Positions 1 to 64,000 of a DNA stretch of 64,000 nucleotides are shown piece after piece (position 1 is the stretch's first letter; each line of letters starts with the position of its first letter). This DNA is from Melampsora larici-populina 98AG31 (taxonomy: Eukaryota > Basidiomycota > Pucciniomycetes > Pucciniales > Melampsoraceae), in assembly GCF_000204055.1 (NCBI RefSeq), contig NW_006768780.1, forward strand, positions 408,286 to 472,285, read 5' to 3'. Position numbers and translations under genes: made by a program. The notes under the pieces were generated by a model that was not told where the DNA came from, made no database searches, and was given only the letters and a program-made list of their open reading frames with translations.

Positions 1-1668
1 CAATTTCAGATTATGAGTGTTACAAGATGTATGGCAATTTTAAGGGATGAGTAATATATGGAGCAAACATACCCAGAAGAAATAATCGTCAACTTCAGGG
101 CATACAACCTGTCCAACCAAGCAACTTCCCGTAACATTCTTGATGCCGTACTATAATTTGGGGTGAATGTAAGTAAGCGTGTGGGTGATGCCTCAGCTAC
201 ACTAGTAGCTTGAATCTCAAGCTGACCTGTTTAGGGGTTTGAAGGATTGAGTTCCAGAGAGGAACGATATCATAAGTCCTGATAAAACCTTTGCTCTCGC
301 CGTACGCGATTTGAAGTGAATGGACTGCTTCTTTAATTTTCTGTGATATAGAATAGCTGATATGTAAGTTTGAGAAACTGTGGAGAGCATTGTTACCATG
401 AGAGATTCTGTAAGTGAAGCGTGCATAACCAACTTTGTTGTATTGCTCTATGAGCAGTTGGAGGAGCTTTAACAAGTCGTGTTCCATTTCTTTGTCACCA
501 TTTGCCCATTTCTGTACGTATTGATGTTGTAGAGGAGCGACATCAACATTAGGGACCGTAACGGCCATATAGCTTGTAGGTATCCTGATCGGGAGGATAG
601 TGGGGGATACATTTTGTCAATACGAGCAAATATCATCGATAATTCAGGTGTAATGATTAGAGCACTGAGAAGGGTGATATCAGTGAATGGAATCCTGACA
701 TGTTAGCAGCCACATTTGCACGAAGTTCCTCCATTTGAGACCGAACTTCTGCGACTTGTTTGTCAATTCGGTCGGTGGCATTCAAGAAGAGGTGATCAGT
801 GGGATATCGAGCACCTTTTCCCCCATTGGGCTCAGGGTCACAAGCATCGATCCAGATTGCGTCAATCGGATTGATTCCAATCCACCAGATATACAGTAAG
901 CTCCCTTCACCGCCTTCGATGTGGCCAGCTTTAAGGTCAGAAAGGTATTCCTGAATTTCGTCCCGAGTATCAGGAATGTCTACCCCCAAATATGTCAGGT
1001 GTTTATTCGCATGAGCTCCGTTGCTACTCAAAAGAAAAAATGGCAGTAAAACTTTAGTCCGGATACTGAACCTCTATTTTGACGATGAAGATATTTAGAA
1101 GCCTGAAAGCCATTTTCGTTCGATCGTGCTCAGGTTATATCTTACTATGAATAGTCGTAGAGCTTCGGGGGTTGTCTTTGAGACATCTCCTTCACCAGGA
1201 TGTTTGGCCATAGAATTCCGGTAGAATTCGCGCCAAGAGCAGCGTATGGATCTGACGCGCGTAACCAAAGGAAAACTCAGCGTTCTGGCTGTTTCATAAG
1301 TTCGAGCGCGATTATTCGGGTGCTTACTTGTAGCTGGCTCGGTTTTCCGATGTTCGTCGTCTGCAATGAACTCCGGACAACGATAAGTTATCCTGCAGGA
1401 TCGATGCCGAGGTAGTAGAAGGCGTGGTAAAGGAAGAAGCCTCAAATTTATAGGCACACACCTGAATATGAATCTCCGAACACTACCACGCTAGAGTACA
1501 CCACTTTTGGCCTACTTAAATGCTCAGCCGCCCTGAAGAAGTCAAAAAAAATGTTGGTATGATCACCTGAGTGCCGGTGATTAGATTGAGGGCCGTACCA
1601 GCTCGTACTTACTTCGCGACATGTGGTACAATAAAAAACATCAGAAAAGCGACCAAAGAACGAGCCAT
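1..1668 (-). CDS. Secreted GDSL/SGNH-hydrolase (CE16-like carbohydrate esterase), 3' part outside window
   Basis: Hand-built exons on the minus strand, with consistent phases: 1613-1668, 1462-1532, 1328-1360, 1146-1251, 700-1026, 227-584 and 73-150. An intron then runs off the left edge. The start at 1668 gives a signal peptide (MARSLVAFLMFFIVPHVA) split from the mature protein by the first intron. Block I is VVVFGDSYSDD with the nucleophilic Ser. Block II is near YSNGAHAN. Block III is WIGIN followed by Pro where most family members have Asp. The stretch YDIVPLWNSIL and the motif YGIKNVT..C are typical of CE16/GDSL acetylesterases. The catalytic Asp-x-x-His block should be in the missing last exon(s). 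The acceptor at 1023/1026 is ambiguous by 3 bp. The family deacetylates plant polysaccharides or esters; an extracellular role on host cell wall is inferred. Confidence 0.75.
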
Positions 1669-3023
1669 AGTCAAGAGTTGAAAAATTATTTGCTAATATT
1701 TAGGATTCTGGCGATGAAGGAGAGACGCAAAGATGAAGCCTTACTTATATCCTTCGGGAAGGACGATGTAGCATAGAGCCGAACATCTACATTATCTCGG
1801 TCCCAAAACGGGGATGACAATTGGTGTGAGAAACTGAAGATTTTCAAAAACTCCGGGGGCCAAATACTGTCAGTTTCATGAATCATTCCTCATATAACGC
1901 CCATAGTGTTTCGAATGTATGACGATAAAACAGTAAAACAAGGTGTGTGTGTCGCGCAACATCCGACCTCCAGGCGAGATATGTAAACAGGTGACAAAGC
2001 GTTGGGAGGGAAAGTCAGTTGTTGATTTCCGCTTTGTTCGCGCTTCTTGGGAGCGCGCTGATAGATGCTGAGCTTTGAGTGGCTTAAAGTGTCCATAATT
2101 TGAGGTCTGAGTCAAGCTCTTTCCTGCCGCATGACGCCACCTTACTTTCATCAATTTTGTTCGCTCACACGCGACTTATGAGATGTGTTCAGTGCGGAAG
2201 GGCGCGCTTCGGATTCTGAGTCAGTGAGATTATTAGGGAGAAGATCAAGGCAGTTCTTCCACCTGCTTGCTGTAGCTGATGGCATTTTGAAGTCCAAATT
2301 TTTCTGGTGTTCCCTCAGGAATCCGAGAAACATACACGTTCCAGATAACCATTCGATTACCCTTCTGGCACTGATCGAGCATCGTCGACGACCCACTTTG
2401 TAAGCAACATCAGGGATGTAATAAGTTCACAAATTATCTCCCAAACATGCGACGATCTGAGTATGTATGATGACTGGCACAACCTGGCACAACACGGTTC
2501 ATCATTCATGTACCTGATCACGCTGAGTTCAAAGGATCTGACACAAGTCCGAACCCCGGGGTTGAGAGAGTTTCAGCCACAGTCGCTGATGCGGCGTGGC
2601 CTGAGGTGACCCAAGTCCAATTCTTGCAGGGCTCTTTTGACCTGTCACCCGGGCTTAAGCAAACACTCTCACTTTAGCAGATAGCTGGGTCAGCACAGGC
2701 TGGGGGTGGCAAACCATCATCATTGACAAATGAAACTAGCTTGGGAATAAGGACCACAAAAGATAAATTTACCACTCTTTATTTTGAATGAATATAAGCC
2801 ATCATTATTGCCCGTTTACACCTTGTTATCTAGACTGTAAGCTTCCATCATCAGATTTGGGTGTTGATATGGCTTACACAGCACAGTACAAAAGCTTTGT
2901 CAAGTCTGAACAGCCTGGATTGCTATTATCAATATAGGAATATGTTAAGGCAAGCCTTGTGTTTTTGATGCGTCAAAGTAAACATTGGGGAGGAACCTGT
3001 TCCTACATATGAGCATCTTAATA
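1669..3023. other. Intergenic region between two minus-strand genes
   Basis: No convincing gene. It holds the upstream region of the esterase and the 3' flank of the RING gene. Short open frames exist on both strands at about 2150-2400 but show no recognisable domain, signal peptide or matched splice sites. Confidence 0.5.
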
Positions 3024-5472
3024 TCACAAAATCTGGTCAGGGGGTCCCAGTGACCCCCAGAAGGTGAACTGATTTTGAGAAAGTGGTATTGTAATACCCC
3101 TGCGACATGTGGGACATCGGACCTTGTCAGCTGTAGATGAGCATACCAGTCTCTGGTGATATATTCCAAAGGACAACCCCCGAGGACAGAGAACATTTAG
3201 ATACAAAACTACACATTAGCAAATTGTGACCATTATTGATATGAAAATATTTACGGATTAATTCACTTACATCCATACAATTCCCATGAAGCATTTGGCG
3301 GCACGTCAATTTGACAACTCTTTGTCCCTCAAAGAATTCAGAAAAGCAGATGGGGCATTTATCAGAATTGTCTTTTTCCATTTCAAGTGACAGTTTTGAT
3401 ATAAATTCATAATGTCCATTGCCTGCTAAAAGAAAATCAGTAGTCAGTGCTCCATTAGAGATTAATTGGACATCTAACTATGTAATTGATTGTTTTTCTA
3501 TTCTATCTCAGCTCCACTTTCATTGTGGATGACAGATCAGGATGTAAAGTTTTCAAGGAATGGAGGAGCCATAGAGCCAACTGATTTGACTCCATTATGG
3601 AGATGGGATTTTACACCAGTATTGCAGAAATTAAAGAGACTTGCCATTTCTTTGCACCTTACTATTCAGATACTCTTGGAGTCCTTTGATGTAAAACCCT
3701 GCTTTATATATCATGTCAATGAAAAAATCTTGATCTTCATAATACTTCTGCTGTCTTATAGCATCTAGACCATGAAATCCTGATTTATACTCTTTCAGTT
3801 CATAGTCATGGAGATGACATGCATGTAGACACCTTTTGATGTAATCTAAGTCGACCAGATTGTGGTGTGTAAAAGGCCCAAGAAGGATTGCAATGTAAGG
3901 GTCCATATCTGCTTTCTTGAGGTAGTTTTGAATATGGGGCTGTAATTCAGCTTGCGCCTGGAATCTATGATGGATTGCTTTAAAACGCTTATTGCGTGAT
4001 AACCAAGGTTTCACAAGATTATCTGCAGCTGGATAGAATCTTCTCAGATATTGCAATATGTGATATAGACATTGTATCTCTTGATCTGGAGTAGTTCCAA
4101 AAACCATGTGCTGTATACATTTCATAGTCAATGAATGTACAATTATTGCGTCGGTTAAAAACCTGTTTTGAAGCAATTTATCATATATTTCAATGATTCT
4201 CGATGATTGATTATTTATGGTAGGTTTACGGAGGTAATCTCTGATTTTCTCAATCAACTCAACGCGCTTCAGAGCTTCTGTGATTAGAAACTTCTTAGTG
4301 ACTGGGTAAAAAGTTCTGAGATGTTGTAATATCGCATGCAAACATTGGATTTCTCCTTCTGAAGTAGTCTTAGAAATTGAGTGATGCATAGCTTGCAATG
4401 CCAATGACTCAAGAATCCTTCCTTTGGTCAAAGACTTATTTTGAAGTAATCCATTGTGTATCCTGATGAATGTAGGTGTTTGTTGGTTCCTTTCAGAGTC
4501 CTGAAGGTAATTTCTGATGTTCGCAATTAGCTCAACTCGCTTGAGGGCTTCCGTGATGGCTGTGATCGTATCCATCTGCATCAGCTCATGATGTCTGATG
4601 GGCAGCCAAGATGAAAGCTACGGAAGTGAACTCACATTCATCTACGGGGAATATGTCTATCCCTCGACTGGATATTCCTTTTACCCTAGGCTTCAAGTCA
4701 AGTCCTGGAGTTGAAATTAACACTCGTATTCCAGATTCTGAATAATGAGAAAATGTAACATACCTTCCGTTAGAAAAAGCTCCAATCCTCCTCGGCAAAC
4801 AGAACCTGTGTTTGGATCTCTTCCGAGCTGCCCTTTTGGTAAGAAAGATTTAAGGATATGAAGGACACTCAAAATCCACAGTCTTTCATATAATTCTAAA
4901 TTATCTCGCTCTAAGTATTCAAGTGAAGTGATGATAATCTTATCAAGTGCGAGACCATGGGTATAGAGTGGATTCCCAATCTTATAGTCATATACCATTA
5001 GTTTCAATTCTTTTGCTAAAGGGCTGATACCTGAATGGTATCTCTGAGCCTCATGGGCAATATGTAAAAGCTCATTCTTTCTATTCCCAATATTGAAAAA
5101 TCCAATCAGTTGTTGAGAAAGTCCCGAGACTGAAGCTTTTGGATGAACATAACATTCCAGATCTTCAGCTAATGGGGCAAATATCTTTAATGCGTTGATT
5201 CTTTGATCCATGAATTTTTTGTCTCCCTCGTATCCTTCATGAGCAAGTCTTATAACATTCCTTCTTTCTGTCCAATAGACGTCTTCTTCGATGCGGTTGC
5301 TCTCCATTGTAGGAATTAAGTTCGGTGTTGAACGTTCGTTGTGTGATGCTCCCAACGAATTGAAATCATTCTCTTCAATCACACCTTCGACCAGTCTTTC
5401 TGATGGAGTAATTGCGCCTAAACAGCAAGAAACTATCAAGCAACACCGCCATGATAAGATGATCTTGTTCAT
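3024..5472 (-). CDS. Secreted helical-repeat protein with C-terminal RING finger
   Basis: Five-exon model on the minus strand: 4806 (or 4764)-5472, 4685-4737, 3663-4617, 3271-3425 and 3024-3152. All phases fit, giving about 652-666 residues. The start at 5472 is chosen because it opens with a signal-peptide-like segment (MNKIILSWRCCLIVSCCLGA); the frame stays open upstream to 5835. The middle holds two clear tandem units of about 90 residues, each starting with EALKRVELI and ending near LRxFYP, plus a diverged third unit before them. The C-terminus is a RING finger: CPIC, then LTCRQMLHGNC, then CPTCR. In a normal RING-H2 finger the residue two after the third Cys is His; here it is Gln. RING proteins are usually E3 ubiquitin ligases. 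Secretion suggests an action outside the cell or in a host, which is inference. The family is otherwise unrecognised. Confidence 0.7.
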
Positions 5473-6766
5473 AGCTGATCTATAAGTTATAAAGCTAAGC
5501 TTTCGGTCCAAAGCGAGCAAAAAAAGTTGATAAAATTCCTGAGCGAATCTCTTGTGGTCCAGCTTACCCACACAACTATTTTGCGAAGACCATTTGAAAC
5601 TCTCCCGTACCTCCCTTACAAACTTGGGTCCTGTAAAGTGAAACCCGCATCTATGATATCCTTCCGCAACGTCAGGGGATATAAAATAAATTAAATCGGA
5701 TGCATGTTCCAGGACTGATGAACCACGGGAGCGAGGAGTCATTATTAGAACAATCATCCCCCATGTCAAAATCACATTCACTTCACCAAAATGAACATGT
5801 TCAGACATTCTTGGACGCCATTGTTCTCGCCCCATGATCAGCCGGGGTCATTTTGTTTGCAGAAGTTCGAATGTCCCAAGTCTATCCTTCCAATATGAAC
5901 TGCCCTGTAGATTCTGCGCTTTCCACTTCGTATGTTTTCCTCAGACCTGTGCGCAGTGACTAAATGTGAGTAGGATTAAGTCAAAAGTGTTGTTGGCATT
6001 GGGAGAGCTCTAGGACTCAAGAGGTGTCAAACAACCCTGCTTGCACTACAAAGAGAGGTTTGTTGAACCAAAATGTATTTGTGCTTCACATGTATTCTGG
6101 ATCTGATTTCAGGTCAGGCCACATTTTCAAAAGCTCTTGTGGAGATGCTTGAGATTATCTAAGAGCATCTCCTATCGTCTCGGTAAAGGGCTTCGGTACG
6201 GTAAATTTTACTGTACCGACCCTTAAATTCCCCAATCGTGTCTAAAACACGATTCGGTATCCACCGAATCGGTCAAAATTCTGTAGAGGTCCAGCAAATT
6301 TACTGGACCTCTACCGATTCGGTATCTGCGGGGAAACCATTGTTCTCACCATTTGGTACTGTACCGAGGCACTTTCTTTCCAACGATAGTGGATTTCGAC
6401 AGTTCTGTACCGATTGATACTGTACCGAACACCTACGTACAGAAAATTTACTGAAAATTTACTCGAATGCTTGAGATTATCTAAAAGTGATGGACTGATC
6501 AATTTATTTCCTTTGTCGGTATTAAGCTATGTTGGGCCTATCACAGAGAAGTCACAGGTGAAAGCGGTCAAATACAGTTTGTGTTAATCTCTGGTCATCT
6601 CATTTCGAGTGACAGTTCATGGTCTTAACCTTCAACACAGCCAACGGTGAACAAGAACAAACACCGTCATCATCAACAAAAAGAAGAAACCGTACCAAGC
6701 TTGATAAAATAATTTGGCAATAGATAGTAAGAAAGAGAACTCGATCATTGTATCTATCTTACCATC
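5473..6766. other. Divergent intergenic region (RING gene / PKC1)
   Basis: Upstream DNA shared by the minus-strand RING gene and plus-strand PKC1. From 5473 to 5835 the RING frame stays open without an obvious reason. The rest is non-coding apart from the hairpin-rich element annotated separately. Confidence 0.5.
6145..6487. mobile_element. Hairpin-rich MITE-like insertion with 21-bp flanking direct repeats
   Basis: A 21-bp sequence beginning ATGCTTGAGATTATCTAA occurs at 6145-6165 and again at 6467-6487 with one mismatch. The roughly 300 bp between is full of inverted repeats: an 11-bp perfect stem, TAGAGGTCCAG, at 6284-6294 pairs with 6303-6313, and GGTAC/GTACC and GATTCGGT/ACCGAATC motifs recur. 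The left copy is also flanked by GGAGATGCT and AGCATCTCC in opposite orientation. No open reading frame is present. This looks like a non-autonomous element; the class is not identified and 21 bp is long for a target duplication. Confidence 0.45.
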
Positions 6767-10864
<4,098 letters not shown>

Positions 10865-12045
10865 AGTGTAGTCGTTCACGTATGTGTGTGGGTATGAATA
10901 TCGTTTGTGTGCCCATGTGTATTGTTTGTATAGAGAAAAAGAGAAAGAAATATGAAAGTTATCTTTATTAAATGAACAAGTGATGATTGATTTCTTTCTT
11001 TTTTCAAAATCTTCATGTTAATTTAAATATAAAGCTTATTAAAAAATTACATTTCTATCAAGGAGATATATATATATATATGATAAGGATTCGAAGTGTA
11101 AACACTTTTTTAACTGATGTGTTTTTTTTGTTTTGTCTTAAAGTTTGAGTTTCAAATTATTTTATTTGTGTAGCTCAGTGAATGATTATCAAATCAAGAG
11201 TTTTTTTTCTGATATTTTTTTCTTATTTGAAAGTCTCTTCTTAACTTAGCTGACATGTTTTTGTTTTTGAAATTGTTGATTCTTATTTTCTTTGGTTTGG
11301 TTTTTTAAAGAAACTCTCCTTTGAGGGTTACGAAAGATCAAATGTCTTCTTGAGATGAGTTATAAGAGGTAAAATCTCTTTTTCAGGTTTCGCTGCTTCT
11401 CCACAAGTTATGTTCAGGTAAGTCGGACCTATGTAGTTTCCTAGTACTCATTTGTGCGAGAGGGACTTTGTTAAGTTAGTGTAGTCTCAACCTTTTCAAA
11501 CTTTAAAACCGTGACCGGCCTGTGCAAAAATAATTGTGCATGGTATGACACCAAAGTTAAAGTCGATGTTACTCATCTCGGCCAGTACCTTTATGCATCA
11601 TTACTTCTCTCATCCTACGTTAGGAAATTGGAGGTGCTCATGGACCTTGACATTCCTTCGTCGGTTCATCATACTTCAGTGGGTGTCATCGAACCCGGTG
11701 TGTCTGCTAGTGCGCCTCGACTTGATAAGCTGGTCGTACGCTAGGTGGGGGAAGAGCGCGGTACATGGAGTATGTTTTCTCTAGGCAGCGTGGAGACAGA
11801 CTGCTCGAGACTCCAACAGACGCTGATTGTATGTTTAATCTTTAGAAGCAAAAACGCATTATATTGATGAAAGAAAGCGAAGAACGAATGTGAAAAGAGA
11901 ACCAAGGAACATCGAACAAAAACAACAACAAAAAAACCAATCAAGAACAAATACTGATTAAAACTAAAACTGTCAAACAAACGGGAATTCAAAAGAGACG
12001 ATAAGGAGAAAGATAAATGTTAGAATGAAATCATAAAGATTTTTT
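10865..12045. other. Convergent intergenic region, AT-rich
   Basis: 3' flanks of PKC1 and of the small secreted gene. It contains T-rich runs and a short TA microsatellite near 11069-11081. Open frames around 11511-11784 show no domain or splice support. Confidence 0.5.
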
Positions 12046-13023
12046 CTAACAAAACTCCGACATATTACTCATTAAAGAGCAAAGATCTAATGATTTCCCA
12101 AGTCCTAACTTGTTTAGTAATACATCCGCGGTATTCTCTGAACCATTAAGAATATCATCCCTAGATAAAAAAGAATAAGAGAGCAAAGGTTATCAAATTG
12201 ACAAGATTTGGAGAAAATGATAGAGAAGACTTACAAGATACACTTGATCTGGTAGACGATGGGTCCAAGTGTGGGACCCAAGGCAGGAACTTGATAGACC
12301 ATCAAGTTGAGGTCAGCCATCGAGTATTTCATGGAGTTAACAGTGTTCTAAAACATAGGATGAAGACGTTAGTATATGTTGATAAACTATGAGTAAAGAA
12401 AAAACAAACCTTCAAAGTCACCTCCATTTCATTACTCTTGTTCAAGTTCGCTGTACCCTTATCTCTACCAAAGTAGCTGAGGGAATTATGGATGTTGGTC
12501 AAAGTTGGAATGTTGTTGGCATGTTTTTGCCATTGAGCAAGTTTACGGGAAACTTCTTTCTGGAAAGCAGTGGATTGCCCAAGATTTTTGTTTGCCTGTA
12601 AGTTTGATAATGATCGATCTTTGAAAGAAAACACAAACACACAGAAAGATTAGTCAAAGTGTGAATAAAAAGGGAGTGACACATGAATAAAGGAGACTTA
12701 CGAATCGAGTCCATATCACCGTTCATCGCTGAAGCAGCGTTGAGAAGCTGAGTAGCAGTAGCTAAAGGTCCAATGTTTCGACGAGCCATCATCACATCAG
12801 GATGCAATGGGCTACGACGACTAACATGCTTTCGTCCAGTGGTCTTGCTAGCCTTGACATTATGATGAGCTTGAATTTCTGGCTTGGCGAGACCGGATTC
12901 AGCAGCAGGTGATTGAGGAATCGCAGAAGCACCAGGACGTTGTGGGCTAGGTGCAGCAAGAGTAGGAAGAATAGCAAAAGCGAAAAGAGTCACAGCAATG
13001 GTAACGATCTTAGAGGTATACAT
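12046..13023 (-). CDS. Small secreted protein, orphan
   Basis: Four exons on the minus strand (12702-13023, 12410-12618, 12235-12347, 12046-12160) join in phase to 252 residues. The N-terminus is a strong signal peptide (MYTSKIVTIAVTLFAFAILPTLAAP) with an Ala-x-Ala type cleavage site. A Pro/Ala/Ser-rich and basic stretch follows (about 25-75, with KHVSRRSP), then a mostly helical domain rich in Asn, Leu and Lys ending in SNMSEFC. Cysteines are few and near the C-terminus. No domain is recognised. The KxxSRR stretch could be a Kex2-type processing site. In a rust, a protein like this would be an effector or haustorial secreted candidate, which is only a class inference. Confidence 0.75.
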
Positions 13024-13329
13024 TGTAAGTAAAATCTAGTGGCTAAGTTGGATATTAAAAAGAGACTCTAGTGTTGAGAATCGACGTAGTTAATGAATGT
13101 TATAGTGTTTAAGAAAAGTGTGTTGTCTTGGAGTGACAGACTTAAAATAAAGTACGAAGGGATGTGATGTGATGTTGACTAAAACAAATGATACGGAAAT
13201 CACGTAAAGAAAGTTAAGAAAGTTATAAGATTAATAGTAGTTGTCTAGGATATTCGAATGTTGTGATAGAATGAAGAAAGAGAGGAAGAAACGGATTTGA
13301 GGATGGGATTTTATATGATTTCTGGAAGC

Positions 13330-13715
13330 TCAACATTTCTCATTGTTCGCCCTTGTCTGCTGCCACTCCAAAAATTTACCAGTGGTATACTGCACGACTT
13401 CAGCCTTCTCGAAATGCAATGCCCTGAATGAAGCACCGAGTAGAGTCAAGTCTCGTGAACGCATTGCTTCCATGAGCCGCTAAGTGGTGCCTGTTAGACC
13501 AAAATTTAGAGCGAATGAGATGATATGCACGGCATCATAGTAAGCAGGCACGTTGGAACACTATCAAGAGCCATGTAATAGGTCAGACTGGCCACTTGAC
13601 GCGAAAAGATCCTACCGTGGCATTCATTTTGTGGAATTGATGTTGAAATTTTGCAATGCGGTCTATTGTTTGTGGGCATTGATCAACATCTCATTGTGCC
13701 ACTAGCAGTCGATTG
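13330..13715 (-). pseudogene. Decayed fragment of an unrecognised coding sequence
   Basis: On the minus strand two coding-like stretches follow one another: one reading CPQTIDRIAKFQHQFHKMNA (upstream of about 13620), then, after a possible intron, PAYYDAVHIISFALNFG and, beyond an in-frame TAG, ALHFEKAEVVQYTTGK. Residue choice looks like real protein, but the TAG, missing flanks and lack of a start argue for a relic. The parent family is not recognised. Confidence 0.35.
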
Positions 13716-15450
13716 AAGTATAGAGATAGATAGTTCATCGCTTTGTGTTATCAGACCATAGTCTATGTGGCACAACTCGCTGAGCACAGTGAGACGACCG
13801 GAACAGGCAATCTACCATAGAGTTACCGTAAGACTTTTTCCTTTCGAAAAAGTAGGTCACTGCCAACTCCATGTTTTGGGATGGCGGGGGAAGTAGGAAC
13901 CGAGTTTCTTGTTCTTTGATGCAAGATCCACTCAGGTCTAGCACTTCTCGGGGTCCCACAGTCACACCTATTGGCCTTATCCACGGGAAATCGCTAATCT
14001 ACCAGGGCCAAGGGTAACGCTACCACGCAGGCTTACTCTCGACTTGATCCTCAGGCTCTACAAGGAGACACCGAGGAAGAGTTGTGACAAGTCTGGAAAA
14101 TCGCAACTCATTGGAGCGGGTAACGGTGAGTACCCCATAAATAATTTCAAGTCCTTTTGTATAGAAGGAGGTCAGCTAAGCTGGACTGTTGCAGAAATGA
14201 AACTAGAACCAAGAATTGATCAGAAGGAAATTCATAAAATCGATGTATTACAATGTCGACATCATATCATTTCTTTGAGTAGAAGCGTTTTCTTGCACAA
14301 AGATTTCTTGAAAGCTTTCAATTGGAAAAATGGAGGAAAATGTACGAAGAAGCATGAAACCTATGAGATGATCTATTTCCACGTCTTTTCAATTCATTCT
14401 TCCAGTTGATGTCAGTGACAGCAGTAAAATCGTGTATGTTTGTGAAGTTTTGAAATCCTAGCCAGCTCTCCAAGATTATTATTTCATTCATTGCTAGGCT
14501 GAAGACTAGATAGAAAGGAAGACGCGTGCTCAATAAAATGCCAACTGCAATCACTGATCATTTGACTTGGTACAATGTTCCATCGTGTTTTGGAATGATA
14601 ATGTGTCCAATTGAAACTATGCTAATTGCTTTGAAGGGTTATAACTTATGACGGGTAGTTTGTTTCTGCTGTAGGTGTAACTTATAAGAGTTGAAGCTTG
14701 ATAACTAGTTTATTGATTCAAAGGTTCCTTTGCAGACACCGCGCAACCTCAAGACCATCCCAATTTGCTTCTCAACTGATCAGACCCAAATTTCAGCAAT
14801 GACTGACCTTTCAAATAATTGAATGTCATAGTCTTCAAGGAGTCTCAACCATTTCACAAGGGATGGCTTCGTGTGATTGTGCTTTTTATTAATAGGGCAA
14901 TCAGCTCTTATGAGAGGATCTAGGTTCTGTCAAGATAGCGTCCACATTGAATGATAAGGAAGACAAAAAGATTAATCAAAAATCATTGATCACTCTATGG
15001 GTGCGTGAGGTTATATAAGCCTGACCACATATAATTCATAGTCACACTGATGAAGCATCTTTGGAAAAGTAAATACAGGAACTATCAAGGCGAGCACATT
15101 CACCTGCATCTTCAGCTCAGAAATCAAAGTCTGTATCTGAACATACGAACGGGCCCCTACTCAATAACATTGTGAGGCAAGTTGTCATCAGAGACTTCTT
15201 GATCAATAAAGTCTGCGCTTCCTTCAAAGATCTTGGACTTTGGAGCTCTCTGGAGTGTTCCCGGGGCCACTATGGCTTTGCCACGATCGGGGCACGAAGT
15301 GGTTTATGGTTCTTCAGAGGTTTAGACTTACTCCGACAGTTGTCAGTCACTGAACTTCATCGCGTGAACCTTGAACGCGACCAATCTCATCGATTTCACT
15401 TTTTCAAGATATCCTCTGGCCATTCGACACTTTCATATTCGATTTCTAAC
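13716..15450. other. Intergenic region upstream of POL12
   Basis: No supported gene. A plus-strand open frame at 14044-14409 has no recognisable domain and no matched splice signals; it may be chance or a relic. The last 300 bp would hold the POL12 promoter and 5' UTR; an open frame reaching back to 15172 is not used because the first good start is at 15451. Confidence 0.45.
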
Positions 15451-17685
15451 ATGAATTCTAAAGATTCAAATATGGCAGGACCTTCGTCTGTTGCCATCAA
15501 GAAAAGGCAGCCGAATCCTGGCCAAGGATCTGGGTTAGTTCACTAGATTTATAGACACTTCTTGAAGGTCTGTTTGTTGATATTGGTTCCCGATTTCCTA
15601 ATCGATAGGTTAGATGAATTCGGAATTTTTGCTACTCCCAAAGCCCCTCGTCGAACAGGAAATCCCCAGAATGCTAGTCTCAATAAGAACTCATCTAACT
15701 CGAGGCCATCATCAGCCCTTGCAGTCAAACGCGAAGACATTGAGGGTGACATTTTCTCAAGTCCATTTGCATCACGGAGCAAAGGGCATCCAACCGAGAT
15801 TATCAATGGGGTTACGCCCTCGAAACCAAACCTACCGATTCGCGCTAAGCTAGATAGTCCACGTCAACCAAATAGTCCTGCAGCATTCAACTCCAGACCC
15901 GAGCCCTTCAAAGTGATGGATTCATTAAATTCATATTTACCTCTACCAACAGCGTCGGCTAATACTAGCCGAACCTCCACTCATCCTATCAAATTCGGAG
16001 CTGCTGCAAGTACATCCGATTGGAATTATCGTTATATGTTTGAGAAATTATCGGATCGATCAGATGTCCTCGATCAAAAACTTGAATACTTTAGCAACAT
16101 TTTGGCTGATTGGCATGGCATTGAAGAATGGTCCGATCCTAGCGTTGTTAGTCAGGAAGATATCTGGGCAGTTGGAAGGATCTGTGCAGAAACACAAGAC
16201 ACAAAGGTTTCCGACAATGCTTGTTGGTTGGAAACTAGCCGATTAGGTGGTTATGGTAGACGAGTTTGGCTTAAATGGGATGAAGCCCTGAAGGTACACG
16301 GTGTTGGATCTGGTGAAGGAGGCGTGGGTTTGTTTCCGGGAGCAATTATCGGTGTCAAAGGACGAAACGGCGGCGGCACTTACTTCAGTGTGCAAGAAAT
16401 TCTGACTGTTAGCTTTCCCCCCTCGAATATCAAAGTACACCTCTGATGAAATGACGAAATTTGCTGAAATTCGTAGATGCCACCAGTAGATCCTCCTACG
16501 ACTCTTCCAACAAAACTGGTTGAATACTTACCATCTGTAGAAGAAACACCGATCAAATTTGCCATTGCGTGTGGTCCTTTTACGACTGATGACAATCTAG
16601 ACTTTCTACCGCTTGATGCTCTGCTAACACAACTGGCCACGGAGCACCTAGACCTCGTTATCTTGGTCAGAACAAACTTTTGATGATATGACACCGTGAC
16701 CTGTTCATGAATAATAATCAGACATCTCGAATCTTCTTGTATGCAGTTAGGTCCATTTATTGATTCCAACCACCCACTCATCAAGACTGGAGATATCGAT
16801 GATACACCCAGTACACTCTTCCGAGAAAAGATTGCGACTCGACTCATCAAACTCCGAACTTCCTCACCACAAACCAGGATCTACTTGATTCCATCATTAC
16901 GTGATATCATCGCTCCACACGCGGCTTATCCTCAGTCTCCCCTCAATTTCAGAGACCCGGCATTAGGTTTAACATCTGATATCAAATGCCTACCCAATCC
17001 GATCACAATCACTATCAATGAAGTAGTGATCGGTATCAATAATGTAGATGTCTTGATGTCCATCCGAAAAGAAGAATTCTTCAAACCGGCACTTGTTCAG
17101 GACGATGGCGAGTCCAACGAAGGACCCGATCCTAATGCTAGAGATATCATCTCTCGAGCATGTCGGCACGTCATGAGGCAACGAAGGTGGCGTACATCTA
17201 CTCATTTCCTCCACCTCACGAAAGTAGCAAGACAATGGATACTGATCATGGTTTGACGCATTATCATCATCTAGCTTCTATCCGCTATTTCCAGCCACTT
17301 TGGGGGCTGGGATTGACCAGGTGAACTTGGATGTTACGCATCACGAGCTAATAAAATACGATCCCGTGGGCGCTGATATTTTAATCATGCCCACAAGCTT
17401 CACAGCTTTTGCAAAGGTACCAAAACCAATGACTCTACTCTAAAATCTGTAGAAATATACTAATAACTTGATTCTCACCAGATCGTCGATTCTACAGTGA
17501 TTGTAAACCCACGTCAATTATGTAAAGGACAAGGTACAGGTACATATGCTAGATTTACGATTCATGGACCTGAGAAAACGAATTTAGAAGCTGAGATTTT
17601 AAGAGGAAATGAATCACCTGATGAGATTGAAGCTATTGAACATAATATATGGGAAAGATGTCGAGTTGATTTAATTAGAATTTAA
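15451..17685 (+). CDS. POL12: DNA polymerase alpha subunit B (primase-polymerase complex)
   Basis: Six exons with consistent phases: 15451-15533, 15609-16434, 16477-16665, 16747-17186, 17275-17416 and 17482-17685; 627 residues. The N-terminal third is a Ser/Pro-rich linker (SRSKGHPTEIINGVTPSKPN). Then come an OB-fold region and a calcineurin-like but catalytically inactive phosphoesterase fold, seen in FAIACGPFTTDDNLDF, LVILLGPFIDSNHPLI, IYLIPSLRDI, RQRSFYPLFPA, DILIMPTSFTAFAK and VIVNPRQLCKGQGTGTYARF. These are signature blocks of the POLA2/Pol12 family. The subunit tethers the polymerase-primase complex and helps start lagging-strand synthesis in the nucleus. Length is normal for the family. 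The exon 4/5 joint was chosen because it restores RQRSFYPLFP. Confidence 0.92.
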
Positions 17686-19157
17686 AAGTTTGTTTTTTGT
17701 TTTTTATTTTTGTGGGACCTGTAGTTTTTTTTTAGGATTTTTTGTTTTTTTTGTTTGATTGCTTGAAGTCTGAATGGAATTGTTTATTCCTGGAAGAAGT
17801 ATAATATCAGATTCCCTTGAACAAGTGATACTAGAGAATGTATATAGAATGGATCATACAAATCTCTTGCTAGCATTGGTATCAGGAAAACAATCCAACA
17901 AATGTGCAGTAACCTCTCTTAGCATCACTCTTGGTATGATTGCATATTGGCTTCTTTTATTCACGTTTCTTGCTCATCTTGATATTGAAGCATAATATAC
18001 TTTGGAAGAAATTCTAGAGGAGTAGAATTCTTACTATGTATCAAGAATCAGATAAATCATCTGCTTATCTGAAAGAGAGATCCAACCACTCTTGTGTCAT
18101 GTATTCATCAAATCCAAGCTTGACGAGTTCAACACCCATTCAAGTCACCCAACAGTATGATATAATCCAATATCAAGTTCTGATGTTTAATATAGTGATA
18201 CATGATAAGATTCTGGTTTTGTAGAGTACAATCACAAAGAATTGTATGATTTGAACTTGTTATCTGAGAAAGCATCCAGTGGGATGAACTGATCAACCAC
18301 TCTTTAATTACTCCCTGAACGCTTAATGAATGCCACAAAATGCCACATATTCATCGATATATTACACAAAAGTATGATCAAGCCAAATAACCACTTCTTC
18401 ATCGATTCTCATCATCTCTCTCTTGTGACATATAAATTTCATTTTCAACTTGTATGAAAAGCCCGTCTAAGGGCAATCAACTTAATAAAGAAAGAAAAAT
18501 AAATACAAAAGAAAGATCTCAAAGCGAAATCCAAAAATTCTCAAACGAAGGTACAAGCAAAATCTTATATATATATATGTATGTATGTATCTAGCATTTT
18601 AAAATCCAAAAGAAAAAATGAAAGTTTTTCAAAAGAGTGACAAACAAAAAGTGTTTAATCTTTAAAAAGACATCCAGTGTCAAGAAAACAAAAATCAAAA
18701 AATCAAAAAAATCAAAAAAAAAGTTTCTTTCATCATGGTTTTATCTAGGTATTTTGTGTATGTTAGAAAGATGAAAAAAAAAATTACGAGTGGTGTGTTG
18801 ACTACCAGCAGTACAAAAATCAAAAACACAAACCAAACCAAAAAAAAAAATTGAAAGTTACTGTGCATGACACAAAATTGCAAAATGAAAGACGCTTGTC
18901 AATCTCATCAAAAAAAAAGGATGAAAGAAAAAATGAATGAAGACGAATCTTTTTTTTTTCAAAATAATACCCAGTAAAGGCTTAAAAGAAGGGAGGAGGA
19001 GGGCGGGGGGCGGGGGGAACAAAAACTCCAAGGAAAAACAAATCTTTCAAAATTCGAAATCAAATATTCGTTGTCCATGATCAACTCAAGCTTGCAAAGA
19101 GAAAGAGTCGGAGCAAAAAGAACCTTTGACTTGATGATCACCTAACCGATCACTTCA
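17686..19157. other. Convergent intergenic region
   Basis: 3' flank of POL12 and of the membrane mucin gene. It is AT-rich with A-runs and short TA/TATG microsatellites near 18567-18592. A G-rich/purine run lies near 18986-19019. No gene is supported. Confidence 0.5.
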
Positions 19158-21313
19158 TCACTCTGCAAACCTACTCCCACCTCTCGCGTTATAAGGTTGA
19201 TGTTCTCTCATCTCTTCAAACGAATTGTAGGAAGCATGATGTCTGATCCCAACTTGTTGTGGTGGAACATGATCAAAAGCACCATGATTCGGATTATTAG
19301 GATCATATTCTTCCGAATTCCATCTTTCATGTGTAGGATCCCATCCTACTGCTCCTCGATTGAATCCTGCGACTTCATTATTATGATGCATGAGTGGTGG
19401 TGGTGGTAAAGGTCCTTCTAATCCTCCATATTCGGCTGAATGCCATGGTTGACTTCCGTTCGTATCAGATCGAGTCAAGGCTCCTACAGAGTCTTTTCTT
19501 GATCCAGCGCGCTGATCGACTGGGCTTTCAAATCCTTGAAGCTGGCGTGATGATGAAAGGGATCCAGAGGTCGAAGAAGCTAAAGTAGGGAATTGGGCAG
19601 GGAACGCCTGGTCTGCGCCTGAACATGAAAAGATGATCAAATCATGAAGTTCTATGTAAGCCTCTCACTACAAAAAGGTAAGAAAGAAAGATGACTTGAA
19701 TAAACTGACCAGGTCCCCAGGTGGCGTCTTGAGCGGTAGGTCCGAAATCTACTTCCATGTCCTGAGGAACGAAACGCAAGAGAGGAAAATCAGTTCAAAC
19801 ACCGTTTCTTGCCTCTCACATCTACCAGAGATTGTGGTTTATAGTTCAGATCTACCCGAGGTAGTATGACCTACCCGATACACATCCTTGCGAGTTCGCA
19901 TTTTCCAGGTCAGTAGATACCAGAGCATAACAAACAACTAAAAAAGATTTATAGTTAGATCAGTGTACCGATTTCGATTGAGACTCCAGTGAGGAGGTTG
20001 AACTCACCACTAGACCTCCTAACACAGATCCCCCGATGATTGCAGTCCACATCTTTAGCCCAGAGTGGGATGATGAGCCGCTTGAAGCAAGATTTGCACT
20101 GTTAGGAGCAAAGGGTCTAACAGGACCACTCGCAGTAGCCATCGCACCGCCCACATTCGAGTCCGTGGTAGTTGGTGTGTTTGAGGAGATGGAATTAGAG
20201 CCAATGGCGGCTCTGTTGGTAGAATCCAAAGACGTATTAGTCGCATTACCAAATAAAATAGTGCTGTTTACTGGGAAAGTGTTATCCGAAATTGTCTTAT
20301 TATCCTTATTATCGGAAGAGGAAGATGTAGTAGCATTGGGTGATGAGGCGCTCGAGTTTCCAGGTGTGGAAGAGGTAGTGACGTTAGTTGGGGTAGTCGT
20401 GTTGTTTGAATTAGCTGGAGTGGCTGGAGTAGCCGAGGTAGTTGTGTTGGAAGAGGGTGCATTCGACGCTGGTGCCGATGAGGCAATGGTGCCGTTTGTC
20501 TTTGTTGTGTCTGAATGAGAGGTGGATCCAGTATTGGATGGCGAAGTCGCTGGTGTCGTAGTCATATTTGTGGAAGACTTGTTGTTATCATCTGGGGTAG
20601 TGTTAGTATTACTAGTTGATGTCGGCTTATCATTTTGAGCTGGAGTAACTGCCATGGTGGAAGATGTTTGCAAGATCTGGAATGTCAGATAGGGTTCAAG
20701 AATTGGAACGTAAGGGTTAAATAAATCACCTTGTGTCGATGAACCATCAGGGGTGGTGGAAGAGCCACCTTGGCCATTTGAATGATCCTGCGGGGTAGCA
20801 GAGGAAGATGAAGAGGGATTCGTGGTATCTGGTGGGGCAGTATGTGGAGATAGCAGGTCGAGATATTTTTTTTACCCGAAGTCAACATTAAAATACATCC
20901 ATCCATCAATGAATATATGTGGAACGAAGTCGATGGTGATCATATATCGTGTCAAAAAATATCATAGCAAGACAAACAAGAAGATGAAGTTTAGATTCAA
21001 CAATTCATATCTCAAAACAGTTTCCTGGACAATTGAAAACAAAGGATTGTGAATGGTACGAACCGCTCGTCACTGGCTGATCTGTCTTCGAGTTCGATTG
21101 TGAGCCTTCATCGGTGGAGGATGAATTCAAGCCTCTAATGGAAAGGCGCTTTTCCAAGGGTCCATCGAACTGAAGAGATGCTGCTGAGCTCGTGAGTAAT
21201 AAAGCAATGCTACGTCGGCTATCAAAAACATCAATGCATTAGCCAGATTGAACATTTGTTGATTGGCTCCTGATCATGAGAAAATTGAAAGATTCAAACC
21301 TGAAGGAATTCAT
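19158..21313 (-). CDS. Mucin-like single-pass membrane protein (possible cell-surface sensor)
   Basis: Seven exons on the minus strand in phase: 21300-21313, 21064-21218, 20730-20828, 20008-20648, 19875-19937, 19710-19761 and 19158-19618; about 494 residues. The first exon encodes only MNSF plus part of a codon and leads into a hydrophobic signal (RRSIALLLTSSAAS) and a Kex2-like LEKR. About 240 residues extremely rich in Ser, Thr, Asn and Ala follow (likely O-glycosylated). One membrane segment comes next (MWTAIIGGSVLGGLVV then LFVMLWYLLTW) with a basic stop-transfer KMRTRK. The cytosolic tail of about 180 residues has a PPPP run and His/Asn-rich end. The layout matches fungal Mid2/Wsc/Msb2-type wall sensors, but no WSC domain is visible, so the function is inferred from architecture only. 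The acceptor of exon 4 could be 20648 or 9 bp further in. Confidence 0.7.
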
Positions 21314-23630
21314 CGAACCAAGTTAGTGATTCGGTGGTCTGCTTGCTGAACAGATCAACGAACAAGATGCGGATTAAAGCAACAAGAGGAAGACCTGAGG
21401 GTATAAGACAAAAAATAAAAAAAAGGGCCTAGGAAACGATTTGTTGTGATCTTTTTGCTTAAGTTGTGAAAGTGACAGGGGGAGAGTTCTATACAGCTGA
21501 AACGTGAGGTTTGATTATTGACAAGGAAGAGGGGCGTAGCAAGAGGAAAGGTTAGAAACAGGTTGTTTGGTTTAGACCGGCAAAACCAATGATGATCATT
21601 GAGATGTGGAAGATTGAGAATTCAGAATCCCAAGTGGTGGCGGTGGATCACGCATGCTCAAACCATTAACAACTGAAAAGCCATTGATTGAAGTCGTGGG
21701 CTTTAGAGGCTGACGGCTGTATCAATGAACTTTCCCACTCAACTAAATTGTGAATCAGATTTACATCGGACAACTGTTGACAAGGTCTTAAATAGTGGTA
21801 GTCTCCTTACGACTCTTGAGCGTTTGAGATCTGGTTGGTGACCTGCTTGAGGTTTGTTCTCTGGCTTGTTTACACCAAATGTTTTGCTTGCAAGTTGAAT
21901 ATGTCTCATGCACTATGAGACCTTGCTACACAGGGAGTTCAGGATGAGTTTGAAGTTTGAAAGACCCAACTGACAACATCAAGCTGAGCTCAAACTCTGA
22001 CTCATTCGTGTGTTTGGCTGTAGCCAGCTGTAGCCACAGCTCCGTGGACCTTAGCACGACCGCACGGGCTAAGATTCGGTGAACGATGGAAAGCGATTTG
22101 AGTTTTCCGCAGATATTTTTTGCTTACAATCGACTTTCGTTTTTCTTGATGTTTACAATCTCGACTTTCTTTTGCTGCATCAACATCCATCCAGGATCGG
22201 CATGTCAACGTGATTCCGAGCGACCGCAAGCTGAGTAGGAATTCCGAATGATACCGGCACAGGCTCCGATAAAACGACACGGACAATCCATCGAATTTTG
22301 AACTTGTAACTTCATATCTGACTTTCAGAACTCTGACGTCATTTTTCCAGCAATTTAAGCCGCCAAGCTCCGATTTTGTGCGGCCGGTTCGAATTGCACT
22401 TTTTGAAATTGTGGAATATCGAAAAAGTCTAAAAGTTGTCTAGTGCTCATATTTGAATTGAACACTTCATACCTCTTCATACTTTGATGCCGAGAAAGAG
22501 GATAAAGATCCTTGCGAAGAGGAGGCCATGAAGTCATAACCGTCATAACTTCTCCAAATGTTTTATTAGGGGATTAATTGCTTACTTGGCATCGTGAATT
22601 AAAAAGTCCAAGGAATGTACTTGATCAAATCACCGCCAGAAGCACATGATAGAATAATAGAATGGGCTTCATATTAGACCATGAAAGAACACTTAGAATT
22701 GGTTCTTTCCTGTGAGATTCAGGAGTCAGCTTAACAAGCTACACACTGAGATCGAATAGAATAGAAAAGATGACAATTCTGAAGTCATGAAGAATTGTGA
22801 ATTAAATAACTTTGATTTCGATAAAGAAAAGGAAACAACGGTAAAGAAGAAAGTAAACTGTTTAAATATCGATATCCAACATGACGTCATCTCACATCAT
22901 GATCACAAAAGATTACATATATGAATAAGTAAACAAAATCATTCATATCTCAATTGGAACATGGGTTCTGTCTGCTGAGTGTGTGGATCAAAATCTTCGT
23001 GGTTTTTTGATTGGCCTCAAGACACTTCGAAGTCCAGGGTACAACATTCGCAGTAAAAACAATTAGCTTTCAGCAATTTCGGTGAACATTATTGGGTTTG
23101 AGATCATCTTCTCCTTTTGCCAGCTTGCTGCTGATCTGTTTCATCCTTTCTTTCAAAGCCGAGCATATACACAAACTGAATATGACCGAACAAAATTTTC
23201 GTGTACCTAAAGCTCGAAGTAGCCATGCTAGGGCATGCTTTTTCCCAACGCACCAACACCATCCGCCTTGACATAGATACCAAATCACTAATGTGTTCCG
23301 TATTTTGCGAACACATAGATTGTTTTATTTTCGCCTTTCCAGTAGCACGGACTGAACCCTCACTTCGTTCAGGTATCTCAGCCGGCTGTGAGCCCTAACG
23401 ACCATCCAGCAAAAGCCATCGCAAGACCTCGGGTTAACCAATTGGGTCGATGCTCAGGCTATCATATCCTATGAGCTTCAAATCGAAGTTTCAACTCGAC
23501 CAATAATCGAGCAGTAGTATAGAAAACACAAAAAGATTGGAATCTTCAAGTTTACCTTCACCCCCACACTCATTGTCAATCATTTACCCCTAAGCCTATT
23601 GTTTATACCACACCAAATACCAGTTTACAA
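21314..23630. other. Divergent intergenic region
   Basis: About 2.3 kb between the minus-strand mucin gene and the plus-strand SnoaL-like gene. Short open frames at 22002-22546 and 23070-23398 lack domains and splice support. No repeat of note was seen. Confidence 0.45.
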
Positions 23631-24587
23631 ATGGATAATCCAGTTGCAGAAGTCAGTTCTGACCATAGATATATCTTTGATAATGGTAGCTCAAAGACTC
23701 ATAACTAATAAAACTTCAAATCTACACTTTGAGTATTACTATAGGTCGAAGAGGTCATCAGATCAGTGACTGAGCCTTACCCTGCTTCAGTCTTGGCCGC
23801 GAATGTCGAGAAGTTGGTTTCTCATCTGCCTACCTATATCACTTTCTAATATGACCTAATGATGAAATCTAATACAAAGATACTTCACCGAGGATGCGGT
23901 CTTACGTCACCCTTTTCTCGTGGCCAAAGGTCGAGAAGCCATTAAGGGAATATACAAGATAGTGTAAGCCTGACTTACCATCTCTTTTCAATATTTTTTA
24001 TGTTGGTGTGGCTCACGAGTTCATTCCACTTGTTTGACCTTGCAGTCGAGTACAGACTGTGAACCAAAAGATTGATTTTCATGCGGTGATGTTCAACGAA
24101 GATAAAACTCAAATCACCATTGGTACGTATCAAAACTTTATCAACAGACAAGAATGATCTCCATGATTGTCGTTTTTAATTGATGGTTCTTTACGAAATC
24201 CTCAACTTAGATTTGACCGAACACATGAATACTAGGCTTTGCTCATACCGTTGTAGCCGTGTATCAATTCGTTTACTTGTTCGTCTACATCTAGTACAAG
24301 GTACAGATCGAAAATACCGAATTCGAAAGTAAGCATTATCCAACCTTTAAACTGACACAAAAGAAAAACCCGAAATGTGGTTTTACTAGTTGGATCTCAT
24401 GTTACCTTTTCTTGTTACTTCACATAGACAAGAAGATAATTTTTCATCAGACACAGGAGTGGTTGGAATACTATTACCATTCATGCCTGGGTTTAGTCTT
24501 CTAGGATCATTGGTTAGAGTTCTTATTGGGTTTGGAATAGGAAAGATAGGTCGATTTTTGCTTTCTAGAGGATGGCTTGGTCAATGA
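23631..24587 (+). CDS. NTF2-like / SnoaL-like fold protein
   Basis: Six exons in phase: 23631-23651, 23745-23812, 23880-23963, 24046-24122, 24211-24328 and 24428-24587; 175 residues. The sequence runs MDNPVAEVEEVIRSVTEP, then YFTEDAVLRHPFLVAKGREA, a strand pair (IDFHAVMFNEDKTQITIDLTEH), RLLVRLHLVQ, and KQEDNFSSDTGV. This is the layout of the single-domain fungal SnoaL-like / NTF2-fold proteins (helices, then a curved sheet). The C-terminus is glycine-rich and hydrophobic (LLPFMPGFSLLGSLVRVLIGFGIGKIG in pieces) and may contact a membrane. No catalytic residues can be assigned. Function unknown. Confidence 0.7.
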
Positions 24588-25664
24588 TGGTTAAGTATAC
24601 CCTAGGATGATACTTCTCAATCTTGGTTTTGAGAGATCATCGGATTGTTTGAGGGATTCTTTTCCTTTTTTGACTATACCCTTTGGTGTTTGTCTTGATA
24701 GTATGAGTGGGTTTTTGTACGGACGCTTTTGTTCAAGAAACTCTACATATGTCTATGCTCGAAAAGATGACGTGGGCCGGTGAAGGCTTAACCAACAAAT
24801 GGTGAATGATCTTTCTTACCTGAATATGGGATTCACAAGTTGCCTTCTTTGTGGTCCTTTGAATCCCGTGCTTTTGACTCTCAGCATTCTTCTCTTAAGT
24901 TTTCTATGAATCTGTAAAAGTCTTCCCAAGGGTATGGATCTGATCATCACCTGAGGCTGTGTCCAACATTTATCTTCTTCTCAATCAAAAGCAGTTCTCT
25001 TCTACTAAATGATGTTCTTGTTTTAACGTGTGTGTGATGCTTGATCATACTTCTTTATCCTCATACCACTTTTCTGAAAGAAAGGAGCGGAATAGGCTCC
25101 CATCTGTTCTATCACCAGTTGCTGCTTCCGGTTAAATTCACAGCCCTACTCAAGTCAAATATCTTTTAATTAGAAAGGTAATCACTTAAGCTAGTATATT
25201 TTGATGCACAAGTAAGCTTGAACTCCGACCCTAACTCAACAAGATCCCTTATGACCTTGGACATTCCTCACAACTTTCACACGTGATAGAAAATGTTTAC
25301 ATGGGCTATATAAGATTGAGGATTCAGGATCTTTAAATAACACTCCTAAATGGTAGTTAGAGAGCGATACGGTAAAGGATTGAGTCCAGTATAAATATCT
25401 GAAATGTGCTCATAAGACAATTCTTCTAATGACAAAGAGGGTGAACAAAGGTCAAACAAACCGTAGGCTGATTTGCCATTGTGATTTCAAAGGGATTCAC
25501 TATGATATGTTATTAATGAGTAGAGAGATGCTTATAAGGAGTTAAACCCTTGTGCAATTAACTTTCTGAAACTGTATTTACCATCACAATTTCGATCAAA
25601 GTCACTTTCACTTTTCACTTTCACTTTGGTTCATTTTCTCATCTCAAAAGCTATCTTCAACTTC
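24588..25664. other. Intergenic region upstream of the long disordered-protein gene
   Basis: No gene is supported. A short in-frame extension of the next gene to an ATG at 25626 exists; the start at 25665 is preferred because the extension (MVHFLISKAIFNF) is unlike the rest of the protein. Confidence 0.45.
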
Positions 25665-28600
25665 ATGGCTGGTTCAAATCCTCGCCGGCCAAGATACTCT
25701 CATCCCATCAATGGTCCATCACTCATCCCTCAGCACATCTTATCTCAGCAAACTTCTTCTGCAAGCAGCTCAAGCCGACCGTTACGAGATCCATACCAAG
25801 TTTTATCTGCCGATGACTTTGATGGATTTGTGGGTAGTATAACTAGTCGGATCAGGGAAGCTCTTTTGGGAGGACCTAATAGACAATCAAATCAACCATC
25901 AAGATCTGTTTCAAGAGCTCAAGAAGACGTCTTTGGAGAAGTTGCTAGTGTGCCAGCTGATAATCATCCTTCACCTCACGAACAGACTGACGTGATTCCT
26001 CATAAAGATTATCCGGTTTCGGACAATTTATCTTCTCAGGATACAGATGAGGAAAGAGTAGAATCGTCATCTAGTGAGGAAGTAGTTGAGGAGGTTGCGT
26101 CAAGACAAAGAATTGAAGTGGACTTATCAAAAGATGACTCAAGTATCGAATCAGATGACCCTGAACCGAGTTCGCTGGATGAAGAAGAAGAAGAAGAAGA
26201 TCGGATGACCGAAGAGGGTGAGGAAGAGGATGATGAACAGAGGAATGAAAATTTAGAGTTGGATGAATCACTCAGTGTATCCGAATCACAAGACGAGACA
26301 GACTCCGATCAAGAGTCTACTGGTCAGACTAATGGATCTCGAACTGTGAATGGCAATCTCCGATCTTCTTCACAACAAAACCTTCGTTCGGATCATCTTA
26401 GTACAAACCATCGCCCTTCACCTCATCCTCCAGGCGCGTCACAATCTCATCCTCCAGAAATCATACCAATCGATGACGATTCGGACGTAGAAGTATCAAG
26501 CTCGATCAGTTCATCATCATATATTGCCCCACTTGATGCGCTTGAAGCTGAACAAGATGCAGATGTCACTATTCATGGTATTGAAGAATCTGATGACACA
26601 GACGGTTCTCAAGGTAGCCAGAATACCGATTCAGAGGAATTCGTAGAGCTAGATGAAAATATCGCGTCTGAAGAAGAATCTGAAGCTTCTTCCCTATCAG
26701 CCTCATCATCAGCACAGCGAAGTGAAAACCTCGAAGACGAACCGGCGCGGGAAGAGAGTCCTATGGAGGACATCACTGTACCATTGCCAACTCACGAACA
26801 GGCTCTTGGTCAAGCATCATCACATACACTGTTTGTCATATCTTACTATTTATAACTCATGATGGATTGCTTATACGAAAAGTCTGACTTTTATTTTTCG
26901 GCAGCTCCAAAGAAAACCTGTCAACTCAGGATGTCAATCGTCGTGGTTCTCTACCTATTTCTCGAACATCCATTCGTAGTTCGGATTCAAAGGATTGTAT
27001 CCAATCTATTCCAGAAGGCGTTGTTTCCCAACGCGTCAACTTCTTTGAACCTCGAACCATTCTCCCGGTCAATGAGTCACGTAATCTAGCCGTACCTCCA
27101 AAAAACGAAACTTTGGCCGATCGTCAGCTTTCGAAGACAGATGACGTCATAGAGAACTCACTTGACCCAAGGCCCGATCCACCTCAGCTTTTGGCAAGCT
27201 CATCCCGCAGTCTTCAGCGGATTGGTAGTTTCTCAGCAGATGGGAAAATGATATTCCGACCATCAAGTGAGACATCGGAAGATATGTTAGAAGATGAGAA
27301 TGATGATTATCTAGGAGGGTTCCTAGAATACTCTAAGACTGAAGAGTTTCAAACCGATCTTGATGGTCCGATTGTTTCAACGTCTGTACATTATCGACAA
27401 CATATCGAGGTGACTAATAACCATCAAGACCTCGGTGATCGAAACACGACGAATGAATTTGACCCGTTATCGGTGGACCCTGCTCTGGATCAACTCACGG
27501 AATCTCATATCTCGGTCACTCAGATAACACAGCAAACACCTATTGTGATCGATGACGATGATGACGAAGTGGACCACCTTTCTCATGCTATGCCTGAATC
27601 ACGCCTTGATCATATGCGATCAGTGGCGGAAGATGGAAATCCTCATGCCGCCATTTATGACACTGGAGACTGTGCTACTCTGAATTCGCAAAGAACGACG
27701 ACGCATGTAGTCGATGACAATGATCTATTCGAAGGGGATCGTGATCTGCAGCTTCATCGATTGGGTCAAGATCATCTAGAGAAGTATAGCATGATCGATG
27801 AATTGCTTGAAGAGTACCCGGATGTAGATGTATCACCAGTCTTGGGTGCGGATGCTGATGAGCAAAGCAGAATGCAATCTTTGACGTCTTTACCTAATTC
27901 AGATTCTCAAACAGAAAACATCTTGGAGCGCTTAATGCAAACTGATCCGAAGTTTCAGGGGTTAGTTGAACAAGCAGAAAGACATGGGGTCGAGTTGGAA
28001 GCTCAAGAAGCGGCGTCGAACGACGAAGCTTTGGCCAGAGCTCTTAAAGCTGGTGAAGGTAATATGCAAAAGATTCTGGATAACCTTTTAGGGATCTCGC
28101 CTCAAACTCCATCTACCAGCTTGACATCTACCTCTGCTCTTGAGGCTGTTGAAACGACAAATGCTCTCGTAAGTTATCTCATACATCTCTAAGCAGCATC
28201 AATCATGGCCACGTTATAATTTATACCAATGCTTGGGTTCTTCAGCCCGCTTCTGACGCGCTACATTCACAGGAGCCCGAGACTACAGTAGCTCAATCGC
28301 TCGCTCCCAACGTGAGTAATCCACTTTCTTAGCATACTCCATTTGTTTGTAAACTATCTGAACATTTGCTGATGTCGGTCACTGCCTTGAACAAAAAGTA
28401 TGAGTCACATTCTGGTGCTCGTCCAATAGAGAATCCCTCGATTATCCTGGCCGAACCATCCGCTTCGTCCATCGATCAACTATGGGGAGACTTTACATCG
28501 GATCCAGCTTCAGGTCAACTGCTGTTGGATAACTTCATCCAGCCGATTTCTTTGGATTCCATACCCGCCAACACAAGTGCCAGCAGCAAAGGAAAATCCA

Positions 28601-31600
28601 CGGTGGCTAATCCCATTCATGAGGGAACGGACATGCAACAAGGTGTACCGATTGAGGTACCGTCTCTGCCAGATCTTCATTCGACTGAGGAGGAGACTTC
28701 AATCTTTGTGACGGAGCCTATGGAATCGAGTATCGATCAGGCTCGAGCTACTGATGCGATGGACGTGGATCAACCTCTTGCAGAGTTGATTGCCTCGCCA
28801 GCACCGCCGGTCATGGAGCATGTCAGTACGAGTCTTTCGTGATATGTTTTATTGTTTCTGACCGAATCATGAGACATTTATTTGTTCCAGAACGAGCAAG
28901 CTTCATGGTCTAGATTGGAAGGACCAACTCAATGCGAGGAGGTTGACATGCTAGCGCTCAGCCCGCCCGCGCTCAGTCCCTCCACGCTCAGCCATTCCAA
29001 CGCTGTTGAATACGAGGCAGCGATGAACGACATCATGCAAAAAGTATTTGGCACCCAAGAGGTCATACACGACACTCCTGCACAGGAGGTGGGTCAAGAC
29101 GAACAAGACATCATCCAGAGTAACCCTAGCACACTTTTGAGGGATATCGAGTCAACAATTGAAGCGATCAATACTGAAATATCAAAAGCAGAAGCGCCTT
29201 TGACTATGGAAGTGATGTCTGAAGTGTTATCAGCCAATGAAGCCGTACATGACAAGACAGAATCTTCTGATCTGGTATGCCGATGTTCTTATTGTATCAT
29301 TGTGACCCAGCACACTATTTTTGAATCTCCATCAGCTGACAAACATCTTGACCACACAGGCCACGCAACATTCTGACGCCAAAGCCGCTGAAGATTTGGG
29401 AAGATCAGTCAGTATTTCGTTAAATTCAATGAAAACATACATCGGTATGCTCATGTGCTGTACATTTTGGCTTACAGCGACCGAGCTCTAGCAGGGGGCA
29501 TGTCAATGCTGTCACATTTGCTGACTCGCCGCTTCTTGAAGTAACTCCTGCGTCTCATATGGATTGGGTCGATGACACCGGCGACGAGGACGCAGAAAAG
29601 AGCATAAGCAGCGAGACACGTGTATCAACACATCGGACTGATGAACTCCCCACGCCACTGGCTAGTACGACTCAAGGCCAAAGGACACCTTCAGAATTAT
29701 CAGAAAGATTCACCTCATTAGGTCCTGCATCATTTGTCACATCTTCTGCTCCATCTTCAATAGCTTCTAGTGATACTATTTCGGCTCCAGCGTCTGTTGC
29801 CCCTCCTCCTCCTCTACCTAGTGCTTCGATGGGAGCTCCTACTGCCGCTCTCGGTTTAACCAATCAGATCAATAGGCGCTCATCTATTGATTCTAGCACA
29901 CATGCTGAACCACCATCTCCTTCTACCTCCACTCGCCAACGTAGTGCTCCAATCACGAAAGAGCAAGTCAATGCTCCCGGTCTACCTCATATTCAAGAGA
30001 CGGCGGATTTCTATAACGCACCTGGCTCAAATGATGACAACGTCCTCAACCCTCTCGATCCCCCTCCACCCAGCGATGTGTTCTCACTCGCGTCCTTACC
30101 ACCAGTAGTCGACCCGAATCCCTCCGATGAATCGACCAGTGTTCCAGAGCCTTTGGGACGTCCTGTTTTACCTGATCCGGGTAGAACACCGGCTCCAACT
30201 ACAGGCGAAGCGATCAGACTGGATGATATCCCCACCCCTTACTTGACCTCGATTAACAGTCAGTCAAGAGAGTCGAGTGTGGTGGTACAGGCAGCAGGCT
30301 CACCAAGTCCGCCCAAGTCGACGCTGATGCCCGAGTGCGAAATCAATGTGGCCGGATTGCCACACCAATGCAGTACGGCCTCAGAGGATCTAAGTCAAGT
30401 GGAGGCGAGTGAAAAGTTACCTGATCCTAGTATGCCACCGGCAGCAAGTACGATTCCTACTATTCAATTAGAAGATATTCAGTCCGCCCAACTGGCCTTA
30501 GATCCCGACAATGGCAACCATCCTTCACGTGAATCGAGTGTGGTCGCGCAGCCTGCTGGATCTCCTCAACCTACAACTGCTACTAAAGCTTTCTTCAGTC
30601 CTTCATTGACTTCGATGTCAGGGCCTACGGAATTTTTGAATCCGATGAACATCGGCAACTCTTCAACTTCATCTGCTGAGGCCAATCTAGGTGCCAACCC
30701 AATTCGTATCGAACCTTCTAACAATGGAACACAACTGTTAGATGCCGAAGGTACCAACCACGGCGTGGCAGACCAAGATAAGGGAGTTTACGAGGTCAAA
30801 CAAGCAGAGTCGTCTTCGATGGTAAGATTTGACATTTTGAAGCAGCATCAGCCATGTTTACTGATTTTTGGTGTGCCTTGTACACAGGTTGGTGTTTCGG
30901 CGAGTTTGGTATCTTCCCCGCTCTCCGCGCTACCTGCTGAAAGCGCGGACCTCCCCATCCCAGACGTCCTAAGCTCAAAGAAAGCATCCCATGACAGTGC
31001 CGTGTCCGGTTCACCGTCGACTAACGTCATCCATGACGGTTCGGACGAAAGTATGTCGCAACCGATGACAGGTGAAAAAGCTAAGCGGGGAAGACCAAAA
31101 GGCCGCAAAAGTGCTGCTTCCAAAAACATGGATGCTAATTATAGTGTAACGGCCAAGGAGATCGCCACGGAACGTGCTCGAGAGCTGCAATTGGAAGCAG
31201 ACCTCAAGTCAACTTTACAAAAACGAAAGCGAGCGAAGCAACCTTCTACACAAGCACACCCAATCGCTTCAGCCTCTCCGAAAAACGAAGGTGTAGTTGA
31301 AGGGCCACCAAAATCCAAGGATGGTAGTTCATCTGTGATACACACACCCAGAAAGGTTTATATCACTCGATCCCGACAGAGTACCAATGTTCCAACTGAT
31401 GATGGATCAGTTGTTGAGTCAAATATGACGGAGGAGGAGGAACCGGAAGATTTAATTGGATCTCAGACCCGTCAGATGCGAAGAGCAGCTTCCAATAGGC
31501 TAACATCCGCTTCACCTAAACCTCCTTCTCGTTCACCTCTGTCTCGACCATCGCGCTCACCTCTAGCTCGACTATCTCGCTCACCTCGATCTCGTCCATC

Positions 31601-32762
31601 AAGGTTTGGCTCACCTCGTACAAGTCCTGCTCCTGGTCCAACTAATCTGGTGGATAACTCAACCATGGTAGATATTCCTGAGGAAGAAGTAACAGTATCG
31701 CCTTTGCCGACTAAGAAGACGGGAAAAGGAAAGGGTAGGAAATCAAACCCGACTACTAGAATGTCCAGTCCTCCTGCTATTCCTGCAACTCCGATTCTTA
31801 ACAAAAAACCATCCTCGACCGCTTCTGAACCATCGGATATCGGTCAATCTAGTAAAAAACAAACCTTAGGAGCTGTTCCTGGAGGAGATACGAATATCGC
31901 TTCACAACTTTCGGCTGAACTTCAATTAAATGTTCCTGGGTTGATTTTACAACGAAGTAATGATGAGCTAGCTCCTAGAAGAAGATTACATCAACATCAT
32001 TCTTCTAGTACGTTACTGCCTACTCTGAATGTACCTTTGAAAGAACCGATGCCTTTAGAACAAACGGAGATGAAAGCGAAATCGAAGCCTGGGTCAACAC
32101 GTGGTGGACGTCGTCGACGATCTGAACTTGAAGGAAGACCACTTCCGAGTTCTCAACCACCTGTGACTAGATCACATTGTCATTATGTGAGAATCAAATT
32201 TACAAAGTTGAGTGAAAGGTTAAGGGATGAGGTGAAATTAGATACTTTTTTGGTTCCACAATGTGCTATGGGAGATGAAGATGTGAAAAACTTGATGGTA
32301 GAAGAAGGAGTAGAAGAAGTAGGAGATGCGACTGTTGAAGAACAATCTAGAAGTTTTAAGATTGGAACCGATGGGAAAAGAGTGAATGAAGGAGGAGGGA
32401 CATCGAATGAGATGATTGAAGGAGAAGAACAAGAACCAGAAGAGATGGTAGTGAATGAAGAGATGATGAAGTTATTGATCAGATTAGTTGGATTAGGATT
32501 GATTCATGAAGGACAAGTTGAAGTGCTTATGCCATTACCACTGTCAAATGGAAAGAAAATTGAAGGTGAAAATGAAGATGAAGATGAGATTGAAAGAGGT
32601 AGAAGATCAAGAAGAATGAGTCAAAGTAATAGTCCAGCTACTAGTGTGACTTCTTTTCGTAGTTATGATTCGAATCGAATGAAATCAAAAACGAAAACTA
32701 AAAGGAAAAGTAGTCATCTTAGAGATTCATCATTAATTTCAAGTAAAAAAACTAAACATTAA
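25665..32762 (+). CDS. Very long acidic disordered protein with AT-hook-like motifs (probable nuclear protein)
   Basis: Eight exons in phase: 25665-26830, 26905-28168, 28246-28311, 28399-28821, 28891-29274, 29360-29407, 29478-30821 and 30888-32762; 2189 residues. The last intron (30822-30887, 66 bp, GTAAGA...ACACAG) is in frame and could be retained. The protein is almost wholly low-complexity: Ser/Glu/Asp-rich first half (runs of EEEEEEDR, IPIDDDSDVEVSSS, IVIDDDDDEV, which resemble SUMO-interacting acidic patches), Ser/Pro/Thr-rich middle, then AT-hook-like KRGRPKGRKS near 31080 and an SR/SP repeat (SRSPLSRPSRSP). The only compact region is C-terminal, about 32160-32540, starting RSHCHYVRIKF and FLVPQCAMGDED and ending in a helix (EEMMKLLIRLVGLGLIHEG). 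A chromatin or nuclear-envelope role is suggested by composition; no family is recognised. Confidence 0.65.
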
Positions 32763-34780
32763 AATTCGATTCGATTCGATCTCTTAAAGTTATGTAGTTC
32801 ATGGATTGGATTGGTTGAGAAAAAATAAATTATTCAGAATTAAGAAATGCAAATTCAAAAAATGTACTTAAGTTTTTTTTTCTTTTCTTTGCTTTTTATG
32901 ATGTATATTGTATGTAGTATTTAAATGATGCAAACAAAAGGTTTTGATGGTTTGGTTTGTAAGGGTTGAATCATCTGTGCCTACTAGGAGTCTTGACACC
33001 TGATATCAAAGGTGAGCTTGGAGTGGAATACTTTCTTATTCATACATCATTCTGGGATCAAATTACTTCAAGTTGAGAAATTGAAATATCTTGGTCTTCT
33101 AGTCATGTGTATAGAATTTTTTGTTTTCTGGTCTATAATCATCATTTATACTTCTTAATCAAGTTGTCTTACGGTTTGTATCATGATGGTCATTTGGTTT
33201 AAGAGTAAAAACATCTCATATCCAAAAGGGAACATGTAAACAATTTCCCCATGATAAGAGACTTGTGGACCCATATCATGTACTTCATGTGCAAAATCTT
33301 CACATATGCTGGCCTATCTCTTTCAGGTAGATATCTGGTTTATCAAGTAGAGTGGCTGATCTCTGTGGAAAAAAGGTCTGGTGCTTTTTCCTATAACCGG
33401 GGCAGGTTTGAGAGCCACTATTGAAGTGCATTGTGTGATTTATAAATTTGCTGACACCAACTCTTTTGATGATCCTTAACTCTATCAAATCAGCTAAAAA
33501 AACAGGGTAATATTGAATTGAAGGTACCCAATTGTGAATCAATCATTCTTTTCACAATATCACTTGATCATAACAATTACAAAAACCAAATATATTCTCA
33601 TCTTTGATTCTTTCACACATCACCACATCCCCCCCTCAATCCATTTATGAAGTCTGAAATAATCTAAACAGAATTCATATGCCACAGGAAGAATGAATAC
33701 TTTCAGGAAATGACAAAATGATTTGTATTTATAAAGTTTAAGATTCAAACATCAATTTAAAAAAAAGGTTTACACAAGCTATACCCTAGAAAAATAAGGT
33801 TGAAATAAAAGCCATTCATATCACAAAGCTAGTGTTAGTGAGACCAAAAAATACCATCACAAGGACTTTTCTGGATTGTGTAATAAGAATTTCAAAGCTT
33901 CTTTCAAAAAAAAAAACAATTTTTCTTTTGAAAAACAAAAAAAAAGAAGTTGAAGAATAAACAAAAGAATTGTTTTTTTTATTGTGGAAAGAAATGTCTA
34001 TGAAACTGATGTATTTTTTAAGAAAATAAACAGAACTTCATTCAACCAAACCATTTTTTTCATTTTCTTTTTTCTGTGTGTCATGGGAGAGGAACACCTT
34101 TTAAACTGATATATTAAATTTAAACTAACTTCTTCAATTTTGATTTTCAAAATACAACATTACATAGAATTCAAACTCATTTATTCTTACCAGAAAAAAA
34201 ACCAAAAACCAAAAAAGAATACTACCTTTAAGTTCAATACGGTCAAAGACAAGTTTTCCTATAAGTGGATCAAGATAATAAAACAAGCCAAACTGTTTTT
34301 TTTCCTTTCGTGTTTTCTCTCAAATCCATTCTCTTCACAAAATACAAACAAAAATCAACTTCTTTCAATTTTTCAAACAAAAAATCACAGATCTATATTC
34401 TTTTTTTTCAAAACTTTAAAACTCTTTCAATGATACATTCAAAAAAACAAAACACAGAATTCATATTAATCCTCTTTCTTTTTCTTTTTTCTTTTTTTTC
34501 TTCATAATCAAATCAACCAAAACGTAAAAAAAACAATACAAAAAAACCCATTTCTTTCTTCTTATACAAACCTTTCAATTATCTTTTTTCTGTCATAAAT
34601 TCCACAACTATTAATTTTGAACAATTCGATTTTTTCCAAAAAAAAAAAATCGCGTTGATGGTAAGTATATTAAAAAACCTCATCCCCTTCTTCACTTTCA
34701 TTTTTCTTCTTTTCATCAATTCCATTCCATTCCATTTTTTCAAATCTTCCAAATAGACATAAGTATAAAGTATTTTTTTT
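32763..34780. other. Convergent intergenic region, very AT-rich
   Basis: Poly-A and poly-T tracts dominate, notably 33900-34500. Open frames here (34140-34507) are artefacts of low complexity. No gene is supported. Confidence 0.5.
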
Positions 34781-37700
34781 TCATCTTGCACAAACCTCAA
34801 AGTTTCCAAACAAAGATCCCAGATGATGATGATCATCATTCTCCTGTTCTCCGACCAAAAAATCTTGCTCCAAATCCAGCCCATGAATCCTTCTTCTTCT
34901 ACTACTTCTACTTCTCAAACTTTCATCTTCTTCCACTTCTTCTTCATTCCCACCTCTTCTTCTTCTTCCATTCTGAATACTATCAATCCTAACGATCCGA
35001 CTTCTTTCATCATCTTCTGCTTCTTCTACATTCCTATTAGATCTAACCTCTCCCATATCAATCAATTCATTCAATTCGTTTTCTTCTAATCTTTCTTCTC
35101 TGCTTTGTGAAGTTTCTAATGAAATGGATGATGATCTGATCATTCTATTTAACCTAGGTCTTGAATCTCTTATGGGAATTCCATCAAGATCAAGTGAATC
35201 GGCTCTAGGATTTAAACTTGGATTGGTAATAGGTGAATTCGAAACTCTTGAAGATCTTCTAGTAGTATTCGAAGTAGTATTCAATGAAGTGGGATTCAAA
35301 CCTGGAACCATCTCTCCTTCTCGGTCTTCTTCTTCTTCTGCATCAGCTTGTTGTAAATTGGTATCCAAGTTGGGACTACTTTCAAACCTATAATTCGATA
35401 ATCTAATAGCTCTACTTCTAACTAAATCTCTAGACCCTTCATTCCTTTCGACCTCAGGTCCTAAAGCAGACCAACGTCTATTATGAATCTGTCTAACTTC
35501 TCCAACAAGTCTTGAAGGAGTTCTAGTCGAAACAGTTTCAGTAGGAATCATCGAATTAGAAATCATGGCTGTATTCAAAAGTCTTCTACCTAAAAACCTA
35601 TGTCTTGGTGATGATTGAGTGGATTGATACGAAGCAAAATCAACGGATGCTCTCAGATCATTCAAGTCAACTAAACTTGAATCCAGAATCGAACTTCTCA
35701 TTCTTTGGGTCATCGTATTAGCAGTACTATAACCCATGATATCATCTAACAAACCTCCTTCTTCATTCCTATTCCCATTCTCATTCTCATTCTCATCTTG
35801 ACTTCTATCTTTCCAATCTTCTTCTGATCCGATATATCCATCTCTCAAATCTTTTTCATAAACCATCTGTTTAGCTTGTAATAATTGTGCTTTCTTATTA
35901 TGATGTCCTTGTTGTCTTTGTTGTGAATAAAATGAAAATGTTCGATTGGTTGGAATAAAGTTTGCAATCATTCCTTTCTCGTATCTAGGTATATATGTAA
36001 TTCTTTTGAGATAATAAAAAAATCGATGTTGAGTTGATGACCATCTTTCACAATAAAAACAATGAACTTTAACCCAATGTCCAACGATATGACCACTACA
36101 CCCCCAAAAAAAACAGATTAGAACCAGAATCTAAAACAAAACAAAATGATGATTGAAAACTTACCAAGAAAGACAACCGATATATTCTTTAGTACAATAA
36201 CAAACAAACCTATCTTGTTGATCACTTTCATCATCTTTAATACATGGATTAGAAGGATCATTTTCGAATTCTAATCTAGATTCATGATCAACAATTCCAA
36301 CGGATTGAGAAATAGGATAGGAATCAGATGACAAAACATTTTCGATAGGAGTTTTAAACATCCCATTGGGAATCGGTTTACGTGCTGCATGTGATGGATT
36401 GATAGATCGGATCGTGATGAGTTTTCCACATCCTTGGGTGATTCCTCTTGATAAAGATGATGAACGGGTTCTTGATGAGCTTGAAGTACTCGGATTTGCC
36501 AATTGGAATCCTTTGGGTAAAGTTTGAGGACGTGAGAAGATTGAACGATCAGCTTGAGGTGCACCACAGTAAACTAAATAAACTTGAATTGAAGATCTAG
36601 AGATCGGATCTGATAAAGAAGTCGGATTAGATCCTTGATGGATCCCACGATTCAAATTATTATTAGCTTGACGTTGTGATCGGATGTTACGTAAGGTGCC
36701 TACTAAATTACGTCGAACAGGTTCAGCTGAAAGTGAAGTGGGAGGGTTTTGATGGTTTTGATTCTGGACAGAAGGATGATGATGGTTCATGGTAAGTTGA
36801 CGTAATCGGTTCACTGCCATCGTTCTATCTAGACCAGCATCAAAATCATTATGCATCTGTTCCACTAATGCATGTCTCCAATCAGTTGTTTCATTATTAA
36901 TCAACAATCTTCTTCTTCTGTTATTGGATAATTGAGTGATTTGATTAGGTCGTTCATTCGACTCTCCTGATGATCTTGATTGAGGATTTGAAACAAGATT
37001 TGTAGTTTGAGTAGTAGATCTTCTTGGTAAGACGTCTTGATTTTCAGTGGATGGATTAGGTTCTGGTCTGTCAAAAGATTCGAATAAGCTCATGCTAACA
37101 TCTGAAGGTTGTTCAACCGTATTATCAAGTCGATCTGTTGTAATTGGATTTGAGTCCATAATCAATCCAGTCAGATTTGATGCTCGCCTAGAGAATCGTG
37201 ATGATTCATCATGAGCTTGACGTTCAGGAAGATCATCATAAGGAGTTGGTAATCCTAAAGCTTCAGCTATAGTCATACTGTTATGATGAGCAGCTGCTTC
37301 TACCAATAAAGGATCTGGATCGTTTCCTAAATCAACGTTATCGATTGAACTAGTATCTCTACCTCTTCTAATCCTAGATTGATGACCATTTTGTAATGAA
37401 GTGAAAAACAGAGCAGCGTTTTGATCCGATTCAGAATCGTTTAATAAATCAGATGTTTCTGTAGTTTGTTGATTTGAATCATCTGACGAATCTGATACTG
37501 ATGAAGGTCTACTCAGATCATTAAGATTAACTGACATCAGATTGTTTTGTGGATCTTGAAAATGACCATTGAAAAGATAAGGACCTTGTGAAGTGGATGA
37601 TGGTCTTTGATTGAGATTGACTCGATTGGTGGGTGGTGTAGGTGGTAAATGAATAGGAGGTGAAATTGGTCGATGGTTGATCGAAGGAGTTTCTTCTTCT

Positions 37701-38206
37701 GATTGAGTTTGTGATGTTGAACTTGTAGGTTGAAGGAATTGTAAGAATTGAGAAGGAATTGAAGTTTGAGATTGAGGATTTCGTCTAGCTTCTTGTCTTT
37801 GACTAAATTCTTCTCTTAATCTTGCATTTCTTTCATAAATCGATATCGAACGTTCTGCTGCACTCGTTTCTGGTTCAGGAGAAAGTCGATCTTGTGATCT
37901 TAATTGAGATGGTGGTCTGATTTCTCTTCTTCTTCTTGTGAAATCTTCAATAGCTCTAGCATGAGGTCCAAACATAGAGACTGAGTTTCTGATAGTTTGA
38001 ATTGGATTGGGAGGTGAAGATTCAGATGATTGATTGAGTGGATTGAGTTCAGATGTTCTTTGATCCATGGTGAAGGAAGACAGTTGTTGTTGTCTAAGTC
38101 TTGCTCTTTGTCGATTTAATAGTTGATTTAGTTCTTGTTGTCTTTGTAACAAATTTATGATTGAAGGTCCATGATGATGATGATGATTAGTAGTAGTGGG
38201 TTCCAT
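34781..38206 (-). CDS. FAM72-family protein with long disordered extensions
   Basis: Two exons on the minus strand (36165-38206 and 34781-36095) join in phase across a GTAAGT...GTGTAG intron to 1118 residues. The splice restores a Cys-rich block: VCYCTKEYIGCLSC, then GHIVGHWVKVHCFYC. This matches the FAM72 signature (CKC...IACLKCGNIVGYHV...C..C) in spacing. An earlier Cys pair (VYCGAP and GCGKLITIR) lies where FAM72 has its first CxxC. FAM72 proteins are usually about 150 residues; here the domain sits at about residues 540-710, with a Ser/Asn/Gln-rich N-terminal region before and an Arg/Glu-rich C-terminal region after. Animal FAM72A antagonises uracil-DNA glycosylase UNG2; whether this applies in fungi is unknown. 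The start at 38206 (MEPTTTNHHHHH) is the first ATG of the frame. Confidence 0.7.
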
Positions 38207-39695
38207 GAATTGAGTTGGAATGAGAATGAGAACTGGTCAACTGATTCAAATCAAAAACCATTTCATCTCAACCAACCAACCCCAATCAATCAATCTTAAA
38301 CACTTAACTCAATTAAGTACTTAAGCACTTGGTTCTATCCCCAATCAAATTCTCCAACTCCTTTATACCAATCACTTCACTTCACTCACTACACACACAT
38401 CCTTTGGTTGGACTTCCAGTAATGTGTACATCACTTACGTCTGCAAACATTATGCCATCTCAACCTTTGAGAACTCGTTGGAATTGCTTAAATTCTTGAA
38501 CTACTTGGATAAATCAGTCCGGCTTAAGCAATGTATATCCTTAAGCCAATTTCCTGAACAATAGGTGATTTAAGCTGTGAAGGAATTCGAACAGCAAGAA
38601 AAAAAACCAGTGATAAATGATAAATTGATTCATCGCCTTCTTTTCATTTGCTGTGCGGTCTAAAATTCTCATTACATCAACTGTTTTAAATTCCTTGCGT
38701 CATCTTTCTTGTGGATTATTTTCTTCACCCAAATAACGAAGCAAGTTTTTTGATTTTCATATATAAATCAAGCATGGGTTACATAGCACCCCGGCAAAGC
38801 GCATTGACCTGCGAAGGATATCTTAATGGGTACTTCGAGGGGATCTGAGGTAAACTCACGATGAAAGAGTTTAGCCAGAATTGGGGCGTGGAGGCCTGGT
38901 TGCAATGTATGGATAAAAAAAGACTATGGTAGAATAGTTTTTAGGTACATAAAGCAAGGACTCAAAGGTATTAAAAAAGAGGGCCGGTATGGCGCGGCCT
39001 ACAAAAGTATCACAAATTAGATTATAAGAGAGAGGTGGGTGGGAGTATGTTTTAATTTCCTTTGAGAATGGGATCCAAAAGTGGAATGAACCCGAGTTTG
39101 GGATCCTCTACAATTTGTATATGGTCATCATGAGGGTAAAGAGAATCCTCAATGTAAGTGGTAATGAGGAATTAAAACACACACAACATGATGGCTTCCA
39201 CATTGTTTGTCTTGGCTACACCACGAAGGCCTGAAAGCGGTTGACAAACCGGGGGTCTTTTTCAGTTGACCAACCGAAATGCCTGGTGCGGCAGATACGG
39301 TTGGTCAACTACGCTACGCCAATCCGTGTATCAACTGTGGGTACAGCATTGGTTTGAACCCGGTTCCAAACACGGCTTAAATCCCGTTTAGACACTGATT
39401 ACGACAGGCAAAGCCAGCAGGCAGTTTTGTTGGTTCTGGTTCTCATTTTTGGGGCTATGAAAGATACACGACATGGCATAAAGCCGCTGATTTTCACAAA
39501 TACAATGGGAGGCAGCTACAGACAGAACAGACAGACAGGATGAAAAGAATGAAAACTAAAATTTGAAACTATACATCATGGATCTAATACACACACACAC
39601 ACACACACACAAAGATAAGACAGAAATCATTGTTGTTGTAATCACCTTTGTCGACCAACAACCAATCTCATATGCCGTAAATACTAATACTAATC
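38207..39695. other. Intergenic region bordering the transposon nest
   Basis: No gene is supported. It holds a perfect 13-bp inverted repeat (AGTTGACCAACCG at 39264-39276, complement at 39298-39310), a (AC)n run and a GC-richer patch at 39220-39430 that may be the terminal part of the DNA transposon, although no matching right end is visible. Confidence 0.4.
39589..39611. repeat. (AC)n microsatellite
   Basis: A perfect AC dinucleotide run of 23 bp. Confidence 0.95.
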
Positions 39696-41984
39696 CTAAT
39701 CTTCTTCTTCTTCATCATCATTCTCATCCTCTTCTTCTTCTTCTTCTTCTTCTTCTTCTTTCTCATCCTCTTCTTCTTCTTCTTCTTTCTCATCCTCTTC
39801 TTCTTCTTCTTCATCATTCTTGTCAATATTGTCAATATTGTCATTATCATCCTCCTTCTCAGCCTGCCTTTCGTCTTGTTTGTGAAGCAACTCGTCCTCT
39901 GGAACCTCCGAGCCCCACGTTTCATTGATATTTCTCACCATAACACAAATTGAAGCCTCGTCCGGTACCGGAAATGATGTGAGAGGTCTGACTACTGACA
40001 AAGGCTTATTATTGCCAAATACCTCCAAGTCTTCTGACAAGCACAGGATGGCGAACCTGTTGCAGATCAAATGAGTATGATGCAAAATCTATCAAAGACA
40101 AGACCAAACTTACGCATGTCGATACCTGCTGGATCGTGATCGCAAATACTCTAGTTTCTCATCCACAATCCCCCACAAGGTTGCACCGTCTTTGTAATCC
40201 GCCTTGTAAAAGCCCCAATGGCAGGCTTGCATCCGCTGAAAAGAATAATAAACATATTTAATTGTATTGAAAATGGAAAATGTCAAGAGAAGAGCGTACA
40301 ATGTAAGCGTAACGAGCCTTTTGAAGATGTCCCACCTGTTCAAAGATCTCGTCACAAACAGGTACACGGCCGCCGACTTGTCCAAATTCTTTATCGTGAA
40401 GCTATATCGATTAAAGTTCAGCTTGATGTGAGCGAAGAGTAAGTATAGTAACAGAAACTTACCCTGGCCACGACCCCATTGAGTGTGGGTATGGCACCAG
40501 TGCCTGTGCTGCCAGTTTGGCCTGGTAAATGTATATTCTCGAGAAGCTGAAAAGTCAGAGATACAAATCTTTAGAGTAATTAATAAATTAAGGAAATCAG
40601 AAAAAGACTTGCAATGGTTTCAAATTCTTTGCGTACTTCCTTCAACACAACATTGACCAAGGTGTTGAGAGATTTAGCATCCGCCACTTTTGGGTTCTTG
40701 CCATATCCACGTGGAAGCAAACGTTTTTTCCATTTATCAGGATTGGACATAATGCCATCCTATTTCTGGTTTCAGTAATAGGACTCGTAAGAGAGAGAGA
40801 GAGAAAGGAAAATGCTTACCATGACTGTAGCTTATAGAGACAGAGGGAGGGTGAGCTTGTCGCCCATCTTGTCTTTGGTTGCAGTGTAGGCCTGCAAGTC
40901 ACCTCACAAGATATTCTTCGTGGCGATCTGGCGAATCGATTTCTGAAGATGATAATGTCAGTTGATTTCGCTTGATGGTTGATGATAAACTGGAATCTTA
41001 CTCGTAGCTCAGCAGAGTCGTCCTTTGAAAGCCAGGGTGCAGCTGCAGCCGGAGTTCCAACAGCAGTAGATTTGGACGTCGCGAGCTTCCGAACTTCGGT
41101 AATCTGACGTGTAAGATCGTTGTGGATGGTTGTCATGTGTTGTCAATTGGATAGAGCAAGTGACATATAGGCCATGAATTGCTCTTCAGTCGTAGAAGCC
41201 TGCCGAATGGAACCTGAGTCAGTGAAAGTGAGAAAAGAAAGACACTAAACCCACTCACACTACACAACTGTCGGCCCATGGCGAGGTGATGGTCGTCGAG
41301 ATCAGCGCGATTAGAGTATCGATTAAAAGTTTGTAATCTAGATCCCTGCAGGGGAACAAACTTTGGGGGATGGAGGGTCGTGTAATTGCGACTGTTGTTG
41401 GTGTTGGTGTTGTTGATGTTGGCAATGGGCTCGGTGTCGTTCTCGTAATCGCTTTCGCCGTATTCATGGCCTAAGTGAGATAGAAGTGATTAATACAGGA
41501 TTGAAAAGCTGAAATAAATTGATTCGAGATCATTTGACTTACACATACTCAAGTTTCTTGGTGGTGGTTCTGGTCCAAGGGGAAGAAATTGATCCAAATC
41601 TTTGGGATCAAATGGATTTTCTGACGGAGGTGACAGCTCCTTCGAAGGAGGCGGGCGGCTTTGGGCTGTCTTCGGTTTCGATTTACCTTTGTTATTTGGT
41701 TGCACTTTTTTATTCGAAGTAGTATCTTGCAAAGCCGGAGGCGCCTTACGCTTACTGATCACTGGTTTCTTTGATAAGGTTGGTTTGGGTCGCTCACGCA
41801 AAGTACGGCGGCCTACAATTGGGGTTCTGGAAGTTGACTCTTGATATCGATGGGAAGTGGAAGCAGGGGCTTTGGATCCTGAAGTCAAGTGTATCTCTCC
41901 GTCCGGAGCTTTCAAGGGAGTTGCTTGATGAGTCGATTTCGTCGATTTCTTTGGTGGCATGGGGAAAAAGCGGCCTTGAGACAT
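39696..41984 (-). pseudogene. Multi-exon transposon-associated gene with polyacidic tail, interrupted by in-frame stops
   Basis: Minus strand. The start at 41984 gives MSQGRFFPMPPKKSTKS and a basic Pro/Ser/Lys-rich exon (to 41543), then exon 41264-41470, then an exon with QASTTEEQFMAYMSLALSN before an in-frame TGA (41143-41145), after which the same frame continues HMTTIHNDLTRQITEVRKL. Further exons contain another TGA (40904-40906) and a TAA (40832-40834) in the coding-like frame KSIRQIATKNIL..GDLQAY. Later exons (NPDKWKKRLLPRGYGK, LLENIHLPGQTG, LHDKEFGQVGGRVPVC, QACHWGFYKADYKDGATLWG) look coding, ending in a polyglutamate/aspartate tail (39696-39835, GAA/GAG repeats). No domain is recognised. 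It lies head-outward beside the transposase gene and is probably an accessory gene of that element. Confidence 0.5.
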
Positions 41985-42612
41985 GGTGGTGATGCTGAGT
42001 GAACGTGGGGAAATAAGAAGTCTGAAGAACAACGGTGAAGACCAAGGAGTGCAGGGAAAGGCAGCAAAAACAGTGCGGTGGCCGAGCTGTCACTCAGGCC
42101 TTTGTGACAGACGGTGTGGAAGCTGACTAAATCAACAAAAATGAGAAGTCTCCAAATGAACTTTACTTCCTGATCACACAAGTCTGGAAATGGATGGAGA
42201 CAGGATAAAGAAACGGACACAACAATGATTTATTTGATTAGAAAACAATAAAAATGAAGGATACAGCAACTGGGTCTTGAATGAAAATGGCTGGAAATAT
42301 GTGAATTCAGATAAATGACGATATGACACATTTAAAGTGGCGAGGAGTCCAAATCAACAAATTACTCGAGAAGTCCAACCTCATTAATGTGATTGTAACA
42401 ATCAAAGTTATAAAACATGCTGAAATCCTCTCAGAGTCGAATTGTGAACAACCCGAGAGGTTTCCAAAATACTGTGTTTGTCAATGGAATATTAAAACTT
42501 GAAAATTTTGATCTCTTCATCAGTTCATTCGATGACGATTCATGATTTAACGTTCAAGGTTCATCACCCGAGATGATATCTTTAAAGGAAGAAATGATAT
42601 CTTATATCATAA

Positions 42613-42767
42613 GCAGTCATGATATCAAAAGGAAGCGGCCTTGAGACATGTGAGTGAATGTGGCGAGATACAAATTGAGAATCAACAAGAACAACGGTGA
42701 AGACAGATCAGTGCCGTGAAAGGCAGCGATAATGATATCTGATATCACAAGCGGTCATGATATCAAG
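42613..42767. repeat. Diverged copy of the 5' end of the neighbouring gene between short repeats
   Basis: The stretch from about 42640 to 42735 (GCGGCCTTGAGACATG ... AACAACGGTGAAGAC ... AAAGGCAGC) is a diverged direct copy of 41970-42070, which covers the start codon and upstream region of the 39696-41984 gene. It is bounded by GTCATGATATCAA at about 42616-42628 and 42754-42766. Confidence 0.5.
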
Positions 42768-42924
42768 GAAAGGAAGACACCATGACTCACTGACTGACTT
42801 GATCAGTGATATCCTTATCAGAACACTTTTGTTTGAATGGATTCCTTAAATTGAAAGGCCTTCTGAGTGTTCTTCTGTTCTTATCAATCACACCAAGAAC
42901 GAGTTCCTTCTCACACGTACAACC

Positions 42925-43546
42925 ATGACTGCCAACTCATCAGACGCTAAGAAAAATATTGAAGAACCAGTGGGAATAAACCCTGGTAACTTTGCTTTTT
43001 TGTCTCTTGTTTTGGTTTGGTTTGCTTTATTCTGATAGTCTTATTTTGACTTTACAATTTATCCAGCTAGACCTGGTCCAGAGGCATTGGAAGCCTGTCA
43101 GATTCAGAACAATCAGGAATATATACCTGGCAAGTTTCATCTTCGTTTGTACTTTTTCATCTTCATTACATTTTTTCAATACCGTTCCCTTTCTGACCTT
43201 CATGACATTGCCTTTTGAATTTCCAGATAGACGCTTCTGTATCCCTGAATCTGAGGAACTGGATGCAATTTATGATTACCTCGAGTCTTGAAGGGAACCG
43301 TCAAGAGATGTGGTCATCTCAACCGGTAGCTGGAGCCCTTATTCAAACCCTTATGGGCGTGCAGGCTACTGCCTTAATGATTATATCAATGGCTTTGTGG
43401 AACCCGAAGATGAAGATTGGGTCTATGGAGTTTCCTGTGAGGAAACTCCAGAAGAAGAGGCCGAGGAGGGACAAAACATCAATTCCTCTGCAAAAATGAA
43501 AACCAAGATGAAAGAAGAGAATGATGAAATTCTGATAAAGAATTGA
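42925..43546 (+). pseudogene. Small three-exon gene with an in-frame TGA, next to the transposase
   Basis: Exons 42925-42985, 43067-43129 and 43227-43546 join in phase; the second intron uses a GC donor (CCTG|GCAAGT). The product begins MTANSSDAKKNIEEPVG and continues to ESEELDAIYDYLES, where TGA (43289-43291) interrupts. The same frame then continues REPSRDVVISTGSW ... YCLNDYINGFVEPEDEDWVYG and an acidic/basic tail to 43546. Either the short 61-residue form is real or the TGA is a nonsense change. It converges on the 3' end of the transposase gene 43 bp away. No known domain. Confidence 0.45.
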
Positions 43547-43588
43547 GAAAGAAAAAGATGGAGTACAAAAACTGCTTGATGCTTGACG

Positions 43589-44860
43589 CTAATGTGATGG
43601 TCCAGCCACCGCCCGGCCATTAGACTCTGTGTTTTTGTTTGCGGTTTGACCCTTGTATTTCCTTTTCTTACTCGGCTGCCCACTGTGTTTTGCAAGCTCT
43701 CGATCTTTTGCTTTTTGACTGTTGCGATCCTTCTTGTCTTGATTTTCTTTCAATGTGTCTTTCCAATTTTTTGGTCCGGTATTCAGCGCACTACGCCAAG
43801 CTACAGGAATGACATCAATAAAGTTGATGTCTGCCCAAAATTGATGAAGCTCAGCGGAATAGAATGCCCCAGCGTTGAGGACAAAGGTTCTGGTGTCCAA
43901 ATGGACTACCACGTGCTCCGTTTTCTTCAAGACTCGCCTCTCAGTCATAATTGGCCTTGTTTTTTGAATTGTACAACCACTTTTGTGGCAATTGTGTTGG
44001 ATGTTGAGGACACCTTCAATGTCCTGAGTAATATAACAGGAATATTGTCAGTGTCAAAATCAATGCAAACCTTTGAACAAAAATCTTACCGCCGGATTGA
44101 TCCAGACGACATTCAGAGTCTCTTCCACCTCGCGCATACCATAGAATTGGCATACTGGACCTGTCTTACACCTTGATATTTCAATCTTGCACTGTTGAGG
44201 TGCACATTCAACCGCGCCCCACATTCTCTTGACTCTTCCAATCATCCTTCCGGTGCCTGAAAGTGTCCGAAAGTGTGTTGATTGAGCCTGAAGTAAGGAA
44301 GCAATCTTTGATGAGTGACAATTCAAGAATAGATAAAGATGCACATTACCAAAAGAAAGTCGTGCTCTCTGATTTTTTGCCCATTTTTGAGTGTGAGTGA
44401 ATCCAAGACCTTCCAGGTTTTTGAGCAAAAGGCGTCTAAAATCTCTTTTGGAATAATTGTCTCTGCACTTGATGGCTGCGTCTTGTGATTTTCTACATTT
44501 CAAATTCATGAAGATCATTGGAGACATAAGACATATTGAAAGTATTGTAATAAATATTGTTAAACTGGTCAAAAACTTACTTCCTACTTTGAAATGTCCT
44601 TCGTGATTCCAGGATGAATTATAGCCTAACGCCTTCTGAAATAAAATGTTGGTCTTGAAGAGCGCCACGACTTTTGGACCTGCCTGAATGTACGTTTGTA
44701 AATGATTGTTGTAATTAAGGCACGCTGCAGTTACTGATCTAATCAGGCGATGGTTGTTGAAGGATTCAGCGATATCTCTTCCTGGGCTGAGATGATTGGA
44801 GTGAATTGAAGATTGCCGAGTATTTCCATTATAGGATTCAAAGTTTTCGGTGGCGAATAG
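43589..44860 (-). mobile_element. Plavaka-like transposase gene, 3' portion (separated by LTR-element insertion)
   Basis: Minus strand. Directly left of the LTR the frame reads FATENFESYNGNTRQSS, SNHLSPGRDIAESFN and FQKALGYNSSWN, followed by further exons (KWAKNQRARLSFGNVHL, VWINPA, DIEGVLNIQHNCHKSGC, DTRTFVLNAGAFYSAELHQF) and a basic C-terminus ending AVAGPSH at 43589. The blocks FATENFES.N.., SNR.SPGRDIA and NVQHDC are typical of the basidiomycete Plavaka (KDZ/CMC-related) DNA transposases. The upstream part of the same gene is at 62414-64000. The two halves share the 5-bp target duplication and fit in frame at PACLF/ATENF. Confidence 0.7.
44856..44860. repeat. Target-site duplication AATAG (left copy) of the outer LTR element
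   Basis: AATAG precedes the TG of the 5' LTR and recurs at 62414-62418 directly after the CA of the 3' LTR. Confidence 0.9.
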
Positions 44861-45280
44861 TGTAATGATGCATATATATACATCATCACAACATTACATT
44901 GAGTACACATATCATACATACCTAGCCCTTAGACTTACACTTAGTAGTTTTTCATATATCCATCGAGTGCCACGCTTACGGAATGGCTCCTTAGGGAACT
45001 CGAGACTGATCTCGTATTCTATTCCTTTGGAGCCAGGTTAGCAAACTCATTTCTCTTATTTCTAATTATATCAATTTCTCTTATTACACAACTTATATTG
45101 TTTAGTCCCGTTAGAGGGAACTCGAGACTGATCTCGTATTATATTCCTTTGGAGCCAGCTTCTAGAAATAATTCAATCATATCTACTTTGGTTCTAGAAG
45201 CATAAAGTCCCTTGTGGCATCAGACCCTCAGTTCCCTCCGTGAGACTCCTTCGAAGTGAGGACATCTTAAGTCCTTTACA
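44861..45280 (+). repeat. 5' LTR of outer element, with a 44-bp internal direct repeat
   Basis: It differs from the 3' LTR at five of 420 positions, two of them TCG here versus TTG in the 3' copy. A 44-bp unit starting AGGGAACTCGAGACTGATCT occurs at 44993-45036 and 45115-45158 with one mismatch; each contains CGAGACTGATCTCG, an imperfect palindrome. Confidence 0.93.
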
Positions 45281-45453
45281 CTTTTTTTTTCTCAAACCAA
45301 TACCGGTATCGACTACTTCAGATTCCTTCAGAAGAACATAGTTCTTAAAAGCACCCCGGATATTCAAGATCCAACCTTATTTCAACTACTTACTCAATAC
45401 CTTGAAGATCCATCTTCACACTTCGATTTCGTACATCAAGAGCTATACCATTT
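45281..45453 (+). other. Leader of outer element
   Basis: 173 bp between the 5' LTR and gag. It opens with a T-run (CTTTTTTTTTCTC) rather than the TGG that starts a usual primer-binding site, so the primer is unclear. Confidence 0.5.
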
Positions 45454-47088
45454 ATGACCCCGCCGGTTTCGACTCGCAGCGATTCCACTGATCTCATGTC
45501 TTGGGTGGACGATCCAGAAACCTTAATCAGAAGATCGAATACACTACCCCCACAGTTCCAACACCGTTCCTTTGAAGAGTTGGGAAGATATACCCACGAT
45601 AAGGTTCTTGCGGCAAGCGTTCCGTCTAAACCGATCCCGGCGACAGCTAAACCATATAACCCAGCTGTACAGGCCTCGTCGTCACGTACTGCATCCTCCT
45701 TACCCGGAACCTTCCCCACTTCTCCTCTTTCACATCGTCGTTCTCCTTTATCGCTTCTACAACGAGAGGAAGAACACATCCACCGCGATTTAAACATCAG
45801 ATCTAAACGACCACCCTCACCTTCTTCATCCCTATTACCAAAAGTTGACGGGATGACGGGCCAAACGGATGATTCGCCTTTGAATCCAACTTCGACCAAC
45901 GATCTGCTACGTGCTATGCTATTGGCACAAGCAGCAGGCGTCAAAGCGGCTAATGAGGCAGCAGAACGCAATGCACGTTTGGAAGAAGAGCGGATCGTAG
46001 CTGCACATGAAGCGGCAAAGCGAATCGCTGGATTTGAGGAGAAACTACTCCAGATGCAGATGAACGCGTCGACGCAATCACCAGCTCCTACGACTCATGA
46101 AGGAGTTTCCCGAGGACTTGATCTTGCTAAATTCAAGTCATCGGATGGACTGCAATTCAAGGGTCCATACCGGGATGTAGAAGCGTTCCTGAAGTGGTTT
46201 ACCTCCCTGAAGATCTTTTTCATGGTCAAACAAGTCAATAAAGACGAGGACCAAATTATACTCACCGGCTTGTACTTACTGGAAACCAATCTCCAAGCGT
46301 TTTGGGCCCACAATATTGATAACTTCAGCAAGATATCGTGGGACAACTTTAAAGAAAAACTCTTTCGGGCAGCTCTACCTTCTGACTGGAACGACAAGAT
46401 CAGAGAAAAGATACTCACGTTACAAATGTCGAACAACGAGGACTTTTGTTTTTTCTGCACTCGCGCTCGATCCATCCAGTCTCTTATGAACCATGACCAG
46501 GTTGAGATCGATGATTTCACACTGGCCAGCCACATGTTGTTGGGAATGCTCCCGGAGTTGAAATCAACTCTTAGGTTAGATGGTCCTCTAAAGAAGGAAA
46601 ATTTTGACTTTATACGGTTTGAGGAACACTGTGACTTGATTTACGAAGACTTGATCGTGAAAAAGATCCTCAATCGACGAACCATTCCCACAACCGCCAC
46701 TAGAGCTTCACACGGTCAGCACGCGACTCAAACACCTATTCATCGAACCACCAATTCTGAATCTGAGGAGGAGCGTAAACAAGCGTTGTATTGGAAAATC
46801 AACTCGTATCTCGATTCACAAGGACTCTGCCACTTCTGCAAAAAGCAGTGCGGTAGCGAGTATAAACATTGTACCGGCACTTTCTCCAAAGAGCGGATCA
46901 CCTTCCCTCCCGGTTACACCCCTCCACCTAAGCCTGCGAACTATGTTCCGCCTCGAGCCCGTTTAGCAAACACTGCGGGACGTCCTACTCATGCACCTGC
47001 AGGACGACCTCCACGCTCCCAAGTGGCTGCTGTTAGCTTCCCAGAGTACAACTCAACCACTATTGTGGCATATGAAGAGATAGATTGA
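45454..47088 (+). CDS. Gag of outer Ty3/gypsy element
   Basis: 544 residues. Ser/Pro-rich N-terminal third, an Ala/Glu-rich coiled-coil stretch (LAQAAGVKAANEAAERNARLEEER in parts, about 150-200), then a retrotransposon capsid-like helical region (KFKSSDGLQFKGPYRDVEAF, WFTSLKIFFM, FKEKLFRAALPSDW, ASHMLLGMLPELKSTLR). A Cys/His patch CHFCKKQCGSEYKHC lies near residue 455; it is not a canonical CCHC knuckle. The frame ends EEID then TGA (47086-47088), and the frame beyond the TGA is open into pol, so expression of Gag-Pol would need readthrough or the TGA is a mutation. Confidence 0.85.
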   Translation: MTPPVSTRSDSTDLMSWVDDPETLIRRSNTLPPQFQHRSFEELGRYTHDKVLAASVPSKPIPATAKPYNPAVQASSSRTASSLPGTFPTSPLSHRRSPLSLLQREEEHIHRDLNIRSKRPPSPSSSLLPKVDGMTGQTDDSPLNPTSTNDLLRAMLLAQAAGVKAANEAAERNARLEEERIVAAHEAAKRIAGFEEKLLQMQMNASTQSPAPTTHEGVSRGLDLAKFKSSDGLQFKGPYRDVEAFLKWFTSLKIFFMVKQVNKDEDQIILTGLYLLETNLQAFWAHNIDNFSKISWDNFKEKLFRAALPSDWNDKIREKILTLQMSNNEDFCFFCTRARSIQSLMNHDQVEIDDFTLASHMLLGMLPELKSTLRLDGPLKKENFDFIRFEEHCDLIYEDLIVKKILNRRTIPTTATRASHGQHATQTPIHRTTNSESEEERKQALYWKINSYLDSQGLCHFCKKQCGSEYKHCTGTFSKERITFPPGYTPPPKPANYVPPRARLANTAGRPTHAPAGRPPRSQVAAVSFPEYNSTTIVAYEEID

Positions 47089-47190
47089 GAGCTTTGGGAG
47101 ATTGCCGAGAGCACTGAGGATACGTCGGAGCCCAAAGTTGAAGGGTACGTGGACCAGCCTATCTCGAAACCCACTGTCATCCTGCAACTG

Positions 47191-47194
47191 ACGT
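47191..47194. repeat. Target-site duplication ACGT (left copy) of the inner element
   Basis: ACGT lies immediately before the inner LTR TG end and again at 58350-58353 after the CA end. It falls in a Leu-Thr-Cys stretch upstream of the outer element's protease active site. Confidence 0.8.
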
Positions 47195-48823
47195 TGTAGA
47201 ACTTATAACCCAACAAGGGTTATACAGAGCTGGAAGAGGATAATCTACTAATAAAATGACTAGTAGAAGTTGTCTAAGGACTGCTCTTCTAAAACAACAC
47301 AATCAGAAAGAGCTCTGTTGTATTGAGTACTGATAAGGCACCAGAGAAATATAACTTCACATGTAATTTTAACTTCAAAAGCACACTTTGTATTACTATC
47401 AACACTGCTATAGTGTTATTCCCAATTGATAACTGAAAAAAAATAAGCAATATCTGATTGATATTATTCCCAATAAGTCTTTATGACTATAAAACTAAAG
47501 TAAATTTCTCTTTATAACTGTAATAAAGGGCGTATTTAAGTGAACAGGTACTATTAAAATAAGTTTATGATGATAAACAAAATAATAATGGCGTAAATGA
47601 TAAAGAAAAAAAAGGGGAACAACAGTCCCAAAACCCTCTCAAAGTATATATAACAATGTACTAGAACTTTTACAATGGTCAACAGCCTCAAAACCAATCA
47701 AATCCGCCCAAAATTCCCTAAAAACCCTATGATGACGCAATGTAATGGTTTTGTTACTAATAAATGATGTAATTTTCACAGCTAAAAGTGATCAATGACG
47801 CAATAATATGATGTACAGCACTTCTTATGATGAATACAGGTGATTTTTTCCTTGTAAACTAGCTGAAAACCAATTTTTGAGATTACGAATTTTTTCAGAT
47901 GTGCTCCAATTTTTGATTACTAAAGTGCATCTTGTAGCCCACGTGTTACTGATCATTTCTGACACCTACATGACCTACTTCTGATGAGTGATGAGTAAGA
48001 TATTGAGTTGTGAAGTTAAGGTTTTTAGTGTTACATATGACTTGTGACTGTAAATTCGAGATTCACACCAATTCTTTATTTGCCTTATAACTTTTTACAC
48101 ACACCTCCGTTACTCATGATTTAAAGTTTGTACATTATGTAATCCACTCTTCTGCGTTGAATGAGCCATCTACCAACCTATTCTGACGTCATTTGACATA
48201 TGTAATTAGCTGAAAACCTCCATTTTCCACGAATTTCACCCATTTTCTTCACTTTTCACAGCTACTACTATCTTTTTCTTGCTCATGTAATATGACATCA
48301 TCATCTATAGCCTTAAAAATCCCGGAAAATCCTCTTGGCAACCTTAAATTCCATCACTACCACTATTACACAACCAAACTACACGTGTACCTCTTGTTTA
48401 CCAACTTCGAAAAAGTGCTTTTTTCCTAATAACTTCTGTTTCTACTTATCAACCTTGAAGATTAAAATTGTCATAGTATCATATAATGTTGTTCTTTCAT
48501 ATTCTAACCTCATAATACCCATAACTCTAATATTACTACCCTAAAAACCATTTTCCAACCTTTATACCTATAATTTCGAATTATTCTTATGTTTTTCTTT
48601 CTTTCTTTTTGTAATAAATTTGTAAGTAAACTATAATGATCTTAATATATAATGTGAAATAAAATGATGTAATGTTGACCTAATGACCAATACATAAGCC
48701 TACAAGAGCTTCCATTGATCAAAAACCTCCATTTCGAATTTTCTTTCCTGCTGAATCCTGCTAATAAACTGGTAAACTGGTAATTGTGAATTTTTTAATT
48801 GATCCCATAAATTGATCACCACA
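47195..48823 (-). repeat. 3' LTR (in coding sense) of inner element
   Basis: 1629 bp; matches 56725-58349 with roughly six substitutions plus short indels in A-runs. A 69-codon open frame occurs in both copies on the plus strand (48335-48544) but has no support as a gene. Confidence 0.93.
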
Positions 48824-48838
48824 TCCTCCTCTTCTTCC
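48824..48838 (-). promoter_or_regulatory. Polypurine tract of inner element
   Basis: On the minus strand GGAAGAAGAGGAGGA abuts the TG end of the 3' LTR, the expected position of the plus-strand primer. Confidence 0.8.
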
Positions 48839-48920
48839 AAACTGCCCCCAGTTTATCAATTAAACAATTCAATTAAACACTCCAAATCACTAAATTCTCG
48901 AATTTTCCTTTATTTCCAAT

Positions 48921-49821
48921 ATGGTCAACACTGTTTCACCTTCTGTAGCTTCACCTTGTGTCCAATGCCGGATGGTAAACTCCTCCTGCCACTATCAAAT
49001 CAATCCTGCTTGCCAAAGATGCCATAGTCTAGGAATAATATGCTGTAAGTCCAATTTCTTTCTTCTATTTCTTTATAATAAGTTTCAATGTTTTTATTTA
49101 ATTCTTTTACTAATTTTTAATGTCTTTTCTTTATTTAATTTTAATAGCCTACCCCTCAGCGCCTTCATCCAATAATTCACCTGTACCTAATTCTCCTGCC
49201 AACAATTACCCTCCACCAAACACGCCTAATACTCCTATCAGAATAAATTTCCTTAACCCTTATAATATTAATTTAAATAACACGCCTTCAGCACCTGATT
49301 CCCCTAATCCCTCTATTACTTCATCAATTGAAACCAACTTTACTACATCTGATCCATTTTTTGAAAGATTATATGAACATAACCTGGCGTGGAAAACTGA
49401 TTATATAACTTATCAGAATTGGCATTCTTGGAGGATCCTGGATGATACAATCAGACAATTTAAAGAAGCAGGCTTTGAAGTTCCAAACATAATTAATAAT
49501 CATTATCATTTGTTGCGTGCACATTCTATAGCTGAGTATGTTTCAAGAAGGGGTGAAGATGAGTGTTTGACTGTAGCAACTTTTATTCCATTCCTTAATC
49601 ATGCTGAGCGTGCAAATGCTGCTATTTTATCCCCCTACAGTACTCCTTCTACCAATCCTCCTAATACTGAACCTCCTCTAATTAATTATGTTAATAATAG
49701 TCCTCCTGTAATTCCCGCTGTAAATTCTCCTTATACTGATTATAATTATTCTGAATATACTCCTACTATTTATGAACTTCCAAGCTGGCTTGATCCACGC
49801 CTTTTCCCTTCTTCTCCTTAA
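48921..49821 (+). CDS. Antisense spliced gene of the inner element: Zn2Cys6 zinc-cluster-like protein
   Basis: Two exons, 48921-49044 and 49148-49821, join in phase across a GTAAGT...AATAG intron; 265 residues. Exon 1 encodes CVQC, six residues, C, seven residues, C-QR-C, six residues, C: exactly the Cys-x2-Cys-x6-Cys-x7-Cys-x2-Cys-x6-Cys spacing of the fungal Zn2Cys6 binuclear cluster, a DNA-binding fold. Exon 2 begins with a Pro/Asn/Ser-rich linker, then a helical segment (DPFFERLYEHNLAWKTDY, WRILDDTIRQFKEAGF, HYHLLRAHSIAEYVSRRG, ATFIPFLNHAERANAA) and an acidic/aromatic tail. It lies opposite in strand to gag-pol, starting about 100 bp beyond the LTR, so the 3' LTR read backwards would be its promoter. 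Basic residues usually found between Cys 2 and 3 are few (one Arg), so DNA binding is unproven. Confidence 0.75.
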
Positions 49822-50031
49822 TTTTTTTTTTATATCTTTTAACTTGTACATTTTTAATCTTCTTTTAAAATTTTAATATAATTATTATACTGATAACTAG
49901 TGAAACATATCCTTATTTTTTTTTTTTTTAAATCTTATCTTATATTTTTATTCTGGTCTTTTAATTCTTTTAATCTTTTATATATATTTTTATCTTTTGA
50001 AATTAATAATATTATTAGTGGTAATTTATAC

Positions 50032-53000
50032 TTATAATTGCGCCTCTTCCTCTTCAATGCCCACCTCCTCTTCTTCTGCTAATATTGCCACACCCCTAGG
50101 ATAAAATCTTTTAACATGTTCAGCAGCATATTTTCGCGATAATTGAGTTCCATCTAACTCTTCTAGAATATAAGCACCTCCCATATGTTGTTCAACTACC
50201 TTATAAGGCCCATTCCATCTATTTTTAAATAATTTTCCCCATTGAAATTCTAAACTTTTGTTATAAGTTAATACCAAAGTTCCCTTCTCTAATGGATTTC
50301 TTAATCTATGCGCATTTTTCTTGTCCCAATATATAATTCCATCTACTCTTGCCTTCATCATCTTTTCATAAGCCTTCTTAATTAATTCTTCTCTTCCCAA
50401 TAATTGTTCCATTCTTGCTTTTAATAAATCTTCTCCAGTGTAAATAATATCCCAATCAATACCTAAAAATGTCCCAGCTTCCAAATCCACAGGTAAAATT
50501 GCTAGTTGATTAAATAACATCTCATAAGGAGATAATCCAGTGGTTCTTTTCGTGGAAATCCTGTCTGCAAATAATACTTGAGGTAGAAATGTTTCCCAAG
50601 AAGTCCCAGTCTCATCACTTAATTTTACCAAAGCTCCTTTAATATCCTTATGACCTCTTTCAACCATTCCTTCTGACTGTGGCCAATATGCCGTGGATTC
50701 CCCTAATTTTGATCCTGACATAGCAATTGCATCTCTAAATACCCCTTTAAATTCAGAACCTCCATCCACAGTAAAACATTTAACAGAACCATATCTCATT
50801 AACCATTCTTTCGTAATAAATTTGGCCACTGCAGGTGCTGTTAACTTCTTTAAAGGTGCAGCTTCTACCCATCCAGTTAAATCATCTCTAGCTATTATAG
50901 CATAATTATAATTACCCGCCTTAATATGAATTGCATCCAAGCTCACTCTTCCAAATAAAGTACTTTCACCAGTTGCCCTTTCCATTTCTTTTTCTTTCTT
51001 TGAACTTTTCTTCTGACATATTTCACACGTCAATACCCAATCTCTAACAAATTCCTTCATTTCAGGCCACCAGAATCTTACCAAACATCTTTTATAAGTC
51101 TCCTCAATTCCTCTATGTCCTAATTCCTCATGTAATTTCTCTAAAACAAACCTTTGTCCTTCTAAATTTGAAACAACCAATCTTCCATAAGGTACTCCTC
51201 TTTTCTTCAATCTTTCATTTTCCACGTAATAAGAAGGAGCTCTATTCTTAAGCCTTTGAAACTCATCATCCAAGCATCCTTCAGGTCTTTTTAAAGTTGT
51301 TAAATACTCTTGTAAATACTTCCAAACACCTTCTTGCGCCCAAATTGTTCCACTCTCTTCCTCCTCTTTTTCTGATGTTAAATCCTCATTCTGCAATTTA
51401 AAACTTTCATATACTTTAATATCTTTATCCTCCTCATTAAAACTCTCAGCTGAATCTGAATCACTTCCACGCATTCTTCTTGATAATCCATCTGGCATTC
51501 CAAAGCTTTTAGCATGTTTATGAACTAAATCAAATGAAAATAATTGAATGAAAGCTACCCATCTTGTCATAGCAGCATTAGGTAAACTTGGCGTGTTAAT
51601 CATCTGAATTAAAGCCTTTGCATCCACTTGTAATTCAAAATGTTGACCCCATAACTTTGTTCTGAACTTTTTAAGAATCTTTGCCACGCCACATAGCTCT
51701 AATTTGGGTTGAGAATACCTTGATTCCACCTCAGTAAATACTTCTGATTCATAGAATACTGGCCTGACTTCCCCATTTCCATCCGCTTGCATTAATACTC
51801 CTCCAGCTGCTATATGACTTGAATCCACGGCTAGAATAATTGGACTTGCTTCTTCATTATAATCCAAAGCTGATAATATTATATCTTCCCCAACAATCTT
51901 CTTCAATAAATTAAAAGCATCCTCACACTCTTGACTCCATATAAACTCCACTTTTAATCTTGTAAGCCTTCTTAAAGGTGCTGCCAAATGACCAAAATTA
52001 GGAATAAACATTCTTACATATATACACGTGCCCAAAAATCCTAATACTTGAGTTTTATTTGTTGGAGTTGGCCAACTTTGAATCTTATTCTTCTTTTTAA
52101 TTGATATACTCCTTCCTTTCTTGCTTACAATATGTCCAACAATTTCCAAAGCAGGTACACACACAGCAAACTTCTTTCCAGACACAGTAAGTCCTGCTTC
52201 TTCAATCCTGAACAACATTCTTTCTAAAACCACGGCATATTCCCAAATAAATTTTCTTATACCATTATTTTCTTTTAATACTTCATTATTATAATCTGAT
52301 TCAGGTCCTTTAATACCACCATCATCAATAAAAATTCCCACGTGTTGAGGAATTTCATCTTGCAATATCCACATCATCTGAGCTTGATATACAGCTACTG
52401 AATTAGTTGCTCCTTGAGGTAATCTAGTTAATTGTAATCTTCCCAAAGGGGTTTCAAAAGTTGTTAAAGGACGTGAAAATGCTGCTAATTCCCTTTCATC
52501 ATAACCTCCCATTATATCACCAAGTCCATAACAAGCTCTTCCAGCAAAGGATTCCACGAAATCTTCAGGAGCAGGTGGTACCCCAGAGTCCTTAATTGTT
52601 ACTCTATTTAATACTTGTAAATCATGTACTACCCTTAATTTTCCATCACCTTTAAGTACACAGAATACAGGACTAGTATAACTTGATGTGGATTGTTCAT
52701 AAAGACCTGTTCTTATTCTTTGTCTAACTAATTCAATGAAATCATTCCTTATTGCTACAGGTATAGGAATAGGTCTAATTTGCCAAGGCTCATGTTCCAC
52801 CACGGGTATTGCATAAGGTTGTCCATATGAATGCTTCAATAATCCTCTTTCTTCTTCACAATAAGCTATTGCTGCTTCCCTTAATACCAATATTAATAAG
52901 AATAATTTCCATTCCTCCTCACTTAACCATTCTGCAGGACCAAAGTTGCATTGCTTAAGCCTTTCCACCATGGTTTTCTCAGTTTCTTTGAAGACTGGAG

Positions 53001-56000
53001 GATTTTTAATTAAATGAGTAATATAAGGATCCCTTGATAAAGGTGGTCTTTGTAAAGGAAGATTTAAATACTGTGGCATTGGCGCATTTACAGGTTTAAC
53101 CTTCTTATCTACAGTCTTATATTTGGTACTATAACTCCTTAAATCCTTGAGTTCACGCCCTCTCCCAAATATTTCTTGATCTTCCAAGCACATAATTAAG
53201 CTTAATTCATTTATTAAATCATAATCCACACTTTCCTTCTCAAATTGCAACCCAAATACTTCTTCTTCATCATCTTCATCTTCAACTATATCATAATCAA
53301 TTCCTAAACATAAATCACGTGCTGCATAACCTTGCCTTTCTTCAATTTCTACATTTAATTCCCTTTCCCAATTTCCTTTATCAGGTTCACATAACCTCAC
53401 CTTCATCCATACTCCTCTATTATCTTTTAATGTCATCATTTCCCCTAAATCTTTCTTGAAATCCAATTGAACAGCATAATCAAATAAGAAAGATCTTCCC
53501 AATATTATTGGAGTTTGACTCTCCTCAGTTACGTAGAATTGAACCAAGCCTTCAATATTTCTACCAATTCTAACTTTCACTTTCTCAGCAATCCCACATA
53601 AAACAGTCTTCTGTCCGCCAATTCCTCCTACTGCTCCTTTAATATTAACCATAGTTTGAACAGGTAACAATTGCATAAACTTCTGAGGAATTATACTAAT
53701 TTGAGATCCTGAATCAACCAATGCTTTCAATTTAATTTTACCAATTGTAATAGTAACATATCCCAAAGGCGTGGAATATAAAGGAGACTGAGGTAAATTA
53801 ACTTCCAGAGATGAATTACTTTCAGAATCAAATTCAAAGTCAGATAAAGCTGTACTATTAACTGCTGAAGCCATTGTTTCTTGATTCATATTTAATCTTC
53901 TCTTTGAAACCCACTTCTTAACTTCTTCAGATACCACAGGAGAAATGGCGCATAATTCCTTAACTTGAATATCAATAACACTCTTCATTAATTTCTGAAC
54001 CACGTCTGTTACAACTCTTGGATTGTCTGCAAAGACTGGCCTTTCCAATTTATTCTTCTGTTCCCCGTGTCCTGGCATTATATAAGAAGGTCTAATTGTT
54101 TTATTTGAACCTTCCTTAATGTTTCTATTATCATCATCAGCATGAATTCTTCTTAAGCTTTCCTCCATTTCATTTATACCAGCTTCTTCAATATTATTTT
54201 CTATATCTAAATCCATACCATCATCAATATCCTCAGCTTCTTCATTAATAGTAACCTTCTTCTTCTTCTTAGGTTCAGCTTGAGTTACAGTCTTTCCACT
54301 ACGTGTATTTGCTGTAATATCATATATTTTAGTTCCACCTCCTCCCAATAATTCATTCCCATTACTTCTTAATATTTCAGGCATCCTCCAATTCCCTTCA
54401 AGAATACCACAACTTGTTTTAAGCTCTTGAATTTTATCTTTCCCGTCATTTTTAGTAATAATAGCTGTAGGAGTTACAGGTGGTACTACAGGTGTATTAA
54501 CATGTACAGCAGGAGTTGTTACACGCTGTTGTTGTATATTTTGACGTGTAGCATCATTGGCTTGCTGTTCAGAATATCTAATAACTTGCTGCCTGATTCC
54601 ATCTTCTCCTTGCTTAAACATCCTTACATTTCCTGAAGGTAAGAAGAAACCATCCATCCTATCTTGCAATAATCCAGCTTGCTTATCTTGAATTACCCAT
54701 CTACATCTTCCTACAGTATGTCCTTCAGTATTACAATACACGCAAAAGACAGTACTTCCTTGATTTCCATTTGGAGGTGGTGGAGGTTGATAAGTATTTT
54801 GATTATTTGTATTTGGATTTTGAGGATTATAAGGTCTATTAACATTATTATTATTATAAGGCCTGCTGTAATTGGGCTGTTGTCCTTTATAATTCTGAGC
54901 TGGAAAATTACGCGGCTGATTATTAAAATTGTTATTATTATTATAAGGTTGATTAACTCTTTGATAATTTGACGGATTTTGTTGATGTTGAGCTCTAAAA
55001 GGTTCAGCTTGTTGATGGATTTGAGTTTGTAAAGAATTTGAAACAGGAAGATAAGGATGCAATGCATTTACAGGTGGTAATAATAATGGAGCCTGCACGT
55101 GATTTATATGTAAATTTCCCAAGTCACTACATAAAACCTCCATTTGCTGCGTGGCTTTTGCTTGCATTCCTCCTATTTTAGCAACTTTATTACTAGTATC
55201 CTTTTGAATTACTTCACTTCTAACACCAACAATTTCATTCTTAATTGCAAACTTCTCTTCTCCAATATCCTCAAAGATTAATAAAGCTTCTTCTTCAATA
55301 TAATGATCCACAACCTTCTTTAATTTATTTAAATTAGGTAACCTATATCTTCCACTATCCACCTTCTTCATTAACTTCTTTCTAATCATTCTTTTCTTGA
55401 ATTTCTTTTGAAGTTCATCAGAGAAAGCATCATAGAAATGGCGTGCAACTTCTTCATCATTTGAATCAATATAATCATGTCTTGTTAAATATTGATGAAT
55501 TTTGTCGAAATTAATTCTAAATGTTTGATATTCAGCTTTATTTGTAACACCACCAGTCCTAGCAGTTCTTTCTGACAAAGTTCTTAAATGATCAATTGAA
55601 TATCTTGGTTGCTCCGTGGTAGTTTGATACCTTTCAATTAATTGTTCCTTAACTTTCTTCCAACTCCATTCACCAGTACCCCAACCATCCATTTCACGTA
55701 TTTCCTCCTTCAATTCTTCTCCAACAACAAAGCTAGTAACTTGTCTAACCATATCAAGTTCTGAGGCGCCATTTGCTTCAGCTTGACTATGATAATTAAT
55801 GATAAACTTCTTAACATTCCTTCCAACTTCAAATCTAATACTTGAATCAGTATTATCAATTCTACGTGGTTTAATATGACTTCTAGCCTCCTCATTCCTT
55901 TCTTCACTACTAACATCTCCATTACTAGTTGAATCATCATCTGAAGAACTTGAAGAACTTGAATAATCTCCTCCATCATCTTCTTTAATAATTTTCTTAA

Positions 56001-56472
56001 TAACCTTCTTGCCTTTACTCTTTTTCACGACTTTTACCACTTCTTTTTCCTTCTCCTTCTTCTCTCTTTCTTCCTTAATTCTATTATTAGTAATAATGTC
56101 TGCCACTTCTTTTTCTCTTTGTAAATAATATTGTTGTTGATTATAGAATTGTTGTTGCCAATCCACGTCTTCCTCATGATCAGAGGGTAATAATGGTTCC
56201 TGTTCCCTGAATCCAGTAAAGGCTGAAGGTGGAATTGGATCCTCAGAAGCAGGTGGTTCTTCACGTTGTTTTCCATGAATAGTTGATCCAGAGGAAGGTC
56301 CTGGAGGTGGTGGTGGTGGTAATATGTTAATAGAAGTAGAAACATCTGGAACATAAACTCTGCTTCCAGAAATTCGTGGAGTTCTTTTATAATGAGATGT
56401 TGGTGGTAATTCTAATTCCTCATCTCCATCATCCGCCACATCTTGATTATGCATTTGAATAACTGAAGACAT
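50032..56472 (-). CDS. Gag-Pol polyprotein of inner Ty3/gypsy element (single intact frame)
   Basis: 2146 residues in one frame. Order: acidic/low-complexity N-terminus, capsid-like helices (about 200-420), Asn/Pro/Gln-rich stretch, one zinc knuckle CVYCNTEGHTVGRC (about 575), aspartic protease ALVDSGSQISII (about 920), reverse transcriptase with LRVVHDLQVLNRV and the catalytic FIDDGG (about 1378; the usual first residue Tyr is Phe), RNase H-like VDSSHIAAGG (about 1545), integrase HEELGHRG...CEICQKK (about 1781-1815) and catalytic Asp/Asp/Glu at SLDAIHI, FTVDGGSEF and GMVERGHKD (about 1842-1935), then GPYKVVEQHMGGAYIL near the end. No stop or frameshift, so it could be active. No separate gag stop is seen, so Gag and Pol would be made as one chain. 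Confidence 0.93.
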   Translation of the reverse strand: MSSVIQMHNQDVADDGDEELELPPTSHYKRTPRISGSRVYVPDVSTSINILPPPPPPGPSSGSTIHGKQREEPPASEDPIPPSAFTGFREQEPLLPSDHEEDVDWQQQFYNQQQYYLQREKEVADIITNNRIKEEREKKEKEKEVVKVVKKSKGKKVIKKIIKEDDGGDYSSSSSSSDDDSTSNGDVSSEERNEEARSHIKPRRIDNTDSSIRFEVGRNVKKFIINYHSQAEANGASELDMVRQVTSFVVGEELKEEIREMDGWGTGEWSWKKVKEQLIERYQTTTEQPRYSIDHLRTLSERTARTGGVTNKAEYQTFRINFDKIHQYLTRHDYIDSNDEEVARHFYDAFSDELQKKFKKRMIRKKLMKKVDSGRYRLPNLNKLKKVVDHYIEEEALLIFEDIGEEKFAIKNEIVGVRSEVIQKDTSNKVAKIGGMQAKATQQMEVLCSDLGNLHINHVQAPLLLPPVNALHPYLPVSNSLQTQIHQQAEPFRAQHQQNPSNYQRVNQPYNNNNNFNNQPRNFPAQNYKGQQPNYSRPYNNNNVNRPYNPQNPNTNNQNTYQPPPPPNGNQGSTVFCVYCNTEGHTVGRCRWVIQDKQAGLLQDRMDGFFLPSGNVRMFKQGEDGIRQQVIRYSEQQANDATRQNIQQQRVTTPAVHVNTPVVPPVTPTAIITKNDGKDKIQELKTSCGILEGNWRMPEILRSNGNELLGGGGTKIYDITANTRSGKTVTQAEPKKKKKVTINEEAEDIDDGMDLDIENNIEEAGINEMEESLRRIHADDDNRNIKEGSNKTIRPSYIMPGHGEQKNKLERPVFADNPRVVTDVVQKLMKSVIDIQVKELCAISPVVSEEVKKWVSKRRLNMNQETMASAVNSTALSDFEFDSESNSSLEVNLPQSPLYSTPLGYVTITIGKIKLKALVDSGSQISIIPQKFMQLLPVQTMVNIKGAVGGIGGQKTVLCGIAEKVKVRIGRNIEGLVQFYVTEESQTPIILGRSFLFDYAVQLDFKKDLGEMMTLKDNRGVWMKVRLCEPDKGNWERELNVEIEERQGYAARDLCLGIDYDIVEDEDDEEEVFGLQFEKESVDYDLINELSLIMCLEDQEIFGRGRELKDLRSYSTKYKTVDKKVKPVNAPMPQYLNLPLQRPPLSRDPYITHLIKNPPVFKETEKTMVERLKQCNFGPAEWLSEEEWKLFLLILVLREAAIAYCEEERGLLKHSYGQPYAIPVVEHEPWQIRPIPIPVAIRNDFIELVRQRIRTGLYEQSTSSYTSPVFCVLKGDGKLRVVHDLQVLNRVTIKDSGVPPAPEDFVESFAGRACYGLGDIMGGYDERELAAFSRPLTTFETPLGRLQLTRLPQGATNSVAVYQAQMMWILQDEIPQHVGIFIDDGGIKGPESDYNNEVLKENNGIRKFIWEYAVVLERMLFRIEEAGLTVSGKKFAVCVPALEIVGHIVSKKGRSISIKKKNKIQSWPTPTNKTQVLGFLGTCIYVRMFIPNFGHLAAPLRRLTRLKVEFIWSQECEDAFNLLKKIVGEDIILSALDYNEEASPIILAVDSSHIAAGGVLMQADGNGEVRPVFYESEVFTEVESRYSQPKLELCGVAKILKKFRTKLWGQHFELQVDAKALIQMINTPSLPNAAMTRWVAFIQLFSFDLVHKHAKSFGMPDGLSRRMRGSDSDSAESFNEEDKDIKVYESFKLQNEDLTSEKEEEESGTIWAQEGVWKYLQEYLTTLKRPEGCLDDEFQRLKNRAPSYYVENERLKKRGVPYGRLVVSNLEGQRFVLEKLHEELGHRGIEETYKRCLVRFWWPEMKEFVRDWVLTCEICQKKSSKKEKEMERATGESTLFGRVSLDAIHIKAGNYNYAIIARDDLTGWVEAAPLKKLTAPAVAKFITKEWLMRYGSVKCFTVDGGSEFKGVFRDAIAMSGSKLGESTAYWPQSEGMVERGHKDIKGALVKLSDETGTSWETFLPQVLFADRISTKRTTGLSPYEMLFNQLAILPVDLEAGTFLGIDWDIIYTGEDLLKARMEQLLGREELIKKAYEKMMKARVDGIIYWDKKNAHRLRNPLEKGTLVLTYNKSLEFQWGKLFKNRWNGPYKVVEQHMGGAYILEELDGTQLSRKYAAEHVKRFYPRGVAILAEEEEVGIEEEEAQL

Positions 56473-56724
56473 AGCTTCTTTATATAATAAATTCTTTAAA
56501 TAAGAACTAATTTTGATATATTTTTAAATGAGAATGAAAGATAATGTTTATGATTGATTTGAATAATTTTAATTTTAAAGATCTTCTGTTGATAACCACG
56601 TGAATAATTTTTATTGAATCTTGATGTAATATAATATAATTTGCTTGTTGATAATGATTAAAAGAGAAATTGATTTAATTATAAGTTGATTTTAATTTGT
56701 CAAGCCCGGGCAGAGTCACCAATA
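56473..56724 (-). other. Leader and primer-binding-site candidate of inner element
   Basis: On the minus strand, three bases after the LTR, TGGTGACTCTGCCCGGGC (56704-56721) starts with the TGG expected of a tRNA primer site. The tRNA is not identified. The remaining 230 bp is AT-rich leader. Confidence 0.6.
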
Positions 56725-58349
56725 TGTAGAACTTATAACCCAACAAGGGTTATACAGAGCTGGAAGAGGATAATCTACTAATAAAATGACTAGTAGAAGT
56801 TGTCTAAGGACTGCTCTTCTAAAACAACACAATCAGAAAGAGCTCTGTTGTATTGAGTACTGATAAGGCACCAGAGAAATATAACTTCACACGTAATTTA
56901 ACTTCAAAAGCACACTTTGTATTACTATCAACACTGCTATAGTGTTATTCCCAATTGATAACTAAAGAAATAAGCAATATCTGATTGATATTATTCCCAA
57001 TAAGTCTTTATGACTATAAAACTAAAGTAAATTTCTCTTTATAGCTGTAATAAAGGGTGTATTTAAGTGAACAGGTACTATTAAAATAAGTTTATGATGA
57101 TAAACAAAATAATAATGGCGTAAATGATAAAGAAAAAAAGGGGAACAACAGTCCCAAAACCCTCTCAAAGTATATATAACAATGTACTAGAACTTTTACA
57201 ATGGTCAACAGCCTCAAAACCAATCAAATCCGCCCAAAATTCCCTAAAAACCCTATGATGACGCAATGTAATGGTTTTGTTACTAATAAATGATGTAATT
57301 TTCACAGCTAAAAGTGATCAATGACGCAATAATATGATGTACAGCACTTCTTATGATGAATACAGGTGATTTTTTCCTTGTAAACTAGCTGAAAACCAAT
57401 TTTTGAGATTACGAATTTTTTCAGATGTGCTCCAATTTTTGATTACTAAAGTGCATCTTGTAGCCCACGTGTTACTGATCATTTCTGACACCTACATGAC
57501 CTACTTCTGATGAGTGATGAGTAAGATATTGAGTTGTGAAGTTAAGGTTTTTAGTGTTACATATGACTTGTGACTGTAAATTCGAGATTCACACCAATTC
57601 TTTATTTGCCTTATAACTTTTTACACACACCTCCGTTACTCATGATTTAAAGTTTGTACATTATGTAATCCACTCTTCTGCGTTGAATGAGCCATCTACC
57701 AACCTATTCTGACGTCATTTGACATATGTAATTAGCTGAAAACCTCCATTTTCCACGAATTTCACCCATTTTCTTCACTTTTCACAGCTACTACTATCTT
57801 TTTCTTGCTCATGTAATATGACATCATCATCTATAGCCTTAAAAATCCCGGAAAATCCTCTTGGCAACCTTAAATTCCATCACTACCACTATTACACAAC
57901 CAAACTACACGTGTACCTCTTGTTTACCAACTTCGAAAAAGTGCTTTTTTCCTAATAACTTCTGTTTCTACTTATCAACCTTGAAGATTAAAATTGTCAT
58001 AGTATCATATAATGTTGTTCTTTCATATTCTAACCTCATAATACCCATAACTCTAATATTACTACCCTAAAAACCATTTTCCAACCTTTATACCTATAAT
58101 TTCGAATTATTCTTATGTTTTTCTTTCTTTCTTTTTGTAATAAATTTGTAAGTAAACTATAATGATCTTAATATATAATGTCAAATAAAATGATGTAATG
58201 TTGACCTAATGACCAATACATAAGCCTACAAGAGCTTCAATTGATCAAAAACCTCCATTTCGAATTTTCTTTCCTGCTGAATCCTGCTAATAAACTGGTA
58301 AACTGGTAATTGTGAATTTTTTAATTGATCCCATAAATTGATCACCACA
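56725..58349 (-). repeat. 5' LTR (in coding sense) of inner element
   Basis: 1625 bp copy of 47195-48823. Differences include ACG/ATG and GCG/GTG, which are CpG transitions, plus A-run length changes. Confidence 0.93.
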
Positions 58350-58353
58350 ACGT

Positions 58354-61300
58354 GTAATGGAAAAACCTTCCGGGCCTTGGCTGATGCAGGATCAGAGACG
58401 AGCCTGATATTGGAGAAGATGGTCGATGAGCTAAAATTACGTCGACGCAAATTAGTCACACCGACAATTGTAGGATTGGCGCTTGACTCAAATGGTCAAC
58501 CACCTACACTGACTGAGTTCACCACAGCATCGCTAGGACATTCTTCATCAAGGTCTCAATTCGATTGGGTGTACATGAAGATAGGGAATCTTGGTACCTC
58601 GTATGACATGATACTTGGCACTCCTTTTCTTTGTCGTTATCAATTATCTGTGTCGTGTGCCAAGAAGGCGGTAGTCAGCGAAGAGTCGGGTGGTTTATTG
58701 TTAGATTACCGTCATGAAATGAAATTGAAAAGAGACTTTGAAGAGGAGTGTAATGACAGGATGGCATCCTTAGATGAGAATCGTGAGAGTGAGAAATGGA
58801 GAGATTGGGAGAAGACCTTGAGACAAAAGAATGAACCATGTCGAAGTGCTGAACCTGTTACGTGGAAGGCCTTTGAAGAAACACTATTACTTCAATATGA
58901 AGACATCTTCCCGGCGGATATACCAGCCATTTCAGATGAGGCCGAGGAAAAAGGAGAGTTTGTGGATGGATCATTTCCTGAGAAGCTTCAACACCCATCG
59001 TCTCAGGTCAGACACAAGATAGTGCTAACAAACCCTAATGCTGTTATCAACGAACGGCAATACCCTTATCCCCCAAAACACCACGGAGATTGGCGCAAGC
59101 TCTTGGATCAACATCTAGATGCGGGAAGACTCAGACGGTCAACGAGCCAATATGCTTCGCCGAGTCTTATTATTCCAAAGAAGGACCCTTCGGAACTTCC
59201 AAGGTGGGTATGTGATTACCGCACCTTGAACAGTATGACCGTCAGGGACCGTTCACCACTTCCTAAGGTGGACGAGTTGGTCAGACTGGTCGCTACAGGA
59301 AATTTTTTTTCTATTTTAGATCAAACCAATTCTTTTTTTCAAACTCGAATGAGGGAGGCGGATATTCCATTGACCACGGTGAAGACTCCCTGGGGACTCT
59401 ACGAGTGGTGTGTGATGCCTATGGGACTGACCAACGCACCAGCTACACACCAAGCTCGACTCAAAGAGGCCCTAGGAGACTTGATCAACACTGTATGTGT
59501 GGTTTACTTAGATGATATTGTGGTATTCTCCTCAGATGTTGAGGAACATAAACGGCATGTTCAACTTGTTTTGGAGCGGTTGAGAGCGGCGAATTTGTAT
59601 TGCAGCAAGAAAAAGACGAAGCTTTTCCGACGAGAAGTGAAATTCCTGGGTCATGTCATCTCAGCGGAGGGAGTACGTCCAGACGAGGACAAGGTCGAAC
59701 AAATTTGGACTTGGACATCTCCGAGATCTACTAAGGGTGTGAGAAAATTTTTGGGAACGGTGCAATGGATGAAAAAATTCGTATCCGGACTAGAGAAGTA
59801 CGTAGGAACATTGACACCTCTGACTAGCAGTAAGCTGGACCCCAAGAAATTCAAGTGGGGGCCAGCAGAAGAGACCGCGTTTCAGAACATCAAGACTATC
59901 ATGAAATCCCTTCCATGCCTCAAAAATGTTGATTATGATTCCATTGATCCCCTGTGGTTATTCACTGACGCTAGCGGTACGGGATTAGGAGCGGCCTTGT
60001 TTCAAGGACGAGAATGGCAAAGCGCTCACCCTATTGCTTACGAGTCGAGGCAAATGTCAGTCGCGGAACGGAACTACCCCGTCCACGAACAAGAAATCCT
60101 CGTGGTGATTCACGCCCTTCAAAAATGGTGCATGCTCCTCTTAGGCATGAAGGTAAACGTAATGAGTGATCATCATTCGCTCACATATTTGCTTAAACAA
60201 CGCTCTCTCAGTCGCCGACAAGCTAGATGGCTGGAGCAATTGGCGGATTTCAACCTCGACTTTCAATGTGTTAAGGGCGAGGACAACTCCGTGGCAGATG
60301 CGTTATCCAGAAAAGATACGGAAGATTTTCAAATGGGCATCGAAACAGTAGCCGCGATAGCTCTCTCGGGGACATCAATCTCAGATGAATTTCGCCAAGC
60401 AATTCTCGAGGGCTACGAGGTTGATAAGTTTTGTCAAGCTGTGAGAGCAGGCACGCCTTTGAGAGACGATTGCTATGTGGATGACGGCCTGGTGTTTATC
60501 GATGGCAGATTATTGATCCCGAACTCGGGTGGTCTTCGACTCCGCTTGATTGACGAAGCACACTGTCGAGTAGGACACCTAGGCTCGCTCAAAACCATCG
60601 CCGCCCTTCGGACCGATTTCTTTTGGCCTAGGATGACCAAAGACGTAGATCACAGGCTGCAATCTTGCAAAGTCTGTCAAAAGACCAAGGCCCGAACGTC
60701 GCTTCCTAATGGAAAAATGAAAACGCCCATGATGCCGATCACACCTTTATCTGATGTTGCAATAGACTTCGTCGGTCCCTTACCAAAAATCAATTCTTAC
60801 GATATGATCCTAACGTGCACTTGTCGACTATCTGGATTCACACGCTTGATTCCGGTCAACCAAACGGACACCGCGGAGAAAACTGCATCTAGGTTTTTCA
60901 GCGCTTGGATGGGGACTTTAGGATCACCCAAATCTATCATAAGTGATCGAGATAAAGCGTGGGCATTGAAGTTCTGGAAGACCCTGATGGGCAAACTGAA
61001 TATCTCTTTTCATCGTTCGTCAGCGTATCACCCACAGGCTGACGGTCGGAGTGAGCGTACAAACAAGACCGTGGGGCAAATTCTGAGGACATTCACCGCC
61101 AAACGCCAAACGCGTTGGCTAGACTCCCTACCTTTGGTCAAATTCGCAATCAATAGCGCTGTCAATGTCGCCACGGGGATATCTCCTTTTGAACTGATCT
61201 TTGGACGGCAAGCACGACTATTCCCGACTGTCGAGGGGCCAGATGATTCGCCACCTAATCTTGACGCGTGGTTACGGCAACGTGAAGGCTGTTGGGCCCA

Positions 61301-61619
61301 AGCCCGGGACAACCTCTGGTCGAGCAGGGTCATTCAAGCATTACACCACAACAAACGACATTCTGATATTCTCGTCAAACCTGACGACTGGATTCTTCTG
61401 GACTCGGGGGACTGGCGCGGCAGGCATTCAGGTGGAGTCGATAAACTCAAAGAACGATATGAGGGACCTTTTAAAGTTCTCGACACGTTCAATGAGGGCC
61501 AGAGCATTCGAGTCGACCTTCCAGCAAGTGATAAACGGCACAATGTCTTCAACGTGTCAAAGGTGAAATTGTTTGTGGAACAAGAGGAGATCCCGCTAGG
61601 GCCAATGGACCAGAAGTAA
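58354..61619 (+). CDS. Pol of outer Ty3/gypsy element (protease, RT, RNase H, integrase)
   Basis: The frame continues from 47089-47194 across the nested insertion. Protease active site is ALADAGSETSLI (Asp-Ala-Gly rather than Asp-Ser/Thr-Gly). Reverse transcriptase: PRWVCDYRTLNSMT, LDQTNSFFQTRM and YLDD at 59503-59514. RNase H: FTDASGTGLGAAL and the ALSRKD end. Integrase: AHCRVGHLG...CKVCQK zinc finger, then DFVGPL, IISDRDKAW and ADGRSERTNK as the D-D-E triad. The C-terminus has the gypsy GPFKVLDTF and NVFNVSKVKLF blocks and stops soon after, with no chromodomain. From the insertion to the stop there is no frameshift, so damage is limited to the insertion and the gag TGA. Confidence 0.9.
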
Positions 61620-61981
61620 GTTCTCTCCTTAGTATGCACCGCCGGGCTTTTGCTATGTGTTTTAGTCAAAGAAAACATTACCTTGGCCACACTGTGAGCG
61701 TCGAACGTGGTCTGTCCTCCTCCATTTCAGATTACCTTTCAAACTCGACGGGCGGGTGGATTCTCGACGGTACAACACATCACGATTTCCTTTCTCTTAT
61801 TTCTTTCAGAAAATTTTTTTTTATATATACCTCTTTCTTTCAAGTTACGAATTTTTTTTTACCTTTCAATTGTTTCTTCCTTTTTTTTTCTCTTTCTTCT
61901 TTATCTTTTCTTCTTTGCTCTTTCTATAATTTTCATAACTTAATTAGGCTCTTACTTCTCCCCTTACTCAAGTTTTTTTAT

Positions 61982-61993
61982 AGGGGGGGAGAA
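61982..61993 (+). promoter_or_regulatory. Polypurine tract of outer element
   Basis: AGGGGGGGAGAA directly precedes the TG of the 3' LTR. Confidence 0.85.
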
Positions 61994-62413
61994 TGTAATG
62001 ATGCATATATATACATCATCACAACATTACATTAAGTACACATATCATACATACCTAGCCCTTAGACTTAGACTTAGTAGTTTTTCATATATCCATCGAG
62101 TGCCACGCTTACGGAATGGCTCCTTAGGGAACTTGAGACTGATCTTGTATTCTATTCCTTTGGAGCCAGGTTAGCAAACTCATTTCTCTTATTTCTAATT
62201 ATATCAATTTCTCTTATTACACAACTTATATTGTTTAGTCCCGTTAGAGGGAACTCGAGACTGATCTCGTATTCTATTCCTTTGGAGCCAGCTTCTAGAA
62301 ATAATTCAATCATATCTACTTTGGTTCTAGAAGCATAAAGTCCCTTGTGGCATCAGACCCTCAGTTCCCTCCGTGAGACTCCTTCGAAGTGAGGACATCT
62401 TAAGTCCTTTACA
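61994..62413 (+). repeat. 3' LTR of outer element
   Basis: 420 bp; same ends and internal 44-bp repeat as the 5' LTR. Two of five differences are TTG where the 5' copy has TCG. Followed by AATAG. Confidence 0.93.
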
Positions 62414-64000
62414 AATAGACACGCAGGACCAAAACGTTTGATGGCATCACATAAATGTATCAACATGTGAAACTTTGGCTTATTGGACCATTGTGCTGAG
62501 AGGTGAATAATGCATCGCAGGAAAACGTGTATATGAATTTCCAGTTTCTTGCAAAAGGTGGCCATGTCCGATATCTCGGTCTGAAATATATACGGCGCCA
62601 AATGGGCCAAAGATGTCCAGGCGTCCCGTTCAGCATCAGATAACGAAGAGCATTGGAAAAAAATGAAAGGAGCGGATTGTAGGACTGTGCGGAATTCCTT
62701 CCCAGTCAAGCTAAGAAAATGATTGATCATTGACTTAGGCTGAATGGGAGGAATGTTTAATCCAGATATGTTCATTGACCGCCATCGTCCCCAAATATCG
62801 TTTCTTTCTGCAACGGTGCAGTTCTGCATCTGGTGGCGTAGCAGGTATTTTGCAATACCCAACAACAGCACGTGCAAGATCTCCACTGGATTATCTATAT
62901 GGCCATCGAATCCTGTATAAATTGGTCAGAGACAACAAGTCAGTGAGGGTGAGGCAGTTATGATAAGAGTTGACCACACTCACCTTTCAAACGCAGGAAT
63001 GGGTTGAACAAACGTTCTCCAAATTTTTTGTTGAGGTCTTCACACATCTCAGCCACGGTTTCCTTTGGCAAACTCGGATCACGATGATAGTCTTGGACCT
63101 CCTTCACAAACGGCATGTTGGAGGTGTCACGTGTACCAGACTTTGCTGACTCAGCATCGAACGCCCCAATCGTCCCCGGACGTTGGGCCAATTTCCAAAG
63201 ATCTTCGGTGTTCTTTTTTGTTGTAGGCCAGCTGCGTCTTGGTAGAGACAGCTGAACAGGACATAAAAATCATTATAATCAGTCATTGATGTTGTTTTGC
63301 GGTATCGTCAAGAATAGATGTAATTGATTGTTACCTTGTTTCCTCTTTCGTCAACACCCACAAAGTTACTGACATACTTTAAAGTCCTTTTCTCCGCCAG
63401 GGTCTTTACTTTTAGGTCGCAGACACGACACGGGCTCAGCGAAACCGTAGGATTCATTGTATTAGATACCTCGGCATGCATTGGTGAGTCGCCTAGATGG
63501 CAGAGTACTACCGGCATCACAAGGACCTCTTTTTGTGTCAGATGATCATAAGCCACAAAACCATTTGTGGAGAGCTCACTGCAATAAAGGTAATATGTCA
63601 GGATTAAAATAGAACACGATCAGATTCCAGGATGAGAATGCCAAATTAATTGAGATAAATGGACATACTTGAGTTCATCAACCAACGGGTCAGCAAGCTC
63701 TAAAGCGCCGGCTGAGTTTGAAGTTGTCACGAAGTGACAGTTATATTCCTGATTTGAGAGCTTAGGAGGCAATCCAGCCAAAGTGAAGTAGAAAGCAATA
63801 TGCTTATTCCATCGCTTTGATATGTTGCCCGACAGGTCGTCGCAGTAAAGAACCAATGGTGTATGGCGAATGACTTTTCCTTTGGCCTTTTCGCGCCACG
63901 GATTTTGTGAAGGTAATTGGATGAAGTTCCCAGCGCCGACGTCCTCTGTTTTATATGTGAGTTAATGTGGCAACGTTCAAGAGAGTTAATATGACAAATC
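62414..64000 (-). mobile_element. Plavaka-like transposase gene, 5'/middle portion, running off the right edge
   Basis: Minus-strand exons with CDDLSGNISKRWNKHIAF, YFTLAGLPPKLSNQEYNCHF, LCHLGDSPMHAEVSNTMN, SPCRVCDLKV, VEILHVLLLGIAKYLLRH, LTGKEFRTVLQSAPF and NKPKFHMLIHL, separated by introns, ending PACLF at the LTR junction. The set (SGN.SK.WNKH, FTLAGLP....EYN.HF, VEILH..LLG..KY, NKPKFH.L.HL) is characteristic of basidiomycete Plavaka transposases. The gene continues at 44855 on the other side of the LTR element. No stop codons are seen in these exons. The N-terminus and left/right terminal inverted repeats of the transposon are not in view. Confidence 0.75.

What the first reader, a model, noticed from the sequence alone, without database searches (positions are those of the whole stretch)
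48824..49821. Retrotransposon-borne antisense gene with a Zn2Cys6 zinc-cluster motif
Inside an intact Ty3/gypsy element, between pol and the polypurine tract, the opposite strand encodes a spliced 265-residue protein. Its first exon has the exact six-cysteine spacing of fungal binuclear-cluster DNA-binding proteins. The intron has strong GTAAGT and AG signals and keeps phase, and the ATG lies about 100 bp from the 3' LTR, so transcription would start from that LTR in reverse. Antisense ORFs are known in some plant gypsy elements, and an antisense nuclear regulator from a 3' LTR is known in a human retrovirus, but I know of no fungal LTR element with an antisense zinc-cluster gene. It could be a self-regulator or host-gene manipulator.
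Basis: partly seen in the sequence, partly recalled or inferred. Interest (0 to 1): 0.88.

Follow-up and report, generated by a model that had tools for sequence, protein, structure and literature searches.

The report
Antisense zinc-cluster gene in rust retrotransposons
A jumping gene of a poplar rust fungus carries, on its opposite strand, a small split gene for a zinc-cluster protein that selection has kept working across many copies and related jumping-gene families, which suggests the element makes its own nuclear accessory protein.

Summary
Between gag-pol and the 3' LTR of a Ty3/gypsy element, the opposite strand encodes a two-exon, 265-aa protein. Its first exon just passes Pfam's cut-off for the fungal Zn2Cys6 cluster (21.7 bits against 21). 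Contig lengths shared with public proteins indicate Melampsora larici-populina. Of 27 distinct places translated, 27 keep GT..AG, 24 the six cysteines and 22 the full frame. dN/dS between subfamilies is about 0.09, like the element's RT. Of 24 near-full-length RT hits at 86% identity or more, 21 have the gene within 5 kb, always on the opposite strand. Diverged families keep the cysteines and the intron position. So does a sister lineage with an unrelated exon 2, whose proteins are also listed for M. americana.

It is therefore a real, old antisense accessory gene, not a chance ORF. A nuclear regulatory role is inferred. The loop that is basic in Gal4-type factors is not basic here, so Gal4-style DNA binding is doubtful. 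Antisense genes at this position are known in plant elements and in Botrytis Boty; the zinc cluster and the retained intron are the new parts.

The parts
47195..48823 (-). 3' LTR of the Ty3/gypsy element (1629 bp); expected site of antisense transcription start (inferred)
   Evidence: direct repeat with 56725-58349; 6 substitutions in 1626 aligned sites, ACGT on both flanks
47695..48594 (.). conserved U3 block: no gap columns and 85-98% identity per 100-bp step to a subfamily whose synonymous sites differ with dS about 0.7
   Evidence: sliding identity W vs L023; dS
48824..48838 (-). polypurine tract next to the 3' LTR (reads TCCTCCTCTTCTTCC on +)
   Evidence: read; similar pyrimidine runs upstream of the gene in L031, L032, L035, L036
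48921..49044 (+). antisense gene exon 1 (ATG at 48921)
48957..49043 (+). Zn2Cys6 cluster CX2CX6CX7CX2CX6C
   Evidence: PF00172 21.7 bits, cut-off 21; a profile of six relatives ranks PPR1, LAC9 and GAL4 chains as the first 5 of 6 PDB matches, at weak E-values 0.034 to 1
49045..49147 (+). intron, GTAAGT..TAG, phase 1, one base after the codon of Cys6
   Evidence: GT..AG in 27 of 27 distinct places, length 102-122
49148..49821 (+). antisense gene exon 2: Pro/Asn/Ser-rich linker, conserved and probably helical domain (about residues 94-198), tail; stop at 49819-49821
   Evidence: low-confidence helices in the model of P0001
50032..56472 (-). gag-pol, 2146 aa, single ORF: protease, RT, RNase H, integrase zinc domain
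56704..56721 (-). candidate primer-binding site (TGG... read on the minus strand), 3 bp from the 5' LTR
   Evidence: sequence only; no tRNA match was tested
56725..58349 (-). 5' LTR (1625 bp)

Best explanation
A lineage of Ty3/gypsy elements in Melampsora rusts carries a standing antisense accessory gene between pol and the 3' LTR. Shown: a two-exon gene on the strand opposite gag-pol; a six-cysteine Zn2Cys6-type module encoded by exon 1; a phase-1 intron right after the sixth cysteine; strong purifying selection; and the same layout in several element families. Inferred: the gene is transcribed toward pol from a promoter in or beside the 3' LTR and spliced by the host. The intron survives retrotransposition because the element's genomic RNA is the other strand, where these splice sites do not exist. 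The roughly 29-kDa protein (estimated from its length) then works in the nucleus as an accessory factor of the element, most likely by contacting DNA, chromatin or the transcription machinery through the zinc cluster and regulating the element's own expression.
For: Gene structure. PF00172 above cut-off. 27 distinct places (W and L002 are one): GT..AG 27, Zn motif 24, full open frame 22, 24 different sequences. dN/dS 0.092 (bootstrap 0.056-0.143) W vs L022 and 0.045 (0.008-0.107) W vs L019; differences by codon position 22/19/80 for L022. Gag-pol, W vs L023: RT 0.098, integrase 0.124, gag 0.195. Of 24 RT hits at 86% or more covering at least 230 of 245 residues, 21 have a gene match within 5 kb, opposite strand in 21 of 21. 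L031 and L035 (52% aa) and L036 (34%) keep six Cys and the intron with open frames; P0005, a public model, equals my splice of L036. Sister lineage B: P0006 matches exon 2 at 18 places, exon 1 by similarity at 13 of them and by pattern at C100; 11 of 18 have an RT hit within 10 kb, opposite strand in 11 of 11. B-type proteins listed for M. americana: P0008, P0011. Nuclear action rests on analogy: Grande's antisense protein is nuclear and Retand's TRP28 is predicted to bind DNA (PMC7264820, PMC11963269).
Against: No transcript, splice junction or protein was seen. The Pfam margin is 0.7 bit; L031 and P0005 score 11.8, below the cut-off, and the two B-lineage proteins scanned give no Zn_clus hit. 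The C2-C3 loop, basic in Gal4-type factors (recalled), has at most one K/R in the 7 sequences checked and 1-3 acidic residues in 5 of them; CGG plus CCG occur 4 times in the LTR against 12.2 in mononucleotide shuffles. Some pairs are less constrained: L022 vs L024 gives 0.23, and exon 1 of W vs L016 has 2 replacements and no silent change. RT copies C83 and C176 have no gene match listed, and C84 has one only 9 kb away. Three of 8 B-type public models lack the zinc exon in frame, and lineage B member C14 has lost the third cysteine. Family C has an antisense ORF without a zinc cluster in the 3 copies read. I noticed no nuclear-import signal in the window protein (not formally tested). Both structure models are poor (pLDDT 41 and 63), and the fold comparison had nothing to compare.
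Confidence: 0.55

Rival explanations
1. The protein is an element-encoded cofactor that works by protein contact (for example with Gag, integrase or a chromatin protein, for nuclear entry or integration-site choice). The six cysteines form a structural zinc module with no base-specific DNA binding.
For: C2-C3 loop without the basic residues of Gal4-type binders and with acidic residues in 5 of 7 sequences; LTR poor in CGG. Exon 2 differs between lineages A and B (no profile match) while exon 1 and pol persist, as expected of a modular adaptor.
Against: No interaction data. The conserved U3 block would fit a cis target equally well.
Confidence: 0.27
2. The antisense RNA matters (for example by forming dsRNA with the genomic RNA) and the protein is incidental.
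For: Antisense RNA roles are proposed for LTR elements (PMC7264820); the gene ends 210 bp from the pol stop, tail to tail.
Against: dN/dS of 0.05-0.09 in this frame against 1.3-4.0 in four of the five other frames, the fifth (0.13-0.27) sharing the third codon position and not being open. Exon length changes are multiples of three except in L018, L020 and the truncated L021 and L027, while the intron varies from 102 to 122 nt.
Confidence: 0.04
3. A host zinc-cluster gene captured by the element and carried as a passenger.
For: Zn2Cys6 genes are a fungal host gene class (recalled).
Against: In 32 of 35 A-type loci the gene sits beside pol. A PF00172 search of this genome listed 5 loci at E up to 0.001, none of them a place listed; it did not list the element copies either, so it is no full census. 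The gene is shared by deeply diverged element families and keeps its intron, so it is neither recent nor copied from its own mRNA.
Confidence: 0.08
4. Chance open frame with a chance cysteine pattern.
For: Open frames opposite coding sequence can arise by chance; here, however, no sense frame is open beneath the gene.
Confidence: 0.01

Closest known systems
Antisense aORFs (aORF-3R) of plant Ty3/gypsy elements: Grande GENE23, RIRE2, Retand TRP28, PvRetro13 ORF2
   Same: Antisense ORF between pol and 3' LTR, present in most copies, conserved like other element proteins; GENE23 nuclear, TRP28 predicted to bind DNA (PMC7264820, parts 1 and 2 of 3 read; PMC11963269, passages).
   Different: Here the host is a rust fungus, the protein has a Zn2Cys6-type module, and the gene has a conserved intron. 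The review reports no clear similarity of those proteins to others, apart from an SMC and a transposase-28 domain.
brtn of Boty-like elements, Botrytis cinerea
   Same: Antisense additional gene in a fungal Ty3/gypsy element (PMC7264820, parts read; PMC8365987 and PMC5987419, passages).
   Different: The primary paper (Zhao 2011) is not held and its sequence was not compared; the passages seen mention no zinc cluster or intron.
HTLV-1 HBZ
   Same: Nuclear protein encoded antisense in a retroelement (PMC11963269, passage); antisense promoter in the HTLV 3' LTR (PMC7264820). Its spliced form is recalled.
   Different: HBZ is a bZIP protein (recalled); no sequence relation is claimed or was tested. 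Promoter and nuclear action are not shown here.
Fungal Zn2Cys6 transcription factors (GAL4, PPR1, LAC9)
   Same: Six-cysteine pattern; PF00172 above cut-off for the window protein; the PDB profile search ranks PPR1, LAC9 and GAL4 first, weakly.
   Different: No basic C2-C3 loop, C3-C4 spacing of 14-20 in diverged members, no other transcription-factor domain reported by Pfam in the five antisense proteins scanned.
Public M. larici-populina models MELLADRAFT_86121 (P0001), _96288 (P0005), _94768 (P0006)
   Same: Same protein families; the names shown call them uncharacterized, and P0001 and P0006 also Zn(2)-C6.
   Different: The (truncated) names shown do not mark them as retrotransposon antisense genes.

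Membership tests
Fungal Zn2Cys6 binuclear cluster proteins | CX2CX6CX5-12CX2CX6-8C spacing (pattern recalled) | tested here: met
   Window protein CX2CX6CX7CX2CX6C. In diverged members C3-C4 is 14-20 residues, outside the usual range.
Fungal Zn2Cys6 binuclear cluster proteins | Score above the curated Pfam cut-off | tested here: met
   21.7 against 21 bits for the window protein; L031 and P0005 11.8 bits, two B-lineage proteins no hit.
Fungal Zn2Cys6 binuclear cluster proteins | Basic residues in the C2-C3 loop that contact CGG (recalled) | tested here: not met
   At most one K/R in the loop in 7 sequences checked; 1-3 acidic residues in 5 of 7.
Fungal Zn2Cys6 binuclear cluster proteins | Two-zinc fold | tested here: inconclusive
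   Exon-1 model pLDDT 62.7, no Foldseek chain to compare. Zinc binding cannot be tested here.
Antisense aORF-3R of LTR elements | Between pol and 3' LTR, antisense to gag-pol | tested here: met
   Window; pol on the opposite strand beside the gene in 32 of 35 loci with an exon-2 match among 36 examined; the 3 others show no pol in the fetched stretch.
Antisense aORF-3R of LTR elements | Conserved in most copies with coding constraint | tested here: met
   22 of 27 places with full open frame; dN/dS 0.045 and 0.092 for two bootstrapped subfamily pairs, 0.045-0.23 over the pairs.
Antisense aORF-3R of LTR elements | Own antisense transcription and nuclear protein (shown for Grande) | not testable with these tools
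   No RNA or localisation data.
Ty3/gypsy LTR retrotransposon | LTR pair, polypurine tract, PR-RT-RNase H-integrase order | tested here: met
   No integrase core family was among the Pfam hits; the integrase zinc domain was.

The most novel reading that the evidence does not exclude
Melampsora Ty3/gypsy elements encode their own zinc-cluster transcription regulator on the antisense strand, made from the 3' LTR and acting back on the conserved U3 block. This would be a retroviral-style antisense regulatory circuit in fungal retrotransposons, older than the split of the A and B element lineages, in which the DNA- or chromatin-contacting exon is kept while the effector exon is swapped.
Probability: 0.3. 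Interest if true: 0.86.

Novelty: new variant of a known kind. Interest (0 to 1): 0.67.

Why it matters
The function of antisense genes in Ty3/gypsy elements is an open question (PMC7264820, PMC11963269). This family offers a short, clearly bounded domain of recognisable type, many copies, strong coding constraint and a candidate cis target (the conserved U3 block), so a regulatory role becomes directly testable. The retained intron marks the protein as made from a separate antisense mRNA. It also warns annotators that some Melampsora Zn(2)-C6 and even 'secreted' gene models are probably retrotransposon antisense genes.

Tried and rejected
Profile comparison of exon 2 between lineages A and B: no relation; over the whole proteins only the cysteine region aligned, weakly. 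B and C are weakly related (probability 68, E 4.7e-5). Full-protein structure prediction gave pLDDT 41 and was not used. The exon-1 model gave pLDDT 63 and pdb_via had no chain to compare. Rfam on 47000-50100: no hit at E up to 0.5. Viral contigs and GTDB contigs: no relatives. Paper searches: of the papers listed (20 of 21, 20 of 47, 10 of 14, all in the others) none is seen to describe this gene; I judged from titles, abstract starts and passages of five papers, and subscription papers are mostly missing from the library. Gal4-style regulation through CGG sites was considered and set low. Loci L037 and L038 were fetched but not analysed.

Full report
What is there. The window holds a Ty3/gypsy element on the minus strand: LTRs at 47195-48823 and 56725-58349 (6 substitutions in 1626 aligned sites, ACGT on both flanks) and one 2146-aa gag-pol frame at 50032-56472 with protease, RT, RNase H and integrase zinc domain in Ty3 order. 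A polypurine tract follows the 3' LTR (read). Between pol and the 3' LTR, the plus strand encodes exon 1 (48921-49044), a 103-nt intron (GTAAGT..TAG, phase 1) and exon 2 (49148-49821), 265 aa in all.

Is it more than chance? The cysteine pattern occurs once in six frames of the window and in 0 of 100 block-shuffled windows. The element-sense strand under the gene is closed, with at most 57 open codons. PF00172 matches at 21.7 bits with a cut-off of 21, a thin margin. A profile of six relatives gives six PDB matches, of which the first five are PPR1, LAC9 and three GAL4 chains, but weakly (E 0.034 to 1). A single-sequence search gives PPR1 first at E 0.29, then peripherin and retinoic acid receptors.

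Copies. The genome search gave 38 matches, which all lie in the 34 loci L001-L034. Four more loci came from a protein search; two of them, L037 and L038, were not analysed. I translated the window and 27 of the 34 loci (L001-L027; L028-L034 are split, short or more diverged). W and L002 are one place, leaving 27. Of these, 27 keep GT..AG, 24 the six cysteines and 22 a full open frame. L013 and L015 keep the frame but lose a cysteine. L009 has a stop, L018 and L020 frameshifts, and L021 and L027 are truncated. The intron varies from 102 to 122 nt. Exon lengths change by multiples of three except in L018, L020, L021 and L027. Among 36 loci (L001-L036), 35 have an exon-2 match; beside it pol lies on the opposite strand in 32, and the other 3 (L021 at a contig end, L027, L033) show no pol in the fetched stretch. 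Counted from the other side, 24 RT hits have 86% identity or more over at least 230 of 245 residues (a capped list). A gene match lies within 5 kb in 21 of them, always on the opposite strand; C83 and C176 have none listed and C84 has one 9 kb away.

Selection. My Nei-Gojobori script gives dN/dS 0.092 for W vs L022 (dS 0.72; bootstrap 0.056-0.143) and 0.045 for W vs L019 (0.008-0.107). Over the pairs of 8 representatives it ranges from 0.045 to 0.23, with one pair lacking differences. Exon 1 alone gives 0.074 for W vs L022, but W vs L016 has 2 replacements and no silent change there. Four of five other frames give 1.3 to 4.0. One reverse frame gives 0.13-0.27; it shares the third codon position and is not open. 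For W vs L023, gag-pol segments give 0.098 (RT) to 0.346 (between gag and protease). The antisense protein is thus about as constrained as RT.

Deeper relatives. L031 and L035 (52% identity in exon 2), L032 (44-56% in two pieces, frame broken) and L036 (34%) have exon 1 with CX2CX6CX14CX2CX6C and an intron at the same place and phase. The public model P0005 is identical to my splice of L036. The contig lengths given for P0005, P0007, P0012 and P0013 equal those of contigs C9, C71, C100 and C5 here, which is how I name the genome M. larici-populina. In an alignment of 13 of 16 distinct exon-1 sequences only the six cysteines and one proline are invariant. For the cysteines this is partly by construction, because selected on that pattern.

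Sister lineage. Elements whose RT matches over nearly full length at 72-80% form the next group before a drop to about 33%. [quoted passage not shown] Five (C71, C72, C14, C100, C130) belong to family B. A zinc-cluster exon 1 was read in C71, C72 (partly), C14 (Cys3 lost) and C100; none was found in the roughly 330 bp before the contig end in C130. In the first four the intron follows the sixth cysteine and exon 2 begins with [DE]WP. Most B proteins end in a basic KGKKR-type tail. Three (C5, C4, C2) are family C, with an antisense ORF but no zinc cluster found. Across the genome P0006 matches exon 2 at 18 places and exon 1 by similarity at 13 of these, plus C100 by pattern; I did not check the cysteines one by one beyond the four named. 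At 11 of 18 an RT hit lies within 10 kb, on the opposite strand in all 11; the other 7 have no listed RT hit that near. In C72 two same-strand matches to the C14 upstream sequence lie 13 kb apart on either side of RT, as an LTR pair would. Among the 8 proteins found with the B profile, 5 have all six cysteines (P0006, P0008, P0010, P0011, P0012); P0008 and P0011 are from M. americana. Their genomic context was not available.

How it probably works. The intron can persist because the RNA that is reverse transcribed is the opposite strand (inference; the same logic underlies antisense-intron reporter genes for retrotransposition, recalled). The protein must therefore come from a separate antisense transcript, most simply started in or next to the 3' LTR; no ATG starts between 48684 and 48920. 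A zinc-cluster protein made this way most likely acts in the nucleus. Whether it reads DNA is uncertain: the loop that contacts CGG in Gal4-type factors is not basic, and the LTR has 4 CGG/CCG against 12.2 in shuffles. Against that stands a 900-bp U3 block without gap columns and 85-98% identical between subfamilies whose synonymous sites are far more diverged. That block is what a conserved cis target would look like, although exchange between families could also explain it.

What is known. Antisense ORFs at this position are established in plant gypsy elements, and a review names Boty of Botrytis as a fungal case (PMC7264820, parts 1 and 2 of 3 read; PMC8365987, PMC5987419 and PMC11963269, passages). 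Zhao 2011 on brtn is not held. My searches listed no paper that I could see to be on a zinc-cluster or intron-bearing antisense gene in a fungal LTR element. The library holds open-licence papers only. The main text of one rust TE survey (PMC12210899) has no occurrence of 'antisense' or 'zinc'. I therefore rate it a new variant of a known kind.

Noticed in passing
window 47695-48594: U3 block without gap columns and 85-98% identical between subfamilies although synonymous sites differ with dS about 0.7; its core is also the longest LTR match in L031, L032 and L035. Constraint or exchange, unresolved.
   Followed up: partly
P0007, P0009 (M. larici-populina gene models): These models seem to read the zinc-cluster exon in another frame, giving a hydrophobic start, and carry a name beginning 'Secreted pr'; P0007 fits the C71 element by identity and contig length. 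Some predicted rust secreted proteins may be misread retrotransposon antisense genes.
   Followed up: partly
L043/L052, L044/L053, L046/L054: Family C elements carry a different antisense ORF without a zinc cluster, with a basic N-terminal part and a domain weakly related to family B exon 2.
   Followed up: partly
P0003 (named Rickettsiales bacterium MAG): A 46%-identical relative on a 2277-bp contig begins in what looks like the intron before exon 2, so it is probably fungal contamination in a bacterial bin.
   Followed up: no
window 45454-47088 and 58350 onward: The element appears nested in another gypsy-like element on the plus strand, gag-like ORF on the left and pol-like sequence on the right (read; no family search was run on it).
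   Followed up: no
whole genome G000: The first look for the U3 core gave 678 candidates; the 40 scored are all 99-100% identical, against 38 matches to the gene. If most candidates are real, the LTR has spread recently and largely as LTRs without the gene.
   Followed up: no
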